Positions 1 through 64,000 of a stretch of 64,000 bases of DNA are shown here, one piece after another. Source of the stretch: an uncultured Pelagibacteraceae bacterium. Its GTDB lineage: Bacteria > Pseudomonadota > Alphaproteobacteria > Pelagibacterales > Pelagibacteraceae. The notes beneath the pieces were generated by a model. It ran no database searches. It had not been told where the DNA came from and saw only the letters and a program-made list of their open reading frames with translations. A program made the position numbers and the translations under genes. The first letter of the stretch is position 1, and every line of letters starts with the position of its first letter. The stretch lies in assembly GCA_902517865.1 (NCBI GenBank), contig CABYDT010000003.1, positions 1 through 64,000 of the forward strand, in the 5' to 3' direction.

Positions 1-318
1 AGCTTTTAATCTCTCTTGCGCTTTCTTTTTAGGTTTTGCTTTTAATGGATTATTTCTTTTTTCTGGCATAGGAATAATCTTTGCTTCACCTAAAAATCTT
101 GCAATTCTAAATGATGGTTTTGCTCCTTTATCTAACCAATATTTAATTCTCTCTACATCGAAACTTAATCTTTCTTTTTTATCTTTTGGAAGTAAAGGAT
201 TAAAATATCCTACCTTCTCGATGAATTTTCCATCGCGTGGTCGCCTAGAGTCAGCTATAACAATTTTGTAAAAAGGTCTTCGCTTAGCGCCGCCTCTTGA
301 CATTCTTATTTTTAACAT
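1..318 (-). CDS. rpsP: 30S ribosomal protein S16 (3' end cut by window)
   Basis: Small-subunit ribosomal protein S16. The reverse strand from ATG at 318 reads [17 protein letters not shown], then [20 protein letters not shown], the standard S16 opening. All 106 visible codons are open and the C-terminal, lysine-rich tail runs off the left edge of the window. It lies 12 bp downstream of ffh on the same strand, as in the usual alphaproteobacterial order ffh-rpsP(-rimM-trmD), so it is probably co-transcribed with ffh. The identification is secure; only the C-terminus is unseen. Confidence 0.96.
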
Positions 319-330
319 TTTTTTTCCTTT

Positions 331-1692
331 CTATTTTAAGTTATTTAATAATTCAGGTGGTATGCCTTGTAAATTACTGAGTTCCGTATTGCCGCCTTTA
401 GACATCTTCTTCATCATATTGCTCATCATCTTATGTTGTTTAAGTAATTTATTTACTAAAGAAATATCTGTACCTGATCCTGAAGCAATTCTTTTTTTTC
501 TTGAGCCATTAATTAGCTTCGGATCATCTCTTTCATCTCCTGTCATAGATAATATTATAGACTCCTGTGATTTTAAAATTTCATTATCTATTCCAGACTC
601 GTCAATTTGTTTTTTCATTTTAGATACTCCTGGTAACATACTTAATACGCCTGTCATGCCTCCAGCTTTTTTCATTTGTTGTATTTGCTGAAGATAAGCA
701 TTTAATGTAAATGTACCTTTTTTTAAATCATCCTCTAAATCTTTTATCTTCTTCTGCTCTAAATCCTCAGAAACTTTTTCAACTAGTGAAACTACATCGC
801 CCATACCCAAAATTCTATTTGCTATTCTATCGGGATGAAAAACTTCTAACTGATCTATTTTTTCGCCAGTAGCTAAAAATTTAATTGGACAGCCAGTTAC
901 AGACTTCATGCTCAAAGCAGCTCCTCCTTTACCATCTGCATCCAGTCTAGTTAACGTAATAGAAGTTAAATTAATTAATTTGTTAAACTCTGAAGCAATA
1001 TTAACGGCATCCTGACCAGTTAGAGAGTCTGCAACAAGCATTATTTCCTGAGGATTGATTTCGTTATATAACATCTTTAATTCCATCATCATCTGTTGAT
1101 CTATTTGAGTTCTGCCTGCAGTATCAAAAATAATTACCTCTTCGCCAGATATCGATGTTGCATTTTTTGCTCTCTTTGCAATTTCTATAGGTAGCTGCCC
1201 CTCTACAATTGGTAATGATTTCATTTTGTTGTTTGTCGCAAGAACCTCTAACTGCTTCTGCGCTGCTGGTCTATAAATATCTAAACTAACTAATAAAACT
1301 TTTTTAGAAAGTTTTTTTTCAATAAAATGACCTAACTTAGCGCTTGTTGTAGTTTTACCTGAACCTTGTAGTCCTACGACTAATATTTTTACTGGTGGGA
1401 CATGATTTAAATTTAAATCTTTTGCTTTATCTCCAAGAGTTTTAGTTAATTCATCATAAACAATTTTAACAATCATTTGACCGGGAGTAACTGATTTAAG
1501 AACTTCTTTACCTATAATTTTAGGTTTTACATTTTCAATAAACTTTTTAGTTACAGACAAAGCTACATCAGACTCGAGAAGAGCTTGTCTAATTTTTCTT
1601 AATCCTTCATCAGCTTGCTTCTCGTCTAAACGAGTAATTTTATTAAAGTAAGCAAAAGCTGACTCTATTTTATTTGTTAAATTATCAAACAT
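331..1692 (-). CDS. ffh: Signal recognition particle protein Ffh (SRP54)
   Basis: GTPase subunit of the signal recognition particle. It binds 4.5S RNA and signal peptides of nascent membrane proteins and hands ribosomes to FtsY. The 453-aa protein shows the N domain (about 1-95), the G domain with P-loop GLQGSGKTT (107-115), DTAGR and TRLDADGKGG, and a methionine-rich M domain at the C-terminus (MMSNMMKKMSKGG). I chose ATG at 1692 (MFDNLTNKIE). The frame can be extended to a TTG at 1710, but that codon lies inside the closing helix of the folded leader. The receptor gene ftsY is just across the divergent gap. No 4.5S RNA gene was recognised in this window. Confidence 0.96.
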   Translation of the reverse strand: MFDNLTNKIESAFAYFNKITRLDEKQADEGLRKIRQALLESDVALSVTKKFIENVKPKIIGKEVLKSVTPGQMIVKIVYDELTKTLGDKAKDLNLNHVPPVKILVVGLQGSGKTTTSAKLGHFIEKKLSKKVLLVSLDIYRPAAQKQLEVLATNNKMKSLPIVEGQLPIEIAKRAKNATSISGEEVIIFDTAGRTQIDQQMMMELKMLYNEINPQEIMLVADSLTGQDAVNIASEFNKLINLTSITLTRLDADGKGGAALSMKSVTGCPIKFLATGEKIDQLEVFHPDRIANRILGMGDVVSLVEKVSEDLEQKKIKDLEDDLKKGTFTLNAYLQQIQQMKKAGGMTGVLSMLPGVSKMKKQIDESGIDNEILKSQESIILSMTGDERDDPKLINGSRKKRIASGSGTDISLVNKLLKQHKMMSNMMKKMSKGGNTELSNLQGIPPELLNNLK

Positions 1693-1801
1693 AATTAAAT
1701 ACCCCAGCAACTATCGCACTAGTGGGCGAATCCTCGCTGACTAGTGTTGATCTCCTCTTTAAAAGGACACCAGAAAAATTGATATTTCCTGGAAGTTGCT
1801 A
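1693..1801 (-). ncRNA. Structured 5' leader RNA of ffh
   Basis: Read as RNA from the minus strand, the segment folds as a closed multi-helix junction. A closing stem pairs AGCAAC (1800-1795) with GTTGCT (1711-1706). Inside it sit three hairpins: CCAGGAAA with UUUUCUGG (1792-1785/1777-1770), UCCUUU with AGAGGA (1767-1762/1758-1753), and CACTAG with CTAGTG (1746-1741/1722-1717) capped by GCGA with UCGC (1737-1734/1729-1726). Two stems contain G-U pairs that would be A-C mismatches on the other strand, so the minus strand is the likely RNA. The closing stem ends 13 bases before the ffh ATG. I recall that an RNA motif upstream of ffh has been proposed in Pelagibacter, but I cannot verify that this is the same one. 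Function is unknown; autoregulation of SRP or a small cis RNA are options. Confidence 0.7.
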
Positions 1802-1856
1802 GAAATTATATAGATATATTTATAAAGTCAAGAAAAGGAGATAATACTTATAAATC

Positions 1857-2660
1857 ATGAATTTTAATGCATTCAAAATGGATGGTTTGGGTAATGATTT
1901 TTTGATTATCGATAATAGAAAACAAAAAGTATATTTAAATGAAAAACAGATACAAAAGCTGTCTAATAGAGAAAACGGAATTGGTTTCGATCAATTAATT
2001 TATATTGAAAAAGAGGGTACCGACTTAAGAATAAAATACTTTAACTCAAATGGAAAATTTGCAGACGCATGCGGTAACGGTAACAGATGTGTTGCTAAAA
2101 TTCTAATGGATGAAATAAAAAGCGATAATGTCAGTTTTTACGTGGGAGACAAACTACATGATGCAAAACTTATTAGTGAAAAAATTATATCAATCAACAT
2201 GGGAAATGTAACATATGATCTAAGTAAAATTCCAGTTTCTAATGGAGTAAATAAAAATCCTATAAAAATAAAAGTAGACGAATTTATTGATGAGGGATAC
2301 CTTGTTAATATAGGTAACCCTCATATTATTTTTTTAACAGATATATCAGATCAAGATTTAAAGAAAATTGGTCCTAAAATAGAGAAGCACGATTTCTTTC
2401 CTAAAGGTATAAATGTTACGTTTGTAAACTTGAGTAAAAATAATATAAGAATTAAAACATGGGAAAGAGGTGCTGGAAACACTTTGTGCTGTGGTACCGC
2501 GGCATGTGCTACTGGGCACCTATTAATACAAAAAAAATTATCTAATAATCCAGTGAAAATAAATTTTCCTCTAGGCTTTATTGAAATTAAAAAAAACCTT
2601 GAGGAAATTGTGATGACTGGACCAGTTTCAGATATAGAAAAAATAACTGTAAAAATATGA
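1857..2660 (+). CDS. dapF: Diaminopimelate epimerase
   Basis: Converts LL- to meso-diaminopimelate, the last step before DAP enters lysine synthesis and peptidoglycan; cytosolic. The 267-aa length is normal. Both catalytic cysteines of this cofactor-free racemase are in place: Cys72 in ACGNGNRC and Cys212 in CCGTAACA, with the ERGAG substrate loop before the second. An AGGAG-like sequence lies about 15 bases upstream. The stop overlaps the ftsY start by 4 bp (ATGA), so dapF, ftsY and csaA form one plus-strand unit divergent from ffh. Confidence 0.96.
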   Translation: MNFNAFKMDGLGNDFLIIDNRKQKVYLNEKQIQKLSNRENGIGFDQLIYIEKEGTDLRIKYFNSNGKFADACGNGNRCVAKILMDEIKSDNVSFYVGDKLHDAKLISEKIISINMGNVTYDLSKIPVSNGVNKNPIKIKVDEFIDEGYLVNIGNPHIIFLTDISDQDLKKIGPKIEKHDFFPKGINVTFVNLSKNNIRIKTWERGAGNTLCCGTAACATGHLLIQKKLSNNPVKINFPLGFIEIKKNLEEIVMTGPVSDIEKITVKI

Positions 2661-3565
2661 GTTTATTACAAAAATTTACAAATGGTTTAAAAAAAACTTC
2701 AGATAATTTTAAAGGTAATATTAATAACATTTTTAATAAAAGCAAGGCACCAGAAGAAATACTATTGGATTTAGAGGATTTTATGATTTCTTCAGATATT
2801 GGTTTAATTTCTACGGAAAAAATATTGAATAAAATTAAAGAAGAAAAATTTGATAAACAATTATTTAACAAAGAATCTTTTTTAAAAATTCTTAGAGATG
2901 AAATGATAAGTATTCTAAAACCGTGCGAAAGTAACAACTTAGATAAAAACACTAAACTTCAAAGTATAATAGTTTGCGGAGTAAATGGGACCGGTAAGAC
3001 CACAACGGTTGGTAAGTTATCAAAAATTTTAAAAAATATGAATAAAAAAATAATAGTAGGAGCTTGCGATACTTTTCGTGCTGCCGCAATTGATCAATTA
3101 GAAAAAGTTTGTAATAAAAATAATGTTGAAGTTTTTAAATCAAATGAAGGCGCTGATCCTGCTTCTGTCGCATACAAAACAATGGAATATGCTTTAAGTA
3201 ATAAATTTAATACTTGCATTATTGATACTGCTGGAAGATTACATAATAAAAAAAATTTGATGGATGAGTTTTCAAAAATTATTAGAGTTATAAAAAAAGT
3301 TGATGAAAATGCTCCTCATGAAATCATTATTGTGCTTGACGCAACTACAGGACAAAATGCAATGAACCAGGTAACAGAGTTTAATAAAATATGTAACTTG
3401 TCAGGTATTATTATGACTAAGCTTGATGGTACAGCTAAAGGAGGTGTACTTATTTCAATAAGTCAAAAGTTTAAACTACCAATTTATGCTATAGGAGTCG
3501 GGGAACAACCCGAAGATTTACATTTTTTTGATGCTGAAAAATTCGTTGAAGCGCTACTTAGATAA
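2657..3565 (+). CDS. ftsY: Signal recognition particle receptor FtsY
   Basis: Membrane-associated GTPase that receives SRP-ribosome complexes. The 302-aa protein has the NG core only: an N domain (about 1-95), P-loop GVNGTGKTTT (108-117), a DTAGR motif, and the closing signature TKLDGTAKGG followed by GVGEQPEDL. The long acidic A domain of enteric FtsY is absent, as in many alphaproteobacteria. It overlaps dapF by 4 bp and ends one base before csaA. Distinguished from Ffh by the lack of an M domain and the FtsY-type C-terminus. Confidence 0.95.
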   Translation: MSLLQKFTNGLKKTSDNFKGNINNIFNKSKAPEEILLDLEDFMISSDIGLISTEKILNKIKEEKFDKQLFNKESFLKILRDEMISILKPCESNNLDKNTKLQSIIVCGVNGTGKTTTVGKLSKILKNMNKKIIVGACDTFRAAAIDQLEKVCNKNNVEVFKSNEGADPASVAYKTMEYALSNKFNTCIIDTAGRLHNKKNLMDEFSKIIRVIKKVDENAPHEIIIVLDATTGQNAMNQVTEFNKICNLSGIIMTKLDGTAKGGVLISISQKFKLPIYAIGVGEQPEDLHFFDAEKFVEALLR

Positions 3566-3566
3566 T

Positions 3567-3908
3567 ATGAAAAAACAAATTAAATATTTGGATTATGATA
3601 AAGTTGAAATTTGTGTGGGTACAATCATCGATGCTTATCCAAATCCAAAAGCTAAAAAGCCTGCATATGTTTTAAAAATTGATTTTGGAGAAAAAAAGGG
3701 AAATAAAATTTCATCAGCACAGATTACCGACTATTATAAAGTAAGTGATCTTATTGATAAACAAATTATGGCGGTTTGTAACTTTGGTAATAAAAATATA
3801 GCAGGAATTGTTTCGGAGGTTCTTGTTTTAGGAGCAATTGAAGAAGATGGTAAAGTTGTACTATTTCACCCATCCCAAAAAGTTAAAAACGGATTAAAGA
3901 TTGCTTAA
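3567..3908 (+). CDS. csaA: CsaA-type chaperone / tRNA-binding domain protein
   Basis: A 113-aa single-domain OB-fold protein of the tRNA-binding (EMAP-II/CsaA) family. CsaA is described as an export-related chaperone; what it binds here is not shown by the sequence. Features are VEICVGTIIDAYPNPKAKK, KISSAQITDYY and the C-terminal LGAIEEDGKVVLFHPSQKV. I chose ATG at 3567, one base after the ftsY stop; the longer frame would run into ftsY. Its place after ftsY agrees with a link to protein export. It overlaps the convergent hydrolase gene by 15 bp at the 3' ends. Confidence 0.85.
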   Translation: MKKQIKYLDYDKVEICVGTIIDAYPNPKAKKPAYVLKIDFGEKKGNKISSAQITDYYKVSDLIDKQIMAVCNFGNKNIAGIVSEVLVLGAIEEDGKVVLFHPSQKVKNGLKIA

Positions 3909-4703
3909 ACTAGATAAAAAATTTTTTAAAGTTTTAATTAATTCCTCATTATATTCCATCATATGATTATCTTCCTCTGGAAAGTAAGATGCCTTAGGAT
4001 CATTAGCCTCATCAAATAATTTTTTTCCCATATAAAATGGAACAATGTTATCAGCTTGGCCGTGCATAATTAGTATTGGAGATTTTACTTTTTTAATCTT
4101 ATTTAAGCTTAAATATTTATCGTGCTGTAAAATACCTATAGGCAAATATGGATAAAGTTTCTTCCCCATATCCTGCATAGACGTAAACGGTGACTCTAAT
4201 ATTACTCCTGCAAATTTACTTTTACTTGCTACTTCAACTGCAATTCCAGTTCCTAACGATTCTCCATATAGCACCATTTGATTTTTTTTGACGCCTTTAC
4301 CCTCAAGCCACTTAATCGTTGAATTTGCATCAATATATAAATTTTTCTCTGAAGGTTGCCCGTCATTACCACTAAATCCGCGCCATGAAACTATTAGGAA
4401 ATTAACATTCAAATTTTTAAAATGATTAAGTTTATAAATTCTATTTTCTAGGTCACCGGCATTACCATGGAAAAAAACTATTGTTTGTTTTTTGTTTCGA
4501 TTAAAACTATACCAAGCCTTTAAATTTATATTATCTGATGTTGTTATAGAAACTGTTTCATATTCAAAATTAATTTCTGTATCATTATAATTATTAACAC
4601 TGGGGTAATACATAAATGATCTTTGATAAAAAAACATAAAAGCTAAGAAAACCAGGTATACTCCCAAAATTATTGTCAAACTGTAAATTAGATATTTTAT
4701 CAT
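3894..4703 (-). CDS. Alpha/beta hydrolase, membrane-anchored (YfhR/ABHD17-like)
   Basis: A 269-aa serine hydrolase with one N-terminal membrane segment (about 5-25) and the catalytic domain outside or facing the membrane. The oxyanion motif FFHGNAGD (about 78-85), nucleophile elbow GESLGTG with Ser149, an Asp in GQADNIVP and His in EDNHMM give a complete triad. Substrate is unknown; family members act on acyl esters or thioesters. It overlaps the upstream DMT gene by 4 bp, so the two are probably one transcript. Confidence 0.83.
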   Translation of the reverse strand: MIKYLIYSLTIILGVYLVFLAFMFFYQRSFMYYPSVNNYNDTEINFEYETVSITTSDNINLKAWYSFNRNKKQTIVFFHGNAGDLENRIYKLNHFKNLNVNFLIVSWRGFSGNDGQPSEKNLYIDANSTIKWLEGKGVKKNQMVLYGESLGTGIAVEVASKSKFAGVILESPFTSMQDMGKKLYPYLPIGILQHDKYLSLNKIKKVKSPILIMHGQADNIVPFYMGKKLFDEANDPKASYFPEEDNHMMEYNEELIKTLKNFLSSLSNL

Positions 4704-5590
4704 CTTTTTTTATTTGCCAAGTATATTCCAAAAAGTATTAGTAAAGCTCCATAAAGATGAAAGCTTGATAAAATTTCATTAAATAAAATAAACCCGTAGA
4801 TTGCTCCATATATTGGCATCAAATAAACCGTCAACCCTGCAATTGAAGCTCCCAGAACCTGCTGTAACTTTGTATACATCAAAAATGCTAAAACTCCGGG
4901 AAAAATTGCTGCAATAGTTATAAAATAAAAGTATGTTGAATTAAAAGTCGTGGGTATAAAAAGAAAGTGTTCGACACCATAAAATGGCAACAATATAATT
5001 GATCCAAAAAAACTCATTAAAGTAAACCTCTCCAAAATATCGAATTTACTTTTCCAATTAATTAAAAAAACTGAAAATAATGCCCAACTTATTGCAGCAA
5101 ACAATATCCACAAGTCTCCAAAACTAAAGATTAAATTAATTAAATTATCTAATTTACCTTTAAAAACAATATAAGTGACACCGAATAAACTCATACAAAT
5201 TCCAAAATATTGAACTATTCTTAATCTTTCTCCATAAATATATGAAGAGAGCGCAACTATGAAGATTGGTGAAAGCGCATATATAATTGACATATTTGTA
5301 ACTGTAGTCGTCAAGCCAGAGATATATGGGAAAGCGCCACAAATAGCATAACCTGTAAATCCTAAAAAAAGTAATTTAAAAAACTCTTTCTTAATAAATT
5401 TTTTTTTTTTAATTAAAGTAGAATAAACAAAAGGAAGAAAAACTAAAAAAACTAAAAACCATCTAGAGGAAGCTAGCGCTATAGGCGGTATATTATCAAG
5501 TGCGCCTCTAGCAATTGCAATGTTACTAGTCATGAATATAGGTTGAATAAATAAAAGAAAGAAAGAAAATGAATTATTCTTTTTGATCAA
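4700..5590 (-). CDS. DMT-superfamily transporter (EamA family)
   Basis: A 296-aa inner-membrane protein with about ten hydrophobic helices made of two EamA repeats. The sequence ARGALDNIPPIALASSRWFL in repeat one and AGLTVYLMPIYGAIYGFILF in repeat two are typical of drug/metabolite exporters. Substrate cannot be read from sequence. The start (MIKKNNSFSFFLL) follows the small membrane gene by a few bases. Together with the hydrolase and the upstream small gene it forms a minus-strand run continuing from the amidase. Confidence 0.85.
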   Translation of the reverse strand: MIKKNNSFSFFLLFIQPIFMTSNIAIARGALDNIPPIALASSRWFLVFLVFLPFVYSTLIKKKKFIKKEFFKLLFLGFTGYAICGAFPYISGLTTTVTNMSIIYALSPIFIVALSSYIYGERLRIVQYFGICMSLFGVTYIVFKGKLDNLINLIFSFGDLWILFAAISWALFSVFLINWKSKFDILERFTLMSFFGSIILLPFYGVEHFLFIPTTFNSTYFYFITIAAIFPGVLAFLMYTKLQQVLGASIAGLTVYLMPIYGAIYGFILFNEILSSFHLYGALLILFGIYLANKKR

Positions 5591-5592
5591 GA

Positions 5593-5772
5593 TTAATTTT
5601 TTTTGTCAAAAAATGCCTCGTAAATCATCATGAAGATCGCGATACCCATTAATATGTAAACCGGCATCACGTCAAGAAATCCAATCATCATTGATCTTGT
5701 TAATGTAGTCGCTAAGCCGACTAAAAAGGCAATTGCAATTAATAGACCTATTATCTTAGTTAATTTATTCAT
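5593..5772 (-). CDS. Small two-helix membrane protein (59 aa)
   Basis: An open frame that begins with ATG at 5772 and reads MNKLTKIIGLLIAIAFLVGL, with a second hydrophobic stretch near residues 36-52 (MPVYILMGIAIFMMIYEAFF) and a KKN end. Its ATG overlaps the amidase stop codon by one base (TAATG), a common coupling arrangement, and only a few bases separate it from the DMT gene. No family recognised. The coupling, the gap-filling position and two clean membrane segments argue that it is a real gene. Confidence 0.6.
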   Translation of the reverse strand: MNKLTKIIGLLIAIAFLVGLATTLTRSMMIGFLDVMPVYILMGIAIFMMIYEAFFDKKN

Positions 5773-7100
5773 TATTTTTTTAAGTTCTTTTCCATCCAGT
5801 TTGCTACACCTAAAAATCTTAAATCGTCAAATTTGTCGCCAATTAATTGAATACCTAATGGTAAATTATTTTCTCCTTTAAGTAAAGGTAACGAGATAGC
5901 CGGAAGACCCATATATGTCCAAATAGTACAAAACTCTGGACTTCCTGTTGATTTAAGTCCTTTCGGTGCTACACCTGATGTTGATGGGGTTAATACGCCG
6001 TGATAATCCTCAAAAACTTCTTTGTAGGACTCATAACTTCTAGTCATAAAATCAATTGCCTCGGCATAGTCTTTTGCAGAATATTTTAATCCTCTAGAAA
6101 TAGCGCTTATAATTTCTTTAGATAATTTTTTTTTATATTTTTTATAGTAAATTTCATAACTATTAGCCATGTCTGTTTCATGAATAATTTTATGATACCT
6201 GGGTATGTCATCAAAGTAAGATGGGGTTTCGAAAATTTCGATATTTTTTTTGTTTTTTTCTACATAATCTAAAAATGTTTTTTGAGAATTTTTTTCTATG
6301 TTTTTCCAATTTTTTGTCTTGTAAAATATAAATTTTGGATCAAAAATTGGTCCTTTTTTTACCTCCTCTTCTAGACTTTCAGCCGAATAATAAATTGTAG
6401 ATGGATCATATAAATCTTTTTTGATTAATGCTTTTGCTAGCAAAGCTACATCCTCAACTTTTTTTCCAAACAATCCTATATGATCAAGTTTATCAGATTG
6501 TTTTAGGACCCCACTTCTCGAAATCAATCCATAGGAAGGCTTATATCCTACAACTCCACAATAACTTGCTGGCCTAATAACTGATCCATTTGTTTGAGAT
6601 CCTATTGCCAAGGGGGTCATATATGATGCAACAGCTGCTGCTGATCCGCTAGACGATCCTCCTGGAGTTCTTGAATAATCGTTTGGATTAGTTGTCTTGC
6701 TTGGATGAAAATAAGCAAGCTCTGTAGTTGTTGTTTTTCCCATTGTAATAGCTCCGGCTATCTTTAGAAGATTGACAACCTCGGCATCTTGAGATCCTGT
6801 CATTTTTTTTCTAATTACCGTTCCACATTCAGTAGGCATGTCTAAGGTACCAAAAATATCTTTTACTCCAATTGGTAAACCATGCAATTGACCAAGAGGC
6901 TTTCCAGCTTTTCTATTTTCGTCTGCTTCTGTGGCTTTTTCTAATAATAGTTTTTTATCAAAATAAGCCCAAGCTTTTACATCTTTTTCAAATTTATCGT
7001 ACCTGTCTATGTATGCTGAACATAGTTCTACTGATGAAATATCACCAGATTTTAACTTAGATACTAACTCACTTATTGATAAGGTTAATATATTTGACAT
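5772..7100 (-). CDS. Amidase signature family hydrolase
   Basis: A 442-aa amidase. The Ser-cisSer-Lys triad is visible: Lys80 in GVKDIFG, the Gly/Ser-rich signature GGSSSGSAAA (147-156) with the cis-Ser, and Ser173 in SQTNGSVIRPAS. Members hydrolyse a wide range of amides. The missing GatB/C partners and the poor match to GatA context argue against the tRNA amidotransferase subunit. It sits 11 bp after dctM on the same strand, so it may act on an amide or acid brought in by the TRAP system, but that is inference. Confidence 0.87.
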   Translation of the reverse strand: MSNILTLSISELVSKLKSGDISSVELCSAYIDRYDKFEKDVKAWAYFDKKLLLEKATEADENRKAGKPLGQLHGLPIGVKDIFGTLDMPTECGTVIRKKMTGSQDAEVVNLLKIAGAITMGKTTTTELAYFHPSKTTNPNDYSRTPGGSSSGSAAAVASYMTPLAIGSQTNGSVIRPASYCGVVGYKPSYGLISRSGVLKQSDKLDHIGLFGKKVEDVALLAKALIKKDLYDPSTIYYSAESLEEEVKKGPIFDPKFIFYKTKNWKNIEKNSQKTFLDYVEKNKKNIEIFETPSYFDDIPRYHKIIHETDMANSYEIYYKKYKKKLSKEIISAISRGLKYSAKDYAEAIDFMTRSYESYKEVFEDYHGVLTPSTSGVAPKGLKSTGSPEFCTIWTYMGLPAISLPLLKGENNLPLGIQLIGDKFDDLRFLGVANWMEKNLKK

Positions 7101-7111
7101 TAAAGATTAAT

Positions 7112-8470
7112 CTAGCTAGCAAATAAAGTATTAGGTAACCAAAGAGCAATTCCAGGAAATAAATACATTAAAACCATAGCCAAAATAACAATAGCAAGAA
7201 ATGGCATTATTCCCGCAAAAATTTGAAGTAATTCAACATTTTTTGGTTGAACACCCTTTAAGTAATAGGCAGACATTGCCATTGGCGGTGTCAAAAATGA
7301 GGTCTGTAAATTTAAAGCAATCAGCATCGCAAAAAAATAAGGGTCAACTCCGAAAACCTCTAATAAAGGTAAAAAAATTGGAACAAAAATTATTAAAATC
7401 TCGGTCCATTCTAAAGGCCATCCTAAAAGAAATATTATTATTTGAGTAATTACCAAAAATTGCCAAGGAGCAATATCAATTGATTTGAAAAAATGTTCAA
7501 AAACTTCGTGCCCACCCAAATAAGAAAAGACAGATGAAAAGGTCCATGATCCAATAAATAACCACATAATCATAGCAGTAGTTTTTGCTGTTAAAAATAC
7601 TGACTCTTTAAAGTTTTTCCATTTTAAAGTTTTATAGAAATAAGAAAGAACTAAAGCACCAAAAGCACCAGCTGCTGCTGCCTCGGCAGGTGTTGCAATA
7701 CCTGCAAGTATCGTACCTAAAACTAACATTATTAAAGCAAATAAAGGTACAAAAGAAACTAATACCTCTCTATAAATTACTGATTTTGGAGGAACATCCT
7801 CCTCTTTAGGTTTAGGAGCTATTGAAGGATTTAGATAAGCTCTTGTCACAGCGTAGCCTATATAAAGTCCAGCAAGTAATAAACCAGGAAAAATTGCTGC
7901 AGCAAATAATCTTAAAGGAGATAATTGAGCAATAACTGAGTAAACAATTAACATTATGCTTGGTGGAATTAAAATTCCTAGGCAGCCACCAGAACAAATA
8001 ATACCAGATGCAAATTTTTTGTCATAGCCAGCTTTTACCATAGCTGGCCAAGCAAGTAGTCCCATAAGAGTTACAACTGCACCAATAATACCGGTAGCAG
8101 TTGAAAAAAGCGTACACGTTATTAAAGCTGCAACAGCCATTGATGCAGGTAAATTATGTGCGGCTAATCTGATTGCAAAAAATAACTTTGCTACTATACC
8201 TGCTCTTTCAACGAGATAACCCATGAATAAAAAAAGAGGTACGGCTGTCAAAACACTATTATCCATGACAGTATAGGTGTTTTGTACAAATAAAGAGAAG
8301 ATTCTATTATCAAAAATATGATCCATCACAGAAGGATCATAATAAGCATAATATCCAAATACAATTCCCATAGCCATTAATGTAAATGCAATTGGAAAAC
8401 CCAAAAGTACAATAAACAGAAATATGCTCATCATTAAAATAGCAACTTCTGGGTTTGTTAATTCAAACAT
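7112..8470 (-). CDS. dctM: TRAP transporter large permease subunit DctM
   Basis: Large membrane subunit of a tripartite ATP-independent periplasmic transporter, which drives solute uptake by the sodium gradient. The 452-aa protein has about 12 hydrophobic helices. DctM-typical features include FSTATGIIGAVVTLMGLLAW, GCLGILIPPSIMLIVYSV and the C-terminal SFLTPPMAMSAYYLKGV. It lies 12 bp after dctQ and before the amidase. Three separate TRAP genes are present, so this is a complete DctPQM system. Confidence 0.95.
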   Translation of the reverse strand: MFELTNPEVAILMMSIFLFIVLLGFPIAFTLMAMGIVFGYYAYYDPSVMDHIFDNRIFSLFVQNTYTVMDNSVLTAVPLFLFMGYLVERAGIVAKLFFAIRLAAHNLPASMAVAALITCTLFSTATGIIGAVVTLMGLLAWPAMVKAGYDKKFASGIICSGGCLGILIPPSIMLIVYSVIAQLSPLRLFAAAIFPGLLLAGLYIGYAVTRAYLNPSIAPKPKEEDVPPKSVIYREVLVSFVPLFALIMLVLGTILAGIATPAEAAAAGAFGALVLSYFYKTLKWKNFKESVFLTAKTTAMIMWLFIGSWTFSSVFSYLGGHEVFEHFFKSIDIAPWQFLVITQIIIFLLGWPLEWTEILIIFVPIFLPLLEVFGVDPYFFAMLIALNLQTSFLTPPMAMSAYYLKGVQPKNVELLQIFAGIMPFLAIVILAMVLMYLFPGIALWLPNTLFAS

Positions 8471-8482
8471 AATTATACCTTC

Positions 8483-9067
8483 CTAGGAATTTTCTTTATT
8501 AAATTCATCGTGAGATGTTCTCATTAAAACTTTTTCTGTTTCCTCAGCCACAACTTCTCTATCAGGCCAATGACCTGTTTGAATACAAATTATAGCTCTA
8601 CAAACCTCTCCTATACCTTGAATTGTTAATAGAACGCCTGCAGCTGGTATCATAGATTTTGCCATATAAATTTGTATTTGTGCTGGACTATTCCAACTTG
8701 TCTCTTTTATTTTCCACGCAAGTGCAGCGTATTCATATCCATAAAAAGCGAGTGCTAAAACTCCAGGGAAGAAAAATATAAAATATAAAACTAAATCAAT
8801 GTATCCTTGGGTCTTAGGTTTAAACAACCTATAAATCACGTCGCCTCTAACATGTGCTTCGGTTGCAAGACAATATGCACCCGACATCATTAATATTGCT
8901 CCATACATTTGTAAACTAAAATCAAAATTCCACAAAGTTGGTGCATTAAAAGCGTAGGCCATAACTACCTCGTAAACAGTCCCACCCATTAATATAACAA
9001 TACACCATGAAAAAGCTTTTCCAACTGAGGTGCTCAATTTGTCAGCAAAAATTATGAATTTTCTCAT
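8483..9067 (-). CDS. dctQ: TRAP transporter small permease subunit DctQ
   Basis: Small membrane subunit, 194 aa, with four predicted helices and the conserved ATEAHVRGDVIYRLF motif between helices 2 and 3, which is characteristic of DctQ. It couples the binding protein to DctM. It ends 12 bp before dctM. A strong stem-loop lies between it and the binding-protein gene upstream and probably lowers its expression relative to dctP. Confidence 0.93.
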   Translation of the reverse strand: MRKFIIFADKLSTSVGKAFSWCIVILMGGTVYEVVMAYAFNAPTLWNFDFSLQMYGAILMMSGAYCLATEAHVRGDVIYRLFKPKTQGYIDLVLYFIFFFPGVLALAFYGYEYAALAWKIKETSWNSPAQIQIYMAKSMIPAAGVLLTIQGIGEVCRAIICIQTGHWPDREVVAEETEKVLMRTSHDEFNKENS

Positions 9068-9090
9068 CTTTAAAATATTTATAATAGTAA

Positions 9091-9120
9091 AAAAAAGGGG
9101 GCAATAAAACCCCCTTTTTT
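9091..9120 (-). terminator. Stem-loop between dctP and dctQ (leaky terminator / mRNA stabiliser)
   Basis: An 11-bp perfect inverted repeat, A6G5 (9091-9101) and C5T6 (9110-9120), with an 8-base loop. On the minus strand the stem is followed by a run of eight T. It lies just after the dctP stop (9146) and before the dctQ start (9067). Such elements after binding-protein genes commonly allow more binding protein than permease; that role is inferred. Confidence 0.85.
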
Positions 9121-9145
9121 TAAATCTTTAAATAATTAAGATTTA

Positions 9146-10303
9146 TTAGATCTTAACTTTACCTATTGGTCCAAACTCAGTTTCATAAGCTAATTTGTAG
9201 TTCGGTTGATTCATCAACAGATACTTCATAGTTCTTTTAGCGTATTTCTTCTGAGAAGCGATAATTTTCGCAAAGAAAGGATCTTTCTTCACAAAGTCTC
9301 CTATGACTTTGTCCCAACCTTTTAATTGCTGAGCTAATATCGCATCAGATGTTTGATACACGTTTACTTTATGCTTATTCATAAGTTTTGACAAATCAGC
9401 AGAATATCTACTTAATGCTTTAAAGTAGTTATCAGTATTTGCAGCGTAAGCAGCGTTCTTTAAAATAGACTGATGAACAGGTGATAAGCTATTAAACTTT
9501 TTCTTGTTCATAGGTATTTCGAACATCTCCTGAGATTGGTGGAAGCTACCTAAGTGATAATGCTTAGATACATCTTGCATACCAAACTGTGAGTCTGATG
9601 TAGGATTGTTAAATTCAGCCGCTTCAATTAAACCAGTTTTCATTGCTGGTTGAATTTCACCACCTGGTAATTGTCTTACGACCATTCCCATTGCAGTTAA
9701 AACGTTAGTAGCCAAACCTACTGTTCTATACTTCATACCTTTAACATCAGAAACTTTTGTTACGTTCTTCTTGAACCATCCAAAAGGCTGTGCTGGCATA
9801 GGCATATGAAAGAAACCAATATAATTATATCCTACTTTAGCAAGAGTTTCGTCATATAGTTTTCTTCCTCCACCATACTCAATCCATGCCATAACTTCTT
9901 GAGATGACATTCCGTATGAAGGACCCGTTCCAAAAAGAGAAGCCGCTGGATTTTTACCGTACCAATATGCTGTCACCCAGTGACCCATATCAACAACTCC
10001 AGAACTTACGGCTTGTCCTATTTCTTTAGTCTTAACTACTGCTCCAACTGGCTGCAAATCAATTGACAGGCTTCCACCTGACATCTCCTTAACCATTTTG
10101 CAGTAATCGCCGGCCATTTCAAAAAAGATATTTGCTCCTGATGGCCATGCTGCTTGCATTTTCAGCTTAACACTTTTAGCGTGTCCAGCTGACCAAGCTG
10201 CAACGTTTGGCATAGCAACTGTAGCTGCTGCTGCTGCACCTGTAACTGCTGCTGCTTTAAAAAATTTACGTCTTGATTTAGACGCAATGTTTTTTTTCGA
10301 CAT
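9146..10303 (-). CDS. dctP: TRAP transporter substrate-binding protein (DctP, TakP-like), Tat signal
   Basis: Periplasmic binding protein of the TRAP system, 385 aa. The N-terminus carries a twin-arginine signal, SRRKFFKAAAVTG, then an alanine-rich stretch and a likely AWSA cleavage region. The mature protein resembles the TakP branch, which binds small 2-oxo or 2-hydroxy acids: GAVVKTKEIGQAVSSGVVDM, GPSYGM, EYGGGRKLYDE and KYRTVG, whose Arg is expected to hold the carboxylate. I chose ATG at 10303 because GGGAG lies 8 bases before it; an in-frame ATG 15 bp upstream overlaps that site. It is the first gene of the TRAP unit, behind a terminator. Substrate assignment is inference from family and neighbours. 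Confidence 0.92.
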   Translation of the reverse strand: MSKKNIASKSRRKFFKAAAVTGAAAAATVAMPNVAAWSAGHAKSVKLKMQAAWPSGANIFFEMAGDYCKMVKEMSGGSLSIDLQPVGAVVKTKEIGQAVSSGVVDMGHWVTAYWYGKNPAASLFGTGPSYGMSSQEVMAWIEYGGGRKLYDETLAKVGYNYIGFFHMPMPAQPFGWFKKNVTKVSDVKGMKYRTVGLATNVLTAMGMVVRQLPGGEIQPAMKTGLIEAAEFNNPTSDSQFGMQDVSKHYHLGSFHQSQEMFEIPMNKKKFNSLSPVHQSILKNAAYAANTDNYFKALSRYSADLSKLMNKHKVNVYQTSDAILAQQLKGWDKVIGDFVKKDPFFAKIIASQKKYAKRTMKYLLMNQPNYKLAYETEFGPIGKVKI

Positions 10304-10322
10304 GTTTTTTTCTCCCATGTTA

Positions 10323-10334
10323 GTTAAATTTAAC
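10323..10334. promoter_or_regulatory. 12-bp perfect palindrome upstream of dctP (GTTAAATTTAAC)
   Basis: A perfect palindrome 20 bases before the dctP start codon, in the only possible promoter region of the TRAP unit (10304-10369). It could be an operator. Its outer bases GTTA...TAAC match the palindrome upstream of the symporter at 38961. In AT-rich DNA such a site can arise by chance. Confidence 0.35.
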
Positions 10335-10369
10335 TGGTTTGATTAAAGCAAATCTTTGATGATGTGTCC

Positions 10370-10394
10370 AAAAAAAAAAGTTGTATATAACAAC
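10370..10394 (-). terminator. Rho-independent terminator after the hydroxyacid dehydrogenase gene
   Basis: On the minus strand GTTGT and ACAAC (10394-10390 and 10384-10380) pair around a TATAT loop and are followed by ten T. It begins about 10 bases after the stop of the dehydrogenase gene and separates the glycolate operon from dctP. The stem is short, so termination may be partial. Confidence 0.7.
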
Positions 10395-10404
10395 CTCAAG
10401 TTGA

Positions 10405-11361
10405 TTAATTTACCTGATCTTTAGGTTTAACTGAATTATTTAAAAATTGATCTAAATTATTAATTGCTCTTTCTCCCATCGCAATTCTAGTTTTTTTAGT
10501 TGCACTGCCAAGATGGGGCAAGAGAAATAGATTTTTTAATTTTAAATATTCCTCATTAATTTGTGGCTCACCATTATAAACATCCAATCCTAATGCAAAT
10601 ACTTTTCCAACACGAATTGCATCCAGCATATCTTTGTCATTTATAATTTCACCACGAGCAGCATTAGCTACTACCGCGCCATCTGGAAGATATTTTAATG
10701 TTTCTTTATTTAATAAATTAGTATTATCCTTGCCACCTGGGCAATTTATCGACAAAAATTCGCTTTGGCTTAACAAATCTTTTAATTGCTCATGAAAAAT
10801 TGCTCCCTTTTCTAAATTTTCAGGAAGCCTACTTCTATTGTGATAATGAATTTCCATACCAAATCCTCTAGCAATATCTGCTACAGCTCTTCCAATTCTT
10901 CCCATACCTAGAATACCAAGCTTTTTATTTGTCATTTGTTTACCTATCAAAAAATCCGAGGACCACTCCCAATTTTTGTTTTCAGCAAATATTCTGCCCT
11001 CATAAGCTCTTCTTGAAGCACCTAATAGTAACAGAATTGATACTTCCGCAGTTGCTTCAGTTAAAACCTCCGGAGTATTAGTAACTAGTATTTTTTTTTT
11101 ATTAGCAGTATCAATATCTATGTTACCAAAACCGACCGCGTAATTTGCAATTATTTTAATACTATCTGATAATTTATTTAACAAATCGGCATGAAAATTA
11201 TTATTTGGAAAAGTTAAAATACCATCACAGTCTATACTCATTTTAATGATATCGTTATCTGATAGATTTTTATCTGATTGGTTATGAATTACATGAAATT
11301 TACTTTGTATATCGATAAAATTTTCTTCGATCAATTTTCTGGTAATTAGAACTTTTTTCAT
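10405..11361 (-). CDS. D-2-hydroxyacid dehydrogenase (glyoxylate/hydroxypyruvate reductase-like)
   Basis: A 318-aa NAD(P)-dependent D-isomer-specific 2-hydroxyacid dehydrogenase. The nucleotide-binding motif GILGMGRIGRAVA lies near residue 150. The catalytic Arg is in NAARGEIIND, the Glu in GLDVYNGEP and the His in LLPHLGSATKKTR. It overlaps glcF by 4 bp. Given the glycolate oxidase genes, reduction of glyoxylate or hydroxypyruvate is the likely role, but the exact substrate is not fixed by sequence. Confidence 0.88.
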   Translation of the reverse strand: MKKVLITRKLIEENFIDIQSKFHVIHNQSDKNLSDNDIIKMSIDCDGILTFPNNNFHADLLNKLSDSIKIIANYAVGFGNIDIDTANKKKILVTNTPEVLTEATAEVSILLLLGASRRAYEGRIFAENKNWEWSSDFLIGKQMTNKKLGILGMGRIGRAVADIARGFGMEIHYHNRSRLPENLEKGAIFHEQLKDLLSQSEFLSINCPGGKDNTNLLNKETLKYLPDGAVVANAARGEIINDKDMLDAIRVGKVFALGLDVYNGEPQINEEYLKLKNLFLLPHLGSATKKTRIAMGERAINNLDQFLNNSVKPKDQVN

Positions 11362-12659
11362 GATTTAATTGAATCTGGTTTTTTACCACCTGTATACCAA
11401 TCTAAAAGTTCTATCGTGTGTAGAATGGGTATTTTTGTGCCCATTGAAATTTGTTTAATGCACCCAACATTTCCAGTTGCAACAAAATCTGGATTTATTT
11501 TTTGAATATTATTTACTTTTCTCTTTAGTAATTCTTCGGCTATTTCTGGCTGCATTAAATTATAGGTACCTGCAGAGCCACAGCAGATATGCCCATCGGG
11601 TATTTCGTAAATATGGTTACCCGTTTTATTTAATAATTTCACAGGTTGTTCATGAACTTTTTGTCCGTGTTGCATTGAACAAGCTGAGTGATAAGCAACT
11701 CTATATTTTTTTTTCTTTGAGCTTTCAATAAAGTCTAATTTAATTGACTCGTCTAAATACTCTGTAATATCTTTTGTTAATTTACTTATCATTTTAGCTT
11801 TTTTCCTGAATTTTGGATCAGCATGATTTCTAAAAATAAATCCATAATCTTTTAAAGTTGTTCCACATCCTGATGTATTAACTAAAATTGCATCTAGATT
11901 TTCTTTTTCATAAAGATCGTGCCACTGCTTGATATTAAATTCGATTAATTTATGAGCAGATGCCTCTTTGCCCATATGATGTGTTAACGAACCGCAACAT
12001 TTTATGTCTTTTAATATGTGAACCTCTATACCATGCCTAGTAAGAATATTGATTGAAGAGTCATTTATTTCTGGAGAAATAACTTTCTGAACACAGCCTG
12101 TTAACAAAGCAACTTTTGACACAACTTTTGATTTTGGTTTGAATACAGGGTTGTTAGGTAATTTTGATTTTGGAAATTCTTTAGGCATAAATTTAACCAT
12201 TTTTTTAATATTACTTGGAGCTAAAAACATCAGAGGACGAAAAATGTTAGTCACAACACCAATTAACTTAAACAAAACTGGATTTGGTAAAACGATGGCT
12301 AAAATATTTCTAAGCAACCTTTGGAAAATTGGTCTTTTATAAGTTCTTTCAATATGATTTCTGCCATGATCTATCAAATGAAGATAATCAACGCCGGCAG
12401 GACATGTTGTTAAGCAAGCATAACACGACAAACATTGGTCAATATGTTTTGTAATTTTAGCATTTGCGGGTTTATTATTTTCCAACATATCTTTTATCAA
12501 GTAAATTCTACCCCTGGGTCCGCTCAACTCGTCGCCTAATATTTGAAATGTTGGGCAAGTAGCATTGCACATACCACAATGTACACATTTTCTTAAAATC
12601 TTTTCTGAAGTATTAATTTCTGGATTTTCAAGCTGGTTTTTTTTAAAATTTGTTTGCAT
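11358..12659 (-). CDS. glcF: Glycolate oxidase iron-sulfur subunit GlcF
   Basis: Electron-transfer subunit of glycolate oxidase, 433 aa. Two 4Fe-4S motifs are seen at the N-terminus, CVHCGMCNATCP and CLSCYACLTTCP, followed by two cysteine-rich CCG domains (KCCGSLTHHMG and HICCGSAGTYN). It takes electrons from the flavin subunits GlcD/GlcE to the respiratory chain at the membrane. The start overlaps the glcE stop by one base, so translation is probably coupled. Confidence 0.94.
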   Translation of the reverse strand: MQTNFKKNQLENPEINTSEKILRKCVHCGMCNATCPTFQILGDELSGPRGRIYLIKDMLENNKPANAKITKHIDQCLSCYACLTTCPAGVDYLHLIDHGRNHIERTYKRPIFQRLLRNILAIVLPNPVLFKLIGVVTNIFRPLMFLAPSNIKKMVKFMPKEFPKSKLPNNPVFKPKSKVVSKVALLTGCVQKVISPEINDSSINILTRHGIEVHILKDIKCCGSLTHHMGKEASAHKLIEFNIKQWHDLYEKENLDAILVNTSGCGTTLKDYGFIFRNHADPKFRKKAKMISKLTKDITEYLDESIKLDFIESSKKKKYRVAYHSACSMQHGQKVHEQPVKLLNKTGNHIYEIPDGHICCGSAGTYNLMQPEIAEELLKRKVNNIQKINPDFVATGNVGCIKQISMGTKIPILHTIELLDWYTGGKKPDSIKS

Positions 12660-13861
12660 TAGATACCTGCGTACATTTTACCTGGATTTAAAATTAGGTT
12701 TGGGTCAAAGCTTTTTTTTATTTTCGATGACAAAATTTTAAAATTAGTATCACCGCATGTCAAGAATTCTTCCGTTCTCCTATAATTATCATCTGATTTA
12801 TAAATCGTTAGATGACCATTGTTTTTAACAGAAAATATCCTCATTTTTGAAATAGTCTCTATGTCTTTAGTAGAGAGCCAAATTAATCCTCCAGCCCAAT
12901 CTATAAAATATTTAATATCATTTGAAAATTTGCTTAAAAATTCCGATGCATTAGTTATTGGTAGCGATAATTTACATACAATTTCATTTATATTTTTAAA
13001 CAGCTCAAGATTTTTACTTAAGTTCCAAAAAGCTTTTGATTGAAATATATCAAGCACAGAGTAATCTGATGCTACAAATATTTTTCTTAATTGTTGAATT
13101 CTCTCTTGAACTGAAGTTTTTGGCCCTTCTACTCTTAATGACAAAATTGAATTATTTTGTTTAACATCATTCAATCTAAAAAATCCAGTGTTATCAGCTG
13201 GATAAAAACACGCTCCTGATATTTCAAGCGATGTGTCCATAGCTGTTGAAAAAAAATTTATCGCCTCATTATGAGTAAGCCCATATATACAAAAAGTTTC
13301 TTGATACTCATATTTAGGTAAAACTTTTAATGTAACCTCTGTCAGGGCGCATAAAGTACCGTATGAACCACTAACTAACTTACTTAAGTCATAACCTGTT
13401 ACATTCTTGACTACCGTGCCTCCAGATTTTATTTGTTCACCAGATCCATTTATTGCTTTAAAGCCTAACAAGTGATCTCTTAGTGCACCAATTTTGAATC
13501 TTCTAGGACCTGATAGATTACAAGCAACAACTCCTCCTATTGTTCCGCCTCGTGACTTTCCCTCATATAAAAACCCTAAATCCATTGGTTCAAAACCAAA
13601 GGTTTGATTTTTACTATCCAGAGTATTTTCAATTTCCTCTAGAGAAGTTCCTGCTTTAACTTTTATATAAAGTTCTTCTGGAAAATATTCTATAATTCCA
13701 TTAATATTTTCTAAACATAACGTTTTTGAGCATTGAATTACTCTTCCAATTTTTTTAGAATTATTACCAATTATTTCAATTGGAGATGAGTCTTTGTGAC
13801 ATTCATAAATAAAGTCGCTAACTTCTTTTTCATTTACCGGGGAGTAAATATCATTCATCAA
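12659..13861 (-). CDS. glcE: Glycolate oxidase FAD-binding subunit GlcE
   Basis: A 400-aa FAD-binding subunit of glycolate oxidase. The PCMH-type FAD domain shows GGTIGGVVACNLSGPRR and GGTVVKNVTGYDLSKL, both typical of GlcE. The C-terminus ends with the family LNPGKMYAGI motif. It overlaps glcD by 4 bp upstream and glcF by one base downstream, giving an unbroken glcD-glcE-glcF operon. Confidence 0.94.
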   Translation of the reverse strand: MMNDIYSPVNEKEVSDFIYECHKDSSPIEIIGNNSKKIGRVIQCSKTLCLENINGIIEYFPEELYIKVKAGTSLEEIENTLDSKNQTFGFEPMDLGFLYEGKSRGGTIGGVVACNLSGPRRFKIGALRDHLLGFKAINGSGEQIKSGGTVVKNVTGYDLSKLVSGSYGTLCALTEVTLKVLPKYEYQETFCIYGLTHNEAINFFSTAMDTSLEISGACFYPADNTGFFRLNDVKQNNSILSLRVEGPKTSVQERIQQLRKIFVASDYSVLDIFQSKAFWNLSKNLELFKNINEIVCKLSLPITNASEFLSKFSNDIKYFIDWAGGLIWLSTKDIETISKMRIFSVKNNGHLTIYKSDDNYRRTEEFLTCGDTNFKILSSKIKKSFDPNLILNPGKMYAGI

Positions 13862-15345
13862 AATCTTGGCAAATCAGGGAATTTAGTTTTGCCTTTGTGG
13901 ATGTGTATTCTTCCTTCTTCGGCGCATCTATGAAGAATAGGATAAACTTTTCCAGGATTTAATAAATTTTTCTTATCGAAAGCTTTTTTTAAACTTAGCT
14001 GTTGTTGAATATCGTTGTTATTGAACATTTCACACATGAGCTCTCTTTTCTCAACTCCAATACCGTGTTCACCAGACAAAACTCCACCAACTTTGACACA
14101 ATACTTTAATATATCAGCACCAAAATCCTCTGCTTTTTTTAATTCTTTAGGATCATTTGAATCAAACATTATTAGCGGATGTAAGTTGCCATCGCCCGCA
14201 TGAAAACAATTTGCAACTCTTAAATTATATTTTTTGGAAAGTTGATTAATATAACCCAAAACATCTGCTAGTTTATTTCTCGGGATAGACCCGTCCATAC
14301 AAATATAGTCTGGAGAGATAACTCCACAAGCCGAAAAGGCAGCTTTTCTCCCTTTCCAGAATTTCATTCTTTCTTCATCGCTATTACTTGCTTTATTGTA
14401 ACTCGCCTTATTCATTTTAGCTATATCTAGAACCTTTTGTATCATAGCCTCTACCTCGCTTGCTGTTCCGTCAATCTCCACTATCAAGAGTGCTTCTACG
14501 TCTCTAGGATAACCAGCTTTCGCATAATTCTCAGTAGCAATTATAAGAGGTTTGTCCATAATTTCCATGCCAGCAGGAACAATACCCTTTGATATAACAT
14601 CAGATACACAACTTCCTGCATCCTCTATTGAGTTAAATCCAATCAAAACGGCTCTTACTGCTTCTGGTTTTTTTAAAATTTTAACTGTTGCCTCAGTGAC
14701 GACACCAAGTAAACCTTCAGATCCCATAAAAACGCCCAGTAAATCATATCCTTCAGAATCTAAATGTTTTCCACCAATCCTTAATATTGTTCCATCTATT
14801 AATACTATTTCAACTCCAAGAACATTATTGGTAGTTGTTCCATACTTTAACGAGTGCACACCACCAGAATTCTCTGCAATATTTCCCCCGATTGAACACG
14901 CTAACTGACTCGAAGGATCAGGTGCATAATAATATCCTTGATCTTGAACTGCTTGAGTTATGGCTAAATTAGTAACACCAGGTTGAGTAACTACACATCT
15001 ATTTTTAAAATCCTTTTCTAGTATCTTATTGAACTTACCCATGCTCATGAGGACGCAATCTTTCAAGGGTAATGATCCTCCTGAAAGTCCAGTCCCCGCA
15101 CCTCTAGGAACAACTTTAATATTGTGCTGATAACAATATTTCAAGATTTCAGATACTTCTTTAGTATTTTCTGGTAAAACTACGGCAAGAGGTTTTTGCT
15201 TATATACATTAAGTCCATCAGTCTCATAGGGTCTCAGTTCATCGTTGTCAGACAAAACATTACATGTAAATCTATTCAATTCTTTAACAATTAATGATTT
15301 GTTATCTAGTATTTTTTGATCAGCTTCGGGTAAATGTAAAACCAT
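13858..15345 (-). CDS. glcD: Glycolate oxidase subunit GlcD
   Basis: Catalytic flavoprotein subunit, 495 aa, oxidising glycolate (and often D-lactate) to the 2-oxo acid. The FAD_binding_4 domain shows VPRGAGTGLSGGSLPL and IGGNIAENSGGVHSLKYGTT. The C-terminal FAD-oxidase domain includes NCFHAGDGNLHPLI and SGEHGIGVEKRELM with the active-site histidines. Together with GlcE and GlcF it forms a full complex. It starts 12 bp after the upstream aminotransferase gene. Confidence 0.95.
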   Translation of the reverse strand: MVLHLPEADQKILDNKSLIVKELNRFTCNVLSDNDELRPYETDGLNVYKQKPLAVVLPENTKEVSEILKYCYQHNIKVVPRGAGTGLSGGSLPLKDCVLMSMGKFNKILEKDFKNRCVVTQPGVTNLAITQAVQDQGYYYAPDPSSQLACSIGGNIAENSGGVHSLKYGTTTNNVLGVEIVLIDGTILRIGGKHLDSEGYDLLGVFMGSEGLLGVVTEATVKILKKPEAVRAVLIGFNSIEDAGSCVSDVISKGIVPAGMEIMDKPLIIATENYAKAGYPRDVEALLIVEIDGTASEVEAMIQKVLDIAKMNKASYNKASNSDEERMKFWKGRKAAFSACGVISPDYICMDGSIPRNKLADVLGYINQLSKKYNLRVANCFHAGDGNLHPLIMFDSNDPKELKKAEDFGADILKYCVKVGGVLSGEHGIGVEKRELMCEMFNNNDIQQQLSLKKAFDKKNLLNPGKVYPILHRCAEEGRIHIHKGKTKFPDLPRF

Positions 15346-15357
15346 AATATGTATATA

Positions 15358-16518
15358 TTAAATAATTTTTTTAATTTTCTCCAATGATTTTTCTATATTC
15401 TCATAACTATTTGCATAGCTGAATCGTACAAAATCAGTGCAAGATTTGCCAAAACTAGTTCCAGGCACAATTGCCACACCTGCGGTGTTTAAGCATTTTT
15501 CTGCAAAAATCTCTCCATTCATACCTGTTTGGGCAACATTAGGGAAAACATAAAAAGCGCCTCCAGGTTTAATGCATTTAATACCTTTTATGCTATTTAA
15601 TCCATTTACTATAAGTTCTCTTCTTCTTGCAAATTCAGTCATCATATTATCTATAAACTCATCAGATCCCTCAAGCGCTGCCAAAGCAGCAACTTGGTTT
15701 GCAGCTGCTACGCACGAATAACTATTAATTGCCAATTTTGTAACTTTCTTAATTAATTTTTCTGGCCAAACACTCCATCCGAGACGCCAGCCGGTCATAG
15801 CGTATGACTTGCTCCAACCATCTAAGACAATCAATCTTTCGTAAATTTCTGGATAATTAAGAAGTGTCGGCATTTTTTTTCCGTCATAAATTTGCCTTGA
15901 GTATATTTCATCACTCAAAATACATACGTTTGGAAAATTTCTCAAACCTTCAACAAGCTTTTTTATTTCCTTTTCATCAATGAGTGCTCCTGTTGGATTT
16001 TGGGGATTATTTATTATTATCAATCGTGTCTTTTCGTTTATTAAATTTAAAACTTCACCAGCATCAAATGAAAAATTGTTTTCTTCCTTCAAATACATCG
16101 GAACAGCCTTTGATCCAGAATAATTAATCATCGACTTGTAAATTGGAAAACCAGGTTCAGGATAAATGATCTCGGAGCCTTCTTCTCCCAATAACATCAT
16201 TGTAAAAAAAATCGTAGGTTTACCACCAGGTGAAATAAATATTCTGGATGAATCAATTTTTATGTTATAAATTCTTTGGATATAATTTGATACGCCTTCC
16301 CTCAATTCTAATGTTCCACTAGGTTCAGTATAACCATGATAGCCATCATCAAGAGCTTTTTTACAAGAGTCAACAACATGCTTTGGTGTAGAGAAATCTG
16401 GTTGGCCAATGCCTAAATTTATAATTTCTCTTCCCTCACTTGCAAGCTTCTGGGCTTTAGACAAAATTTCGAAAGCCGACTCTGTTCCAAGTCGGGAATA
16501 ACGTTTTGATATTTTCAT
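15358..16518 (-). CDS. Class I/II aminotransferase (AspC-like)
   Basis: A 386-aa PLP enzyme of fold type I. It opens with KISKRYSRLGTESAFEIL and shows NLGIGQPDFSTP, NNPQNPTGALI, SDEIYSRQIY and the PLP-lysine motif DGWSKSYAMTGWRLGW, with the C-terminal Arg in VRFSYANS. It stands between glcD and the LldD-type oxidase. Transamination of glyoxylate to glycine, or of pyruvate, would fit the operon; aspartate is another option. Specificity is not readable from sequence. Confidence 0.88.
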   Translation of the reverse strand: MKISKRYSRLGTESAFEILSKAQKLASEGREIINLGIGQPDFSTPKHVVDSCKKALDDGYHGYTEPSGTLELREGVSNYIQRIYNIKIDSSRIFISPGGKPTIFFTMMLLGEEGSEIIYPEPGFPIYKSMINYSGSKAVPMYLKEENNFSFDAGEVLNLINEKTRLIIINNPQNPTGALIDEKEIKKLVEGLRNFPNVCILSDEIYSRQIYDGKKMPTLLNYPEIYERLIVLDGWSKSYAMTGWRLGWSVWPEKLIKKVTKLAINSYSCVAAANQVAALAALEGSDEFIDNMMTEFARRRELIVNGLNSIKGIKCIKPGGAFYVFPNVAQTGMNGEIFAEKCLNTAGVAIVPGTSFGKSCTDFVRFSYANSYENIEKSLEKIKKII

Positions 16519-16522
16519 TAAT

Positions 16523-17671
16523 TTACCTAAAAGCTATTTTGTTTTTATTCAATTCTCTTACAGATCTGCAACCCATTAAAGTCATATCTCTTTCAATTTC
16601 ACTTTTCATTTTTGTTAAAAGCATCTCAACTCCTATTTGTCCACCAGCGCTGAGCGCGTATAAATATGCTTTACCCATTGAACACGCTTTTGCACCAAGT
16701 GATAATGCTTTTAGAACGTGAGTTCCTCTTCTAATACCCCCATCTAAAATGACTTCAATTTTATCTCCGACTGCATTAACAATTTCTTGTAATTGATCAA
16801 AAGGTGCTCTTGAGCCATCCAGTTGTCTTCCTCCGTGATTTGAAATCATAATTGCGGTTGCGCCAATGTCTACCGCTCTTTTTGCATCTTCGACTGACAT
16901 TATTCCTTTCAATGCAAATGGTCCATTCCATCTTTTAATTGCGTACTCGGCATGTTTCCAATTCATTGTTCGATCAAACTGTTGATTAATATAGTCCATA
17001 ACTGACATTTCAATACTACTGCCTTTTTTTGTCATGTGTGAAACATTTTTTAATTCAAACTTTTCTCGCATTAGGTAATTTAAACTCCAATATGGGTGAG
17101 TTGCAAAACTCATTAAACTTGACATCGTCAATTTAGGAGGCGTAGCAAAACCAGTTCTATGATCTCGTTCTCTATTCCCAGCAACTATCGTATCTACAGT
17201 TAAACAAATTGCCTTAAATCCAGATCTTTTGCATCTATCAATTAAATTATCTGTTAAACCTTGGTCTTTATGAATATATAATTGAAACATTTTAGGGCCA
17301 CCAGAGGCATTTGAAACTTCTTCAATGCTTGTTGTGCCCATAGTAGATAAACTAAAAAAAGTTCCGAACTTTTCAGCAGCTTGTGCAGTCGCTCTCTCTC
17401 CTTCATGGTGATACATCCTATGCATTGCTGTCGGAGATAAAAATAATGGAAAATCTATCTTTTGTCCTAGTACTGTTGTAGAAAGATCTACATCACTCAC
17501 ATCTGTTAAGACATTTGGAACTAAATCACATTTGTTAAATGCTTCTGTATTTCTTTTTAATGTTATCTCATCGTCAGCACCACCATCAATGTAATGAAAT
17601 ATTGGACTTGGTAATTTTTTTTTTGCTAATAATCTAAAGTCATCAACATTATGACAATCTGATAGCCTCAT
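16523..17671 (-). CDS. lldD: FMN-dependent alpha-hydroxy-acid dehydrogenase (LldD-like)
   Basis: A 382-aa FMN TIM-barrel enzyme oxidising L-2-hydroxy acids such as L-lactate. Visible are FLSPTAMHRMYH, FQLYIHKDQ, LTVDT, LKGIMSVEDAKRAVDIG and the catalytic His motif ISNHGGRQLDG, then EVILDGGIRRGTHVLKALSLGA split over two turns of the barrel. It begins the minus-strand run with the aminotransferase and glc genes, 4 bp apart. L-lactate dehydrogenase is the best guess; a glycolate oxidase activity cannot be excluded. Confidence 0.88.
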   Translation of the reverse strand: MRLSDCHNVDDFRLLAKKKLPSPIFHYIDGGADDEITLKRNTEAFNKCDLVPNVLTDVSDVDLSTTVLGQKIDFPLFLSPTAMHRMYHHEGERATAQAAEKFGTFFSLSTMGTTSIEEVSNASGGPKMFQLYIHKDQGLTDNLIDRCKRSGFKAICLTVDTIVAGNRERDHRTGFATPPKLTMSSLMSFATHPYWSLNYLMREKFELKNVSHMTKKGSSIEMSVMDYINQQFDRTMNWKHAEYAIKRWNGPFALKGIMSVEDAKRAVDIGATAIMISNHGGRQLDGSRAPFDQLQEIVNAVGDKIEVILDGGIRRGTHVLKALSLGAKACSMGKAYLYALSAGGQIGVEMLLTKMKSEIERDMTLMGCRSVRELNKNKIAFR

Positions 17672-17674
17672 CGT

Positions 17675-18142
17675 TTAAAAAATGTGTGATAGACTGAATG
17701 AATAGCTATTAGCGCCAGGATTTTTATCTCCTAAGCTAGCGTTTGATAAATGACTATAGCCAAAAGATAAATTTGAACCTCTTCCAAAATTAAATCCTAG
17801 ATCAATTTGAGATTTAAATTCTAGTGCATGACCCAGATCTTTACCATTTCCTTGATCGTAATATCCAGGACCAAAACTAGGAGACAAAATAAACGGTCCT
17901 AGTTTAAAATCAACCTTTCCACCAATAAAAGCATATGATGCTGAGTCCTGCGTGATGAATGCGCCAGTGGTAGGTTTTAAAATACCATACTTTTCTTTTT
18001 GACCAAAATCATAATTTAATTCAAGCATAGACGACCTCATACCATCGTCACTAAAATCAAAGTTCCCTACCGCTATTTTTAAGCCTTGGGCATTTGCATT
18101 AGAAAGAAAAGCAAATAAAAATATTGTAATTAATTTTTTCAT
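17675..18142 (-). CDS. PagL-like lipid A 3-O-deacylase (outer membrane beta-barrel)
   Basis: A 155-aa protein with a signal peptide (MKKLITIFLFAFLSNANA) and alternating hydrophobic strands of a small beta-barrel. The C-terminal part FGYSHLSNASLGDKNPG has the His-x-Ser-Asn arrangement of the PagL active site, and the protein ends in Phe as outer membrane proteins do. PagL removes the 3-position acyl chain of lipid A. It ends 3 bp before the lldD-like start, so the two may share a transcript without sharing a function. Confidence 0.78.
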   Translation of the reverse strand: MKKLITIFLFAFLSNANAQGLKIAVGNFDFSDDGMRSSMLELNYDFGQKEKYGILKPTTGAFITQDSASYAFIGGKVDFKLGPFILSPSFGPGYYDQGNGKDLGHALEFKSQIDLGFNFGRGSNLSFGYSHLSNASLGDKNPGANSYSFSLSHIF

Positions 18143-18183
18143 TTTTATATAAGGTTTACAGCATTTGAATTAAAAAAAAAGGC

Positions 18184-18699
18184 TTAATCATTGCCCAGAA
18201 AAGGCAGTTTTTTACCCTTTTTATAATCTTTAAATCTTTTAAGAGCCCATTTTACACTTGGAAAAGCTAATTTTTTCCAAGGAATTTCTGAATATTTAAA
18301 TAATTTTACATCCAAGCTTTCAATACCTGGTTTACAGAAGCTAGATGAGATTTTTGAAAGGAATATAATTTGAATAATATTTCTTTTTTTTATTGAATAA
18401 ACACCAAATATATTTTTTATTTTAATTTTTATACATGCTTCTTCTTTGGCCTCTCTCATCGCTCCCGTTTCGACACTCTCATTTTTTTCAACAAAACCTG
18501 AAGGCAAAGTCCACAAACCATAACCTGGATGAATGCCTCTTTTGCACAATAAAAATTTATTTTTGTAAGTTACAATTGATCCAGCAACGACTTGGGGGCT
18601 GCCATAATCTATATATCCACAAAGCTGACAAACATTCCTATAATGTTCGTCACCAGCTAGTTTCTTTTTTTTAAACTTATGACAATTTTTTTTATTCAA
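18184..18699 (-). CDS. Nudix hydrolase with N-terminal zinc ribbon
   Basis: A 171-aa protein with a short Cys-rich N-terminus (CHKF ... CQLCGYIDYG) and a Nudix domain. The Nudix box runs GFVEKNESVETGAMREAKEEA, close to GX5EX7REUXEE, with Ala/Cys where Gly is usual at the end. Zinc-ribbon Nudix proteins include NADH pyrophosphatase-like enzymes and ADP-ribose pyrophosphatases; the substrate is unknown. It overlaps ccmH by 8 bp and is probably the last gene of the ccm transcript. Confidence 0.85.
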   Translation of the reverse strand: MNKKNCHKFKKKKLAGDEHYRNVCQLCGYIDYGSPQVVAGSIVTYKNKFLLCKRGIHPGYGLWTLPSGFVEKNESVETGAMREAKEEACIKIKIKNIFGVYSIKKRNIIQIIFLSKISSSFCKPGIESLDVKLFKYSEIPWKKLAFPSVKWALKRFKDYKKGKKLPFLGND

Positions 18700-19048
18700 A
18701 TCTAATTCTTTTAACTATGAATCTTAACCCAATTAAAATAAAAATTATTGGCAGCATCCAAATAAATATTGTGCTTACATTAATTGGTGTCTTATATAAA
18801 ATCCAATCTCCATATTTCAATTTAAGATAATTATAAATTTCCTCGTCCTTCTTACCTTCTTTTAAGTTCTTTTTTATTAATTTTTTAACATCTAAAGCAA
18901 AATCAGAGTCTGAGTCATTAATAGATTGACCTTGGCAAACAAGACAACGTAAATTTTTAGATATTTCTATTACTTTAGTATTAATTTTTTGATCTGCATA
19001 CAAATCTAAAGGTATAATACAAATTATGATGAAAAATATGTATTTCAT
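18692..19048 (-). CDS. ccmH: Cytochrome c maturation protein CcmH
   Basis: A 118-aa periplasm-facing thiol protein that reduces apocytochrome c before haem attachment. It has a signal peptide, the LRCLVCQGQSINDSDSD motif (LRCxxCQ) near residue 33, and one C-terminal membrane anchor. It is the short N-terminal CcmH type; the TPR extension (CcmI) is not present. It overlaps ccmG by 4 bp. Confidence 0.94.
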   Translation of the reverse strand: MKYIFFIIICIIPLDLYADQKINTKVIEISKNLRCLVCQGQSINDSDSDFALDVKKLIKKNLKEGKKDEEIYNYLKLKYGDWILYKTPINVSTIFIWMLPIIFILIGLRFIVKRIRFE

Positions 19049-19569
19049 TTTTTTAAAATCTCTAAAAATTTAAAATAAATATTATCATCTATAGGACCAA
19101 TTTGCTTCAAAACTATATTCTTTTTTTTATCAATTAAGAATGTCTCTGGAACCCCAAATGCTCCTAATTTAATACTTTGATATCCATCTTTATCATCAAC
19201 TATTGCATAATAAGGATTACCAAGTTCATTTAAGAATGATGACATATTTTTTTTACTATCTTTGTAATTTATACCAATTATTTTAATGTTACTATTTTTA
19301 AACTTTAAAAGATACTTGTGTTCATCTCTGCATGGAGCGCACCAAGAAGAAAAAATGTTAATTAAGAATTTTTCGTTATTTAATTTTGAATTTAATAATA
19401 TTTTATCTTTTTTTATATCATCAACTATATATCCTTTTATAGGGTCTAGGGTTGATCCAACCGTAGCCGATGGTAAATGTTTATTGTCATTTAATATAAC
19501 AAAAACAAATACTATTGAAATTACTAGTGTAGAAATTCCTAAAATTACAATTTTTTTTTTTAACATCAT
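19045..19569 (-). CDS. ccmG: Thiol:disulfide interchange protein CcmG/DsbE
   Basis: A 174-aa membrane-tethered thioredoxin-like protein for cytochrome c maturation. One N-terminal membrane helix (about 6-26) precedes the thioredoxin fold with the active site SSWCAPCRDEH, and a cis-Pro in FGVPETFLID. It overlaps ccmF and ccmH by 4 bp on each side. Confidence 0.94.
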   Translation of the reverse strand: MMLKKKIVILGISTLVISIVFVFVILNDNKHLPSATVGSTLDPIKGYIVDDIKKDKILLNSKLNNEKFLINIFSSWCAPCRDEHKYLLKFKNSNIKIIGINYKDSKKNMSSFLNELGNPYYAIVDDKDGYQSIKLGAFGVPETFLIDKKKNIVLKQIGPIDDNIYFKFLEILKK

Positions 19570-21440
19570 TTCCTAACAAATAATCTTGCGAATCCACCTA
19601 AAACTATAATTAAACTTGATATCCATATTCCTAGTATAAAAAAATTTTCATAATATCTGGCTCCTATTAATCTTTTATTTCCAATGGAAGAATAGTTTAT
19701 CGCTAAATAAAAATCTTTCAGTAACGTATTTTTAATTGATATTTCGGACGTGAGTTGTTCAGGTTGATTATATTTACGAATTGACGGGCTCAATGTAAAT
19801 GATTTATCGCTTGTTTTTATTTCGAATATTGTAGAAAATTGATCAAAATTTATTTCCTTAGATATATTGAATTCTTCAAAAGTAATTTCTAGGTCATCTG
19901 ATACATATTTGTCATTCACGTTAATCATAAAATTATATTCTTTAGAGAAAAAACTATTTAATGTTATTGATAAAATTAAAAGTCCAAATCCTAGATGAGA
20001 TAGATTTTTACTTAAGTATTGCTTAAAATTTAATAGATTTTTGCTTGAAAATAATTCAAAAATCGTAGCAACAATTAAATAAAAAGAGAAAATTAATCCC
20101 AATATATAAATAATGTTAGTTTCGCTAGAAAGATACGTGATTATCAATGCTAGGATACATGATATTAGACCTATTGAAATAATTAAGTTCTTTTTTGCAT
20201 CAAAATCGTTTTTATACCATTTCATTAATGGTCCTGTTCCCATTAAAAATAAGAAAATGAAAACAAACGGTGCTAAAATAGTATTGTAATAAAACGGTCC
20301 TACTGAGATATTTTGGTTTGCAACTGCTGATAACACTATTGGGTATACTGTGCCGATTATAACTATTACTAGAAATAAAATTAAGAAAAGATTATTAAAT
20401 ACTAGGAAATTTTCTTTGCTTAAAAACATAATGTTATATTTTTTTTCAACAAAATCACTTTTAATAATATAGATAGCTAGAGAAAAGAATATTATTAAAA
20501 TTATAATTCCTAATATAAATAAACCCCTTTCTGGGTCATTTGCGAAGGTATGAACAGAATTTAATATTCCGGAACGAACCAGAAAAGTCCCGAATAAACT
20601 TAAGGCAAAGGTAGAAATTGCAAGCAATGCAGTCCAAGATTTAAATGTGTTATTCTTTTCCATAATTAACAATGAATGAATAAGGGCAACAGAAAGTATC
20701 CATGGCATTAAGGATGCATTCTCAACTGGATCCCAAAACCAATAGCCGCCCCAACCTAATTCGTAATAAGCCCAAATTGAACCTAAAAGAATTCCAATTG
20801 TTAAAAAAATCCAAGAAATAATTACCCATTTTTTTGACAACTTAGCCCATACACTGTCAAAAGAATTATTTATTAAGCCAGATAGAACCAAACTTAATAC
20901 TAATGAGAAACCTATATAACCAAAATACAAAAATGGAGGGTGTATTAACAGTAGAGGATCTTGCAAAATTGGGTTTAGTCCTAATCCCTGGATAGGGTCG
21001 GATGAAACGTAATCGAAAGGATTTGATAGGAAAAATAAGTAGATTAAAAAAATCGTCATTAAATTATTTTGAAAAAAAACCGTTAAATATTTAAATTTAT
21101 TATCAAAATTTTTTGAGTAATAACAAAAAGTAAATCCGTACAAAGCAACAATACAAATAAATAATAGCATACTACCTTCATGATTTCCCCAAGAGCCGGC
21201 AATCTTATAAATTAATGGTTTTGTAGTATGTGAGTTTTGATAAACAGCGCTTACATAAAAATCTGAGATCACAAAACAATAAATTAGAAAGATAAAACTA
21301 AAAAAACAAAAAATACAACTCGCAATATAAGTTTTTAGATAATGAGAATAATTTTTTTTAAAAAATAGAAAAGATGTAGTAAGTGATGTCATTAATGATA
21401 ATAAGACGAAACTATTTCCAATAATATTATTCATGATCAA
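19566..21440 (-). CDS. ccmF: Cytochrome c-type biogenesis protein CcmF
   Basis: Haem lyase core of System I, 624 aa with many membrane helices. The tryptophan-rich haem-handling motif is seen as ELGWGGYWFWDPVENASLMP, with GSWGNHEGSM and a HPPFLYFGYIG segment earlier. It ligates haem from CcmE to apocytochrome with CcmH. It follows ccmE with no spacer. Confidence 0.96.
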   Translation of the reverse strand: MIMNNIIGNSFVLLSLMTSLTTSFLFFKKNYSHYLKTYIASCIFCFFSFIFLIYCFVISDFYVSAVYQNSHTTKPLIYKIAGSWGNHEGSMLLFICIVALYGFTFCYYSKNFDNKFKYLTVFFQNNLMTIFLIYLFFLSNPFDYVSSDPIQGLGLNPILQDPLLLIHPPFLYFGYIGFSLVLSLVLSGLINNSFDSVWAKLSKKWVIISWIFLTIGILLGSIWAYYELGWGGYWFWDPVENASLMPWILSVALIHSLLIMEKNNTFKSWTALLAISTFALSLFGTFLVRSGILNSVHTFANDPERGLFILGIIILIIFFSLAIYIIKSDFVEKKYNIMFLSKENFLVFNNLFLILFLVIVIIGTVYPIVLSAVANQNISVGPFYYNTILAPFVFIFLFLMGTGPLMKWYKNDFDAKKNLIISIGLISCILALIITYLSSETNIIYILGLIFSFYLIVATIFELFSSKNLLNFKQYLSKNLSHLGFGLLILSITLNSFFSKEYNFMINVNDKYVSDDLEITFEEFNISKEINFDQFSTIFEIKTSDKSFTLSPSIRKYNQPEQLTSEISIKNTLLKDFYLAINYSSIGNKRLIGARYYENFFILGIWISSLIIVLGGFARLFVRK

Positions 21441-21875
21441 TCATTTTCTTTTAAAATTACCAATTTTCTTAAGACTGTCTGCTACCTCCTTAGGCATATA
21501 ATTTTCGTCGTGTTTAGCTAAAATTTTTGTACCTACAAAAGTTTTTCTTGAAATTAAATTTCCTTCTACAACCGCTCCTTGGCCTTCAACAAACAAATTT
21601 GGCAGAATACCAGAATATGTTACGGATATTTCTTTATTAAAATCTGTAATTATAAAATTATACTTTTTGTTTTCTTCACTGATTGAGTCTTTTTTAACCA
21701 TTCCACCAATTCTAATTTTTTTATTTGGCAGTTCGATAAGGTCAGATACCTCTGTCGGTGAGAAAAAATATATAGTATTTTCCCTCAAAGCACTAAACAA
21801 AAACTTCGATATTATTAGAAAAGTTATTATTGATATTAAAAATATTACTATTCTTTTATTTGTATTTGTGCTCAT
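21441..21875 (-). CDS. ccmE: Cytochrome c-type biogenesis haem chaperone CcmE
   Basis: A 144-aa haem chaperone with one N-terminal membrane helix and an OB-fold periplasmic domain (RIGGMVKKDSI ... VTYSGILPNLFVEGQGAVVEG). The covalent haem-binding His is in LAKHDENYMPKEV, matching the HxxxY motif. It lies 15 bp downstream of ccmC; no ccmD fits in between. Confidence 0.95.
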   Translation of the reverse strand: MSTNTNKRIVIFLISIITFLIISKFLFSALRENTIYFFSPTEVSDLIELPNKKIRIGGMVKKDSISEENKKYNFIITDFNKEISVTYSGILPNLFVEGQGAVVEGNLISRKTFVGTKILAKHDENYMPKEVADSLKKIGNFKRK

Positions 21876-21890
21876 TGTTCAAACCTTTGA

Positions 21891-22595
21891 TTAACTTTTT
21901 TCTCTAAGAATTTTCAGCTTAAAACTCTCAACTTTAAACCTTATCAAAAAAACCATCAATGAAAAAAATGCAAAAGCAATAAACATAAACATTAATGGAG
22001 CCAGCATACTTTCATGTATTGTGCTTTCCTCTAAAAATTTTATGCTTGCAGGTTGATGCAAAGTATTCCACCAAATAACTGAAAATTTTATTAATGGAAT
22101 ATTTGCAAGACCAAAAACCGCGATCAATGATGATATTTTTTCAGCAGTGAAAATATTTTTAACTACGACCCAGCTTAAAATATAAAAAATGTATAACAAA
22201 ACTAATAACATCATTGAGGTCAGTCTTGCGTCCCACGTCCAAAAAGTACCCCAGGTTGGTTGTCCCCATAAAGATCCGGTAAAAATAGATATCAATGAAA
22301 AAGTGAAACCAATTGGAGCTAAACTTTTAGTAAAAATTGTGAATATTCTAAACCTGAAAATTAAACTTATTAAAGAGAAAACACTCATCGCTGAAAAAAT
22401 CATTAATGCTAACCAAGAAGACGGTACATGAACATACATTATTCTAACAACTTCACCCTGCAGATAATCAGATGGTGAGAAAAAAAATGATAATACTAAA
22501 CCTATTATTAATAATACTAAAAAAGTAATTTTAAGATAGTCAAAATAATCATTGTAAATACCTACAATTTTTTTGTTTTCAAAAATTCTACGCAT
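21891..22595 (-). CDS. ccmC: Haem exporter / handling protein CcmC
   Basis: A 234-aa protein with six membrane helices that loads haem onto CcmE. The WWD motif is visible as WGQPTWGTFWTWDARLTSM, with flanking histidines in VHVPSSW and TLHQPASI. It is the first gene of the operon ccmC-E-F-G-H plus Nudix. The genes for CcmA, CcmB, CcmD and CcmI are not in this window. Confidence 0.95.
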   Translation of the reverse strand: MRRIFENKKIVGIYNDYFDYLKITFLVLLIIGLVLSFFFSPSDYLQGEVVRIMYVHVPSSWLALMIFSAMSVFSLISLIFRFRIFTIFTKSLAPIGFTFSLISIFTGSLWGQPTWGTFWTWDARLTSMMLLVLLYIFYILSWVVVKNIFTAEKISSLIAVFGLANIPLIKFSVIWWNTLHQPASIKFLEESTIHESMLAPLMFMFIAFAFFSLMVFLIRFKVESFKLKILREKS

Positions 22596-22632
22596 ATTAA
22601 ATTATGTACTTTATAATTGGAAATTTTAATGT

Positions 22633-22691
22633 GACAAAGTTTGTCCAGCTCGAAGAAGGGAGATTGGGACAGAAAACTCCGAACTGGACAA
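22633..22691 (-). promoter_or_regulatory. Long hairpin in the leader of ccmC
   Basis: A perfect 8-bp stem pairs TTGTCCAG with CTGGACAA (22641-22648 and 22684-22691). Inside it GGAG pairs with CTCC (22659-22662 and 22677-22680). Next to it GACAAAGTTTGTC (22633-22645) is a self-complementary sequence that overlaps one arm, so the two pairings compete. The element lies 46 bases before the ccmC ATG and 66 bases after the hspQ stop. No T-run follows on the minus strand, so it does not look like a terminator. Role unknown; an operon leader or 3' element of hspQ are options. Confidence 0.5.
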
Positions 22692-22756
22692 TTAATACTT
22701 ATCTAAACCTTTATTTTGTCAGATGATTGTGTGAATATTGTTTAATTTGTGGCAGG

Positions 22757-23086
22757 TTAATTTGAAGATTTTAAATATAGTCCATCTTGGTTTTGGCCAT
22801 TAAATATTTCCTTTATTAAAGGATGGCTAATTGGCTCTTTTCTATCATCTAATAATAAATTTTGTTCTGAAACATAAGCCTCATAAGTTATTTCCTCATT
22901 TTCTGCCAATAGATGGTAAAAAGGCTGATCTTTTCTCGGCCTTACATCTTTTGGAATTGATTGATACCACTCCTCAGAATTATTAAACTCAAAATCGACA
23001 TCATAAATAACTCCTCTAAAATCAAATAGCCTGTGTTTAACCACTTCACCTATTGAGAATTTTGCTTTCTTAGGATTTTTTAGCAT
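22757..23086 (-). CDS. hspQ: Heat shock protein HspQ (YccV-like)
   Basis: A 109-aa protein of the HspQ/YccV family, described as a Lon-specificity factor and hemimethylated-DNA binder in enterics. Family features include FSIGEVVKHRLFDFRGVIYD, a DQPFYHLLAE segment and YVSEQNLL near the end. Function here is by homology only. It is transcribed toward the ccm operon but separated from it by the 161-bp gap with the hairpin. Confidence 0.9.
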   Translation of the reverse strand: MLKNPKKAKFSIGEVVKHRLFDFRGVIYDVDFEFNNSEEWYQSIPKDVRPRKDQPFYHLLAENEEITYEAYVSEQNLLLDDRKEPISHPLIKEIFNGQNQDGLYLKSSN

Positions 23087-23129
23087 TCTACTAATAATAA
23101 GTAGTTATCTTAAAATAAAAATCAAGATA

Positions 23130-23807
23130 TTATTTTGTCGTGGATATCATTTTCATTGGTATGTTGTTTACCTTAGTTTCAAAATAAATATTTGAAATAT
23201 CTCTATTATGCACAGGATAAAAAATGTTAATTTTAATATTATTTAATTTTTTTTCTCTTTTAATCTTATGACCAGAAACTGTTTGATAATATAACGTGCA
23301 TAGTTTGTGCCCATTTCTAGCTAAATTAGCATCAACCAGTTTCAAGATATACACATCCTCACCATCAAAAACTTTTTCACTGAAATTACAATTATTGAGT
23401 CCTTTTTTTAATATTTCAGTCAGAGCTGATAAGGGATCGCTCACGTTAGTTAAATCTGAAATATTAATTTTTTTGTAACCCTTTTTTGTTTTGATATTCT
23501 TAAAATTGTTTCTTGCATCCTTACCCATGAACTTAGCATTAAGTTTTTTGTTAAAATTTTTTTTATTTCTAGAATATTTGTACTCCGATATATTATCATC
23601 ATAAGATGTGAAAGCTGTTGATTGAAATTTATAAAAAAAACCAATTAACCCTTCGCTTTTTATATTTGCCGTGGCGTAGGATTTGTTTAAATTTAACGAA
23701 ATAGTAGCAAAAGTAACGTTTAGTGTAGAAATCTTGTAATTATATTCTTCTGCAATTAAGTTTTTGCAAATTAGTGTGAAAAAAATTATTATAGTTGTTA
23801 CTCTCAT
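23130..23807 (-). CDS. DUF3108-like periplasmic protein
   Basis: A 225-aa protein with a signal peptide (MRVTTIIIFFTLICKNLIAE) and a mature part rich in beta strands. It resembles the DUF3108 family of exported proteins of unknown function (YNYKISTLNVTFATISLNLN, then a GLIGFFYKFQSTAFTSY segment). Its start codon shares CATG with the divergent yciB start, so its promoter must lie inside yciB or be very short. Confidence 0.62.
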   Translation of the reverse strand: MRVTTIIIFFTLICKNLIAEEYNYKISTLNVTFATISLNLNKSYATANIKSEGLIGFFYKFQSTAFTSYDDNISEYKYSRNKKNFNKKLNAKFMGKDARNNFKNIKTKKGYKKINISDLTNVSDPLSALTEILKKGLNNCNFSEKVFDGEDVYILKLVDANLARNGHKLCTLYYQTVSGHKIKREKKLNNIKINIFYPVHNRDISNIYFETKVNNIPMKMISTTK

Positions 23808-24351
23808 GAATAAATTTTTAAAGATTATATCAGACTTTGGGCCTTTGCTGATATTTTTTATTTTTTATAAAAAGTATGGAATGATCGAAGCAATATTGCC
23901 TCTAATTATTGCAACGGTCATTTCAGTAATAATAATGTATTGTTTTGAAAAAAAAATTAGCCCTATGCCAATAATTGGAGCTGTTCTAGTATCAGTATTT
24001 GGCGGACTTACAATTTATTTTGATAACAAGGTTTTTTTCTATATGAAACCCACCATTATAAATATTCTTTTTGCATTAATATTAATGTATGGGAAGTTTT
24101 TTCTTAAAAAATCTTTACTTCAATTGCTTTTAGAAAATACTATTAAATTAAAAGATGAAGGATGGAAAATATTAACTGATAGGTGGATCTATTTTTTTAT
24201 ATTTTTAGCATTTTTAAATGAGATGGTATGGAGAACACAATCAGAGGAAATATGGGTACAATTTAAGGTTTTTGGAATTCTTCCAATTACTTTTGTATTT
24301 ACGATATTTCAAATTAGAATAATAGAAAAATTTAGAATTACAAATGTTTAG
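23806..24351 (+). CDS. yciB: Intracellular septation protein A family (YciB/IspZ)
   Basis: A 181-aa inner-membrane protein with about five helices. YciB features are FLKIISDFGPLLIFFIFYKK at the N-terminus and TDRWIYFFIFLAFLNEMVWR near residue 130. Family members affect envelope and septum synthesis in enterics. I chose ATG at 23806 over an upstream in-frame TTG because the longer version would run through the divergent signal-peptide gene and precede the family N-terminus. It overlaps the next gene by 8 bp. Confidence 0.9.
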   Translation: MNKFLKIISDFGPLLIFFIFYKKYGMIEAILPLIIATVISVIIMYCFEKKISPMPIIGAVLVSVFGGLTIYFDNKVFFYMKPTIINILFALILMYGKFFLKKSLLQLLLENTIKLKDEGWKILTDRWIYFFIFLAFLNEMVWRTQSEEIWVQFKVFGILPITFVFTIFQIRIIEKFRITNV

Positions 24352-24679
24352 ATATAAGTTAATAAAAAATAAAGAAATCGATAAGGAAAACTTTTTTAAT
24401 AAAAATGAACTTGGTGAAATTCTTAATCTATATGGAAAGATGGTCTCCAAAGGTGAATGGAAAGATTATGCTTTTTATATAAATAAAAATTTAATTAGCT
24501 TTGATATTTATAGAAGATCATCTGAAAAACCTTTGTTGCAAATTATCAAGATACTTAAGGGTAAAAAAGATTTTAAATACCAAGTTAAAGACCAACACGG
24601 TAAAATTATTAAGAATACCAACGAATTAAAAAGTGCTGTTAGTTTTTTACAAAAAAGAAACTTAAAAGTTATTAAATGA
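24344..24679 (+). CDS. DUF2794 family protein
   Basis: A 111-aa soluble protein of the alphaproteobacterial DUF2794 family, seen from [44 protein letters not shown] and the C-terminal half with [16 protein letters not shown]. Function is unknown. It overlaps yciB by 8 bp and the following zinc-ribbon gene by 4 bp, so the three are one transcript. Confidence 0.8.
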
Positions 24680-24807
24680 AAAGAAAGAAAGGAAGATTAC
24701 CAAAAAAAAACTGCCCAACTTGTGGACTAGAATTTACGTGGAGAAAAAAATGGAGAAATAATTGGGAAAATGTCAAATACTGTTCTAAAAGATGTTCAAG
24801 AAATTAA
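24676..24807 (+). CDS. DUF2256 zinc-ribbon protein (43 aa)
   Basis: A 43-aa basic protein, [17 protein letters not shown] then [20 protein letters not shown] and KRC. The CPxCGxxFTWRKKW...YCSxRC pattern matches DUF2256, a small treble-clef/zinc-ribbon family of unknown function. Its ATG overlaps the DUF2794 stop (ATGA). It ends 4 bp before the convergent BI-1 gene. Confidence 0.85.
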
Positions 24808-24811
24808 AATA

Positions 24812-25570
24812 TTATCTTCTTTGTCCAAATAGTCTTAACAACATTATGAATAAATTTATAAAGTCTAGGTATAAGGTTAAAGCTCCCATCACAGCTTTTT
24901 TACCCATAACCTCACCACTGTCAGAAGCGTAATACATGTGTTTGATTTTTTGTGTATCATACGCTGTCAAACCTACGAACACTAGCACTCCAATTATTGA
25001 TATAATAAAATGCATTGCCGAAGATTTTAAAAATATATTAACGATAGATGCAATAATTATTCCAATTAGTCCCATCATTAAAAATGATCCCCAGCCAGTT
25101 AAATCTTTTTTAGTTGTATAACCGTACAAACTCATGGCACCAAATGTTGCAGATGTAATAAAAAATACTCTCGCAATACTTGGCATAGTATAAACTATAA
25201 AAATAGATGATAAAGAAGCTCCCATTAATGCTGCAAATATCCAAAATACAGTTTGAGCTTTGGATGTACTCATTTTATTAATTCCAAAACTCATGTAAAA
25301 CACAATTCCTAATGGCGCTAAAGCCACAACCCACATTAATGCAGATTGATACATTGCATTCCCTAATGGTGTCAGACCAACTATATTACCTGATCCATCA
25401 GTAACTGCAGCAAACTTAAAAATTATCAATGCAACTATGCCTGTCAGCAAGACCCCTGAAGACATATAATTGTATACTTTCAGCATGTATGATCTTAAAC
25501 CTTGATCTACTTTGGAAGTCTCAACTGATGCAGTTGATTGTATTTTACTAATTCTGTCTTTTAAATTCAT
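24812..25570 (-). CDS. Bax inhibitor-1/YccA family membrane protein
   Basis: A 252-aa inner-membrane protein with seven predicted helices of the BI-1 (YccA/YbhL) family. Features include LRSYMLKVYNYMSSGVLLTG at the N-terminus, GVLVFVGLTAYDTQKIKHMY and the C-terminal LTLYLDFINLFIMLLRLFG. Relatives modulate FtsH or act as proton/calcium leak channels. I chose ATG at 25570 because the 17 residues upstream are not family-like and run into the terC-like stop. Confidence 0.93.
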   Translation of the reverse strand: MNLKDRISKIQSTASVETSKVDQGLRSYMLKVYNYMSSGVLLTGIVALIIFKFAAVTDGSGNIVGLTPLGNAMYQSALMWVVALAPLGIVFYMSFGINKMSTSKAQTVFWIFAALMGASLSSIFIVYTMPSIARVFFITSATFGAMSLYGYTTKKDLTGWGSFLMMGLIGIIIASIVNIFLKSSAMHFIISIIGVLVFVGLTAYDTQKIKHMYYASDSGEVMGKKAVMGALTLYLDFINLFIMLLRLFGQRR

Positions 25571-25617
25571 AGTAATATATATGATCAAAAATAAATAAAA
25601 TTCAAGCCTAAAAAATA

Positions 25618-26199
25618 TCAAAAAACCATTAGGTTTTTTAAATCAGTGTAAATTAAATCTAATGCGACATATAATATTGCAAATAAACCTAACCAAGCGA
25701 TCCACCGGTATTTGATTATTAAATTTGAAATCAACTTAGCCATCGTTGCCATTAAGATGATAGATAATACTAAACCAAATGCCAATATATAATAATGGTC
25801 TTTTGCAGCGCCTGCAACACCAAGCACGTTATCTAAACTTAAACTAATATCTGCAATCGCAATTGTTATAACTGCACTCAATAAAGAACTTTGGCCTGAT
25901 ACTACTTTTTTTGTTTTTGGTTCGATTCTTTTAACTACATCTTTATAAAGTTTAAAAACAACCCATAATAAAATTAATCCACCGACTAATTTTAGCCCAG
26001 TGATTTGCAGTAAAAAAACTGTCAGGAGAGCAAAAATAATTCTAAAAATTACTGCCAAGCTAATTCCCCAAAACATTATTCTATTTCTGAGTGATTTTTT
26101 AAAATTAGAAGCAAGCATACCTATTATGATTGCATTATCTGCAGCTAGAACTAGGTCAATTAAGATAATTTGAAATAAAATTAATATTTGTTCACTCAT
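25618..26199 (-). CDS. TerC/YjbE family membrane protein
   Basis: A 193-aa integral membrane protein with six to seven helices. The TerC signature acidic motifs are seen as LVLAADNAIIIGM near residue 16 and IADISLSLDNVLGVAGAA in the second half. TerC-family proteins export manganese (Alx, YkoY/MeeF) or assist metalation of exported enzymes. It is co-directional with the BI-1 gene downstream. Confidence 0.9.
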   Translation of the reverse strand: MSEQILILFQIILIDLVLAADNAIIIGMLASNFKKSLRNRIMFWGISLAVIFRIIFALLTVFLLQITGLKLVGGLILLWVVFKLYKDVVKRIEPKTKKVVSGQSSLLSAVITIAIADISLSLDNVLGVAGAAKDHYYILAFGLVLSIILMATMAKLISNLIIKYRWIAWLGLFAILYVALDLIYTDLKNLMVF

Positions 26200-26254
26200 T
26201 ATTTATTTTTTATAACTATCTGATATTAACTATCATGAAATTTAAAAAAATAAT

Positions 26255-27301
26255 ATGAATTATAAAAGTCTAGGAAAATCAAACATCAAAGTAAGCACCA
26301 TTGGACTTGGTACAATGACATGGGGTGAACAAAATTCTGAAAAGGAAGCATTTGATCAAATGGATTATGCGCAAGATGCTGGAGTAAATTTTTTTGATAC
26401 TGCAGAACTTTATCCAGTTCCGCCTTCTAGTAAAACCAGGGGTGAAACAAGTAGAATTATTGGTAGATGGATAAAAAATAAAAAAAATAGAAATAAAATT
26501 ATAATTGCTGATAAAATTGTAGGAAGATCTGGCATGGATTGGTTCAGAGAAAATTCAGAACAAACTAGACTTAACAAATCTCAAATTTCTTTTGCTTTAG
26601 ATAGATCCTTAAAAGATTTGGATACTGATTACATAGATCTTTATCAACTTCACTGGCCTGATAGACCAATAAACGTTTTCTCAGGTTTGGAATATGTTCA
26701 CAAAGAAACGGATGAAAATAATACAATTTTAGAAGTTATTGAAACACTTGAAGAAAGTATAAAAAAAGGAAAGATAAGAAGCTTTGGAATTTCAAATGAA
26801 ACACCCTGGGGAACTTCCGAATATTTAAAATTCTCAGAAATAAAAAAGCTCTCTAGAGTAGTTAGTATACAAAACCCATATAATCTTTTGAATAGAAGTT
26901 TTGAAGTTGGATTATCTGAAATTTCTATCAGAGAAAATGTTGGTTTATTGGCTTATTCACCTCTAGCAAGCGGTACGTTGAGTGGAAAATATCTAGATGG
27001 TAAACTCCCTGAAGGTAGTAGATTAAAGCTATTTGGTAATAGATACCCAAGATACAGAACTCCAAATTCTGAAAATGCGATAAAAGAGTATATAAAAATT
27101 GCAAATACCTATAACTTAGACCCCTGTCAAATGGCAATTAAATTTTGCGAAATAAAACCCTTTGTTACATCAGTTTTGATTGGTGCAACTAAAATGGATC
27201 AGCTTAAACTTAATATTGATAGCGTAAATATCGAGCTTAATAATAAAATTTTAGAGGATATTAATAAAGTTCAATTAGTATATTCAAACCCATGTCCATA
27301 A
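26255..27301 (+). CDS. Aldo/keto reductase (Tas-like)
   Basis: A 348-aa NADPH-dependent aldo/keto reductase. The catalytic tetrad is visible: Asp and Tyr in FFDTAELYPVP, Lys in IIADKIVG and His in YQLHWPDRP. The length and the YPVPP insertion resemble E. coli Tas. Substrate is unknown. It overlaps the following ialB-like gene by 10 bp. Confidence 0.9.
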   Translation: MNYKSLGKSNIKVSTIGLGTMTWGEQNSEKEAFDQMDYAQDAGVNFFDTAELYPVPPSSKTRGETSRIIGRWIKNKKNRNKIIIADKIVGRSGMDWFRENSEQTRLNKSQISFALDRSLKDLDTDYIDLYQLHWPDRPINVFSGLEYVHKETDENNTILEVIETLEESIKKGKIRSFGISNETPWGTSEYLKFSEIKKLSRVVSIQNPYNLLNRSFEVGLSEISIRENVGLLAYSPLASGTLSGKYLDGKLPEGSRLKLFGNRYPRYRTPNSENAIKEYIKIANTYNLDPCQMAIKFCEIKPFVTSVLIGATKMDQLKLNIDSVNIELNNKILEDINKVQLVYSNPCP

Positions 27302-27798
27302 GAAAAATTTCAATTTTAACTTTGCTTTTGTGTTTTTTTAATTCGCAATCTTTTGCGGAAATAAAAACTGAAAAAAAATTTAAAATGTGGGAAAGTCAAT
27401 ATATGAATAAGGATGGCAAAAAAGTTTGTTTTGCAGTCTCAATGCCAACAAATATGAGTCCAAAAAATTTAAGCAGAGCTGAGTCTAGAATTTTTGTATC
27501 TTTCAGGCCAAGCGAAAACATAAATAATGAAATAAGTATAACAGGTGGCTATAAATATAAGAAAAAATCACAGGTTAGAGTAAATGTTGGTAATTCAAAT
27601 TTTAAACTAGAAATTAAAGATAATTTTGCTTGGTTAGTTAGCTACGATGATGAAATTAGAATGATTAGAGCAATGAAAAAATCAAACAAAGCTAAAGTTA
27701 TTGGTATCTCCTCAAGAGGCAATAAAACAACCGATACTTATTCTTTGATGGGTTTCACTAATGCATATAATGCTGCTAGAAAAAATTGTAGAAAATAA
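27292..27798 (+). CDS. Invasion-associated locus B (IalB)-like exported protein
   Basis: A 168-aa protein with a signal peptide (MSIRKISILTLLLCFFNSQSFA) and an IalB-type domain: KMWESQYMNKDGKKVCFAVS, ESRIFVSFRP, and the closing DTYSLMGFTNAYNAARKNC. The family name comes from Bartonella; in free-living alphaproteobacteria the role is unknown, so the name should not be read as virulence. It precedes argG by 11 bp. Confidence 0.83.
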   Translation: MSIRKISILTLLLCFFNSQSFAEIKTEKKFKMWESQYMNKDGKKVCFAVSMPTNMSPKNLSRAESRIFVSFRPSENINNEISITGGYKYKKKSQVRVNVGNSNFKLEIKDNFAWLVSYDDEIRMIRAMKKSNKAKVIGISSRGNKTTDTYSLMGFTNAYNAARKNCRK

Positions 27799-27809
27799 AC
27801 AACATTAGA

Positions 27810-28991
27810 ATGAAAAAAATCAAAAAAATTGTATTAGCCTACTCAGGTGGTTTGGATACTTCAGTAATATTAAAATGGCTTCAGGAAAAGTATAAAGCAG
27901 AAATCATTTGCTACACAGCAGATTTGGGTCAAAACATTGATAGGAAAACTCTATATAAAAATGCTAAAAAACTAGGAGTTAAAAAAATTATCATCGAGGA
28001 TTTAAAAGAAATTTTCGTTAAAGACTATGTGTTTCCGATGCTAAGGGGTAATGCTCTTTATGAAGGAACTTACCTCCTCGGAACATCTATAGCTAGACCT
28101 TTAATTGCTAAGAGGCAGATTGAAATAGCAAAAAAATTTAAAGCACAAGCTGTTTCTCACGGTGCCACGGGTAAAGGAAATGACCAAGTAAGATTTGAAC
28201 TTGGTTATCATTACTTCGGCCCAAAAATAAAAATTATTACTCCTTGGAGGGAGTGGAAGATGCAATCAAGAAATGACTTAATAAAATATGCAAAGAGAAA
28301 TGGTATTTTAGTGCCTAAGGATAAAAAAGGAGAGCCTCCCTTTTCGGTTGATGATAATCTATTACATACTTCTACAGAAGGAAAAATTCTTGAGGATCCA
28401 AGAAAAAGTGCGCCAGAATTTATTTTTCAAAGAACAACTTCGCCAGAGAAAGCTCCTGATAAGTCTACTGTTATAAGTATAGAATATAAAAATGGAAATC
28501 CCGTTGCTTTGAACAATAAAAAGTTATCACCTGCAAAGCTACTTTCAAAATTAAATTTAATCTCTGGAAAAAATGGTATTGGAAGAGTCGATTTAGTTGA
28601 AAATAGGTTTATAGGTATAAAATCAAGAGGCGTTTATGAAACACCAGGAGGAACAGTGCTCTTATTTGCAAATAGAGCTGTACAATCAATAACCCTTGAT
28701 AAGAAAACAATGCACGAGAATGATGAAATTATGCCAAGATTTGCTGAGCTAATATATAATGGATTTTGGTTTTCGAAAGAAAGAATTAAGATTCAAAAAA
28801 TAATAGATAAAAAGAAATCAAAAGTTAACGGAAAAATTAAATTAAGATTGTATAAAGGTAATATTATTATTCTCAGCAGAGAAACAAAAAATAAAGCATA
28901 TTCGATAAAAAAAGTTTCTTTTGATGAAAATAAAATGTTTTCAAAGTCTAAAGTAGAAAAATTTATCAATTATCATAAGAAACTATTATAA
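27810..28991 (+). CDS. argG: Argininosuccinate synthase
   Basis: Joins citrulline and aspartate with ATP in arginine synthesis; cytosolic. The 393-aa protein shows the N-type ATP pyrophosphatase loop LAYSGGLDTSVILKWL, then YTADLGQ, SHGATGKGNDQVRFEL, a PWREWKMQSR segment and the C-terminal ESRGVYETPGG-like motif (read here as KSRGVYETPGGT). It lies just after the ialB-like gene. Secure assignment. Confidence 0.97.
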   Translation: MKKIKKIVLAYSGGLDTSVILKWLQEKYKAEIICYTADLGQNIDRKTLYKNAKKLGVKKIIIEDLKEIFVKDYVFPMLRGNALYEGTYLLGTSIARPLIAKRQIEIAKKFKAQAVSHGATGKGNDQVRFELGYHYFGPKIKIITPWREWKMQSRNDLIKYAKRNGILVPKDKKGEPPFSVDDNLLHTSTEGKILEDPRKSAPEFIFQRTTSPEKAPDKSTVISIEYKNGNPVALNNKKLSPAKLLSKLNLISGKNGIGRVDLVENRFIGIKSRGVYETPGGTVLLFANRAVQSITLDKKTMHENDEIMPRFAELIYNGFWFSKERIKIQKIIDKKKSKVNGKIKLRLYKGNIIILSRETKNKAYSIKKVSFDENKMFSKSKVEKFINYHKKLL

Positions 28992-29043
28992 TTTACACAA
29001 ATAAGTGAGTTGTTAAAATTATGATTTCAGATATAGATGATTC

Positions 29044-29427
29044 ATGCGAGATATTTTGAAAAAGGTACAATTGTCAGGTGCCTTGATAGTTTTAATTTGT
29101 ACTGTCATCGGATTTGGACTTGAAATATACGAAATGTTCAATAATCGAATGATTACATTGCCAGACTTGCTATTATTATTCATCTATCTTGAGGTATTGG
29201 GAATGGTCACAAGTTTTTGGGGAAGTTTAAAAGTTCAACTAACTTACCCTTTGTTTATAGCTTTGACAGCTTTAGCTAGATTAATAATTTTACAAAAAAA
29301 AGATGTTTCAAGCGCCTCTTTGCTCTATGAAGGTGGCGCAATTTTATTAATTGCCATCGCTATTTTATTTTTAAGATTAAGAAGAAGTAAAATTTTAAAA
29401 ATAGACGCTTCAAAAGACGATATATAA
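29044..29427 (+). CDS. psiE: PsiE-family membrane protein
   Basis: A 127-aa inner-membrane protein with four helices that matches the phosphate-starvation-inducible PsiE family: LLLFIYLEVLGMVTSFWGS, then ALTALARLIILQKKD and a final IAILFLRLRR. Function is unknown; the phosphate link is from E. coli only. It ends 2 bp before the convergent folD stop. Confidence 0.82.
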   Translation: MRDILKKVQLSGALIVLICTVIGFGLEIYEMFNNRMITLPDLLLLFIYLEVLGMVTSFWGSLKVQLTYPLFIALTALARLIILQKKDVSSASLLYEGGAILLIAIAILFLRLRRSKILKIDASKDDI

Positions 29428-29429
29428 TT

Positions 29430-30278
29430 TTATTTAATCTGATTCTTATAAGCTTTTAATGTATTTTTAAGCAGACAAGCTATCGTCATTGGACCTACGC
29501 CGCCAGGAACTGGTGTGATTGCGTAAACTTCGTTTTTTATATTTTCAAAATCAGCATCACCAACTATTTTTTTTGATCCCTTTTCTACAATTCTGTTAAT
29601 ACCAACATCGATTATGACCGAATTTTTGTTTACCCAATTTTTATTAAGTATTTTGGCTTTGCCTGCAGCCACTACTATAATATCTGCCTCTCGACAAATT
29701 TTTTCTATATTTTTGGTTTTAGAATGTGTCACAGTCACAGTGCAGTTTTCTCTTAAAAGAAGCTGAGCCATTGGTTTGCCATTGATGTTGGATCTTCCGA
29801 TAATTACAACGTTTTTACCAGTTAGATCTTGTATCACTTCCTTGAGTAATAAGTAACAGCCAAGCGGCGTACAAGGGATCATTGCGTCATTACCTGAAGA
29901 TAAATTACCTACATTAATGGGATGAAAACCATCTACATCTTTTATTGGGGTAATTGTATTTATAACTTTTCCTTCGTCTATATGTTTTGGCAACGGTAAT
30001 TGAACAAGAATTCCGTGTACATTATTATCTGAATTTAAATCCTCAATTTTTTTTAGTAAATCTTTCTCGCTTATATCAGTTTCAAATTTTATTACCTCGG
30101 ACTTAATTCCTACATCACCAGCAGATTTTTCTTTATTTTTAACATAAATTTTACTGGCTGGATTGTCGCCAATTAATATTACCACCAAACATGGTTTTAT
30201 ATTTGTTTTTAGATTACTAATTTCCTTTTTCAAATTCTGTCTTAAATCTTCTGCAATTTTTTTACCATCGATAATCAT
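29430..30278 (-). CDS. folD: Bifunctional methylene-THF dehydrogenase / cyclohydrolase
   Basis: A 282-aa enzyme of one-carbon metabolism that interconverts 5,10-methylene-THF and 10-formyl-THF. Motifs seen are KIYVKNKEKSAGDVGI with the catalytic Lys, QLPLPKHID, KDVDGFHPINVG, VIGRSNINGKPMAQLL and the C-terminal TPVPGGVGPMTIACLL. It abuts the yggT gene without a spacer. In SAR11 one-carbon units are an important energy source, but the sequence does not show flux. Confidence 0.97.
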   Translation of the reverse strand: MIIDGKKIAEDLRQNLKKEISNLKTNIKPCLVVILIGDNPASKIYVKNKEKSAGDVGIKSEVIKFETDISEKDLLKKIEDLNSDNNVHGILVQLPLPKHIDEGKVINTITPIKDVDGFHPINVGNLSSGNDAMIPCTPLGCYLLLKEVIQDLTGKNVVIIGRSNINGKPMAQLLLRENCTVTVTHSKTKNIEKICREADIIVVAAGKAKILNKNWVNKNSVIIDVGINRIVEKGSKKIVGDADFENIKNEVYAITPVPGGVGPMTIACLLKNTLKAYKNQIK

Positions 30279-30569
30279 TTAAAAAAGTCCTGGAGCAAAA
30301 AGTTCAAATATTATATTTCTTAAAAACATTAGAAGTAATATCAAAATTACAGGTGATATATCTATGCCTGAAAAAACGGGAATAAATCTTCTAATATATT
30401 GAAGTGCTGGATTTGTAAGTCGATATGAAAGCTCTAAAAATGCATAAACAACTCTATTTGAAGTATTTAAAATATTAAAAGCGACCAGCCAGCTTAAAAC
30501 GGCATTAATTATTACTACCCATAAATATAAATTAATGACAGTATCTAAAAGAATAAATATTGATTTCAT
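30279..30569 (-). CDS. yggT: YggT family membrane protein
   Basis: A 96-aa membrane protein with two hydrophobic segments of the YggT family, recognised from INAVLSWLVAFNILNTSN and LSYRLTNPALQYIRRFIP followed by GIDISPVILILLLMFL. Linked to osmotic tolerance and membrane assembly in other bacteria. It overlaps the mscS-like gene by 4 bp. Confidence 0.9.
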   Translation of the reverse strand: MKSIFILLDTVINLYLWVVIINAVLSWLVAFNILNTSNRVVYAFLELSYRLTNPALQYIRRFIPVFSGIDISPVILILLLMFLRNIIFELFAPGLF

Positions 30570-31663
30570 TTATTCATTTTCTCAACATAGATCGACTGTG
30601 AAGGAAAGGCAAATGAAGCATCGGCATCTTCAACAATTTTTTTAATAACAAGCATAAATCTATCTTTAGTGGCCTTCCATTCATAAAAATTTTTAGTTTT
30701 TGTATAACAAATTATATTTATATCTATTGAACTTCCGGCAAAGTCGCTTAATTTCACTGACACCGGGGTTTTCTCTGAAATATTAAAATCTTGATTTGTT
30801 TCTATGTAATGCTGAATATCTTTTTTGATTTTCATCAATTGTTCAGAGGTACTTCCATACTCTAAGCCTATAGTCATTTCCAAACGTCTATGAGTTGTTT
30901 CTGAATAATTGATAACCGCTTTTTCTGCAAATTGAAAATTTGGTATTGTCGCTAATGATTTATCAAATTTTCTAACTACAGTGGATCTAAAACCAATTTT
31001 TTCAACTATGCCCTCAATTATCCCGTCTACAAAGATCCAATCACCCACTTTAAATCTTTTTTCTACTAGTACCAATATTCCAGAAATTAAATTCTTAAAA
31101 AGATCTTGAGCTCCAAGGGCAACAGCAACACCGAATAGCCCTAGGCCGGCTATAATTGGACCAATTTTTATCCCCCAAATTTCTAATACAGATGCTACTC
31201 CTAGTATTAAGATTAATATTTTAAATGCTTTTATAATCCAATTTAAAAGATCTTTTGAGAGTATGTCTTCAATTTTTTTTACTAAAAAAGAAACTGGTTC
31301 AATAATTTGATGTAAAGTCCAAAATATTAAAATAGTTACAAGGGTTCTGTTTAAACTTGCTACAAAAAAAGCGGATTTGCCATCAAGGTTTATGTAATTA
31401 CTAGCTATAAAAAAACCCAAAACAATAGGAAAAAACTTTACTGGACTTTCAAGAGATTTGACGAGAGAATTATCAAAGTTATTGGTTGTTAATGAAACGT
31501 ATTCTTCTAGTCTTTTTACTACAAATTTTGAAACCAATCCTCTTAAAATCAAAAAAATAAAGAAAATTAATAATGCGATTATAATCTCTGTAATATTGCT
31601 ACCGGCAACTCCTTGTTGCCAAACATCACTAAACAAATTAAAAAAATTTTCAAATAACTCCAT
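30566..31663 (-). CDS. Mechanosensitive ion channel (MscS family)
   Basis: A 365-aa inner-membrane channel with three to five N-terminal helices and the MscS pore and beta domain: GLFGVAVALGAQDLFKNLIS, GILVLVEKRFKVGDWI, and RSTVVRKFDKSLATIPN. It releases solutes on hypo-osmotic shock. It is longer than E. coli MscS by an N-terminal membrane section. It overlaps yggT by 4 bp, forming an mscS-yggT-folD run. Confidence 0.93.
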   Translation of the reverse strand: MELFENFFNLFSDVWQQGVAGSNITEIIIALLIFFIFLILRGLVSKFVVKRLEEYVSLTTNNFDNSLVKSLESPVKFFPIVLGFFIASNYINLDGKSAFFVASLNRTLVTILIFWTLHQIIEPVSFLVKKIEDILSKDLLNWIIKAFKILILILGVASVLEIWGIKIGPIIAGLGLFGVAVALGAQDLFKNLISGILVLVEKRFKVGDWIFVDGIIEGIVEKIGFRSTVVRKFDKSLATIPNFQFAEKAVINYSETTHRRLEMTIGLEYGSTSEQLMKIKKDIQHYIETNQDFNISEKTPVSVKLSDFAGSSIDINIICYTKTKNFYEWKATKDRFMLVIKKIVEDADASFAFPSQSIYVEKMNK

Positions 31664-31692
31664 AATTATACGAATTATACTGCTACAAAGGC

Positions 31693-32379
31693 CTAATCAA
31701 GGCAAAATTCCTCATCACCTATATTAAATATTCTAATATTTTGCCACTTGATTTTTTTTAAAGGATTAAGGACATTTTCACTGATAACTCTAAGACAAAT
31801 AAATTTACACTTACTAGATAAGTTATTTGTTAATATAAGCTTTGCAAATGCATCAGATGATCTTCTAGAGTATAAAAAAATAGTTTTGTTTTCATTGTTA
31901 TTTATTATTGGAAGTATTTGTTTTGAAAAATCTGTGTTTATCAGAGAAGTATAATTAATAACTGATGTAACATTGTATCCTTCATTTTGGAATTCTTTCT
32001 CTAAATTATGAGAAATAAATTCGCCCCTCAAATATAAAATTCGTTTTTTTTTATTTTCTACCGAATTAAAAAAAATATTTTTAAGTGAATTATAATTTCC
32101 ACCCCCAGAAATTACTTTTTTAAAACCAATATTTTGTGCGATTTTGGCGGTTTGATCGCCTACGCAATAACATTGTAATTTCTTTAGCGGTTCAGAAAAA
32201 TCTAAAAATTTTAATGAATTTGAGCTCGTTAAAATTAAATATTCAAATTTATTAAATTCGATATTAGAATAGTTTTTTTTTTTAGAAATTAGAATTGGGC
32301 AGTGAGTAATCCTATATTTTTTTGAAAGATTGATTATTGTGCTCTTATCAATTTCCTCTTTTGTAAATAGTATGTGCAA
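31693..32379 (-). CDS. hemD: Uroporphyrinogen-III synthase (divergent)
   Basis: A 228-aa protein that fits uroporphyrinogen-III synthase, which closes hydroxymethylbilane to the asymmetric ring. The two-domain fold is suggested by YLILTSSNSLKFL, YCVGDQTAKIAQNIGFKKV and YSRRSSDAFAKLI. HemD is poorly conserved, so the call leans on position: it overlaps hemC by 32 bp. hemE, hemH and hemJ are found 16-18 kb away. Confidence 0.82.
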   Translation of the reverse strand: MHILFTKEEIDKSTIINLSKKYRITHCPILISKKKNYSNIEFNKFEYLILTSSNSLKFLDFSEPLKKLQCYCVGDQTAKIAQNIGFKKVISGGGNYNSLKNIFFNSVENKKKRILYLRGEFISHNLEKEFQNEGYNVTSVINYTSLINTDFSKQILPIINNNENKTIFLYSRRSSDAFAKLILTNNLSSKCKFICLRVISENVLNPLKKIKWQNIRIFNIGDEEFCLD

Positions 32380-33319
32380 GTTTAGACTCCTTGATTATAA
32401 AATCAGTACCGGCTTGATCTAAAATTTCTTCAGCAACATCATATCCGATTAATTTTGATTTTTCTACAATACCTGTTTTATGTGAGGAGTATCTTTTTTT
32501 GCCGTCTATCGACAATAGTTCTGCTCGTAAAAAAATTTCTCCATCGTCATTAATAACTGCATTAACACCAATGGGAGTATCGCATGCACCGTTTATTTTA
32601 TCTAAACATGATCGCTCTGCTATAGATATAAATTCTGTTTCTTTATCATTCACTAATTTTAAAAGATTAATAACGCTTTTATTGTCTAATCTAGTTTGAA
32701 CGACGATTGTGCCTTGTCCAGCGGCAGGTAACATTACATCTTTATCAAAAATCTCAGTAACTACTTTATGAAAACCAAGTCTTTTAATACCTGCGTAAGC
32801 TAGAACAAGTCCGTCAACCAATCCTTCTTTTAATTTTTCGATCCTTGTATCAATATTTCCTCTAATATTTACAATTTTAATGTCATCTCTTATCCTTTGA
32901 AGCTGAGAAATTCTCCTAACTGAGCAAGTAGCAACTGTTGAACCAGGCTTTAAATTTTTAAAAGAGTTTGTCACAGGGGAAATAAAAGCGTCTCTTGCAT
33001 CTTTTCTTTTTAAATATGCACCTAAAACTAATTTTTCCGATCCAAATGTAGGTATGTCTTTAAGAGAATGAACTGCGCAATCAATATTACCGCTTAATAA
33101 TTCTTTTTCAATTTCTTTGACAAATAGACCTTTGCCACCCATTAAAGAAAGGTTCTCTGTTTTAAATTTATCTCCAGATGTTTTAATTACTTTTATTTCT
33201 ACGTCAGTAGGCTTTAAATTTTTATTTGCTAACAAAAGCTCATCTTTAAAGTGTTCAGCTTGTGCTAAAGATAATCTACTGCCTCTAGTACCTACTATAA
33301 TTTTATTATCTAATGACAT
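32348..33319 (-). CDS. hemC: Hydroxymethylbilane synthase (porphobilinogen deaminase)
   Basis: Builds the linear tetrapyrrole from four porphobilinogens. The 323-aa protein shows VGTRGSRLSLAQAEH, KGLFVKEIEKELL, HSLKDIPT, CSVRRISQLQRIR, and the cofactor-bearing Cys in NGACDTPIGV. Normal length. It overlaps hemD and is divergent from tsaD across a 67-bp gap. Confidence 0.96.
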   Translation of the reverse strand: MSLDNKIIVGTRGSRLSLAQAEHFKDELLLANKNLKPTDVEIKVIKTSGDKFKTENLSLMGGKGLFVKEIEKELLSGNIDCAVHSLKDIPTFGSEKLVLGAYLKRKDARDAFISPVTNSFKNLKPGSTVATCSVRRISQLQRIRDDIKIVNIRGNIDTRIEKLKEGLVDGLVLAYAGIKRLGFHKVVTEIFDKDVMLPAAGQGTIVVQTRLDNKSVINLLKLVNDKETEFISIAERSCLDKINGACDTPIGVNAVINDDGEIFLRAELLSIDGKKRYSSHKTGIVEKSKLIGYDVAEEILDQAGTDFIIKESKLAHTIYKRGN

Positions 33320-33366
33320 TTCGCTACTTAAATCTTATTTTATGTAGTAATAATATTTAAATTTCA

Positions 33367-33381
33367 GCGACGCGAGGTCGC
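33367..33381 (+). promoter_or_regulatory. GC-rich short hairpin before tsaD
   Basis: GCGAC and GTCGC (33367-33371 and 33377-33381) form a 5-bp stem around GCGAG, ending 5 bases before the tsaD ATG, where a ribosome binding site should be. In DNA this AT-rich a 15-base stretch with 12 G/C is unusual. It may mask or replace the ribosome binding site. Role unproved. Confidence 0.4.
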
Positions 33382-33386
33382 ATTTT

Positions 33387-34463
33387 ATGAAGAAGAATTT
33401 AATATTTTTGGGTATTGAAACAAGTTGCGATGAAACTGCAGCATCAGTAGTTATGCAAGATAGTAAGGGAAAAGTAAAAATTCTTTCCAACGTTGTATCT
33501 AGCCAAATTAAAATTCATAAAAAATTTGGCGGTGTAGTTCCGGACTTAGCATCAAAAGCTCATGCTGATAAAATAGATATAATTATAAAACAAGCAATTT
33601 ATAAAAGTAAAAAATCATTTAAGGACATTGACGGAGTTGCTGCAACTGCAGGTCCAGGGCTTTTAGTTTGTCTGATGGTTGGAATGACCGCTGGTAAAAC
33701 AATAGCAAGATTTTTAGATAAGCCTTTTTTTGGTATTAATCATCTGGAGGGGCATGCGCTAAGCGCTGGTATCACAAATGATATTTCTTACCCTTATTTA
33801 CTACTTCTTATTTCTGGAGGACATACTCAATTTCTATCCGTAAATAATTTTGGAGATTACAAAAGAATAGGAACCACAATCGATGATGCCTTAGGTGAAG
33901 CATTTGATAAAGTTGCGAAAATGCTTGGTGCAAATATTCCCAATGGTAAAATAATTGAAAAAATGTCCTTAAAGGGAAATCCAAAAAAATATTTATTACC
34001 AAAACCAATTTTACATAAATCTGGGTGTAATTTATCTTTTGCAGGATTAAAGACGGCAGTCATGTTGAAAATAAAAAATGTAAAAAATAATAAATCTAAA
34101 TACGATATGGCAGCATCTTTTCAGGAAACTATCAATGAAATATTAAGAATTAAATGTTCAAAGGCAATGGATATGTTTTTGGACTTGCGACCTAAATTGA
34201 AAAATAAAAATTTTGTTGTTGCAGGTGGTGTTGCATCTAATAAATCAATAAGAAATAATTTAATTAAATTATCAAGGTCAAAAGGTTTTACTATAATTTT
34301 TCCACCTTCAAAATTATGTACCGATAATGCGGCGATGATTGCATGGGCTGGTATCAAACATTATCAAAAAAAAAGTAAAGGTAATTTTAATGTTGAGTCA
34401 TCAGCAAGATGGCCGCTCGATCCAGAAGCGCCATTCATGAAAGGTCCAGGATTAAAATTATGA
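33387..34463 (+). CDS. tsaD: tRNA N6-threonylcarbamoyladenosine transferase TsaD
   Basis: A 358-aa enzyme that adds the threonylcarbamoyl group to A37 of ANN-decoding tRNAs. Motifs include GIETSCDETAASV, the metal-binding His pair in NHLEGHALSAG, LLISGGHTQF, DDALGEAFDKVAKMLG, and FPPSKLCTDNAAMIAWAG. It overlaps the EVE-domain gene by 4 bp (ATGA). Confidence 0.96.
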   Translation: MKKNLIFLGIETSCDETAASVVMQDSKGKVKILSNVVSSQIKIHKKFGGVVPDLASKAHADKIDIIIKQAIYKSKKSFKDIDGVAATAGPGLLVCLMVGMTAGKTIARFLDKPFFGINHLEGHALSAGITNDISYPYLLLLISGGHTQFLSVNNFGDYKRIGTTIDDALGEAFDKVAKMLGANIPNGKIIEKMSLKGNPKKYLLPKPILHKSGCNLSFAGLKTAVMLKIKNVKNNKSKYDMAASFQETINEILRIKCSKAMDMFLDLRPKLKNKNFVVAGGVASNKSIRNNLIKLSRSKGFTIIFPPSKLCTDNAAMIAWAGIKHYQKKSKGNFNVESSARWPLDPEAPFMKGPGLKL

Positions 34464-34879
34464 AATATTGGTTAGTAAAATCTGAACCAGATGTATGGTC
34501 TATTGACCAACAAATTAACTGCGGATTTGCTGGAGCTACTTGGGACGGTGTAAGAAATTATCAAGCATCAAATAATTTAAAAAAAATGAAAAAAGGGGAC
34601 CTCTGTTTCTTTTATCACTCAAACATTGGCAAAGAAATTGTAGGAATTGTTAAAGTAATTAAAGAGTCATTTATAGATCCAACTGATAAAAAAAAGAAAT
34701 TTGTTGCAGTGCAGTTAAGTTTTTATAAAAGATTTAAGAACCCGGTAACATTAGGTAATATTAAATCAAATAAGGCCATTTCTCACATTTCATTAGTAAA
34801 ACAATCAAGATTATCCGTGATGCCAATAGATTCAAAAAGCTGGAAAATAATTTGTAAGATGGGTAAAATATCGGATTAA
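34460..34879 (+). CDS. EVE-domain protein
   Basis: A 139-aa single EVE domain (PUA-like fold) resembling thymocyte nuclear protein 1: MKYWLVKSEPDVWSIDQQ, TWDGVRNYQASNNLKKMKKG and DLCFFYHSNIGKEIVGIVKV. EVE domains bind modified bases in nucleic acids; the ligand here is unknown. I chose ATG at 34460, which overlaps the tsaD stop; the longer frame lies inside tsaD. Confidence 0.9.
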   Translation: MKYWLVKSEPDVWSIDQQINCGFAGATWDGVRNYQASNNLKKMKKGDLCFFYHSNIGKEIVGIVKVIKESFIDPTDKKKKFVAVQLSFYKRFKNPVTLGNIKSNKAISHISLVKQSRLSVMPIDSKSWKIICKMGKISD

Positions 34880-34894
34880 ATAAAGGGGTGACAG

Positions 34895-37021
34895 ATGGCA
34901 AAGAAAAAAAAGAAAAAAGCTAAGAAAAAGAAAAAAAAGTTAAAAAAGATTAAAAAGAAAAGAATAAAAAAGAAAAAGAAAAAGACAAAAAAGAATCTTA
35001 AAAGAACTAAGAAAAAAAAAGTTAAAATCAAAAAGAAAAAAAAGAAAAAGAAGACAGTTTTAAAAAAAAGCACACCTAAAACCGCCAAAGATCCAGTATT
35101 TAAAGTTTTTCCCGAATGGAAGAAGAAGGGGTTGGTAAACCAAAGTTCTTACAAAGAAATGTATGAGGAGTCAGTTTCAGATAACGAAAAATTTTGGGAA
35201 AAACACGGAAAAAGAATTGATTGGATAAAACCTTACTCTCAAATCAAGGATGTTACGTATAGTAAAGAAAAAGTTGACATAAAATGGTTTTACGATGGAA
35301 CCTTAAACGTAGCATACAATTGTATTGATAGACATTTACCTAAAAAAGCTAACGATACCGCTATAATTTTTGAGGGAGACGATCCAAATGTCTCAAAAAA
35401 TATTACATATCAAGAATTAAAAGATGAAGTATGTAAACTCTCAAACGGTTTAAAAGAAATCGGTATTAAAAAAGGAGACAGAGTAACAATTTATATGCCA
35501 ATGGTGCCACAAGCAGTTTACTCGATGCTAGCTTGCGCAAGAATTGGCGCAATACACTCAGTAGTATTTGGTGGTTTCTCAGCTGAGTCCTTAGCTGGAA
35601 GAATACTAGATTGTAAATCTGAATATGTAATTACTGCAGATCAAGCAATTCGTGGAGCAAAACCTATACCATTGAAGCAAACAACAAATGAAGCTTTAAC
35701 AAAATGTCCGGATGTTAAAAAATGCGTAGTGTTGAAACATACCGGAGCAGACGTTGAATGGAATGAGAATGTTGACGTATGGTATCACGATATTACTGAA
35801 AACGCTTCTACTGAATGCGAACCAGAAGAAATGGGCGCGGAAGACCCGTTATTTATTCTTTATACCTCAGGATCAACAGGAAAACCTAAAGGTGTGCTTC
35901 ATACTAGTGGTGGTTATATAGTCTATGCTTCGATGACTCATGAATATATTTTTAATTATAAAGAGGGCGACATTTACTGGTGCACAGCAGACGTAGGTTG
36001 GGTTACAGGCCATAGTTATATTGTTTACGGACCATTGGCAAACGGTGCTACAACAGTTGTTTTTGAAGGATTGCCAACTTATCCCGATGCAGGAAGATTT
36101 TGGCAAGTCTGTGATAAACATAATATAAATATATTTTATACTGCGCCTACTGCTTTAAGAGCATTGATGAGAGAGGGAGATGAACTAGTAAAAAGGTCTA
36201 GTAGAAAATCTATAAGACTTTTAGGTACTGTTGGTGAACCTATAAACCCAGAAGCATGGTTATGGTATTATAAAATTGTTGGGGATTCAAAGTGCCCAAT
36301 CGTGGATACTTGGTGGCAAACAGAAACTGGCGGTATATTAATATCACCACAACCAGGAGCAATAGATTTAAAACCAGGTTCAGCAACAAAACCATTTTAT
36401 GGAATTAAACCCGCAATAGTGGATGAGTCAGGTAAAGAACTTAAAGGAGCATGCAAAGGTAGATTATGTATGTCTGACTCATGGCCTGGTCAAATGAGAA
36501 CAGTATACGGTGATCATCAAAGATTTATTGATACGTATTTTTCAACTGTCGACGGGAAATACTTTACAGGTGATGGATGTAGAAGAGACAAAGATGGATA
36601 CTATTGGATAACAGGAAGAGTGGACGATGTGATAATAGTATCAGGTCATAATCTTGGCACTGCAGAAATTGAAAGTGCATTCGTTGCACACAAAAAAGTG
36701 GCTGAAGCTGCTGTTGTCGGATATCCCCATGAAATTAAAGGAAATGGATTGTATTGCTATGTAACGCTTAAAGCAGGCGAGGAAGGCACAGAAGAATTAA
36801 AATCAGAGCTTATTCAATTAGTAAGAAAAATGATTGGTCCAGTCGCAAAACCAGATTTGATCCATTTCACTCCTGGTCTACCAAAAACCAGATCAGGTAA
36901 AATAATGAGAAGGATTTTGAGAAAAGTAGCAGAAAATGATTATGGAAACTTGGGGGATACATCAACATTAGCAGACCCTACGGTTGTTCAAAGTTTAATT
37001 GATAATAGGTTAAACAAGTAA
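34895..37021 (+). CDS. acs: Acetyl-CoA synthetase with poly-lysine N-terminal extension
   Basis: AMP-forming ligase that activates acetate to acetyl-CoA. From about residue 70 the 708-aa protein is a normal Acs: [19 protein letters not shown] (ATP loop), [25 protein letters not shown]-type region (here [14 protein letters not shown]), and [11 protein letters not shown] with the catalytic, acetylation-prone Lys. Residues 1-58 contain 41 lysines in runs of up to eight. That tail is not part of usual Acs, which is about 650 aa. The start is firm: AAGGGGTG lies a few bases before the ATG and no other ATG occurs before residue 90. The EVE gene ends 15 bp upstream. Confidence 0.95.
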
Positions 37022-37022
37022 A

Positions 37023-37190
37023 CTAAAAATCGTAAGTTATACCTTTTTTTTCCCAGTCGCCATATCTTGTGGGTTCTGGACCAGAGGGACCATTTAATTC
37101 TGTCTTCTTTTTATGTTTTTGCCTCTTTTTTTTTCGATCTTGCGCCTCTTTCAAAGCTCTATCTGCGATTATTTGTAATTTTTTTTTCAT
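37023..37190 (-). CDS. SDHAF4-like succinate dehydrogenase assembly factor (DUF1674)
   Basis: A 55-aa frame starting at ATG 37190: MKKKLQIIADRALKEAQ, a Lys/Arg-rich linker, then GPSGPEPTRYGDWEKKG and a final DF. The C-terminal GPEPTRYGDWEKKGxxxDF block is the DUF1674/SDHAF4 signature. That family helps flavinate and assemble succinate dehydrogenase in mitochondria and alphaproteobacteria. It is convergent with acs, whose stop is one base away from its own. The sdh genes are not in this window. Confidence 0.85.
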   Translation of the reverse strand: MKKKLQIIADRALKEAQDRKKKRQKHKKKTELNGPSGPEPTRYGDWEKKGITYDF

Positions 37191-37224
37191 TTTTAAAATA
37201 TTGATTTCAACATATAATATTCCA

Positions 37225-37719
37225 GTGAAAGATTTTTTTCAAACATTACTAAAGCCAGACTGGGATGATAATCCAAAAAAATCTGAAATATTATTAGCTG
37301 CTAATAAATTAGAAGTGGGTGAATTTCAATTTTTACAGTTAGCCTATAAAGAGTGGCATGGTCATGAATTACCAAAAACATTGGTTGATAATATATTCAG
37401 AGGATACACAATTCGTAATAATATACCTAATTGGGCAAGACATTACGCAAGAAAAATAGTGCATTTAGATAAAGTGAACAAATTGAACCCTCAAGACCCT
37501 AAGTATCATGTTTACGATGTCGAATTTGGTAAACCAATAGGATCAAAAGGTTTATCTAAATTTATTTTTTCAGTTTTAGGTATAACTGTTTTCTTTTTAA
37601 TATCATTTTATTTGGCAATAATTACAGTGGATGAACCAGCAACACTATTACCTCCATATTTTGAAAAGAAAAATATTTACCCTGAGCTTTACAAAAAAGA
37701 GAACGGTAACAAGAAATAA
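37225..37719 (+). CDS. Unknown protein with one C-terminal membrane helix
   Basis: I do not recognise this gene. From a GTG at 37225 it codes for 164 aa (VKDFFQTLLKPDWDDNPKKS). The first 115 residues are soluble and charged, a strong helix follows (about 118-138, FIFSVLGITVFFLISFYLAI), and a short C-terminal tail ends in polar residues. An upstream TTG at 37201 is an alternative start. The following small membrane gene begins 2 bp after its stop, so they are likely co-expressed. Confidence 0.65.
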   Translation: MKDFFQTLLKPDWDDNPKKSEILLAANKLEVGEFQFLQLAYKEWHGHELPKTLVDNIFRGYTIRNNIPNWARHYARKIVHLDKVNKLNPQDPKYHVYDVEFGKPIGSKGLSKFIFSVLGITVFFLISFYLAIITVDEPATLLPPYFEKKNIYPELYKKENGNKK

Positions 37720-37721
37720 AA

Positions 37722-37922
37722 ATGTTTGACATACCAAAAGAGTACGAAAATCTTGTAAATATCGTTTTTTTAATTGTCACTGCAGCAATTGCATATCATG
37801 GATTAACATTTAGAAGACCAGACGGCGAGTCTGATTGGGTTAGATTATTATTTGGTTGTATAGCCGGAGTTTATTTTTTTTTAGTTTTATTTAAAGATAT
37901 TTTAAAAGTTATTTCTTTTTAA
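37722..37922 (+). CDS. Small two-helix membrane protein (66 aa)
   Basis: No family recognised. A 66-aa protein, MFDIPKEYENLVNIVFLIVT, with two hydrophobic helices (about 10-27 and 44-62) linked by a charged loop (FRRPDGESDWVR). It follows the previous gene by 2 bp and overlaps the convergent TPR gene by 4 bp at the 3' end. Confidence 0.6.
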   Translation: MFDIPKEYENLVNIVFLIVTAAIAYHGLTFRRPDGESDWVRLLFGCIAGVYFFLVLFKDILKVISF

Positions 37923-38539
37923 AGTTTACCAGGCTTATGCATTATCTGCTCCTTATCGCGATCCGGGACGCTTAATACTCTCTCTTCCTCTGGTAACTTT
38001 AATTGTTCATAAATGTATTGAGCTCTTTTTCTAATAGAAGAAGGTTTATTAATCATATATAAAATTTTCTCCCCTAATCCAGGACCTTCCACGGCTTCTG
38101 AGTCTGTTTCTAAAGATTTTATGTAATCTTTAAGCGCTCCTTCATAATCTCCTTTTCTATCTTTTATTATACCTCTGTTTGCATAGGCAGCTGCTAATGT
38201 TCCTCTTCCGGTTAAATCATCATCGACTAAAGTTTTATTTAAAAAGATAATTAAGTTAGACAACTGTTTTGAAGCTAGATCGTATTCTTTTTTATTGATA
38301 TTTGCTATTGCCTCACACATCATAGCTCCACGATGCTCAGGATTTTTAATTAATGCTTCGTTAGCAGCTTTTATTGCTTTGTCCCACATTTTATCTTTTA
38401 ATCTGTTGTCGCATACTTCCGTCTCATAATCTCCAGGTGGTCTGTTGACAAAAGATTTATAAACTGCCCAAAAAGTAAACATAACAAATGTTGAAACAGC
38501 ACAAATTATAATAAATCTTCTAAGGATATTGATATTCAT
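37919..38539 (-). CDS. Membrane-anchored TPR-type protein
   Basis: A 206-aa protein with one N-terminal membrane helix (about 8-27) and a helical repeat region. Segments such as DKMWDKAIKAANEALIKNPE and NRGIIKDRKGDYEGALKDYI look like tetratricopeptide repeats. The domain would face the periplasm. The partner is unknown. It lies 3 bp after the small membrane gene upstream on the same strand. Confidence 0.7.
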   Translation of the reverse strand: MNINILRRFIIICAVSTFVMFTFWAVYKSFVNRPPGDYETEVCDNRLKDKMWDKAIKAANEALIKNPEHRGAMMCEAIANINKKEYDLASKQLSNLIIFLNKTLVDDDLTGRGTLAAAYANRGIIKDRKGDYEGALKDYIKSLETDSEAVEGPGLGEKILYMINKPSSIRKRAQYIYEQLKLPEEERVLSVPDRDKEQIMHKPGKL

Positions 38540-38542
38540 AAT

Positions 38543-38776
38543 TTAAAAAACATTTTGTACGTATAAATAACTAAACACAAAAGATAGCAATACGGAAGTT
38601 AACCTTGCTCTATTATTTAATTTTTTTTTTACTACTTCGTCCGGCTCACCTTTTTCTTTAAATTGTTTTCTTAAATAAAGATTTAATAAGATTTTTTTTA
38701 ATGGAAAATACAGGGCCACAAATAGAGCTAATGTCCAAATTGGATCATGGAAAGTGATATAAATATCTTTTAGCAT
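38543..38776 (-). CDS. Small membrane protein (77 aa), divergent from the symporter
   Basis: No family recognised. A 77-aa protein, MLKDIYITFHDPIWTLALFV, with one or two N-terminal hydrophobic stretches, a basic/acidic middle (KQFKEKGEPDEVVKKK) and a C-terminal hydrophobic helix. It shares the 220-bp regulatory gap with the large symporter gene and may be controlled with it. Confidence 0.6.
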   Translation of the reverse strand: MLKDIYITFHDPIWTLALFVALYFPLKKILLNLYLRKQFKEKGEPDEVVKKKLNNRARLTSVLLSFVFSYLYVQNVF

Positions 38777-38845
38777 ACAACTTCAGGTTATATTTAAGTT
38801 AAAAAAAAATAAAATAAATAAAAAGCCTTAAAATAGCACCTAAAT

Positions 38846-38877
38846 GCTGTTGCAATGCAAAAGCAACCCACAATAGC
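38846..38877 (+). promoter_or_regulatory. Alternative hairpins in the symporter upstream region
   Basis: GTTGC and GCAAC (38849-38853 and 38863-38867) form one hairpin. GCUGUUG and CAAUAGC (38846-38852 and 38871-38877) form another, with one G-U pair. The two use the same 5' arm and exclude each other, as in switching leaders. It is only relevant if transcription starts upstream of it, which is not shown. Confidence 0.3.
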
Positions 38878-38938
38878 TATAAAAAAAAGGGTTGATAAAA
38901 CTGTTGAATTAATGGAGATTCCCCTGAAATGTTAAAGG

Positions 38939-38972
38939 CTGATTATATCAGTTTTTATACGTTACATGTAAC
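38939..38972. promoter_or_regulatory. Two adjacent palindromes before the symporter gene
   Basis: CTGAT-TAT-ATCAG (38939-38951) is followed 9 bases later by the perfect 12-bp palindrome GTTACATGTAAC (38961-38972). The second ends 24 bases before the TTG start. They look like operator sites for one or two dimeric regulators, or a small 5' hairpin. The second shares GTTA-N4-TAAC with the site upstream of dctP. Confidence 0.45.
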
Positions 38973-38996
38973 AAACAAACAACAAAGGGGGAAACC

Positions 38997-40937
38997 TTGT
39001 CAGCAAAAGTAACATGGCTGATTGCATTTGTGATCTTATACTGGATATACTGCGTATACTGGGGATTAAGATGTGCACAAATGGCAAAGACAGCAACGGA
39101 TTATTTCGTAGCCGGTCGTAGACTTGGACTATGGGTATTCGTTTTAGCTGCAACAGCCACATCGTTTTCTGGATGGACCTTTATGGGTCACCCAGGATTA
39201 ATTTATAGAGACGGGTTCCAATATGCATACGCATCTTTCTACGCCATAACTATTCCATTTACGGGTGTTATGTTCTTAAAAAGACAATGGATATTAGGAA
39301 AACGTTTTGGTTACGTTACTCCAGGTGAAATGCTAGCAGATTACTTTAAAGGTGATGGTGTTAGAATTTTAACCGTGGTGATAGCGTTATGTTTCTCGAT
39401 TCCTTACCTTGGATTACAATTAGCAGCTTCAGGAAAACTGTTTAACGTTTTATCTGATGGACTGTTTACTGTAACTGCAGGTACATGGGTCTTAGCTGCC
39501 GTGGTGCTAATTTATGTGGCATCTGGTGGATTAAGAGCTGTGGCGTACGTGGATACACTACAATGTATACTACTTGCATTCGGAATCGTAGCAGTTGGTT
39601 TTATCGCTTACGATCTAGTTGGCGGATGGACTGAACTTAACAAAGGATTAGCTAATGTCGCAAAAGTAAAAGGTGCGAAGTGGGGATTCACGCAAGATGG
39701 ATACTCATCATATTTAGCGATTCCAGGAGTAATACAATTTACAGCGGGTCTTGGTAAAGAAACACCTGTTGGTGGATTGTGGACTGGAGTGATGGTGTTA
39801 ACTTATATGTTTGCTCTTATGGGTATACATTCTGCACCAGCATTCACTATGTGGGCATTTGGAAATCAAGATCCAAGACCGTTTGCACCACAACAAGTTT
39901 GGGCTTCTTCATTTGGAATAGGTTTAATCTTATTCTTCTTTACAGCAGCTCAAGGTATGGGAGCACATTTATTAGGTGCGAACCCAGCAGTTAATGCAGC
40001 AGGAGTAAACATTGCAAATGTTTTACCTGAATCAATTGGAAAAGGTGGACAAGGGAACTTAGTTCCTTTCTACATCAACACAATTGGTGATGCAGCTCCG
40101 TGGTTTGTTGGTCTATTAGCAGTTTGTGCCTTAGCAGCTATGCAGTCTACAGGTGCAGCTTATATGTCAACAGCAGGCGGAATGTTAACTAGAGACTTAT
40201 ATAAGAAATACCTAAATCCAAAAGCTTCTCACGCAACGCAGAAGTTATTTGGAAGAATGGGTGTTGCTTTCATAGTCTTCTCAGCACTATTAGTTGCTAC
40301 TTACTCAAAAGATGCACTTGTCCTATTAGGTGGACTAGCAGTTGCATTCGGTTTCCAAATGTGGGTACCGTTAATGTCAGTTTGCTACTTCCCATTCTTT
40401 ACAAGACAGGGTGTAACTTTAGGTATGGCAGCAGGTATTGTAGCTGTTATGTTAACTGAAAGTATTGGTGTCAAATTATTCGGTGACGCTCTTCCTTGGG
40501 GAAGATGGCCTTGGACAATGCACTCTGCATTCTGGGGTATGTTCTTTAACCTAGGTACAGCTATAATCGTTTCTGCAATGACACAAAATGCAAGTGATAG
40601 AGCACATAGACAAAAATACCATGACTTCTTAGCTCAACATGCTGGATTACCAGCATCTAAGCAAGGTCTAAAACCAGTAGCTTGGGCAATTACCCTAGCG
40701 TGGTTATTCTTCGGAATTGGACCTGGAGCAGTTATTGGTAATGATATCTTTGGTTCACCAAATGACTATTCATCATGGACATTTGGAATTCCATCTATCT
40801 GGGCATGGCAAATTCTATTCTGGGCTTTAGGAGTCGGTATGATGTGGTTCCTAGCGTACAAAATGGAAATGTCTACAATTCCAGATAAGGAAATCGTTGC
40901 ATTAACAGACGACATTGGAGACACGCAAAGAGCGTAA
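38997..40937 (+). CDS. Sodium:solute symporter (SSS family), large
   Basis: A 646-aa inner-membrane symporter with 13 or more helices. SSS-family features include ATDYFVAGRRLGLWVFVLAA, SGWTFMGHPG, ASGGLRAVAYVDTLQCILLA and AAMQSTGAAYMSTAGGMLTRD. The start is TTG, supported by a strong AAAGGGGG ribosome binding site about 7 bases upstream. Codon use is visibly less A/T-biased than in neighbours, suggesting high expression. Substrate is unknown; acetate is possible because acs is close, as are other small organic acids or amino acids. A strong terminator follows. Confidence 0.9.
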   Translation: MSAKVTWLIAFVILYWIYCVYWGLRCAQMAKTATDYFVAGRRLGLWVFVLAATATSFSGWTFMGHPGLIYRDGFQYAYASFYAITIPFTGVMFLKRQWILGKRFGYVTPGEMLADYFKGDGVRILTVVIALCFSIPYLGLQLAASGKLFNVLSDGLFTVTAGTWVLAAVVLIYVASGGLRAVAYVDTLQCILLAFGIVAVGFIAYDLVGGWTELNKGLANVAKVKGAKWGFTQDGYSSYLAIPGVIQFTAGLGKETPVGGLWTGVMVLTYMFALMGIHSAPAFTMWAFGNQDPRPFAPQQVWASSFGIGLILFFFTAAQGMGAHLLGANPAVNAAGVNIANVLPESIGKGGQGNLVPFYINTIGDAAPWFVGLLAVCALAAMQSTGAAYMSTAGGMLTRDLYKKYLNPKASHATQKLFGRMGVAFIVFSALLVATYSKDALVLLGGLAVAFGFQMWVPLMSVCYFPFFTRQGVTLGMAAGIVAVMLTESIGVKLFGDALPWGRWPWTMHSAFWGMFFNLGTAIIVSAMTQNASDRAHRQKYHDFLAQHAGLPASKQGLKPVAWAITLAWLFFGIGPGAVIGNDIFGSPNDYSSWTFGIPSIWAWQILFWALGVGMMWFLAYKMEMSTIPDKEIVALTDDIGDTQRA

Positions 40938-40955
40938 TTTCCTAAATTTTATTTG

Positions 40956-40989
40956 AAAAAGGGCGAGTTTATCTCGCCCTTTTTTTTTG
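40956..40989 (+). terminator. Rho-independent terminator after the symporter gene
   Basis: GGGCGAG and CTCGCCC (40961-40967 and 40973-40979) form a GC stem, extended by A5/T5 on the outside, with a TTTAT loop and a run of nine or more T. It starts about 20 bases after the stop codon. A textbook terminator that isolates the symporter as a single-gene unit. Confidence 0.95.
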
Positions 40990-41029
40990 TTTTTTCCTTA
41001 CGAAAGATTATAAAGAAGAATAACTTTCA

Positions 41030-41686
41030 ATGAAAAAAAATATAAAGATTGCTCCATCTATTTTATCGGCAGATTTTGCTAACCTAGAGGAAGAAATTTC
41101 AATTCTTAATAATTCTGAAGCTGATTATATTCACGTTGATGTCATGGATGGTCATTTTGTTAAGAATCTAACTTTTGGACCTCCAGTAATTGAAAAGATA
41201 AGAAAATATTCAAAAAAACCTTTTGACGTCCATTTAATGATAAAATCTGTTGATCAATATTTAGAGTCGTATTCAAAAGCTGGCGCTGACATTATTACAA
41301 TTCATCCTGAAACAACGAATAATTTAGATAACGCGATATCTAAAATTAAATCACTTGGTAAGAGAGTTGGGGTATCATTAAATCCAGATGTATCTATTGA
41401 TAAAGTTTTACCTGTAATAAAAAAAATCGATCTTGTGTTAATCATGAGTGTTTATCCTGGATTTGCAGGTCAAAAATTTATCCCTGATGTTTTAAAAAAA
41501 GTAAAAATATTAAGTGAAGAAATAAATAATGGAAATTTAAATGTAGAAATAGAAATTGATGGTGGAATAAATATAGATACTGCAAAATTAGCGAAGAAAG
41601 CTGGTGCAAATGTATTAGTTGCGGGCACAGCAGTATATTCAGAAAATAAGGTTTTAGAGAATATAAAATTATTAAAAAACTGTTGA
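41030..41686 (+). CDS. rpe: Ribulose-phosphate 3-epimerase
   Basis: Interconverts ribulose 5-phosphate and xylulose 5-phosphate in the pentose phosphate pathway. The 218-aa TIM barrel shows IAPSILSADFANLEEEI, HVDVMDGHFVKNLTFGP, DVHLMI, MSVYPGFAGQKF and EIDGGINIDTA with all metal ligands. It is the first gene of an rpe-heparinase-purH run. Confidence 0.97.
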   Translation: MKKNIKIAPSILSADFANLEEEISILNNSEADYIHVDVMDGHFVKNLTFGPPVIEKIRKYSKKPFDVHLMIKSVDQYLESYSKAGADIITIHPETTNNLDNAISKIKSLGKRVGVSLNPDVSIDKVLPVIKKIDLVLIMSVYPGFAGQKFIPDVLKKVKILSEEINNGNLNVEIEIDGGINIDTAKLAKKAGANVLVAGTAVYSENKVLENIKLLKNC

Positions 41687-41689
41687 TAC

Positions 41690-43336
41690 GTGAATTATAG
41701 ATTTATAAGTCTTTTCATTGCCTCGATTTATAAATACCTTAATGAAAAAATTAAACAAATATACTTTTCAACCAGCCTATACAATAAATCTCTATCGGTG
41801 ATTCCGCCCACTAGAAGCTATGACATGAATAACATGCCATTACTTCAGGAAATAACTGATAAAGACGAGAAAACGATGAATTTAATAAAAGAATTTTCAA
41901 AAAATATTTGGAAATTAGATAATATTGGAAAAAGTAATATAGGTAAGCTTAACGCTTTCTCATGGTTACCACTATTTGACGTAAAAAAAGACAAAGTGCT
42001 AATCAAAAATATAATGCTTGAATGGCTTAGGAAATATGAAAATTATAATTCTAATGCATGGACATTAAACTTAATATCTAAAAGAATTATTTTTTGGATA
42101 TGCTGTTCGCATTTTACTGTTCGAAGTGAAGATCTAGTGTTTAGAAATAGAATAATAAATAGCATTATCAAACAATCGTTTCACCTAAACAAAAACATTA
42201 ATCTTTTAAACAAACCTATAGATCGAGTTTTTGCTTTAGTGTCTTTGGTACTTACAAGCATTACATTCGAAGGTTATCAAAAATTATTTCAGGTATCTTT
42301 AAAAAATCTTAATGCTGAAGCCAAGTCTATGATAGACAAAAATGGATTTGTTTTAAGTAAGGATCCTGAGGAACAATTTTGGTTATTACATCATCTATTT
42401 ATTGCAAAAGAATTTCTAATATTTTCGCAAAATACATCTCCAGAATTTATTGACAACCTTATAGTATCCGTCGGAAACAATTTGTCTGGATTATACTATA
42501 GTAATAATGAGGTACCACTTTTTAATGGATCAAAAAAATTAAATATTGAAAATTTTAATAAATTATTAAAACTTAAAAATTATAACTTTGAAAAGAAAAA
42601 TATCACACATTCTTATTTATATACAAAGATCAAAAAATTTGAATTAATGATGGATGCAAATAACCCACCACCTGATTTTAAATCACAAAATTATCAATCT
42701 GGCTGTCTATCATTCGAGTTTTTATATAATAGCGAAAAAATTATTACTAACTGTGGTTCGGCTAAAAATTTTTCTGATAACTTATCTATTATAAGTCAGT
42801 CTACTGCAACCCACTCAACAATTACAATTAATGATACTTCCTCTTGTTTGTCGCAACAAAATAAACTTATTAAAAAATATTTTGGAAATTCACTAAAGAG
42901 AAAATTAAAAGTTTATAAAAAAGATATTATGAGATCAAAGCATTTTTCTACAGTGTCAGCTGGACATAATGGATATAACTCAAATTTTAATTGTCTTTAC
43001 GAAAGGAAGATAACTATTAATGATCTTGAACATAAATTATCAGGAGAAGAACTAATAATTGTTACAAAAAAAAATAAGAAGAATATAAATTATGCACTTA
43101 GATTTCACGTCGTTCCAGAAGCAAAGCTTTTAAAAACTCAAGGTGGGAATATTTTATTAAGCTTACACAATCAAGGTTGGAAATTTCAAACTAATAATAG
43201 TGATTTAAAAATTGAAAAGAACCTTTATTTCGCAGATTACGATAAAATTATTGAGTCGCAATGTATAGTCATTGAAGGTAAATTAAACGAAAGCTTAAAT
43301 AAAATCGAGTGGTCACTAGAAAAAACGAATAAATGA
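41690..43336 (+). CDS. Heparinase II/III family protein
   Basis: A 548-aa protein of the heparinase II/III-like family, with an N-terminal alpha-toroid region and a C-terminal beta part (CGSAKNFSDN, STATHSTITINDTSSC, VSAGHNGYNSNFNCLYER). In many alphaproteobacteria such a gene sits next to purH; its substrate there is unknown, and real heparin cleavage is not implied. The start is GTG at 41690, 3 bp after rpe. It overlaps purH by 4 bp. Confidence 0.85.
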   Translation: MNYRFISLFIASIYKYLNEKIKQIYFSTSLYNKSLSVIPPTRSYDMNNMPLLQEITDKDEKTMNLIKEFSKNIWKLDNIGKSNIGKLNAFSWLPLFDVKKDKVLIKNIMLEWLRKYENYNSNAWTLNLISKRIIFWICCSHFTVRSEDLVFRNRIINSIIKQSFHLNKNINLLNKPIDRVFALVSLVLTSITFEGYQKLFQVSLKNLNAEAKSMIDKNGFVLSKDPEEQFWLLHHLFIAKEFLIFSQNTSPEFIDNLIVSVGNNLSGLYYSNNEVPLFNGSKKLNIENFNKLLKLKNYNFEKKNITHSYLYTKIKKFELMMDANNPPPDFKSQNYQSGCLSFEFLYNSEKIITNCGSAKNFSDNLSIISQSTATHSTITINDTSSCLSQQNKLIKKYFGNSLKRKLKVYKKDIMRSKHFSTVSAGHNGYNSNFNCLYERKITINDLEHKLSGEELIIVTKKNKKNINYALRFHVVPEAKLLKTQGGNILLSLHNQGWKFQTNNSDLKIEKNLYFADYDKIIESQCIVIEGKLNESLNKIEWSLEKTNK

Positions 43337-44883
43337 CAAAAAAAATATCAAGATGTTTAATATCTGTATCTGACAAAACAGGTTTAGATAAATTATTAAA
43401 AGAAATTAAAAAATATGACATTGAAATTATTAGTACCGGAGGCACTTACGAATTTATAAAAAGTAAAAAATATGATTGCATAGAAATTTCTGAATTTACT
43501 AGTTTTCCTGAAATTTTGGATGGAAGAGTAAAAACCTTACATCCTAATATACACGGTGGTATTTTGAATATTAGAGATAACAAAAGCCATCAAGACCAAA
43601 TAAAAAAACATAATATTAAAAATATTGATCTCGTTATAGTAAATTTATATCCATTTGAAAAAAAATTATCTGAAAACAAAAGTTTTGATGAGATGATTGA
43701 AAATATAGATATTGGTGGCCCATCGATGCTAAGATCTGCAGCGAAAAACTTTTCTGAAGTAACTGTTATATCGTCGATCAATTATTATGATGATCTAATT
43801 AAAGAATTAAATATACATGGTGGAGCAACTAGTATTAAATTTAGAAAAAAAATGGCTAATGAAACATTTAATGAAACTGCATATTACGACTCGTTGATTT
43901 CAAATTGGTTTTCAAAAGAAAATAAAATTAAATTTCCAAATAAACAAACCATATCTGGAAAGTTAGTTGGTAAGTTAAGATATGGTGAAAATCCTCATCA
44001 AAATGGCGCTCTATACTCTGTTATAAATAATAATTTCTCGAATTTTGATCAACTAATGGGAAAAGAAATGAGCTATAATAATTACCTAGATGCATTTAAT
44101 GCCTTTGAACTAATTTCTGAATTTAAAAATGGTTTTGCAACGGCAATAATAAAACATAATAACCCATGCGGTTGTTCCTACGAAAATGACGGACTTAAGA
44201 GTTATTTGAACGCTTTTAACGCTGATCCAAAAAGTGCTTTCGGGGGTGTTGTAGCGTTTAACTTTAAAGTTGAAGAAAATCTTGCATCTGAGTTAGTTAA
44301 AACATTTTATGAAGTAATATTAGCTCCAGATGTTTCTAAAGGTGCGATTTCTATATTATCTAATAAGAAAAATTTAAGAGTTATTAAAACTTCTAGTACT
44401 AAAATTAAAGGCAATTTAGATTATAAAATTTTGGGAGGTGTTCTTTTATCGCAAGATAATAATGAATTTTCCCTTAATAAAGATGATTTAAAAATTGTTA
44501 CAAATAAAAAGCCGAGTGATAAAGAATTTGAGGATTTATTATTTGCTGAAAGAGTTTGTAAACATGTAAAGTCAAATGCAATAGTTATAGCTAAAAATAA
44601 TAAGACAATTGGAATTGGGGCTGGACAAACTAGTAGAGTAGCATCTTGTAAGATTGCAGTAGATAACTCTTTAGAATTTATATCAACAAAAGATGTAGCT
44701 GGTAGTGTTGCTGCCTCTGACGCCTTTTTTCCATTTGCGGATGGTATAAAAAAATTGATCGATTTAGGAGTTACTTCTATTATCCAGCCTGGAGGGTCGA
44801 TCAGAGACGAAGAAGTTATCGAAGAGGCAAATAAAAGAAATGTCTCAATGGTGTTTACTAACCGTAGAAATTTTAAACACTAA
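43333..44883 (+). CDS. purH: Bifunctional AICAR formyltransferase / IMP cyclohydrolase
   Basis: Last two steps of IMP synthesis. The 516-aa protein has an N-terminal MGS-like cyclohydrolase domain (SVSDKTGLDKLL, IISTGGTYEFI, LDGRVKTLHPNIHGGIL) and the AICAR transformylase domain (LRYGENPHQNGALY, IIKHNNPCG, AFGGVVAFN, AGQTSRVASCKIAV, ASDAFFPFADGI). Normal length. Secure assignment. Confidence 0.97.
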   Translation: MTKKISRCLISVSDKTGLDKLLKEIKKYDIEIISTGGTYEFIKSKKYDCIEISEFTSFPEILDGRVKTLHPNIHGGILNIRDNKSHQDQIKKHNIKNIDLVIVNLYPFEKKLSENKSFDEMIENIDIGGPSMLRSAAKNFSEVTVISSINYYDDLIKELNIHGGATSIKFRKKMANETFNETAYYDSLISNWFSKENKIKFPNKQTISGKLVGKLRYGENPHQNGALYSVINNNFSNFDQLMGKEMSYNNYLDAFNAFELISEFKNGFATAIIKHNNPCGCSYENDGLKSYLNAFNADPKSAFGGVVAFNFKVEENLASELVKTFYEVILAPDVSKGAISILSNKKNLRVIKTSSTKIKGNLDYKILGGVLLSQDNNEFSLNKDDLKIVTNKKPSDKEFEDLLFAERVCKHVKSNAIVIAKNNKTIGIGAGQTSRVASCKIAVDNSLEFISTKDVAGSVAASDAFFPFADGIKKLIDLGVTSIIQPGGSIRDEEVIEEANKRNVSMVFTNRRNFKH

Positions 44884-45218
44884 TTTATTACATCAATCTT
44901 AGCAGCTAAAACAAAATCACCTTCTGTCAAACCTTTTATAGCATGTGTAAAGATTGTGATATCAGCATATCCCCAGCCAAATTTAAGGTCAGGATGATGA
45001 TTTTCTTCCTCAGCAACTTTAGAAACCTTATTGATAAAGTTTAAACTTTCCAAAAAATTATCAAACTTTATATTTTTGTTTAAACAGTTATATCCGTCTA
45101 TCGTTTTTTTTATTTCCCAGTTCTTAAGTTCCTTTTTCAATTCTGAGATTTCATCGTCTTTTAAAGCAGGAATATCACCACTACATGGAATACATTTTTT
45201 TTTTGCTAATTCGCTCAT
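44880..45218 (-). CDS. phhB: Pterin-4a-carbinolamine dehydratase
   Basis: A 112-aa protein that recycles 4a-hydroxytetrahydrobiopterin or serves a related role in pterin metabolism. The core EEENHHPDLKFGWGYADITI, then FTHAIKGLTEGDFVLA fits the PCD/DCoH signature with its histidines. No phenylalanine hydroxylase is seen nearby. It abuts the small lipoprotein gene upstream. Confidence 0.9.
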   Translation of the reverse strand: MSELAKKKCIPCSGDIPALKDDEISELKKELKNWEIKKTIDGYNCLNKNIKFDNFLESLNFINKVSKVAEEENHHPDLKFGWGYADITIFTHAIKGLTEGDFVLAAKIDVIN

Positions 45219-45503
45219 TTAATATCCTCCGTCAGATCCACCGCTATCAGTTTGTGCATCCAACTCAATTTGCTGTAATCCCTTTTTAGAAACGACATAC
45301 TTACCGTCTTGTTTTTTTGCATCATACCAGTCGTCTATATTCTTTGACATATCAGATACATAAACTTGAAAACTTTTTTTCACTACTACGCCTTTGTCTT
45401 CTACTATTTTAATTCTGGTTTTTTTATCAATATATTCGTACCTTGCGCTTTCGCAGCTTATTAAAAATAGACAAGATATAATTAACAAAATCTTTAGTTT
45501 CAT
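45219..45503 (-). CDS. Small lipoprotein of unknown function
   Basis: A 94-aa protein with a lipoprotein signal, MKLKILLIISCLFLISCES, whose lipobox is LISC. The mature part is short, charged and ends with DSGGSDGGY. I do not recognise a family. ATG at 45503 was chosen because the 28 residues upstream would enter the tRNA gene and add no signal. Confidence 0.65.
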   Translation of the reverse strand: MKLKILLIISCLFLISCESARYEYIDKKTRIKIVEDKGVVVKKSFQVYVSDMSKNIDDWYDAKKQDGKYVVSKKGLQQIELDAQTDSGGSDGGY

Positions 45504-45559
45504 AATCTTTAGAAAATACACAATTTTTAATATTAAAATACCCTTAGATTGTCGCATTT

Positions 45560-45634
45560 TGGAGCGGGTGAAGGGAATTGAACCCACGACCTAAACGTTG
45601 GCAACGTTTCGCTCTACCACTGAGCTACACCCGC
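45560..45634 (-). tRNA. tRNA-Gly (GCC)
   Basis: The minus strand gives an intact cloverleaf: acceptor GCGGGTG/CACCCGC, D arm GCTC...GAGC, anticodon stem AAACG/CGTTT with loop TTGCCAA (anticodon GCC), and a T arm with GGTTCAATTCC. The discriminator is T and CCA is encoded. It reads GGC (and GGT by wobble) glycine codons. Confidence 0.97.
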
Positions 45635-45690
45635 TTAATTCTAATTATAGATGTATAGTTTTCTAAATTCAAATATTTTATAACATCAAA

Positions 45691-46752
45691 ATGAATAAAA
45701 TATTAACAATAATTTGCTTTTTTCTAGCTCTTAACTGCAATGCAGAAGAATTTAAGCTGAGAAAACTTTATGATTTATCGAAGCCTTGGGGGCTTACATT
45801 TTTTAATTCTGATTTGATTGTAACAGAACAAGGTGGAAAAATTTTTTACTTAGGGTTATCTGAAAAATCAAAAAGAGAAATTAGTCATAACTTAAATTTT
45901 TTAGAAATTGGGCAAGGGGGATTACTAGATATAATTAATCATAATAAAAAATTATATATTTGTTATACAGAAAAAAGAATTGGAGGAACAAGCACTTCTA
46001 TTGCAACAGGTTATTTAGAGTCTAATAAAATAAAATTTAAAAATATATTTAGAGCAGAGCCGCCAATAGATAGTGGATATCATTTTGGCTGTAGAATGGT
46101 TATAAGAAATAACATGCTATTTGCTTCTATAGGTGAGAGAGGCAAAGGAATGATAGCTCAAGATGCATCCAAACACCCAGGAAGTATCATAAGAATAAAT
46201 CTCGATGGATCACCTCCTAAATCAAACCCTAAATTTAATAAAGAAAAGGAATGGTTACCTGAAATATACCAAATTGGGATACGAAATCCCCAAGGCATGA
46301 CTTTATCTCCGTATGATAACAAAATATACATTTCTAATCACGGTCCAAGAGGTGGTGATTTTTTTGGCGAGGTAAAAATTGGGGAGAATTACGGTTGGAA
46401 AATTATCGCATGGGGTGGAACAAATTACGATTTTACAAAAATTGGAGATGGCAGTGCATGGAAGCCTGGTTTTACTAAACCTCTTAAAACTTGGGTCCCT
46501 TCAATAGCTGTAAGTGGAACACAAATATACAAGGGCAATGAATTTAAAAATCTAAACAATCATATTTTAATAGGATCACTTAAAGATCAATCACTAAGAA
46601 AAATTAATTTTAAAAATAGCATTATAGGCAAAGAAAAAATAATTTTTAAAGGTGATATTGGCAGAATCCGTGACTTTAAAATTGATAGTAGTGGTAAAAT
46701 TTATTTATTAAGTAACGGCCCTGGTGCTTTGTGGCTTATGAGTAAAAGATAA
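45691..46752 (+). CDS. PQQ-dependent aldose sugar dehydrogenase-like protein
   Basis: A 353-aa exported beta-propeller of the soluble glucose/aldose dehydrogenase family (YliI/GdhB). A signal peptide (MNKILTIICFFLALNCNA) precedes KLYDLSKPWGLTFFN, GQGGLLDIINH, HPGSIIRINLDGSPP, QIGIRNPQGMTLSP and NHGPRGGDFFGEVKIGENYGW, family hallmarks with the catalytic His region. Whether PQQ is available is not shown here. Confidence 0.9.
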   Translation: MNKILTIICFFLALNCNAEEFKLRKLYDLSKPWGLTFFNSDLIVTEQGGKIFYLGLSEKSKREISHNLNFLEIGQGGLLDIINHNKKLYICYTEKRIGGTSTSIATGYLESNKIKFKNIFRAEPPIDSGYHFGCRMVIRNNMLFASIGERGKGMIAQDASKHPGSIIRINLDGSPPKSNPKFNKEKEWLPEIYQIGIRNPQGMTLSPYDNKIYISNHGPRGGDFFGEVKIGENYGWKIIAWGGTNYDFTKIGDGSAWKPGFTKPLKTWVPSIAVSGTQIYKGNEFKNLNNHILIGSLKDQSLRKINFKNSIIGKEKIIFKGDIGRIRDFKIDSSGKIYLLSNGPGALWLMSKR

Positions 46753-46782
46753 AAATTTGGGCAGCGCGTTATGCGCTGCCCA
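46751..46782 (-). terminator. Strong terminator of the 65-aa orphan gene
   Basis: TGGGCAGCGC and GCGCTGCCCA (46758-46767 and 46773-46782) form a 10-bp GC-rich stem with a 5-base loop. On the minus strand it is followed by AAATTTTT. It begins 10 bases after the stop of the minus-strand small gene. There is no T-run on the plus strand, so it serves the small gene chiefly, though it also follows the sugar dehydrogenase gene. Confidence 0.85.
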
Positions 46783-46792
46783 CACGGTAAAT

Positions 46793-46990
46793 TTAAAATG
46801 GGTTCCTAGGCTGAACCTTATTATAGCCAAGAATCTTTCCTTTATTTTTTCCTGACTTAATCAAATATCCGTTTGTACCATTTCCATTAACTTGAACTGG
46901 TTTAACAGACTGATTTAATATCCTCGCACGTTTAGCCTTTGATACTTTTCGGCTAAAACTGTCGAGGATTTGGTGCATTCTTTGCATCAT
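46793..46990 (-). CDS. Orphan basic protein (65 aa), apparently well expressed
   Basis: I do not recognise a family. The protein reads MMQRMHQILDSFSRKVSKAK, then RARILNQSVKPVQVNGNGTN, GYLIKSGKNKGKILGYNKV and QPRNPF. It is basic and soluble; the N-terminal third looks helical and the rest beta or loop-like. GGAGG lies 5 bases before the first ATG and 8 before the second (46987), so the second may be the true start. A folded leader and a strong terminator frame it as its own unit, which is unusual for such a small gene here. Confidence 0.7.
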   Translation of the reverse strand: MMQRMHQILDSFSRKVSKAKRARILNQSVKPVQVNGNGTNGYLIKSGKNKGKILGYNKVQPRNPF

Positions 46991-47006
46991 ATTTTCCTCC
47001 GTTATG

Positions 47007-47058
47007 TTTTAACCTACTTTTAACCGATGTAGATCGGCCACTTTGTATCCATGTGGAT
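47007..47058 (-). promoter_or_regulatory. Leader/promoter region of the 65-aa orphan gene
   Basis: Three elements lie in 52 bases upstream. CCGAT/ATCGG (47024-47028 and 47033-47037) forms a hairpin with a 4-base loop. ATCCA/TGGAT (47047-47051 and 47054-47058) is a near palindrome. TTTTAACC is repeated 11 bp apart (47007-47014 and 47018-47025), which also spells TTAA-N7-TTAAC, the CtrA-box form known from Caulobacter. All are suggestive only. Confidence 0.4.
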
Positions 47059-47150
47059 GGTAAATTAATACTAATCCTTTTTTTAATTTTTTTCAACATC
47101 ATTTAATCTTAGGTTTTGCAACAAAACAAATTAGTATAATATCTAATTTT

Positions 47151-47801
47151 ATGAAAAAATTGAATATTAACGAAATGCCAGAGGAAATACCTGTTTTCCC
47201 TCTTTCGAGTACAATATTTTTTCCTAAGACGGTGCTCCCCTTAAATATTTTTGAACCAAGATATAAACAAATGGTAGAGCATGCTATAAAAAAACAAGGT
47301 CTAATAGGAATGATACAAGCCAAACAAATAGAAGGAGAAAATAAAATATCACTATTTAACATAGGGTGTGTCGGATACATAGAAAGTCATTATCAAACCC
47401 CTGATGGAAGATATCTTATAAATTTAAAAGGAGTATCTAGATTTAAAATAATCGATGAGATTAATAATGATTGTTTATATCGCGAATTTAAAGTTAATTA
47501 CTTGGACCTTAAGAAAGAGATAACAAGCGAGGACTTAAAAAAAGTGGATGTTAATGAACTAATAGATAAAACTAAAAAATTTTTTAAACTTAATCAACTT
47601 TCTACGGACTGGAAAGTCGTTGAAAAAGTGTCACCTGACCAGCTTGTAAACTCATTATCAATGATATGCCCATTTACTGTGAGCGAAAAACAAAGACTTT
47701 TGGAAACCGACACGCTCGATGATAGAAACAAGGTTTTAAATCAAATAATTAATTTTTATTTACTGGGTCAAGCAACGAGCGATGAAAGAATTATCCATTA
47801 A
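47151..47801 (+). CDS. Lon N-terminal domain (LON substrate-binding) protein
   Basis: A 216-aa protein consisting of a LON substrate-binding domain without the ATPase or protease parts: IPVFPLSSTIFFPKTVLPLN, IFEPRYKQMVEHAI and ISLFNIGCVGYIESHYQTPD, then a helical C-terminal part. Function unknown; related to the YcgE-type proteins. It ends directly before the convergent rho stop. Confidence 0.9.
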   Translation: MKKLNINEMPEEIPVFPLSSTIFFPKTVLPLNIFEPRYKQMVEHAIKKQGLIGMIQAKQIEGENKISLFNIGCVGYIESHYQTPDGRYLINLKGVSRFKIIDEINNDCLYREFKVNYLDLKKEITSEDLKKVDVNELIDKTKKFFKLNQLSTDWKVVEKVSPDQLVNSLSMICPFTVSEKQRLLETDTLDDRNKVLNQIINFYLLGQATSDERIIH

Positions 47802-49073
47802 TTAAGAGCCTTTATTCATTGAATCAAAAAATTCGTTATTATTCTTTGTTTCTCTTAATTTAGATATCAAAAACTCTATGGCGTCCATCGTTCCCATTGG
47901 GTTTATAATTCTTCTTAAAACATTCATTTTTTGGAGTTCTTCTTTTTTGAATAACAACTCTTCTTTTCTAGTACCAGATTTAGTAATATCGATTGCAGGA
48001 AATGTTCTTTTGTCTGCAACTTTTCTGTCTAAGATTACTTCTGAGTTACCAGTACCCTTAAATTCTTCAAATATTACTTCATCCATTCTTGATCCTGTTT
48101 CTATTAAGGCCGTTGAAATAATTGTTAAAGAACCACCTTCTTCAATATTTCTTGCAGCACCAAAAAATCTTTTGGGTCTTTGCAACGCGTTAGCATCCAC
48201 ACCTCCGGTCAAAACTTTTCCTGAACTAGGTACAACTGCATTATAAGCCCTTCCCAAACGAGTTATAGAATCCAAAAGTATTACAACATCTTTTTTATGC
48301 TCTGCTAGTCTTTTAGCCTTTTCAATAACCATTTCAGCGACTTGAACGTGACGCATTGCTGGCTCATCAAATGTAGAGCTAACTACCTCTCCTTTAACGG
48401 ATCTTTGCATGTCGGTAACTTCCTCTGGCCTCTCATCAATCAGAAGAACTATCAAATATACTTCTGGATGATTTGCAGTTATAGAATGAGCAATATTTTG
48501 TAGTATAACTGTTTTACCAGATCTAGGTGGTGATACAATTAACGACCTTTGTCCTTTTCCAATCGGTGAAACTAAGTCTATTAGTCTTGCGGTAACATCA
48601 GGTTTTTTTTCAGCCTTGTTTTTTTCTACTTCTAATTTAATTTTATCTTCAGGATATAGGGGGGTTAAGTTATCAAAGTTAATTTTATTTCTTGTCTTTT
48701 CAGGATCCTCAAAATTAATTTTGTTAACTTTTAACAAAGCAAAATATCTTTCTTGATCTTTCGGAGCCCTTATCTCTCCCTCTACTGTATCCCCTTTTCT
48801 TAATCCAAACCTTCTAATCTGGCTTGGACTTACATAAATATCATCGGCACCTGGTAAATAGTTTGACTCCATGGCTCTAAGGAATCCAAAACCATCTTGC
48901 AATGTTTCTAATACTCCAGAAGCAGTGATTTGTTCATTTTTTTCCGCAAATTTTTTAAGAATTGCAAATAGTATTTCTTGTTTACGCATTGTACTAGGAT
49001 TTTCAACGCCAAGCTTCTCAGCTTCAGAAATTAGATCTGCTGGTGTTTTGTCTTTTAGTTCTTGAAGATTCAT
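47802..49073 (-). CDS. rho: Transcription termination factor Rho
   Basis: Hexameric RNA helicase that ends transcription. The 423-aa protein has the N-terminal helix domain, the CSD RNA-binding domain ([20 protein letters not shown]) and the ATPase ([62 protein letters not shown]). Normal length. It starts the minus-strand run that leads away from the probable origin. Confidence 0.97.
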
Positions 49074-49131
49074 ATGTAGGGAAATTTGTTAGAAGATTAA
49101 ATTATAGTATTTTTTTTAAAATTTATCAATA

Positions 49132-49560
49132 TTAATTAGGCATAAAAATAACAAGAAAAACAATGATGATTAGCATTACGGTTGGGATTTCATTTATTAT
49201 TCTATAGAATTTTGCAGTTCTGAGATTAAGCTTATTTTGAAAATTTTTTCTGCATTTAGATAAAAAACCATGGAAGCCCGATAGCAAAACAACAAGAATT
49301 AATTTTATTTGCATCCACAATTGCATAGCAATTTCATGACCTGCTAAATATACTAACCAAACACCGAAAATCCAGGTGGCTATCATTGCAGGATTCATAA
49401 TATATTTCATTAATCTAAGTTCCATTAATGAAAAAATCTCGTAAGTATCGCTCTCAGGTTTTACGTCGGCATGGTAAACGAATATTCTTGGCAGATATAG
49501 AAGTCCAACCATCCAAGATATCACTGCTATTAAGTGTAAAGCTTTTAATGTTAAATACAT
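49132..49560 (-). CDS. hemJ: Protoporphyrinogen oxidase HemJ
   Basis: A 142-aa membrane protein with four helices and conserved histidines, catalysing the last oxidation before haem. HemJ features are LKALHLIAVISWMVGLLYLP and LFYLP-type ends, VYHADV, and KLILVVLLSGFHGFLSKCRK. It ends 58 bp before the rho start and begins 2 bp after the hemH stop, forming hemE-hemH-hemJ(-rho). Confidence 0.92.
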   Translation of the reverse strand: MYLTLKALHLIAVISWMVGLLYLPRIFVYHADVKPESDTYEIFSLMELRLMKYIMNPAMIATWIFGVWLVYLAGHEIAMQLWMQIKLILVVLLSGFHGFLSKCRKNFQNKLNLRTAKFYRIINEIPTVMLIIIVFLVIFMPN

Positions 49561-49562
49561 AA

Positions 49563-50561
49563 TTAATGAATATAGGTTTTAACTATATTTTCCATCATTT
49601 TAATATGGTCGTCATTGTCATTTAAACAACTTATTAAATCAAAATTCTTACCTCCGCTTTCAATAAAAGTCTCCTTTCCTTGAATAGCAATTTCTTCTAA
49701 GGTTTCAACGCAATCTGAAGAGAAGCCAGGACAAATCATTAAAATATTTTTTTTTCCTTCTGCTGGTAGTTTTTCCAGAGTTTTATCAGTATATGGTTGT
49801 AACCATTTCTCAGGACCAAATCTTGATTGAAACGTTGTCTCAATTGGTATCTCGTTAAATTTTTCTTTAATTAATCTAGATGTTTTTTGACAATAGCAAT
49901 GATAAGGATCGCCTTTATCAAAATATTTTTGTGGAATACCGTGATATGAAGCCACGATTAAATCTGGCTTCCATGATATTTCTGATAATTTTTTTTTTAT
50001 ACTATTAACTAGCCCATTAATATAATCTTCATTAGACTCATAGTGTGGAATAACTTGAAGACTCGGTTGCCATCTCATTTTTATTAGACATCTATAAACC
50101 TCATCACACACTGTGGCTGTCGTGGCTGCTGCATACTGAGGATAAAGCGGAAAAAGTATAATATTTTCACAGCCTTCAGATTGAAGCTTTTGAAGTCTAG
50201 ATTTTATACTCGGGTTCCCATATCTCATTGCATAGTCAATTATTATATTTTGACCATTAAACTTCTCTTTTAATTTTTGAGTTTGTTGCTTTGTGTAATA
50301 TCTCAACGGGGATTCGTTTATATCAGTCATCCAAATCTCTTTGTAAGCTTTTGCAGTTTTAGACGGTCTCAGATTTAGAATAATGAGATTTAGAATTATT
50401 TGCCAGAGTATCGGATTGACTTCTATAACCCTTTTGTCTGAAAGAAATTCTCTTAAATATTTTCTTATATCCCACCATGACGTAGAGTCTGGGGTTCCTA
50501 GATTAACTAGCAAAACACCTTTTTTACCATAATTTACCTTTGGATGATTATTATTTTCCAT
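49563..50561 (-). CDS. hemH: Ferrochelatase
   Basis: Inserts iron into protoporphyrin IX. The 332-aa protein shows GVLLVNLGTPDSTSWWDIRK, LFPLYPQYAAATT, the active-site His in ASYHGIPQKYFDKGDPYHCY, and FQSRFGPEKWLQPYTD, with a C-terminal CPGFSSDCVETLEEI. It lies 3 bp after hemE. Confidence 0.97.
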   Translation of the reverse strand: MENNNHPKVNYGKKGVLLVNLGTPDSTSWWDIRKYLREFLSDKRVIEVNPILWQIILNLIILNLRPSKTAKAYKEIWMTDINESPLRYYTKQQTQKLKEKFNGQNIIIDYAMRYGNPSIKSRLQKLQSEGCENIILFPLYPQYAAATTATVCDEVYRCLIKMRWQPSLQVIPHYESNEDYINGLVNSIKKKLSEISWKPDLIVASYHGIPQKYFDKGDPYHCYCQKTSRLIKEKFNEIPIETTFQSRFGPEKWLQPYTDKTLEKLPAEGKKNILMICPGFSSDCVETLEEIAIQGKETFIESGGKNFDLISCLNDNDDHIKMMENIVKTYIH

Positions 50562-50564
50562 TGA

Positions 50565-51578
50565 TCAATAATTTTTAACAAAATTAACTAATTTTTCCAC
50601 ATTTTTAATTTTAGTATTTGGCAGTACTCCATGCCCTAGATTAAAAATATATCTTTTATCCTTAAAGAAATCTAAATATCTTTTTGCTTCCTTAATTATT
50701 TCGTTTTCATCATCTGTAGTTAATAAGTCTGGTCTCATGCCTCCCTGGTAAACAACATTAGAGTCTATATCTAATTTTTGAATATCTGTATTAAAATCTA
50801 AGCTTATCCCATCTGGTTTAACGTTGGTCACAAATGAACTTATGTTATCTTTAATGTTTCTTGGAAAACATATGACAGGTACATAAGGATATATTTTTTT
50901 AATATTTTCAATTATTTTCTTATTTGGATTTTCGCAGAAAGGATTGAGCTTCTCGTTCTCAATAATACCCGCCCAACTATCAAATAACTGTATAACATCT
51001 GCTCCATTTTTTATTTGTTCAATACAATGCCAACTTACAAGATCTATAAATTTGTTTAATAATTTTAATATTACATCTTCTTTGCGATTTAAATTAAACT
51101 CATTTTTGGGAGATTTTAAATTTAGAGCATATACCAACAATGTCCATGGTGATCCTGCAAACCCAATGAGTGTTTTGTCTTTGTGTAATAAATTGCGTAC
51201 GTTTCTCATTGATTTATAGCAATTAGAAAGTTTATTAATAAAAACATCTTTTTCAATTGAAAGAAAAGCTTCATCGTTTAAATTTTGCAAGACTGGTCCG
51301 AAATTTTCTTTAAATTTAACGTCTTGGCCAGCTGCGTAATTAATTAAAAGAATATCTGAAAATATTATAGCAGCATCAAGATTAAATCTTTTTAACGGTT
51401 GTAATGTAACTTCACTAGAATCTTTAATATTTAAACAAAAATCTATGAATTCTTTATTGTTAGACCTAATCTTTTTATATTCTGGCAAATACCTTCCTGC
51501 TTGTCTCATCAACCAAATAGGTACAATACCTTTGTTGATTTTGTTTCTATCGAATTTATCTAATATTAAATTGCTCAT
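50565..51578 (-). CDS. hemE: Uroporphyrinogen decarboxylase
   Basis: Removes four acetate carboxyls of uroporphyrinogen III to give coproporphyrinogen III. The 337-aa TIM barrel shows PIWLMRQAGRYLPEYKKIR, AAIIFSDILLI, GFAGSPWTLLVYAL and QLFDSWAG, then the His-containing NLGHGVLPNTK. It is the gene flanking the probable replication origin on its left, as in Caulobacter and others. Confidence 0.97.
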   Translation of the reverse strand: MSNLILDKFDRNKINKGIVPIWLMRQAGRYLPEYKKIRSNNKEFIDFCLNIKDSSEVTLQPLKRFNLDAAIIFSDILLINYAAGQDVKFKENFGPVLQNLNDEAFLSIEKDVFINKLSNCYKSMRNVRNLLHKDKTLIGFAGSPWTLLVYALNLKSPKNEFNLNRKEDVILKLLNKFIDLVSWHCIEQIKNGADVIQLFDSWAGIIENEKLNPFCENPNKKIIENIKKIYPYVPVICFPRNIKDNISSFVTNVKPDGISLDFNTDIQKLDIDSNVVYQGGMRPDLLTTDDENEIIKEAKRYLDFFKDKRYIFNLGHGVLPNTKIKNVEKLVNFVKNY

Positions 51579-51847
51579 ATTAAATATATATGTATTAAAG
51601 TATTAGTATTATTAGGCATGGTTAATAGTGTGACTAACTTTTAATAAACACTATATACAAAATTATTAACAACCAAAATGGTGAATTTATAACTATTTTA
51701 AACAAATAATAACCATATTCAGTGACTATTAATAACTTTTATACTTTTAGTAAAATAATGGATAAAATTTGAGAAATATTTATAAAACGACATTAATTTT
51801 GATAGTCTAGGGATAAATTTGAGTTATATAAATCAATCAACAACTTT
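51579..51847. other. Probable chromosomal replication origin (oriC)
   Basis: A 269-bp, extremely AT-rich gap between divergent hemE and the DUF299 gene, the known oriC position in Caulobacter and several other alphaproteobacteria. Candidate DnaA boxes, each 7 of 9 to TTATCCACA, are at 51663-51671 (plus), 51757-51765 (minus, TTATCCATT) and 51808-51816 (minus, TTATCCCTA). ATGGTTAA at 51618-51625 is the complement of the Caulobacter CtrA half-site TTAACCAT, and ATAACCAT at 51709-51716 is close to it. Genes point away on both sides. Base-skew could not be computed here. Confidence 0.7.
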
Positions 51848-52660
51848 ATGAACAAGTTATATAATTTTTTCCTGGTATCTGATTCAACTGGAGAAACTTT
51901 AGATAGAATTTTTCTTGCTATAAAAGCTCAATTTCCAAAATTTAATTACAAAATACACCATTTCGCATTTATGAGAACTAGTGCACAAACAGCTCAATTA
52001 ATGGAAAAATGTAAGGAAACGGAAAATCCAATAATCCTTTATACTCTTGTTGAAAAACAGACTACAAATCACATAATTAATGAGTGTAAATCAAAATCAA
52101 TACCATGCTTTGGTATTCTTGATCATATTATCCCTGATTTCGAAAAAATTTTTAAAACCAAAGCATCACATGTTCCAAGTGGGCAACATGCTCTCAATAA
52201 AGAATATTACAAAAAGATAGAAGCAATGCAATTTACACTAGCACACGATGACGGGCAAAAACTCGAAACTGCTGTTAACGCAGATATTATTATCCTCGGC
52301 GTAAGTAGAACGAGTAAAACACCCACTTCTATTTATTTAGGAGAAAGGGGTTATAAGGTTTCAAATATTCCGCTAGTTATACATCAAGAACTTCCAGAAA
52401 CAGTTTTTAATAGTAAAGCCGTTAAAATAGGTCTTACAATAGAGACAGGGCGTTTAACAGATATAAGAAAAACAAGAATTAATATTTTAAATGACAAGAA
52501 ATCTTCTACTTATACTGACCAGTCTACGATAGATAATGAAATCAAAGAGTCCAAAAAAATGTTTCAATCACGACAAATTCCAATAATAGATGTTACACGT
52601 AAATCTGTTGAAGAAACAGCCGCATCAATAATTAAAATTTACGAAATTACAAAAAAATAA
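51848..52660 (+). CDS. ppsR: DUF299 kinase/pyrophosphorylase (PpsR/PDRP-like)
   Basis: A 270-aa regulator that phosphorylates and, with phosphate, dephosphorylates PEP synthase or pyruvate phosphate dikinase. The P-loop is GVSRTSKTPTSIYLG near residue 154; the N-terminus LVSDSTGETLDRIFLAIKAQ and MRTSAQTAQLM fit the family. The target enzyme (PPDK or PpsA) is not in the window. It starts the plus-strand run next to oriC and overlaps maf by one base. Confidence 0.93.
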   Translation: MNKLYNFFLVSDSTGETLDRIFLAIKAQFPKFNYKIHHFAFMRTSAQTAQLMEKCKETENPIILYTLVEKQTTNHIINECKSKSIPCFGILDHIIPDFEKIFKTKASHVPSGQHALNKEYYKKIEAMQFTLAHDDGQKLETAVNADIIILGVSRTSKTPTSIYLGERGYKVSNIPLVIHQELPETVFNSKAVKIGLTIETGRLTDIRKTRINILNDKKSSTYTDQSTIDNEIKESKKMFQSRQIPIIDVTRKSVEETAASIIKIYEITKK

Positions 52661-53247
52661 TGATTAAAAATGTGATCTTAGCTTCTCAAAGCGGAATAAG
52701 AAAAAAAATTTTAGAAGAAAATGGATATCAGGTTAAGCAAGAGCCTTCGAGAATAGATGAAGAGGAAATTAAGATTTCAATGGAGGCTAAAAATGCAACG
52801 TGTCTTCAAATTGCTAAAAGTTTAGCAGAACTCAAAGCGTCAAAAATTAGTAATAAATACCCTCAAGATATTATTATAGGGGCAGACTCGCTGTTGGATT
52901 TAGAGGGAAAAAACATAAGTAAACCAAAATCCAAAGAGGAGGCTAAAATCATATTATCAAAATTAAATAATAAGACACATTATCTTCATACTGCGGCTTG
53001 TATTTGTAAGGGTGGAAGTATGATTTCTCATTTTCATGAATCTTGCAAGCTGGTGATGAAAAATTTGTCTGACAAAGAACTTAATGATTATTTAAATAGA
53101 TTAGACTTAGAGATAATGAAGAAATACGGAGTTTATCAGATAGAGGCTGGTGGTCTTGAATTATTTGCTGAAATTAATGGAGATATGAGTTCGATTATGG
53201 GTTTACCTATTAAGCAAATTAATAAATATTTAGAGCAATTAAAATGA
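52660..53247 (+). CDS. maf: Maf-like nucleotide pyrophosphatase
   Basis: A 195-aa house-cleaning NTP pyrophosphatase that removes modified or non-canonical nucleotides. It shows VILASQSGIRKKILEENGYQ, DIIIGADSLLDLEGK, SKPKSKEEAKIIL and a QIEAGGLELFAEINGD end. The usual SxxR motif is read as SQSGIRK. It overlaps the next gene by 4 bp. Confidence 0.92.
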   Translation: MIKNVILASQSGIRKKILEENGYQVKQEPSRIDEEEIKISMEAKNATCLQIAKSLAELKASKISNKYPQDIIIGADSLLDLEGKNISKPKSKEEAKIILSKLNNKTHYLHTAACICKGGSMISHFHESCKLVMKNLSDKELNDYLNRLDLEIMKKYGVYQIEAGGLELFAEINGDMSSIMGLPIKQINKYLEQLK

Positions 53248-53573
53248 AAAAAATAGTTTATATTTCACTTTTTGTTTTTGTTAGCTCTTGTTTTCACCAA
53301 CAAATATATTCATGTAGCGCACCTAGACAGACTGATATTTTTATAGAGATTAAAAATAATAAATTTTTTTTTAGATATTCAGGTGCAAAAAAATCTGAAG
53401 AATTAAAAGTATTGATTAATAATAAAATGGAAATTTTAGCTGAAAAACATTACAAATACATCGATTCTAAATGGATATATTCATTAAATAAAATTGAGAA
53501 AAAATTAAATATTACACAGCTAAATAAAGGAAGATTAAAAAGCACGTGGAATTTTAAATGCACTAAAATTTAA
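53244..53573 (+). CDS. Small exported protein, possible lipoprotein (109 aa)
   Basis: No family recognised. The N-terminus MKKIVYISLFVFVSSCFHQQ could be a lipoprotein signal (lipobox VSSC) or a plain signal peptide, and two more cysteines follow (SCSAP, FKCTK) that could form a disulfide. The mature part is basic and beta-rich. Its position inside the maf-aroE run, overlapping maf by 4 bp and 4 bp before aroE, supports a real gene. Confidence 0.65.
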   Translation: MKKIVYISLFVFVSSCFHQQIYSCSAPRQTDIFIEIKNNKFFFRYSGAKKSEELKVLINNKMEILAEKHYKYIDSKWIYSLNKIEKKLNITQLNKGRLKSTWNFKCTKI

Positions 53574-53577
53574 CATT

Positions 53578-54360
53578 ATGAAAAAACTGCTTGTTATCGG
53601 GAATCCTATTAGTCACTCATTGTCTCCAAAACTACATAATTATTGGATACAACAGGAAAAGGTCGAAGCTATTTATGATAAAAAGCTTTTGGAAAAAGAG
53701 GAGCTAGAAGAAAATATTCTAGAGGTTAAAAAGGGTAATATTTTTGGAATGAATGTTACTATACCATTTAAGAGATTGGTTATCCCTTATCTTGATGAAC
53801 TAACGGAGAATGCAAAAATAACTCAGTCTGTTAATACTATTTACATGGACCAAAAAAAAATTTTTGGGGATAATACTGATATTTTTGGTTTTGAGACACC
53901 TTTGATTGATAAAGGTTTCGACGGAAAAAACAAACAAGTTCTGGTTTTAGGTGCAGGAGGTGTATCAACTTCTGTAATTCTCGCCCTCAAAAACCTAGGT
54001 GTACCTAAAATCACCTTAATGAACAGAACCAAAGATAAAGCTTTAAACGTCAAGCAAATATTTAATGATATTGAAGTGAGAGACTGGGGAGAAAGGATTA
54101 ATTTTGATCTTGTAGTAAACTGCACAAGCCTTGGATTAAACAATGAGGAAATAGGAATAAATTTAAATGATGTTAAAGGAAAAATTTTTTACGACATAAT
54201 ATATAAGCCTAAAACAAAGTTTTTAATAAACGCGGAAAAAAACAACAAAACTATCGATGGCAAAATGATGTTTATTTATCAAGCACAAAAATCTTTTGAA
54301 ATCTGGCACGGAGTATTACCAAAAATAGACCAAAAGGTAATAGAATTAATTAATGATTAG
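53578..54360 (+). CDS. aroE: Shikimate dehydrogenase
   Basis: NADP-dependent reduction of 3-dehydroshikimate in aromatic amino acid synthesis. The 260-aa protein shows VIGNPISHSLSPKLHNYW, GMNVTIPFKRLVIPYLDE with the catalytic Lys, GDNTDIFGFE, LVLGAGGVSTSVILAL and NRTKDKA. It overlaps coaE by 8 bp. Confidence 0.96.
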   Translation: MKKLLVIGNPISHSLSPKLHNYWIQQEKVEAIYDKKLLEKEELEENILEVKKGNIFGMNVTIPFKRLVIPYLDELTENAKITQSVNTIYMDQKKIFGDNTDIFGFETPLIDKGFDGKNKQVLVLGAGGVSTSVILALKNLGVPKITLMNRTKDKALNVKQIFNDIEVRDWGERINFDLVVNCTSLGLNNEEIGINLNDVKGKIFYDIIYKPKTKFLINAEKNNKTIDGKMMFIYQAQKSFEIWHGVLPKIDQKVIELIND

Positions 54361-54925
54361 ATTGGCTATGCTCGGCGAAATTGGCAGTGGCAAATCTTAT
54401 GTGTCAAGATTATTTGGTTTTCCAATTTTTAATGCGGATGAACAAGTATCGTATTTATATAAAAATGATAAATCAATTTTTAGAAAATTAAATAAGGCTT
54501 TGCCAAGATATATTAAGCAATTTCCAATAGATAAAGCACAACTATCAAAAGCGATAAAATCGAACAAAAAAAACTTAATAAAGATAATTAAAATTGTACA
54601 TCCAGTTGTAAGATCTAAGATGAAATCCTTTTTAAAAAAAAATAATAAACAAAAAGCTGTAGTTTTGGATGTTCCTCTATATTTAGAAAATAAAATAAAT
54701 TTACCAAACGATGTTCTTATTTTTGTGGATGCTAAAAAAAGTAAAATCCAAACACACTTAAAAAAAAGAAAAAATTATGACTCTAGATTAATTTCAATAT
54801 TACAAAGTATTCAGCTATCCACAGACGAAAAAAAAATGCGTTCAGATTTAATAATAAAAAATGACTTTAATAAAAAAAATGCTAAAAAAAAAGTTAGAGA
54901 GATTATTAAAAAAATTGTAATATGA
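54353..54925 (+). CDS. coaE: Dephospho-CoA kinase
   Basis: Last step of coenzyme A synthesis. The 190-aa protein has a P-loop in modified form, AMLGEIGSGKSYVSRLFG, then FNADEQVSYLY, HPVVRSKM and VVLDVPLYLEN. Basic and lysine-rich like its neighbours. It overlaps aroE (8 bp) and dnaQ (4 bp), and the conserved order aroE-coaE-dnaQ supports the call. Confidence 0.94.
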   Translation: MIRLAMLGEIGSGKSYVSRLFGFPIFNADEQVSYLYKNDKSIFRKLNKALPRYIKQFPIDKAQLSKAIKSNKKNLIKIIKIVHPVVRSKMKSFLKKNNKQKAVVLDVPLYLENKINLPNDVLIFVDAKKSKIQTHLKKRKNYDSRLISILQSIQLSTDEKKMRSDLIIKNDFNKKNAKKKVREIIKKIVI

Positions 54926-55593
54926 TTGAAATTATACTTGATACAGAAACCACTGGTCTTTCTCCCTCCACAGATAAGATTATAGAAATTGCATGTATTG
55001 AACTAGATAATCACACTCCAACAGGTAAAAAATTTCATACATTTATAAACCCAGAAATGAATATAACGGAAGGTGCTTATCAAACGCACGGTATCACAAG
55101 GGAGTTCCTAAACGACAAGCCTAAGTTTAAAGAAATTGCCAAAGAATTTTTAAATTTTATCAAAGACTCAAAATTAGTAATACATAATGCTGATTTTGAT
55201 TTGGCGTTTTTAAATAAAGAATTAAAAGATGCAGATTTAAAAGTGTTAGGCAAAGAAAGGGTAGTTGATACTTTATTTATAGCAAGAGATAAATTTCCAG
55301 GTCTACAAAATAGTTTAGATGCTTTATGTAAAAGATTTAAAATTGATAATTCCAGGAGAGAAAAACATTCTGCACTGCTCGATTGTGACTTGCTAACAAA
55401 AGTATACATTGATTTGCTTGATAAAAAAGAACCAACATTTGATTTACCGGTTAAAGATACAAGCACGTCAAACAACGACTTAATAGATCTAAAAAATAGA
55501 AAAAGGATTATTATAGAAATTTCGGAAGAAGAAGCAAAAGAACATAAAAACTTTTTGAAAAAAAATATTCCAAAATCTTTTATTCTTAATTAG
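54922..55593 (+). CDS. dnaQ: DNA polymerase III epsilon subunit (proofreading exonuclease)
   Basis: A 223-aa 3'-5' exonuclease. The DEDDh residues are visible: Asp and Glu in ILDTETTGLSP, the ExoII Asp in HNADFDLAFLNKEL, and the ExoIII His and Asp in REKHSALLDCDLL. The C-terminal tail should bind the alpha subunit. It overlaps the convergent secB 3' end by 8 bp. Confidence 0.95.
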   Translation: MIEIILDTETTGLSPSTDKIIEIACIELDNHTPTGKKFHTFINPEMNITEGAYQTHGITREFLNDKPKFKEIAKEFLNFIKDSKLVIHNADFDLAFLNKELKDADLKVLGKERVVDTLFIARDKFPGLQNSLDALCKRFKIDNSRREKHSALLDCDLLTKVYIDLLDKKEPTFDLPVKDTSTSNNDLIDLKNRKRIIIEISEEEAKEHKNFLKKNIPKSFILN

Positions 55594-56026
55594 CTTTTTG
55601 TTGATTATACAAAGATTCGAAGTCAATTTCTTTGTTAAAATTAAAATTTTTAAATCCTGATTTTTGAAATAAATCAGTGACTACAGTCTTAATAAAATCA
55701 AAGTTTTCAGAAGGTATTGTTACCAAAACGATTTTCTTTATTTCATCAGGTGTCAATTTGGTATCTATTATTTTAAAAACAATAGCCATAACAATTTCTG
55801 ATCTCATTTTATTTTTTATGTTCTCTGGTGCTTCTATTATAAGTTTACAATTTAATTCGACTAAATTACCTTTATAAGGGTTACTCTTAAAATCTATTTT
55901 TGTAATATAGCTTCCAAGATTTTTAGCTGCATCTACGAAAGCTTCTGGCGTTGGAATTTCAAAAGAAACGTCTTTTATATATCTCGCAATTACCTCGTAT
56001 TTGGTATTGTTATTTTCGTTCATCAA
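55586..56026 (-). CDS. secB: Protein-export chaperone SecB
   Basis: Tetrameric cytosolic chaperone that holds precursors unfolded for SecA. The 146-aa protein shows YIKDVSFEIPTPEAF and ELNCKLIIEAPENIKNKMRS, then VTIPSENFDFIKTVVTDLFQ, all family-like though diverged. The start overlaps the fxsA 3' end by 17 bp. The order dnaQ-secB-fxsA is standard near alphaproteobacterial origins. Confidence 0.88.
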   Translation of the reverse strand: MMNENNNTKYEVIARYIKDVSFEIPTPEAFVDAAKNLGSYITKIDFKSNPYKGNLVELNCKLIIEAPENIKNKMRSEIVMAIVFKIIDTKLTPDEIKKIVLVTIPSENFDFIKTVVTDLFQKSGFKNFNFNKEIDFESLYNQQKAN

Positions 56027-56423
56027 TGTCCTCAGGGTTAATATCTATAATTTTACTATTATCGTTTTGGTTGTTGGAATTTTTTTTAACAAAATATCTT
56101 AAAAAAATTTTTCTAGTTATTGGTATTACAAGCAAAGCGCCTAAAATATCCGTTATAAATCCAGGGATGATCAAGCATATGGCTGCAATTACTAAACAGA
56201 AGGCACCCAGAATTTCAAATATAGGTGAATTGTTTCGCCCAATTGAATTTAAAGCGGAGTAGACAGTTGCCAAACCTTGTTGTTTCACAAAATATAACCC
56301 TATACCTGCGGTTAAAAGCGTCGCCATTATAGTATTGAAAGCTCCAATAAAAGCACCTATTTTAATCATAAAGTAGATCTCTATTAATGGAACAAATATT
56401 AAAAATAGTAGTGTAAATTGCAT
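56010..56423 (-). CDS. fxsA: FxsA family membrane protein
   Basis: A 137-aa membrane protein with three to four helices of the FxsA family (suppressor of F exclusion of phage T7 in E. coli). Features: FLIFVPLIEIYFMIKIGAFI, then GIGLYFVKQQGLAT and LIIPGFITDILGALLVIP, followed by a charged tail. Divergent from the Tim44-like gene with a 51-bp gap. Confidence 0.9.
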   Translation of the reverse strand: MQFTLLFLIFVPLIEIYFMIKIGAFIGAFNTIMATLLTAGIGLYFVKQQGLATVYSALNSIGRNNSPIFEILGAFCLVIAAICLIIPGFITDILGALLVIPITRKIFLRYFVKKNSNNQNDNSKIIDINPEDIDERK

Positions 56424-56474
56424 TCTGTTTAATCTATTATCAAGAGATAATTATTTTTTTTATAATTACAAGTA

Positions 56475-57086
56475 ATGACTGAAAATTTTGGATATATCGA
56501 CATAATTCTTCTAGCAATGCTAGCTGGCTTCATTTTTTTACGTTTAAGAAATGTTCTTGGCAAAGGTGCAGATGATATTCCAATCAAGCCAAGGTTTAAT
56601 GAGAGCAAAGAAAGTTTTTCAATTAACCCAACAAATTTAAAGAAGGATAAAGAAACTTTTGATAAAAAAGATTTTATAAAAGGTGCCGAAGCTGCATATG
56701 AAATGATTATTGGAGCTTTTGCTAAAGGTGATAAAAATTCCTTAAAACCCCTTCTTACGGAAAATCTCTATAGTGAATTTTCTAAAATTATAGATGAGAG
56801 AAAGACAAAACAGATTACCTCTGAATTAACTTTTATTGGTATTAAAGAAACAAAAATTGCCAAGATAGACAAAAAAGACACTCATTATAAAATAAAAACA
56901 AAGTTTATTAGTGAAATTGTCAACTGTCTAAAAAATAATTCTGGCATGGTAATAGAAGGCGATCCTGAGAAGATTAAGACTGTTACTGACGTTTGGATAT
57001 TCGAGAAAGATTTAAAAGATAAAAATCCAACTTGGTATTTAACAGAACTTTCAAGTGATGGCGACGAAAAAGAAACCAAGCACTAA
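56475..57086 (+). CDS. Tim44-like domain protein
   Basis: A 203-aa protein with an N-terminal membrane anchor (IDIILLAMLAGFIFLRLRNV) and a Tim44-like domain: FIKGAEAAYEMIIGAFAKGD, LKPLLTENLYSEFSKIID and VTDVWIFEKDLKDKNPTWYL. Alphaproteobacterial relatives (TimA) are linked to membrane protein handling; exact role unknown. Its 3' end overlaps the smr gene by 29 bp. Confidence 0.9.
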   Translation: MTENFGYIDIILLAMLAGFIFLRLRNVLGKGADDIPIKPRFNESKESFSINPTNLKKDKETFDKKDFIKGAEAAYEMIIGAFAKGDKNSLKPLLTENLYSEFSKIIDERKTKQITSELTFIGIKETKIAKIDKKDTHYKIKTKFISEIVNCLKNNSGMVIEGDPEKIKTVTDVWIFEKDLKDKNPTWYLTELSSDGDEKETKH

Positions 57087-57489
57087 AATCACTAAACAAG
57101 ATCAAAAAGATTGGCAAGATTTTATCAAAAACATTAAATCTGTAGAAGATAAAGATTTAAAAGATGAAAAGTTTGTCATTAATAATAATTTTTTTTTTGA
57201 TATAAAAATTGATTTACACGGTTTTAAAGTTAAGGATGCATTTGAAAAAGTATCAGAGTCAATTGATTTAGCGATTAATACAAAAAAACGAAAAATTTTA
57301 TTTATCACTGGGAAAGGTTTACATTCTAATTACGAAGCAGATCCTTACGCATCTAAAGATTTAAGACTTCTTAAATATGCTATCCCAGATTTTATTAAAA
57401 ACGAATATAAGAATAAAATCGTAAGTATAAAAGAAGCACCCCAAAAATATGGAGGCGATGGAGCCATAATTGTTTTTTTAAAAAAATGA
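57058..57489 (+). CDS. Smr-domain protein (MutS2 C-terminal type)
   Basis: A 143-aa protein with a C-terminal Smr domain: KIDLHGFKVKDAFEKVSESI with LHG, and FITGKGLHSN in place of the usual TGRG motif. Smr domains are nucleases or nucleic-acid binders. I used ATG at 57058; an in-frame GTG lies one codon earlier. In many alphaproteobacteria mltA separates it from the Tim44 gene; here they overlap. Confidence 0.88.
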   Translation: MATKKKPSTKITKQDQKDWQDFIKNIKSVEDKDLKDEKFVINNNFFFDIKIDLHGFKVKDAFEKVSESIDLAINTKKRKILFITGKGLHSNYEADPYASKDLRLLKYAIPDFIKNEYKNKIVSIKEAPQKYGGDGAIIVFLKK

Positions 57490-58286
57490 GTCAAAAAAAG
57501 GAAGTTTTGATATTTACAGATTTAGATGGATCTTTATTAAATAATGAAACTTTTAAATTTGATGAAATTAAAAATTTTCTTTTAAAGTGTTTGAATAGTG
57601 GAATAAAACTGATCCCAACCTCAAGCAAAACAGACCTGGAGATACAACAATTTGTTAACGAATTAAATTATAACATACCATATATTTCAGAAAATGGATC
57701 TTCTATACACAATCTAGATATTCTAAAACCGGATATTTCAAAAAAAATTATTCTTGCTAGACCTTTGGCTGAAATTAAAAAAATTTTTGTAAAAAATATT
57801 AATACTAAATTATTATCATATTGTAGTTTGTTATCTGAAATGGATATTGAAAAACAAACTAAAATTTTAGGTTTAAGTAAGAAAAAACTCGAAGCTTCTA
57901 TGAATAGAAATTATACTTTCCTAATTAGTTTTAATGGAGGAAAAGAGGCAATTGAGCAATTAAATATTGCTTGTAACAAGTTAGGACTTGCAATTAATCA
58001 AGGCGGAAGAGTTTTTTCAATTGGAGATAATCTTAATAAATCAATTGCTGTAAAAAAAACCTTAAATGTGCTTAGTAATTATCAAGATTTTAAAAATGTC
58101 ATTACAATTGGAATTGGAGATAGTCCAAATGACTTAGAGATGTTAGATTGTGTGGATTTTCCTTGTCTTATAAAAAATAAAAATAACCAAAGTCTATTAA
58201 ATAGAGATAAATACACAATATCAACTAAAGAAGCTCCTCTTGGATGGATGGAAGTAGTCAAAATGGCTCTGGAAAAAATACATTAA
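57486..58286 (+). CDS. HAD-IIB phosphatase, glucosyl/mannosyl-3-phosphoglycerate phosphatase
   Basis: A 266-aa HAD-superfamily type IIB phosphatase matching the mannosyl-3-phosphoglycerate phosphatase family. Motif I is FTDLDGSLLNN, motif II is PTSSKTD, motif IV is GIGDSPNDLEML. It is 17 bp before a GpgS-type synthase, so glucosyl-3-phosphoglycerate is the likely substrate. It overlaps the smr gene by 4 bp. Confidence 0.85.
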   Translation: MSQKKEVLIFTDLDGSLLNNETFKFDEIKNFLLKCLNSGIKLIPTSSKTDLEIQQFVNELNYNIPYISENGSSIHNLDILKPDISKKIILARPLAEIKKIFVKNINTKLLSYCSLLSEMDIEKQTKILGLSKKKLEASMNRNYTFLISFNGGKEAIEQLNIACNKLGLAINQGGRVFSIGDNLNKSIAVKKTLNVLSNYQDFKNVITIGIGDSPNDLEMLDCVDFPCLIKNKNNQSLLNRDKYTISTKEAPLGWMEVVKMALEKIH

Positions 58287-58303
58287 TTCTTTAAAATTAA
58301 AAT

Positions 58304-59524
58304 ATGACAGATTTTTCACAAGATGGAATAGTTGCAAATTTGCATGATTTCAAAATTAGAGAAACAGAAGAATTAGAAAAAGAGCTGTCCACAATATCAA
58401 AAAAAACTAACATGGAATTAATTTTGCCGTGTTTATTCTCAGAGTTAGAAGGAAAAGCATTACCAAAAATATTAGATGAAATTAATAAAACTGACTATAT
58501 TAACCATATTATAATTGGTTTGGATAAAGCAAATGAAAGCCAAGCTAAAAAAGCTTGGAGTTTTTTTAAAAAATTAAAGTTGCCTTTTTCAATATTGTGG
58601 AACGACGGACCAAATTTAAAAAAAGTTGATGATGAACTTAAAGTCAAAGGATTGGCTCCTAAAGAAATGGGGAAAGGGAGAAATGTTTGGTATTGCGTAG
58701 GCATGGCTCTCGCTAGAGGTGAAGCTGACGCAATAGCGCTCCACGATTGCGATATCATTACTTATGAAAGAAGGTTATTGGCAAAGTTATTTTATCCAGT
58801 TGCCAATCCAAATTTTAATTACGAATTCTGCAAAGGATATTATCCACGTTATGCTAAAGGTAAATTAAATGGTAGGGCATCAAGATTATTGGTTTACCCT
58901 CTATTAGTAGCAATGGAAAAAACAATCGGAAAAAATGAGTATTTGGAATTTATGAAATCTTTTAAATATCCACTTGCTGGAGAGTTTTCTTTTAAAAAAG
59001 ATTTACTAAGGGAATTAAGAATCCCTACTGATTGGGGAATGGAAATAGGAATCTTATCAGAAATGCAAAGAAATTTCTCATCTAATTTAATATGTCAAAT
59101 TGATTTAGCGGATGCCTATGACCATAAACACCAAGATTTATCAACAGAGGACGATAGCAAGGGATTGTCAAGAATGTCTATTGATATTATTAAAACATTA
59201 ATAAGAAAATTAGCAACTCAGGGAAACTCATTCAGCTTGGAAACATTCAGATCAATTAAAGCAACTTATTACAGATCTGCTTTAGATATGATCGATATTT
59301 ACAAAAGCGATGCAGTTATGAATGGCTTGTCTTTCGATAGACACTCAGAAGAAAAAGCTGTTGAACTTTTTGCCTATAATATCATGAAAGCGGGTGAAAG
59401 TTTCTTTGAAAATCCGATGGAAACACCCTTCATACCAACATGGAGTCGTGTAAGTAGTGCATTACCTTCAACTTTATCAAATCTTAAAGAGGCCGTGAGA
59501 GCAGACAATGAAAAATTCAAGTAA
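58304..59524 (+). CDS. gpgS: Glucosyl-3-phosphoglycerate synthase (GpgS-like)
   Basis: A 406-aa retaining glycosyltransferase of family GT81 type. It should join NDP-glucose and 3-phosphoglycerate. Key features are LILPCLFSELEGKALPKILD, IIIGLDKANESQAKKA, GKGRNVWYCVGMALARG, the metal-binding ALHDCDIITY, and PLAGEFSFKKDLLRELRIP with GMEIGILSEM. Flanked by a matching phosphatase and a GH13 phosphorylase, which supports glucosylglycerate as the product. A mannosyl-donor variant cannot be excluded. Confidence 0.86.
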   Translation: MTDFSQDGIVANLHDFKIRETEELEKELSTISKKTNMELILPCLFSELEGKALPKILDEINKTDYINHIIIGLDKANESQAKKAWSFFKKLKLPFSILWNDGPNLKKVDDELKVKGLAPKEMGKGRNVWYCVGMALARGEADAIALHDCDIITYERRLLAKLFYPVANPNFNYEFCKGYYPRYAKGKLNGRASRLLVYPLLVAMEKTIGKNEYLEFMKSFKYPLAGEFSFKKDLLRELRIPTDWGMEIGILSEMQRNFSSNLICQIDLADAYDHKHQDLSTEDDSKGLSRMSIDIIKTLIRKLATQGNSFSLETFRSIKATYYRSALDMIDIYKSDAVMNGLSFDRHSEEKAVELFAYNIMKAGESFFENPMETPFIPTWSRVSSALPSTLSNLKEAVRADNEKFK

Positions 59525-61268
59525 AGTGTCTCAGTTGATTAAGGATGATATTCAATCGAAAATAATTCAAATATATAAATCAGTAGATCCAGAAATTAAT
59601 ACTTTTTATTATACAAGAAAAATTAACGATCTTATCAAAGACTTTAATCAAAATATTAAGTTAGGTAAGAAAGAAGACATTTGTTCAGAAAAAACTATTT
59701 TATTAATTTCCTATGCTGACAATCTTAAGATAAAAGGAGAAAAAAATACATTAAATATATTCAATAGTTTTTTTAAAAAAAAGCTTAAACAGAGTTTTAA
59801 CTGTATTCATTTTCTTCCCTTTTTCCCATCGAGTAGTGATAGTGGTTTCGCGGTTAAAGATCATAGCGTGATCGATAAAAGGTTCGGTAACTGGGATCAC
59901 ATTAAAAGATTGTCAAAGGATGCAAATATAATGGCCGATATAGTTATAAATCATGCTTCATCTAAAGGTGTATGGTTTAGGAATTTTCTAAAGAATAAAG
60001 ATCCAGGAAAAGACTATTTCTTCTCTGTCGATAGAAAATTTAATACTAAGAAAGTTATAAGACCAAGAGAACATCCTTTACTGCAAAAATTTAAAATGTA
60101 TGACAGCCAAAAAAAACTTTGGTGTACGTTTAGTCCAGATCAAGTTGACCTTAACTTTAAAAATCCAGATGTCTTAATAGACTTTGTAAAAATTATGATG
60201 AATTTCATAAGTAAAGGAATTTCAATTTTCAGATTGGATGCAGTTGGATACCTTTGGAAAGAAACTAACACAGAGTGCGTAAACCTACCTCAAACACATC
60301 AAATTATAAAACTTTTTAGATTAATCTTAGAGAGATTAAATACTAGATCCTGGATTGTTACAGAGACTAACCTTCCAGGAAAACAAAATTTGAGCTACTT
60401 TGGAAACAATGATGAAGCTCACTGGATTTACAACTTCTCTTTGCCCCCTCTAGTTGCTTACACGTTATTGTTTGAAGACAGCTCTCAAATATCGAATTGG
60501 AGCAAATCGATGCCACCAGCAAGAAATGGAAACACTTATTTAAATTTTTTAGCATCGCATGACGGTATCGGTATGAGACCAATCGAAGGGATTCTTAATG
60601 AACTTCAATCGAATAAAATGTTTTCAAGAATTAAGAAGAACAAGGGAAAATTTTCATATAGGAAAATTCAAGGTAAAGGAAAAAAAATTTATGAAGCTAA
60701 CATTACGTTATTTGACCTTTTGAGCAGGACTGATTATGACAAAAAAGGAACTTATAAAATAAAAAGATTTTTAGCGGCACATGCCATTATGTTCTCTCTA
60801 GAAGGGATACCTGGTATTTATTTTAATTCACTATTTGGAACCTCAAATGACATATCAAAGTTTAAGATTTCTAAAAAAAATCGTGATTTAAATAGACATA
60901 AGTGGGACCTTTTCAATTTACAAAAAAAACTCGGGAAAAAAAACTCAAAAGAAAGCATTGTATTTAGTGAGATAATGAAATTACTTAAAATAAGAAAAAA
61001 TCAAGAAGCCTTCCATCCAAATGCTACGCAATATACCTTAGATCTTGGAAAAAAAATCTACGGTTTGTGGAGACAAAGCAAGGATAAAAGACAAAGTATA
61101 TTCTCAGTTACAAATATAACTTCAGAGAGCGTTGAATTTAACCTTAATAGATTAAATTTAATTAAAAATGAAACGTGGAGAGATTTGATCAATCCTAAAA
61201 CAAAAATTAATGGTAAAAACAGTATTAGATTAAAGCCTTTTGAAACTCTATGGATTTCAAATAATTAG
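59508..61268 (+). CDS. GH13 family phosphorylase (glucosylglycerate or sucrose phosphorylase)
   Basis: A 586-aa GH13 subfamily 18-like enzyme. Visible are [34 protein letters not shown], the nucleophile Asp in [12 protein letters not shown], the acid/base Glu in IVTETNLPG, and [12 protein letters not shown] with the stabilising Asp. GH13_18 includes sucrose phosphorylase and glucosylglycerate phosphorylase; the synthase next door favours the latter. It overlaps gpgS by 17 bp. No sucrose genes are seen. Confidence 0.85.
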
Positions 61269-62584
61269 AGAATGAATTTAGACAAATCTTTGTCTTTTGT
61301 AATATCTCCTAAATGTTTTTCGATATATTTTTTATCCACTACGATTTCTTCGCCAGCTTTATCTGGAGCAGTGAAACTTATCTCATCTAAAACTTTTTCA
61401 AGAATTGTATGTAATCTTCTTGCGCCAATATTTTCTATTGTCGAGTTAATGTGAGTTGAAATATCTGCTAAAGCTTCAATACCATCTTCAGTAAATTTAA
61501 GATTCACTTTCTCAGTTTTCATCAATGCTTTATATTGTTTTATTAAACTGTTATCAGGCTCTTTTAAAATTTTAACAAAATCTTCTTTGCTTAGCGCTTT
61601 TAATTCTACTCTTATCGGCAATCTACCCTGTAATTCAGGTAAAAGATCAGACGGCTTAGCCAATTGGAAAGCACCTGAAGCAATAAACAAAATATGATCA
61701 GTTTTAATCGGACCATGTTTTGTGTTGACGGTTGTCCCTTCAATTAAAGGTAATAGATCTCTTTGTACACCCTCTCTGGAAACATCAGCTCCAGTCCTAT
61801 CACTTCGCGCAGAAACTTTATCTATCTCATCTAAAAAAACTATTCCATTATTTTCTGCTGCAAATTTTGCTTCTTTTAATATCTGATCTTGATCAATAAG
61901 TTTGTCGGACTCCTCTTGTATTAAATATTCAAAAGACTCGTTGACTGTCATTTTTTTCTTTTTTTTCTTACCACCCAAACCCTTACCAAATATATCTCCA
62001 ATACTGACCATGCCTACACCTCCTTGCATGCCGGGGATTTCAAACGAAGGCATTTGAGGATTATCTTGAACTGAAAGTTCGATAGTATTTTTATCTAAAT
62101 CTCCAGCTCTTAATCTTTTTCTAAAACTTTCTCTAGTTGCTACGCTCGCATTTTTACCAACAAGAGCGTCCAAAACTCTTTCTTCTGCAGAAACTTGTGC
62201 CTTTGCTTTTACTTCTTTTCTTTTTTTCTCTTTAACTAGTGATATGGCAATCTCAATAAGATCTCTAATTATTTGCTCTACATCTTTTCCAACATAGCCA
62301 ACTTCTGTAAATTTTGTAGCTTCTACTTTTATAAATGGTGCCTGTGCTAATTTTGAAAGTCTTCTTGATATTTCAGTTTTACCAACACCTGTTGGACCAA
62401 CCATTAATATATTTTTTGGAAGCACTTCTTCTCTCATATCATCAGGCAGCTCTTGTCTTCTCCACCTATTCCTCAAAGCTATAGCCACAGCTCTTTTAGC
62501 CTCAGCTTGACCAATTACAAATCTATCGAGTTCCGAGACAATTTCTCTTGGAGAGAATGAAACTATCTTTTGCTCTACTTCCAT
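61265..62584 (-). CDS. hslU: HslU ATPase subunit of the HslUV protease
   Basis: AAA+ unfoldase that feeds substrates to HslV. The 439-aa protein shows [21 protein letters not shown]-loop [17 protein letters not shown], the pore [20 protein letters not shown] (Walker B) and [10 protein letters not shown] (sensor 2), with the variable I domain between. It ends 4 bp inside the convergent GH13 gene. Start overlaps the hslV stop by one base. Confidence 0.97.
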
Positions 62585-63135
62585 TATAATTTTTCTACTG
62601 TTATATTATTGTTTGTGAATACACATATATCAGCTGCAATTTCTACAGATTTTTTTGCTACTTCTTCAGCACTCTTACTTTTGTCATCTATCATTGCTCT
62701 AGCTGCTGCTAGTGCATAATTTCCACCGCTCCCAATTGCTATTATTCCATGTTCAGGTTCCAACACATCTCCATTACCACTAATTATGAAACTTTTTTCT
62801 TTATCAGCAACTGCCATTAATGCCTCTAACCTTCGAAGATATTTATCCGATCTCCAATCTTTAGCTAACTCCACAGCAGCTCGAGTTAATTGACCTCCGT
62901 GTTTTTCTAATTTTGCTTCTAATCTCTCAAATAATGTAAAGGCGTCGGCCGTTGATCCTGCGAAACCAGCGATGACTCCTCTTTTTTCAATTCTTCTGAC
63001 TTTTTTGGCTGTTTTCTTGATAACTGTATTTCCAATACTTACTTGTCCATCTCCTGCTACAACTACATCCTCACCTTTTCGTATAAGAACGATTGTTGTT
63101 CCATGCCAATTATTGTTGTCCATATTTTGCTTCAT
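62584..63135 (-). CDS. hslV: HslV peptidase subunit of the HslUV protease
   Basis: Threonine protease subunit, proteasome-like dodecamer. The 183-aa frame gives [20 protein letters not shown]; processing after HG exposes the catalytic Thr (TTIV). [20 protein letters not shown] and [17 protein letters not shown] follow the family. ATG at 63135 and 63123 are both possible, since neither has a clear ribosome binding site, and the mature protein is the same. Divergent from hisB. Confidence 0.95.
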
Positions 63136-63220
63136 TTTACTTATAGATGGTATGTGGTTATTAATTACAAATCTTCAAGGTATTAATTTTAAACGGATTA
63201 TTGTAAAAACAACGTTATTT

Positions 63221-63808
63221 ATGAGGACTGCAAACATTGTTAGAAAAACAAAAGAAACCTCTATAACTGTAGACGTCAATTTAGACGGTACCGGAGAGTA
63301 TGATATTAAAACTGGTGTAGGTTTTTTAGACCATATGCTCGAGCAAGTATCAAAGCACTCCCTTATAGATCTTAAAATTAAAGCAACAGGTGACCTTCAT
63401 ATTGATTTGCATCACACAACTGAGGATACTGGCATTGCGATTGGTGAAGCTATTAAAAAAGCACTTGGAGAAAAAAAAGGTATTAAAAGATACGCAAGTG
63501 AAACAGTTCCGATGGATGAAACTTTAAGCAGGGTATCACTAGATATTTCAAACAGACCTTATTTAGTTTGGAATGTAAAATTAAAAATTGAAAAACTTGG
63601 TGAGATGGATACGGAATTATTTAAAGAGTGGTTCCATGCTTTTGCCCAAAGCTCTGGCATAACATTACACGTTGAAAATCTTTATGGTGATAATAGTCAC
63701 CATATTATTGAATCTTGCTTTAAAGGATTAGCAAAATCTTTAAAATCGGCTGTTGAAATAGATAGTAGAATGAAAGATAAAATACCATCAACAAAAGGTG
63801 CTTTGTAA
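63221..63808 (+). CDS. hisB: Imidazoleglycerol-phosphate dehydratase
   Basis: A 195-aa manganese enzyme of histidine synthesis, single-function type (no HisB-N phosphatase). Metal-binding segments are [46 protein letters not shown] and [17 protein letters not shown] chose ATG at 63221 ([12 protein letters not shown]); the upstream extension overlaps hslV on the other strand and is not family-like. The order hslUV-hisB-hisH is common in alphaproteobacteria. Confidence 0.96.
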
Positions 63809-63814
63809 ATTTAA

Positions 63815-64000
63815 ATGAATGTAACTATTGTCGATTATAAGTCTGGCAATATCAGTTCTGTAATAAATTCATTTCAAGCTGTGGCACAAAACAATATTAA
63901 TATTAATGTCACAGAAGATCTAAATCAAATTAAATCTAGTGATAAAATAGTTTTGCCAGGCCAAGGGTCATTTAAAAGTTGTGTTGATGCTTTAAATAAT
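63815..64000 (+). CDS. hisH: Imidazole glycerol phosphate synthase glutaminase HisH (5' part)
   Basis: The first 62 codons are visible before the window ends: MNVTIVDYKSGNISSVINSF and then KIVLPGQGSFKSCVDAL. The D-Y-x-S/G-GN start and the LPGQGSF oxyanion region are typical of the HisH glutaminase, whose catalytic Cys lies beyond the window. It begins 6 bases after hisB, continuing the his operon. Confidence 0.93.
   Translation, partial: MNVTIVDYKSGNISSVINSFQAVAQNNININVTEDLNQIKSSDKIVLPGQGSFKSCVDALNN

Follow-up and report, generated by a model that had tools for sequence, protein, structure and literature searches.

A probable three-hairpin leader RNA ahead of ffh and rpsP in Alphaproteobacteria, kept where no SRP component was found

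Introduction

Upstream of ffh in an uncultured Pelagibacteraceae bacterium, a leader fills the gap between ffh and the divergent gene dapF, with rpsP next after ffh, and the question raised by this locus is what the RNA made from it is, how much of its structure is shared by related genomes, and what it might answer to. The window analysed here is a stretch of 64,000 nucleotides (contig CABYDT010000003.1, assembly GCA_902517865.1). A first-pass annotation of this DNA had drawn a four-helix RNA closed by an outer stem, and had suggested that it may let the SRP level control ffh, for example by mimicking a site bound by Ffh. The ffh motif of Meyer et al. 2009 (PMC2704228) is described, in the portion of that paper available, as a single bulged hairpin with more than 600 representatives and no known function, widespread in Alphaproteobacteria and not found in Rhodospirillales, Caulobacterales or other Rickettsiales. 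The features of the locus are as follows.

1..318, minus strand: rpsP (ribosomal protein S16), downstream of ffh; TIGR00002, 98 bits
331..1692, minus strand: ffh, first gene after the leader; TIGR00959, 517.5 bits
1702..1716, minus strand: conserved 3' tail; conserved position by position, at a set distance from P4, in 188 elements
1717..1746, minus strand: P4, the Rfam ffh hairpin, with a C1739.C1724 mismatch and a wobble-like A1738.C1725 pair; RF01793, 55.2 bits, and pair counts
1748..1772, minus strand: P3, second hairpin, with extension 1769-1772/1748-1751 (UGGU/AUCA); 96.6% paired versus 86.0% shuffled
1770..1792, minus strand: P2, first hairpin (CCAGGAAA/UUUUUCUGG); MFE fold and covariation
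1803..1808, minus strand: predicted -10 hexamer TAATTT, spacer 17; conserved promoter register, predicted +1 at about 1794-1798
1805-1810, minus strand: alternative predicted -10 TATAAT, spacer 15
1826..1831, minus strand: -35 hexamer TTGACT of the predicted operon promoter; conserved promoter register
1857..2660, plus strand: dapF, divergent neighbour; TIGR00652, 216.1 bits

Results

Folding of positions 1680-1820 gave an MFE of -44.0 kcal/mol (z -5.5) on the minus strand and -35.4 kcal/mol (z -4.3) on the plus strand, with 0 of 200 shuffles as good on either. All four helices of the first-pass annotation are present in the minus-strand MFE fold, namely P2 (1770-1792), the core of P3 (1753-1767), P4 (1717-1746) and the closing stem (1706-1711 with 1795-1800); in comparisons with relatives the first three covary and the closing stem lacks conservation. 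The earlier observation that G-U pairs point to the ffh direction was confirmed for P2 and P3, and as both contain such pairs the ffh strand is favoured, supporting a structured leader transcribed in that direction. The structure does stop 13 bases before the ffh ATG at 1692, as had been described. The extension of P3 shares positions 1770-1772 with the base of P2 in the window.

The ffh-associated motif in Pelagibacter mentioned in the first-pass annotation, which proposed a comparison with Rfam, proved to be family RF01793 ("ffh"). A scan of the window returned two Rfam matches, a tRNA and RF01793 at 1709-1761 on the minus strand, the latter over its full length (1-52) with 55.2 bits against a cut-off of 35. 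Because this score exceeds the cut-off, the leader belongs to the described family, and it also carries the C.C/A.C hairpin and lies upstream of ffh on the same strand. Three other Rfam families matched at the leader, all far below their cut-offs. The SRP RNA family (RF00169) gave no match there up to E 5; the genome's own SRP RNA lies at G000:C8:12159-12256, and the ffh gene is the sole link between the leader and 4.5S/SRP RNA. With the published motif, as far as its description (PMC2704228) could be consulted, the leader has in common P4 with its two conserved cytosines, the position before ffh and the occurrence in Alphaproteobacteria, to which we add a covarying P2 and extended P3, a conserved tail and a promoter. 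The Rfam model spans 52 positions, with P2 and the extended P3 outside its structure. The family is thus known, and the structure is larger than the published single hairpin.

RF01793 matched 268 of 297 genomes of the order Pelagibacterales (SAR11) and, in a repeat on a second SAR11 family, 41 of 50. Conservation of the helices was then counted on A2, a MAFFT alignment of 33 varied SAR11 leaders out of 70 distinct trimmed sequences, for which no structure model was used. RNAalifold on A2 recovered P4 and the extended P3, and six of the predicted pairs carried double changes; P2 was not placed. For P2, P3 and P4 taken together, 95.0% of cells were paired compared with 88.6% after shuffling, a value reached by 0 of 500 shuffles, with double changes in 10 pairs and at most 48.6% of cells paired when the helices were slid. 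The extended P3 alone was paired in 96.6% of cells compared with 86.0% shuffled and had changes on both sides in six of its nine pairs, and its base, [N]GGU/AUC[N'] (1769-1772 with 1748-1751), formed standard pairs in all 33 rows.

The closing stem behaved differently on the same alignment, with 52.6% of cells paired compared with 52.5% for shuffled sequences, 281 of 500 of which were as high. Covariation across SAR11 leaders, which the first-pass annotation had put forward as the check on its model, is therefore present for P2, extended P3 and P4 and absent for the closing stem, and the closed junction does not stand as drawn. As its pairing equals the shuffled level, the stem is, to judge from SAR11 relatives, peculiar to this sequence. 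Own and swapped partners were also compared for pairing between the tail and the first 11 nt, in tests that left out near-identical sequences (85-88% identity). Permutations were as good in 554 of 2000 cases for SAR11 and 1489 of 2000 for a second set; with blocking by GC content SAR11 gave p 0.026, and in two GC-controlled non-SAR11 sets no signal was seen (p 0.81 and 0.43). On the A2 counts and these swaps the closing stem was rejected, and three tandem hairpins are a better fit to the evidence than a closed four-helix junction.

A separate possibility, in which a GGU strand alternates between CC of P2 and AUC of P3, was also set aside: both complementarities occur in SAR11, but the switch is not required, because several alphaproteobacterial loci (L135, L137, L139, L152 and L166) form P2 without the overlap, as judged by eye.

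Upstream of the hairpins, the element is accompanied by a conserved promoter pattern. The sequence TTGAC, followed by 15-19 nt and TA, precedes 140 of 188 unique elements compared with 72 of 3760 mononucleotide shuffles, and 100 of those 140 have a spacer of exactly 17. TTGAC lies within 50-10 nt before the element in 145/188, compared with 32/187 for a control stretch after the element. From this pattern the operon transcript is predicted to begin near 1796. The closing stem, it had been noted, would never be made from a start downstream of 1795, and the predicted +1 at about 1796 would indeed cut it, since this position falls inside the 5' closing strand (1795-1800) and most of that strand would not be transcribed. 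Under a stricter promoter definition (134/188 elements), P4 ends a median of 81 nt from the predicted +1 (middle half 74-86), and the distance from P4 to ffh runs from 21 to 42 nt in 32 SAR11 loci and from 17 to 292 nt in 62 others. The RNA is tied to a conserved sigma70-type promoter and not to the ribosome-binding site. With such P4-to-ffh spacing, fixed occlusion of the ribosome-binding site was rejected outside SAR11; within SAR11 the tail likely overlaps the ffh ribosome-binding site, for which GGGG at 1702-1705 is the candidate. Long gaps between P4 and ffh (121-231 nt) behind an intact leader were seen at L046, L047, L048 and L053, and by eye the last three appear to carry inserted inverted repeats.

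The near-fixed distance from the promoter, with a free distance to the gene, is also what would be seen if the hairpins were a simple 5' stabiliser that did no more than protect the operon mRNA and bound no ligand. However, the C.C mismatch (178/188) and parts of P4 and the tail are conserved beyond the needs of a plain stable hairpin, and we consider such a simple stabiliser rather unlikely.

Another alternative arises from the tail. In the window, 1781-1794 can pair with 1702-1715 on the minus strand in an imperfect helix of 12 pairs, joining the 5' strand of P2 to the tail and covering the GGGG before the ffh ATG. The RNA could then be a bistable switch in which the P2 5' strand has two alternative partners, its own 3' strand and the tail, the second state in SAR11 closing a junction around P3-P4 and hiding the ffh ribosome-binding site. 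When the transcript is started at 1796 or 1798, the MFE structure does become the closed form (-34.2 and -34.4 kcal/mol, respectively), and the P2 5' strand binds more strongly to the tail of its own element than to swapped tails (GC-blocked p 0.0185 for 18 SAR11, 0.0092 for 57 others and 0.0055 for 78 new elements); a first duplex test with loosely cut segments had given no clear signal. Yet this helix shows no covariation on A2 (79.6% paired compared with 79.3% shuffled), and in the third set the negative controls also fire (P2 3' strand with the tail, p <0.001; P2 5' strand with the next 20 nt, p 0.04). An ensemble test was not significant in two of the three sets (p 0.32, 0.36 and 0.02), and the distance from tail to ATG varies widely outside SAR11. 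The statistical support for a second state is mixed, and we regard the switch as an improbable account.

In order to follow the RNA beyond SAR11, a sample of 385 genomes of the class (five of them SAR11) was searched. RF01793 matched 106, 81 of them above its cut-off. Two further covariance models were built, R1 from the 33 SAR11 rows of A2 and R2, a full-length model, from the combined set. R1 matched all 65 non-SAR11 loci, which had been picked by Rfam match, at E values up to 0.0012, and 97/97 of the combined set. R2 matched 227 of the 385 genomes (E up to 0.001), so that the three-hairpin model doubles the sampled genomes in which the RNA is found relative to the 106 of Rfam and takes in genomes that the Rfam model missed. 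Twenty new matches, drawn from the best 150 places listed and absent in the Rfam list, were checked; gene position had not been used in the search, and every one of them precedes ffh by 2-74 nt on the strand of that gene. A focused search of 30 Ffh loci from genomes in which no element had been detected found nine more, each just before ffh by coordinates.

By location, the element precedes ffh in 94 of 97 loci and rpsP in two PS1 loci, and the remaining contig ends after 66 nt. When 80 named loci were retrieved through their S16 genes, the strand of that gene carried a match in 76 (all but L203, L207, L223 and L246); among them are Sphingomonas, Microvirga, Methylobacterium, Ancylobacter and two MAGs named Robiginitomaculum. 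A second R2 match occurs in three of the 385 genomes (G303, G532 and G647), and as these have 5-8% contamination the second copy is uncertain.

Pair counts on two further alignments, A4 and A5, are model-fitted and lean towards structure by construction, which A2, predating any covariance model, does not: 93.3% of cells were paired compared with 72.4% shuffled in A4 (double changes in 23 of 25 pairs), and 88.7% compared with 64.4% in A5 (24 of 25). P3 was the weaker part of the structure there, paired in 79.4% of A5 cells, its outermost pair failing in 39 of 87 scorable rows. Two opposite-strand matches (L081 and L088) were excluded from the A4 scripts and kept in R2 (2/99 rows) and in the A4 pair count; likewise, three opposite-strand matches and L226 were excluded from the A5 scripts and included in its pair count.

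Across the 188 unique elements, P4 has C.C as its outer mismatch in 178 cases and U.C in the other 10. At the inner position A.C stands in 107, G-C in 29, C-G in 18, G.U in 12 and A.A in 10, with rarer forms U-A (6), A-U (5) and A.G (1). Because the A.C position alternates with G-C, C-G, G.U, U-A and A-U, the two-by-two bulge of the published and Rfam models is probably one conserved C.C mismatch with an adjoining pair, of which A.C is the commonest form. An A.C pair is isosteric with G.U when protonated. Relative to RF01793, this position covaries here as a pair.

After P4, the tail of non-SAR11 elements is U-rich (6.91 T in 15 nt compared with 3.05 expected), and no such excess is present in SAR11 (5.34 compared with 5.13 expected). 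An intrinsic attenuator at P4 would call for a GC-rich hairpin with a U run behind it; a run of at least four T follows P4 in 49% of 156 non-SAR11 elements and 12% of 32 SAR11 elements. With so few SAR11 runs, termination at P4 cannot be general.

The U-rich tail outside SAR11 bears on the possibility that the RNA is an independent small RNA acting in trans, with its 3' end at P4 and nothing but the promoter in common with ffh. Rfam itself assigns RF01793 the type "sRNA", and Meyer et al. mention the transcript in small-RNA metatranscriptomes (PMC2704228, in the part available). In Sinorhizobium meliloti, the accessible text of Valverde et al. (PMC2573895) lists sm5, a candidate sRNA in the dapF/ffh gap with a predicted sigma70-like promoter and a terminator, predicted 5' ends at 3522121 and 3522271 and a 3' end at 3522379 (108 nt from the nearer 5' end or 258 nt from the other; expected size about 120 nt). 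It gave short-RNA microarray signal in four stresses and had no Northern in that study, again per the accessible text. The leader and sm5 have in common the gap (dapF<-ffh>), the strand, a sigma70 promoter and a length of about 108-120 nt, but sm5 is described there as a stand-alone sRNA with a terminator, and the match is by location, not sequence. Against a trans-acting role, the element stands before ffh or rpsP at the loci checked (94/97 and the two PS1 loci, respectively), as do all 20 new matches before ffh, and the SAR11 tail has no U-rich excess. We therefore regard an independent small RNA as possible, though somewhat unlikely. Taken together, sm5 and the U-rich tail suggest that outside SAR11 part of the transcripts stop after P4, and they favour a cis leader whose bound state sets read-through or stability.

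Some genomes keep the RNA with no detectable SRP. Of 101 element-bearing non-SAR11 genomes, 80 were searched for these genes; S16 turned up in 77, and 76 gave a match to Ffh or FtsY. The other four, lacking both, coincide exactly with the four genomes of one family, f51 (93-97% complete; G345, G469, G564 and G640), two of which correspond to records named Hyphomicrobiales bacterium AH-657-K06 and uncultured PS1 clade bacterium AH-321-D15. The SRP GTPase profile PF00448 gave only weak, partial matches in these four (best E 0.007, below cut-off), compared with two full-length GTPases in each of eight comparison genomes. SRP RNA (RF00169) was found in none of the four and in seven of the eight comparison genomes, the one miss (G655) having Ffh. 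On sequence searches of these four genomes, the PS1/OCS116 clade (loci L134, L159, L172, L173 and L192-L196) thus seems to have dispensed with the SRP system altogether, as neither Ffh nor FtsY nor SRP RNA was found. A literature search, whose coverage lacked most subscription papers, found no paper on SRP loss in this clade.

At two loci without ffh, a dapF-like frame (by eye) is followed by the element and then S16, so that the next gene is rpsP where the published motif, in its available description (PMC2704228), has ffh. The order at L193 is an MtaB-like gene and dapF (divergent), the element and S16, then RimM, TrmD, L19 and LeuC frames, as read by eye. Three further PS1/OCS116 records share the element-rpsP arrangement; the SRP search covers the four genomes alone. 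Four PS1 sequences score 38.5-48.7 bits with RF01793. In seven PS1 sequences P3 and P4 can keep pairing through two-sided changes, by eye; examples are A-U replaced by G-C in P3 and, in P4, the same replacement and C-G by U-A. In the single-sequence MFE of four of the seven, P3 is absent and its 5' strand pairs with the tail.

As the PS1 genomes keep the RNA before rpsP with no detectable SRP, it is not simply an Ffh sensor, and neither SRP-level control nor mimicry of an Ffh site, as first suggested, is supported as a general explanation. An autoregulatory leader bound by Ffh or SRP would fit with ffh being the first gene in nearly all loci seen, and autogenous control by RNA-binding proteins is common. 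Yet all four PS1 genomes, in which no Ffh, FtsY or SRP RNA was found, retain the RNA with compensatory changes, and dependence of the element on SRP is not seen in any of them. Moreover, the ffh motif does not resemble the Ffh-bound part of 4.5S RNA according to Meyer et al. (PMC2704228, available part). We consider Ffh sensing unlikely as a general function and give autoregulation by Ffh or SRP very little credence. The name "ffh" motif and its assumed job are probably wrong, because the RNA survives in marine bacteria seemingly without Ffh.

Elsewhere in the sample, a convincing Ffh is also missing from seven genomes: three (G313, G350 and G425) gave no TIGR00959 match, G364 and G371 gave marginal matches only, and G379 and G405 gave only FtsY-sized or weaker ones; S16 was found in all seven except G379.

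In element-bearing genomes where ffh and rpsP could both be located, rpsP was always downstream of ffh and no more than 6 kb away (73 of 73); of the genomes with no element detected, 35 of 44 showed this linkage (Fisher 8.6e-5, uncorrected for phylogeny). This comparison is weighted on its unlinked side by small genomes and left out partial Ffh matches (e.g. G394, G524, G317, G360 and G368); on the closer search, which covered 30 of these loci, nine of the 44 carry the element, and none of the nine is unlinked. An S16 leader is expected to precede an operon carrying the gene for its ligand, and rpsP indeed comes after ffh in 73/73 and directly after the element in PS1.

Discussion

This locus points to a promoter-proximal, cis-acting leader that heads the ffh-rpsP-rimM-trmD-rplS operon and may respond to a ribosomal protein, a reading in which we place about as much belief as doubt; control at the level of the operon is itself likely. 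The RNA would form the first 80-100 nt of the ffh-rpsP-rimM-trmD-rplS transcript (ffh-less in PS1), made from a constitutive-type promoter just upstream and folding into three tandem hairpins (P2, extended P3 and P4) followed by the conserved tail. It would act in cis on the operon and not as an Ffh sensor. An operon product or a general translation signal would most likely bind P3-P4, and binding may alter read-through past P4 or the lifetime of the transcript, leaving a short RNA like sm5. The ligand would be a ribosomal protein, with S16 as first candidate and L19 as second. One point against this account is that in PS1 the RNA could have been co-opted for another function.

S16 is placed first because its gene is next in line in PS1 and because Flavobacteria have a proposed S16 leader. 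That candidate (Eckert and Weinberg 2020, PMC7247131, in its available part) shares with the present RNA a leader position before rpsP-rimM and S16 as the proposed ligand. It belongs to another phylum, however, and the two are likened by gene position, not by sequence or structure; most alphaproteobacteria, in addition, have ffh between the RNA and rpsP. No similarity was found between R2 and the E. coli rrnB rRNA operon (best 6.1 bits, E 1.2), and mimicry of rRNA is therefore not seen there.

A broader interpretation, which we hold tentatively and judge more doubtful than the leader itself, is that the "ffh motif" is misnamed and is an ancient, class-wide leader by which S16 (or L19) governs ffh-rpsP-rimM-trmD-rplS and ties export capacity to ribosome supply, kept by a lineage that deleted its SRP, and maybe switching between two states, one with P2 formed and one with the junction closed by the tail. 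The three-hairpin model would move the search for a ligand away from Ffh. A 2024 review (PMC10931766) states, in its accessible part, that there is no information on regulation of the E. coli trmD (rpsP) operon, which is rare among ribosomal-protein operons. An RNA that heads the rpsP operon across much of the class, and is kept where SRP seems lost, offers a direct test of operon control.

A published match to RF01793 in Mesorhizobium huakuii, MH_s5, is placed in IGR_Pb-19, seemingly a plasmid intergenic region (PMC5596092, available part); were this match genuine, it would represent a copy outside the ffh operon of the chromosome.
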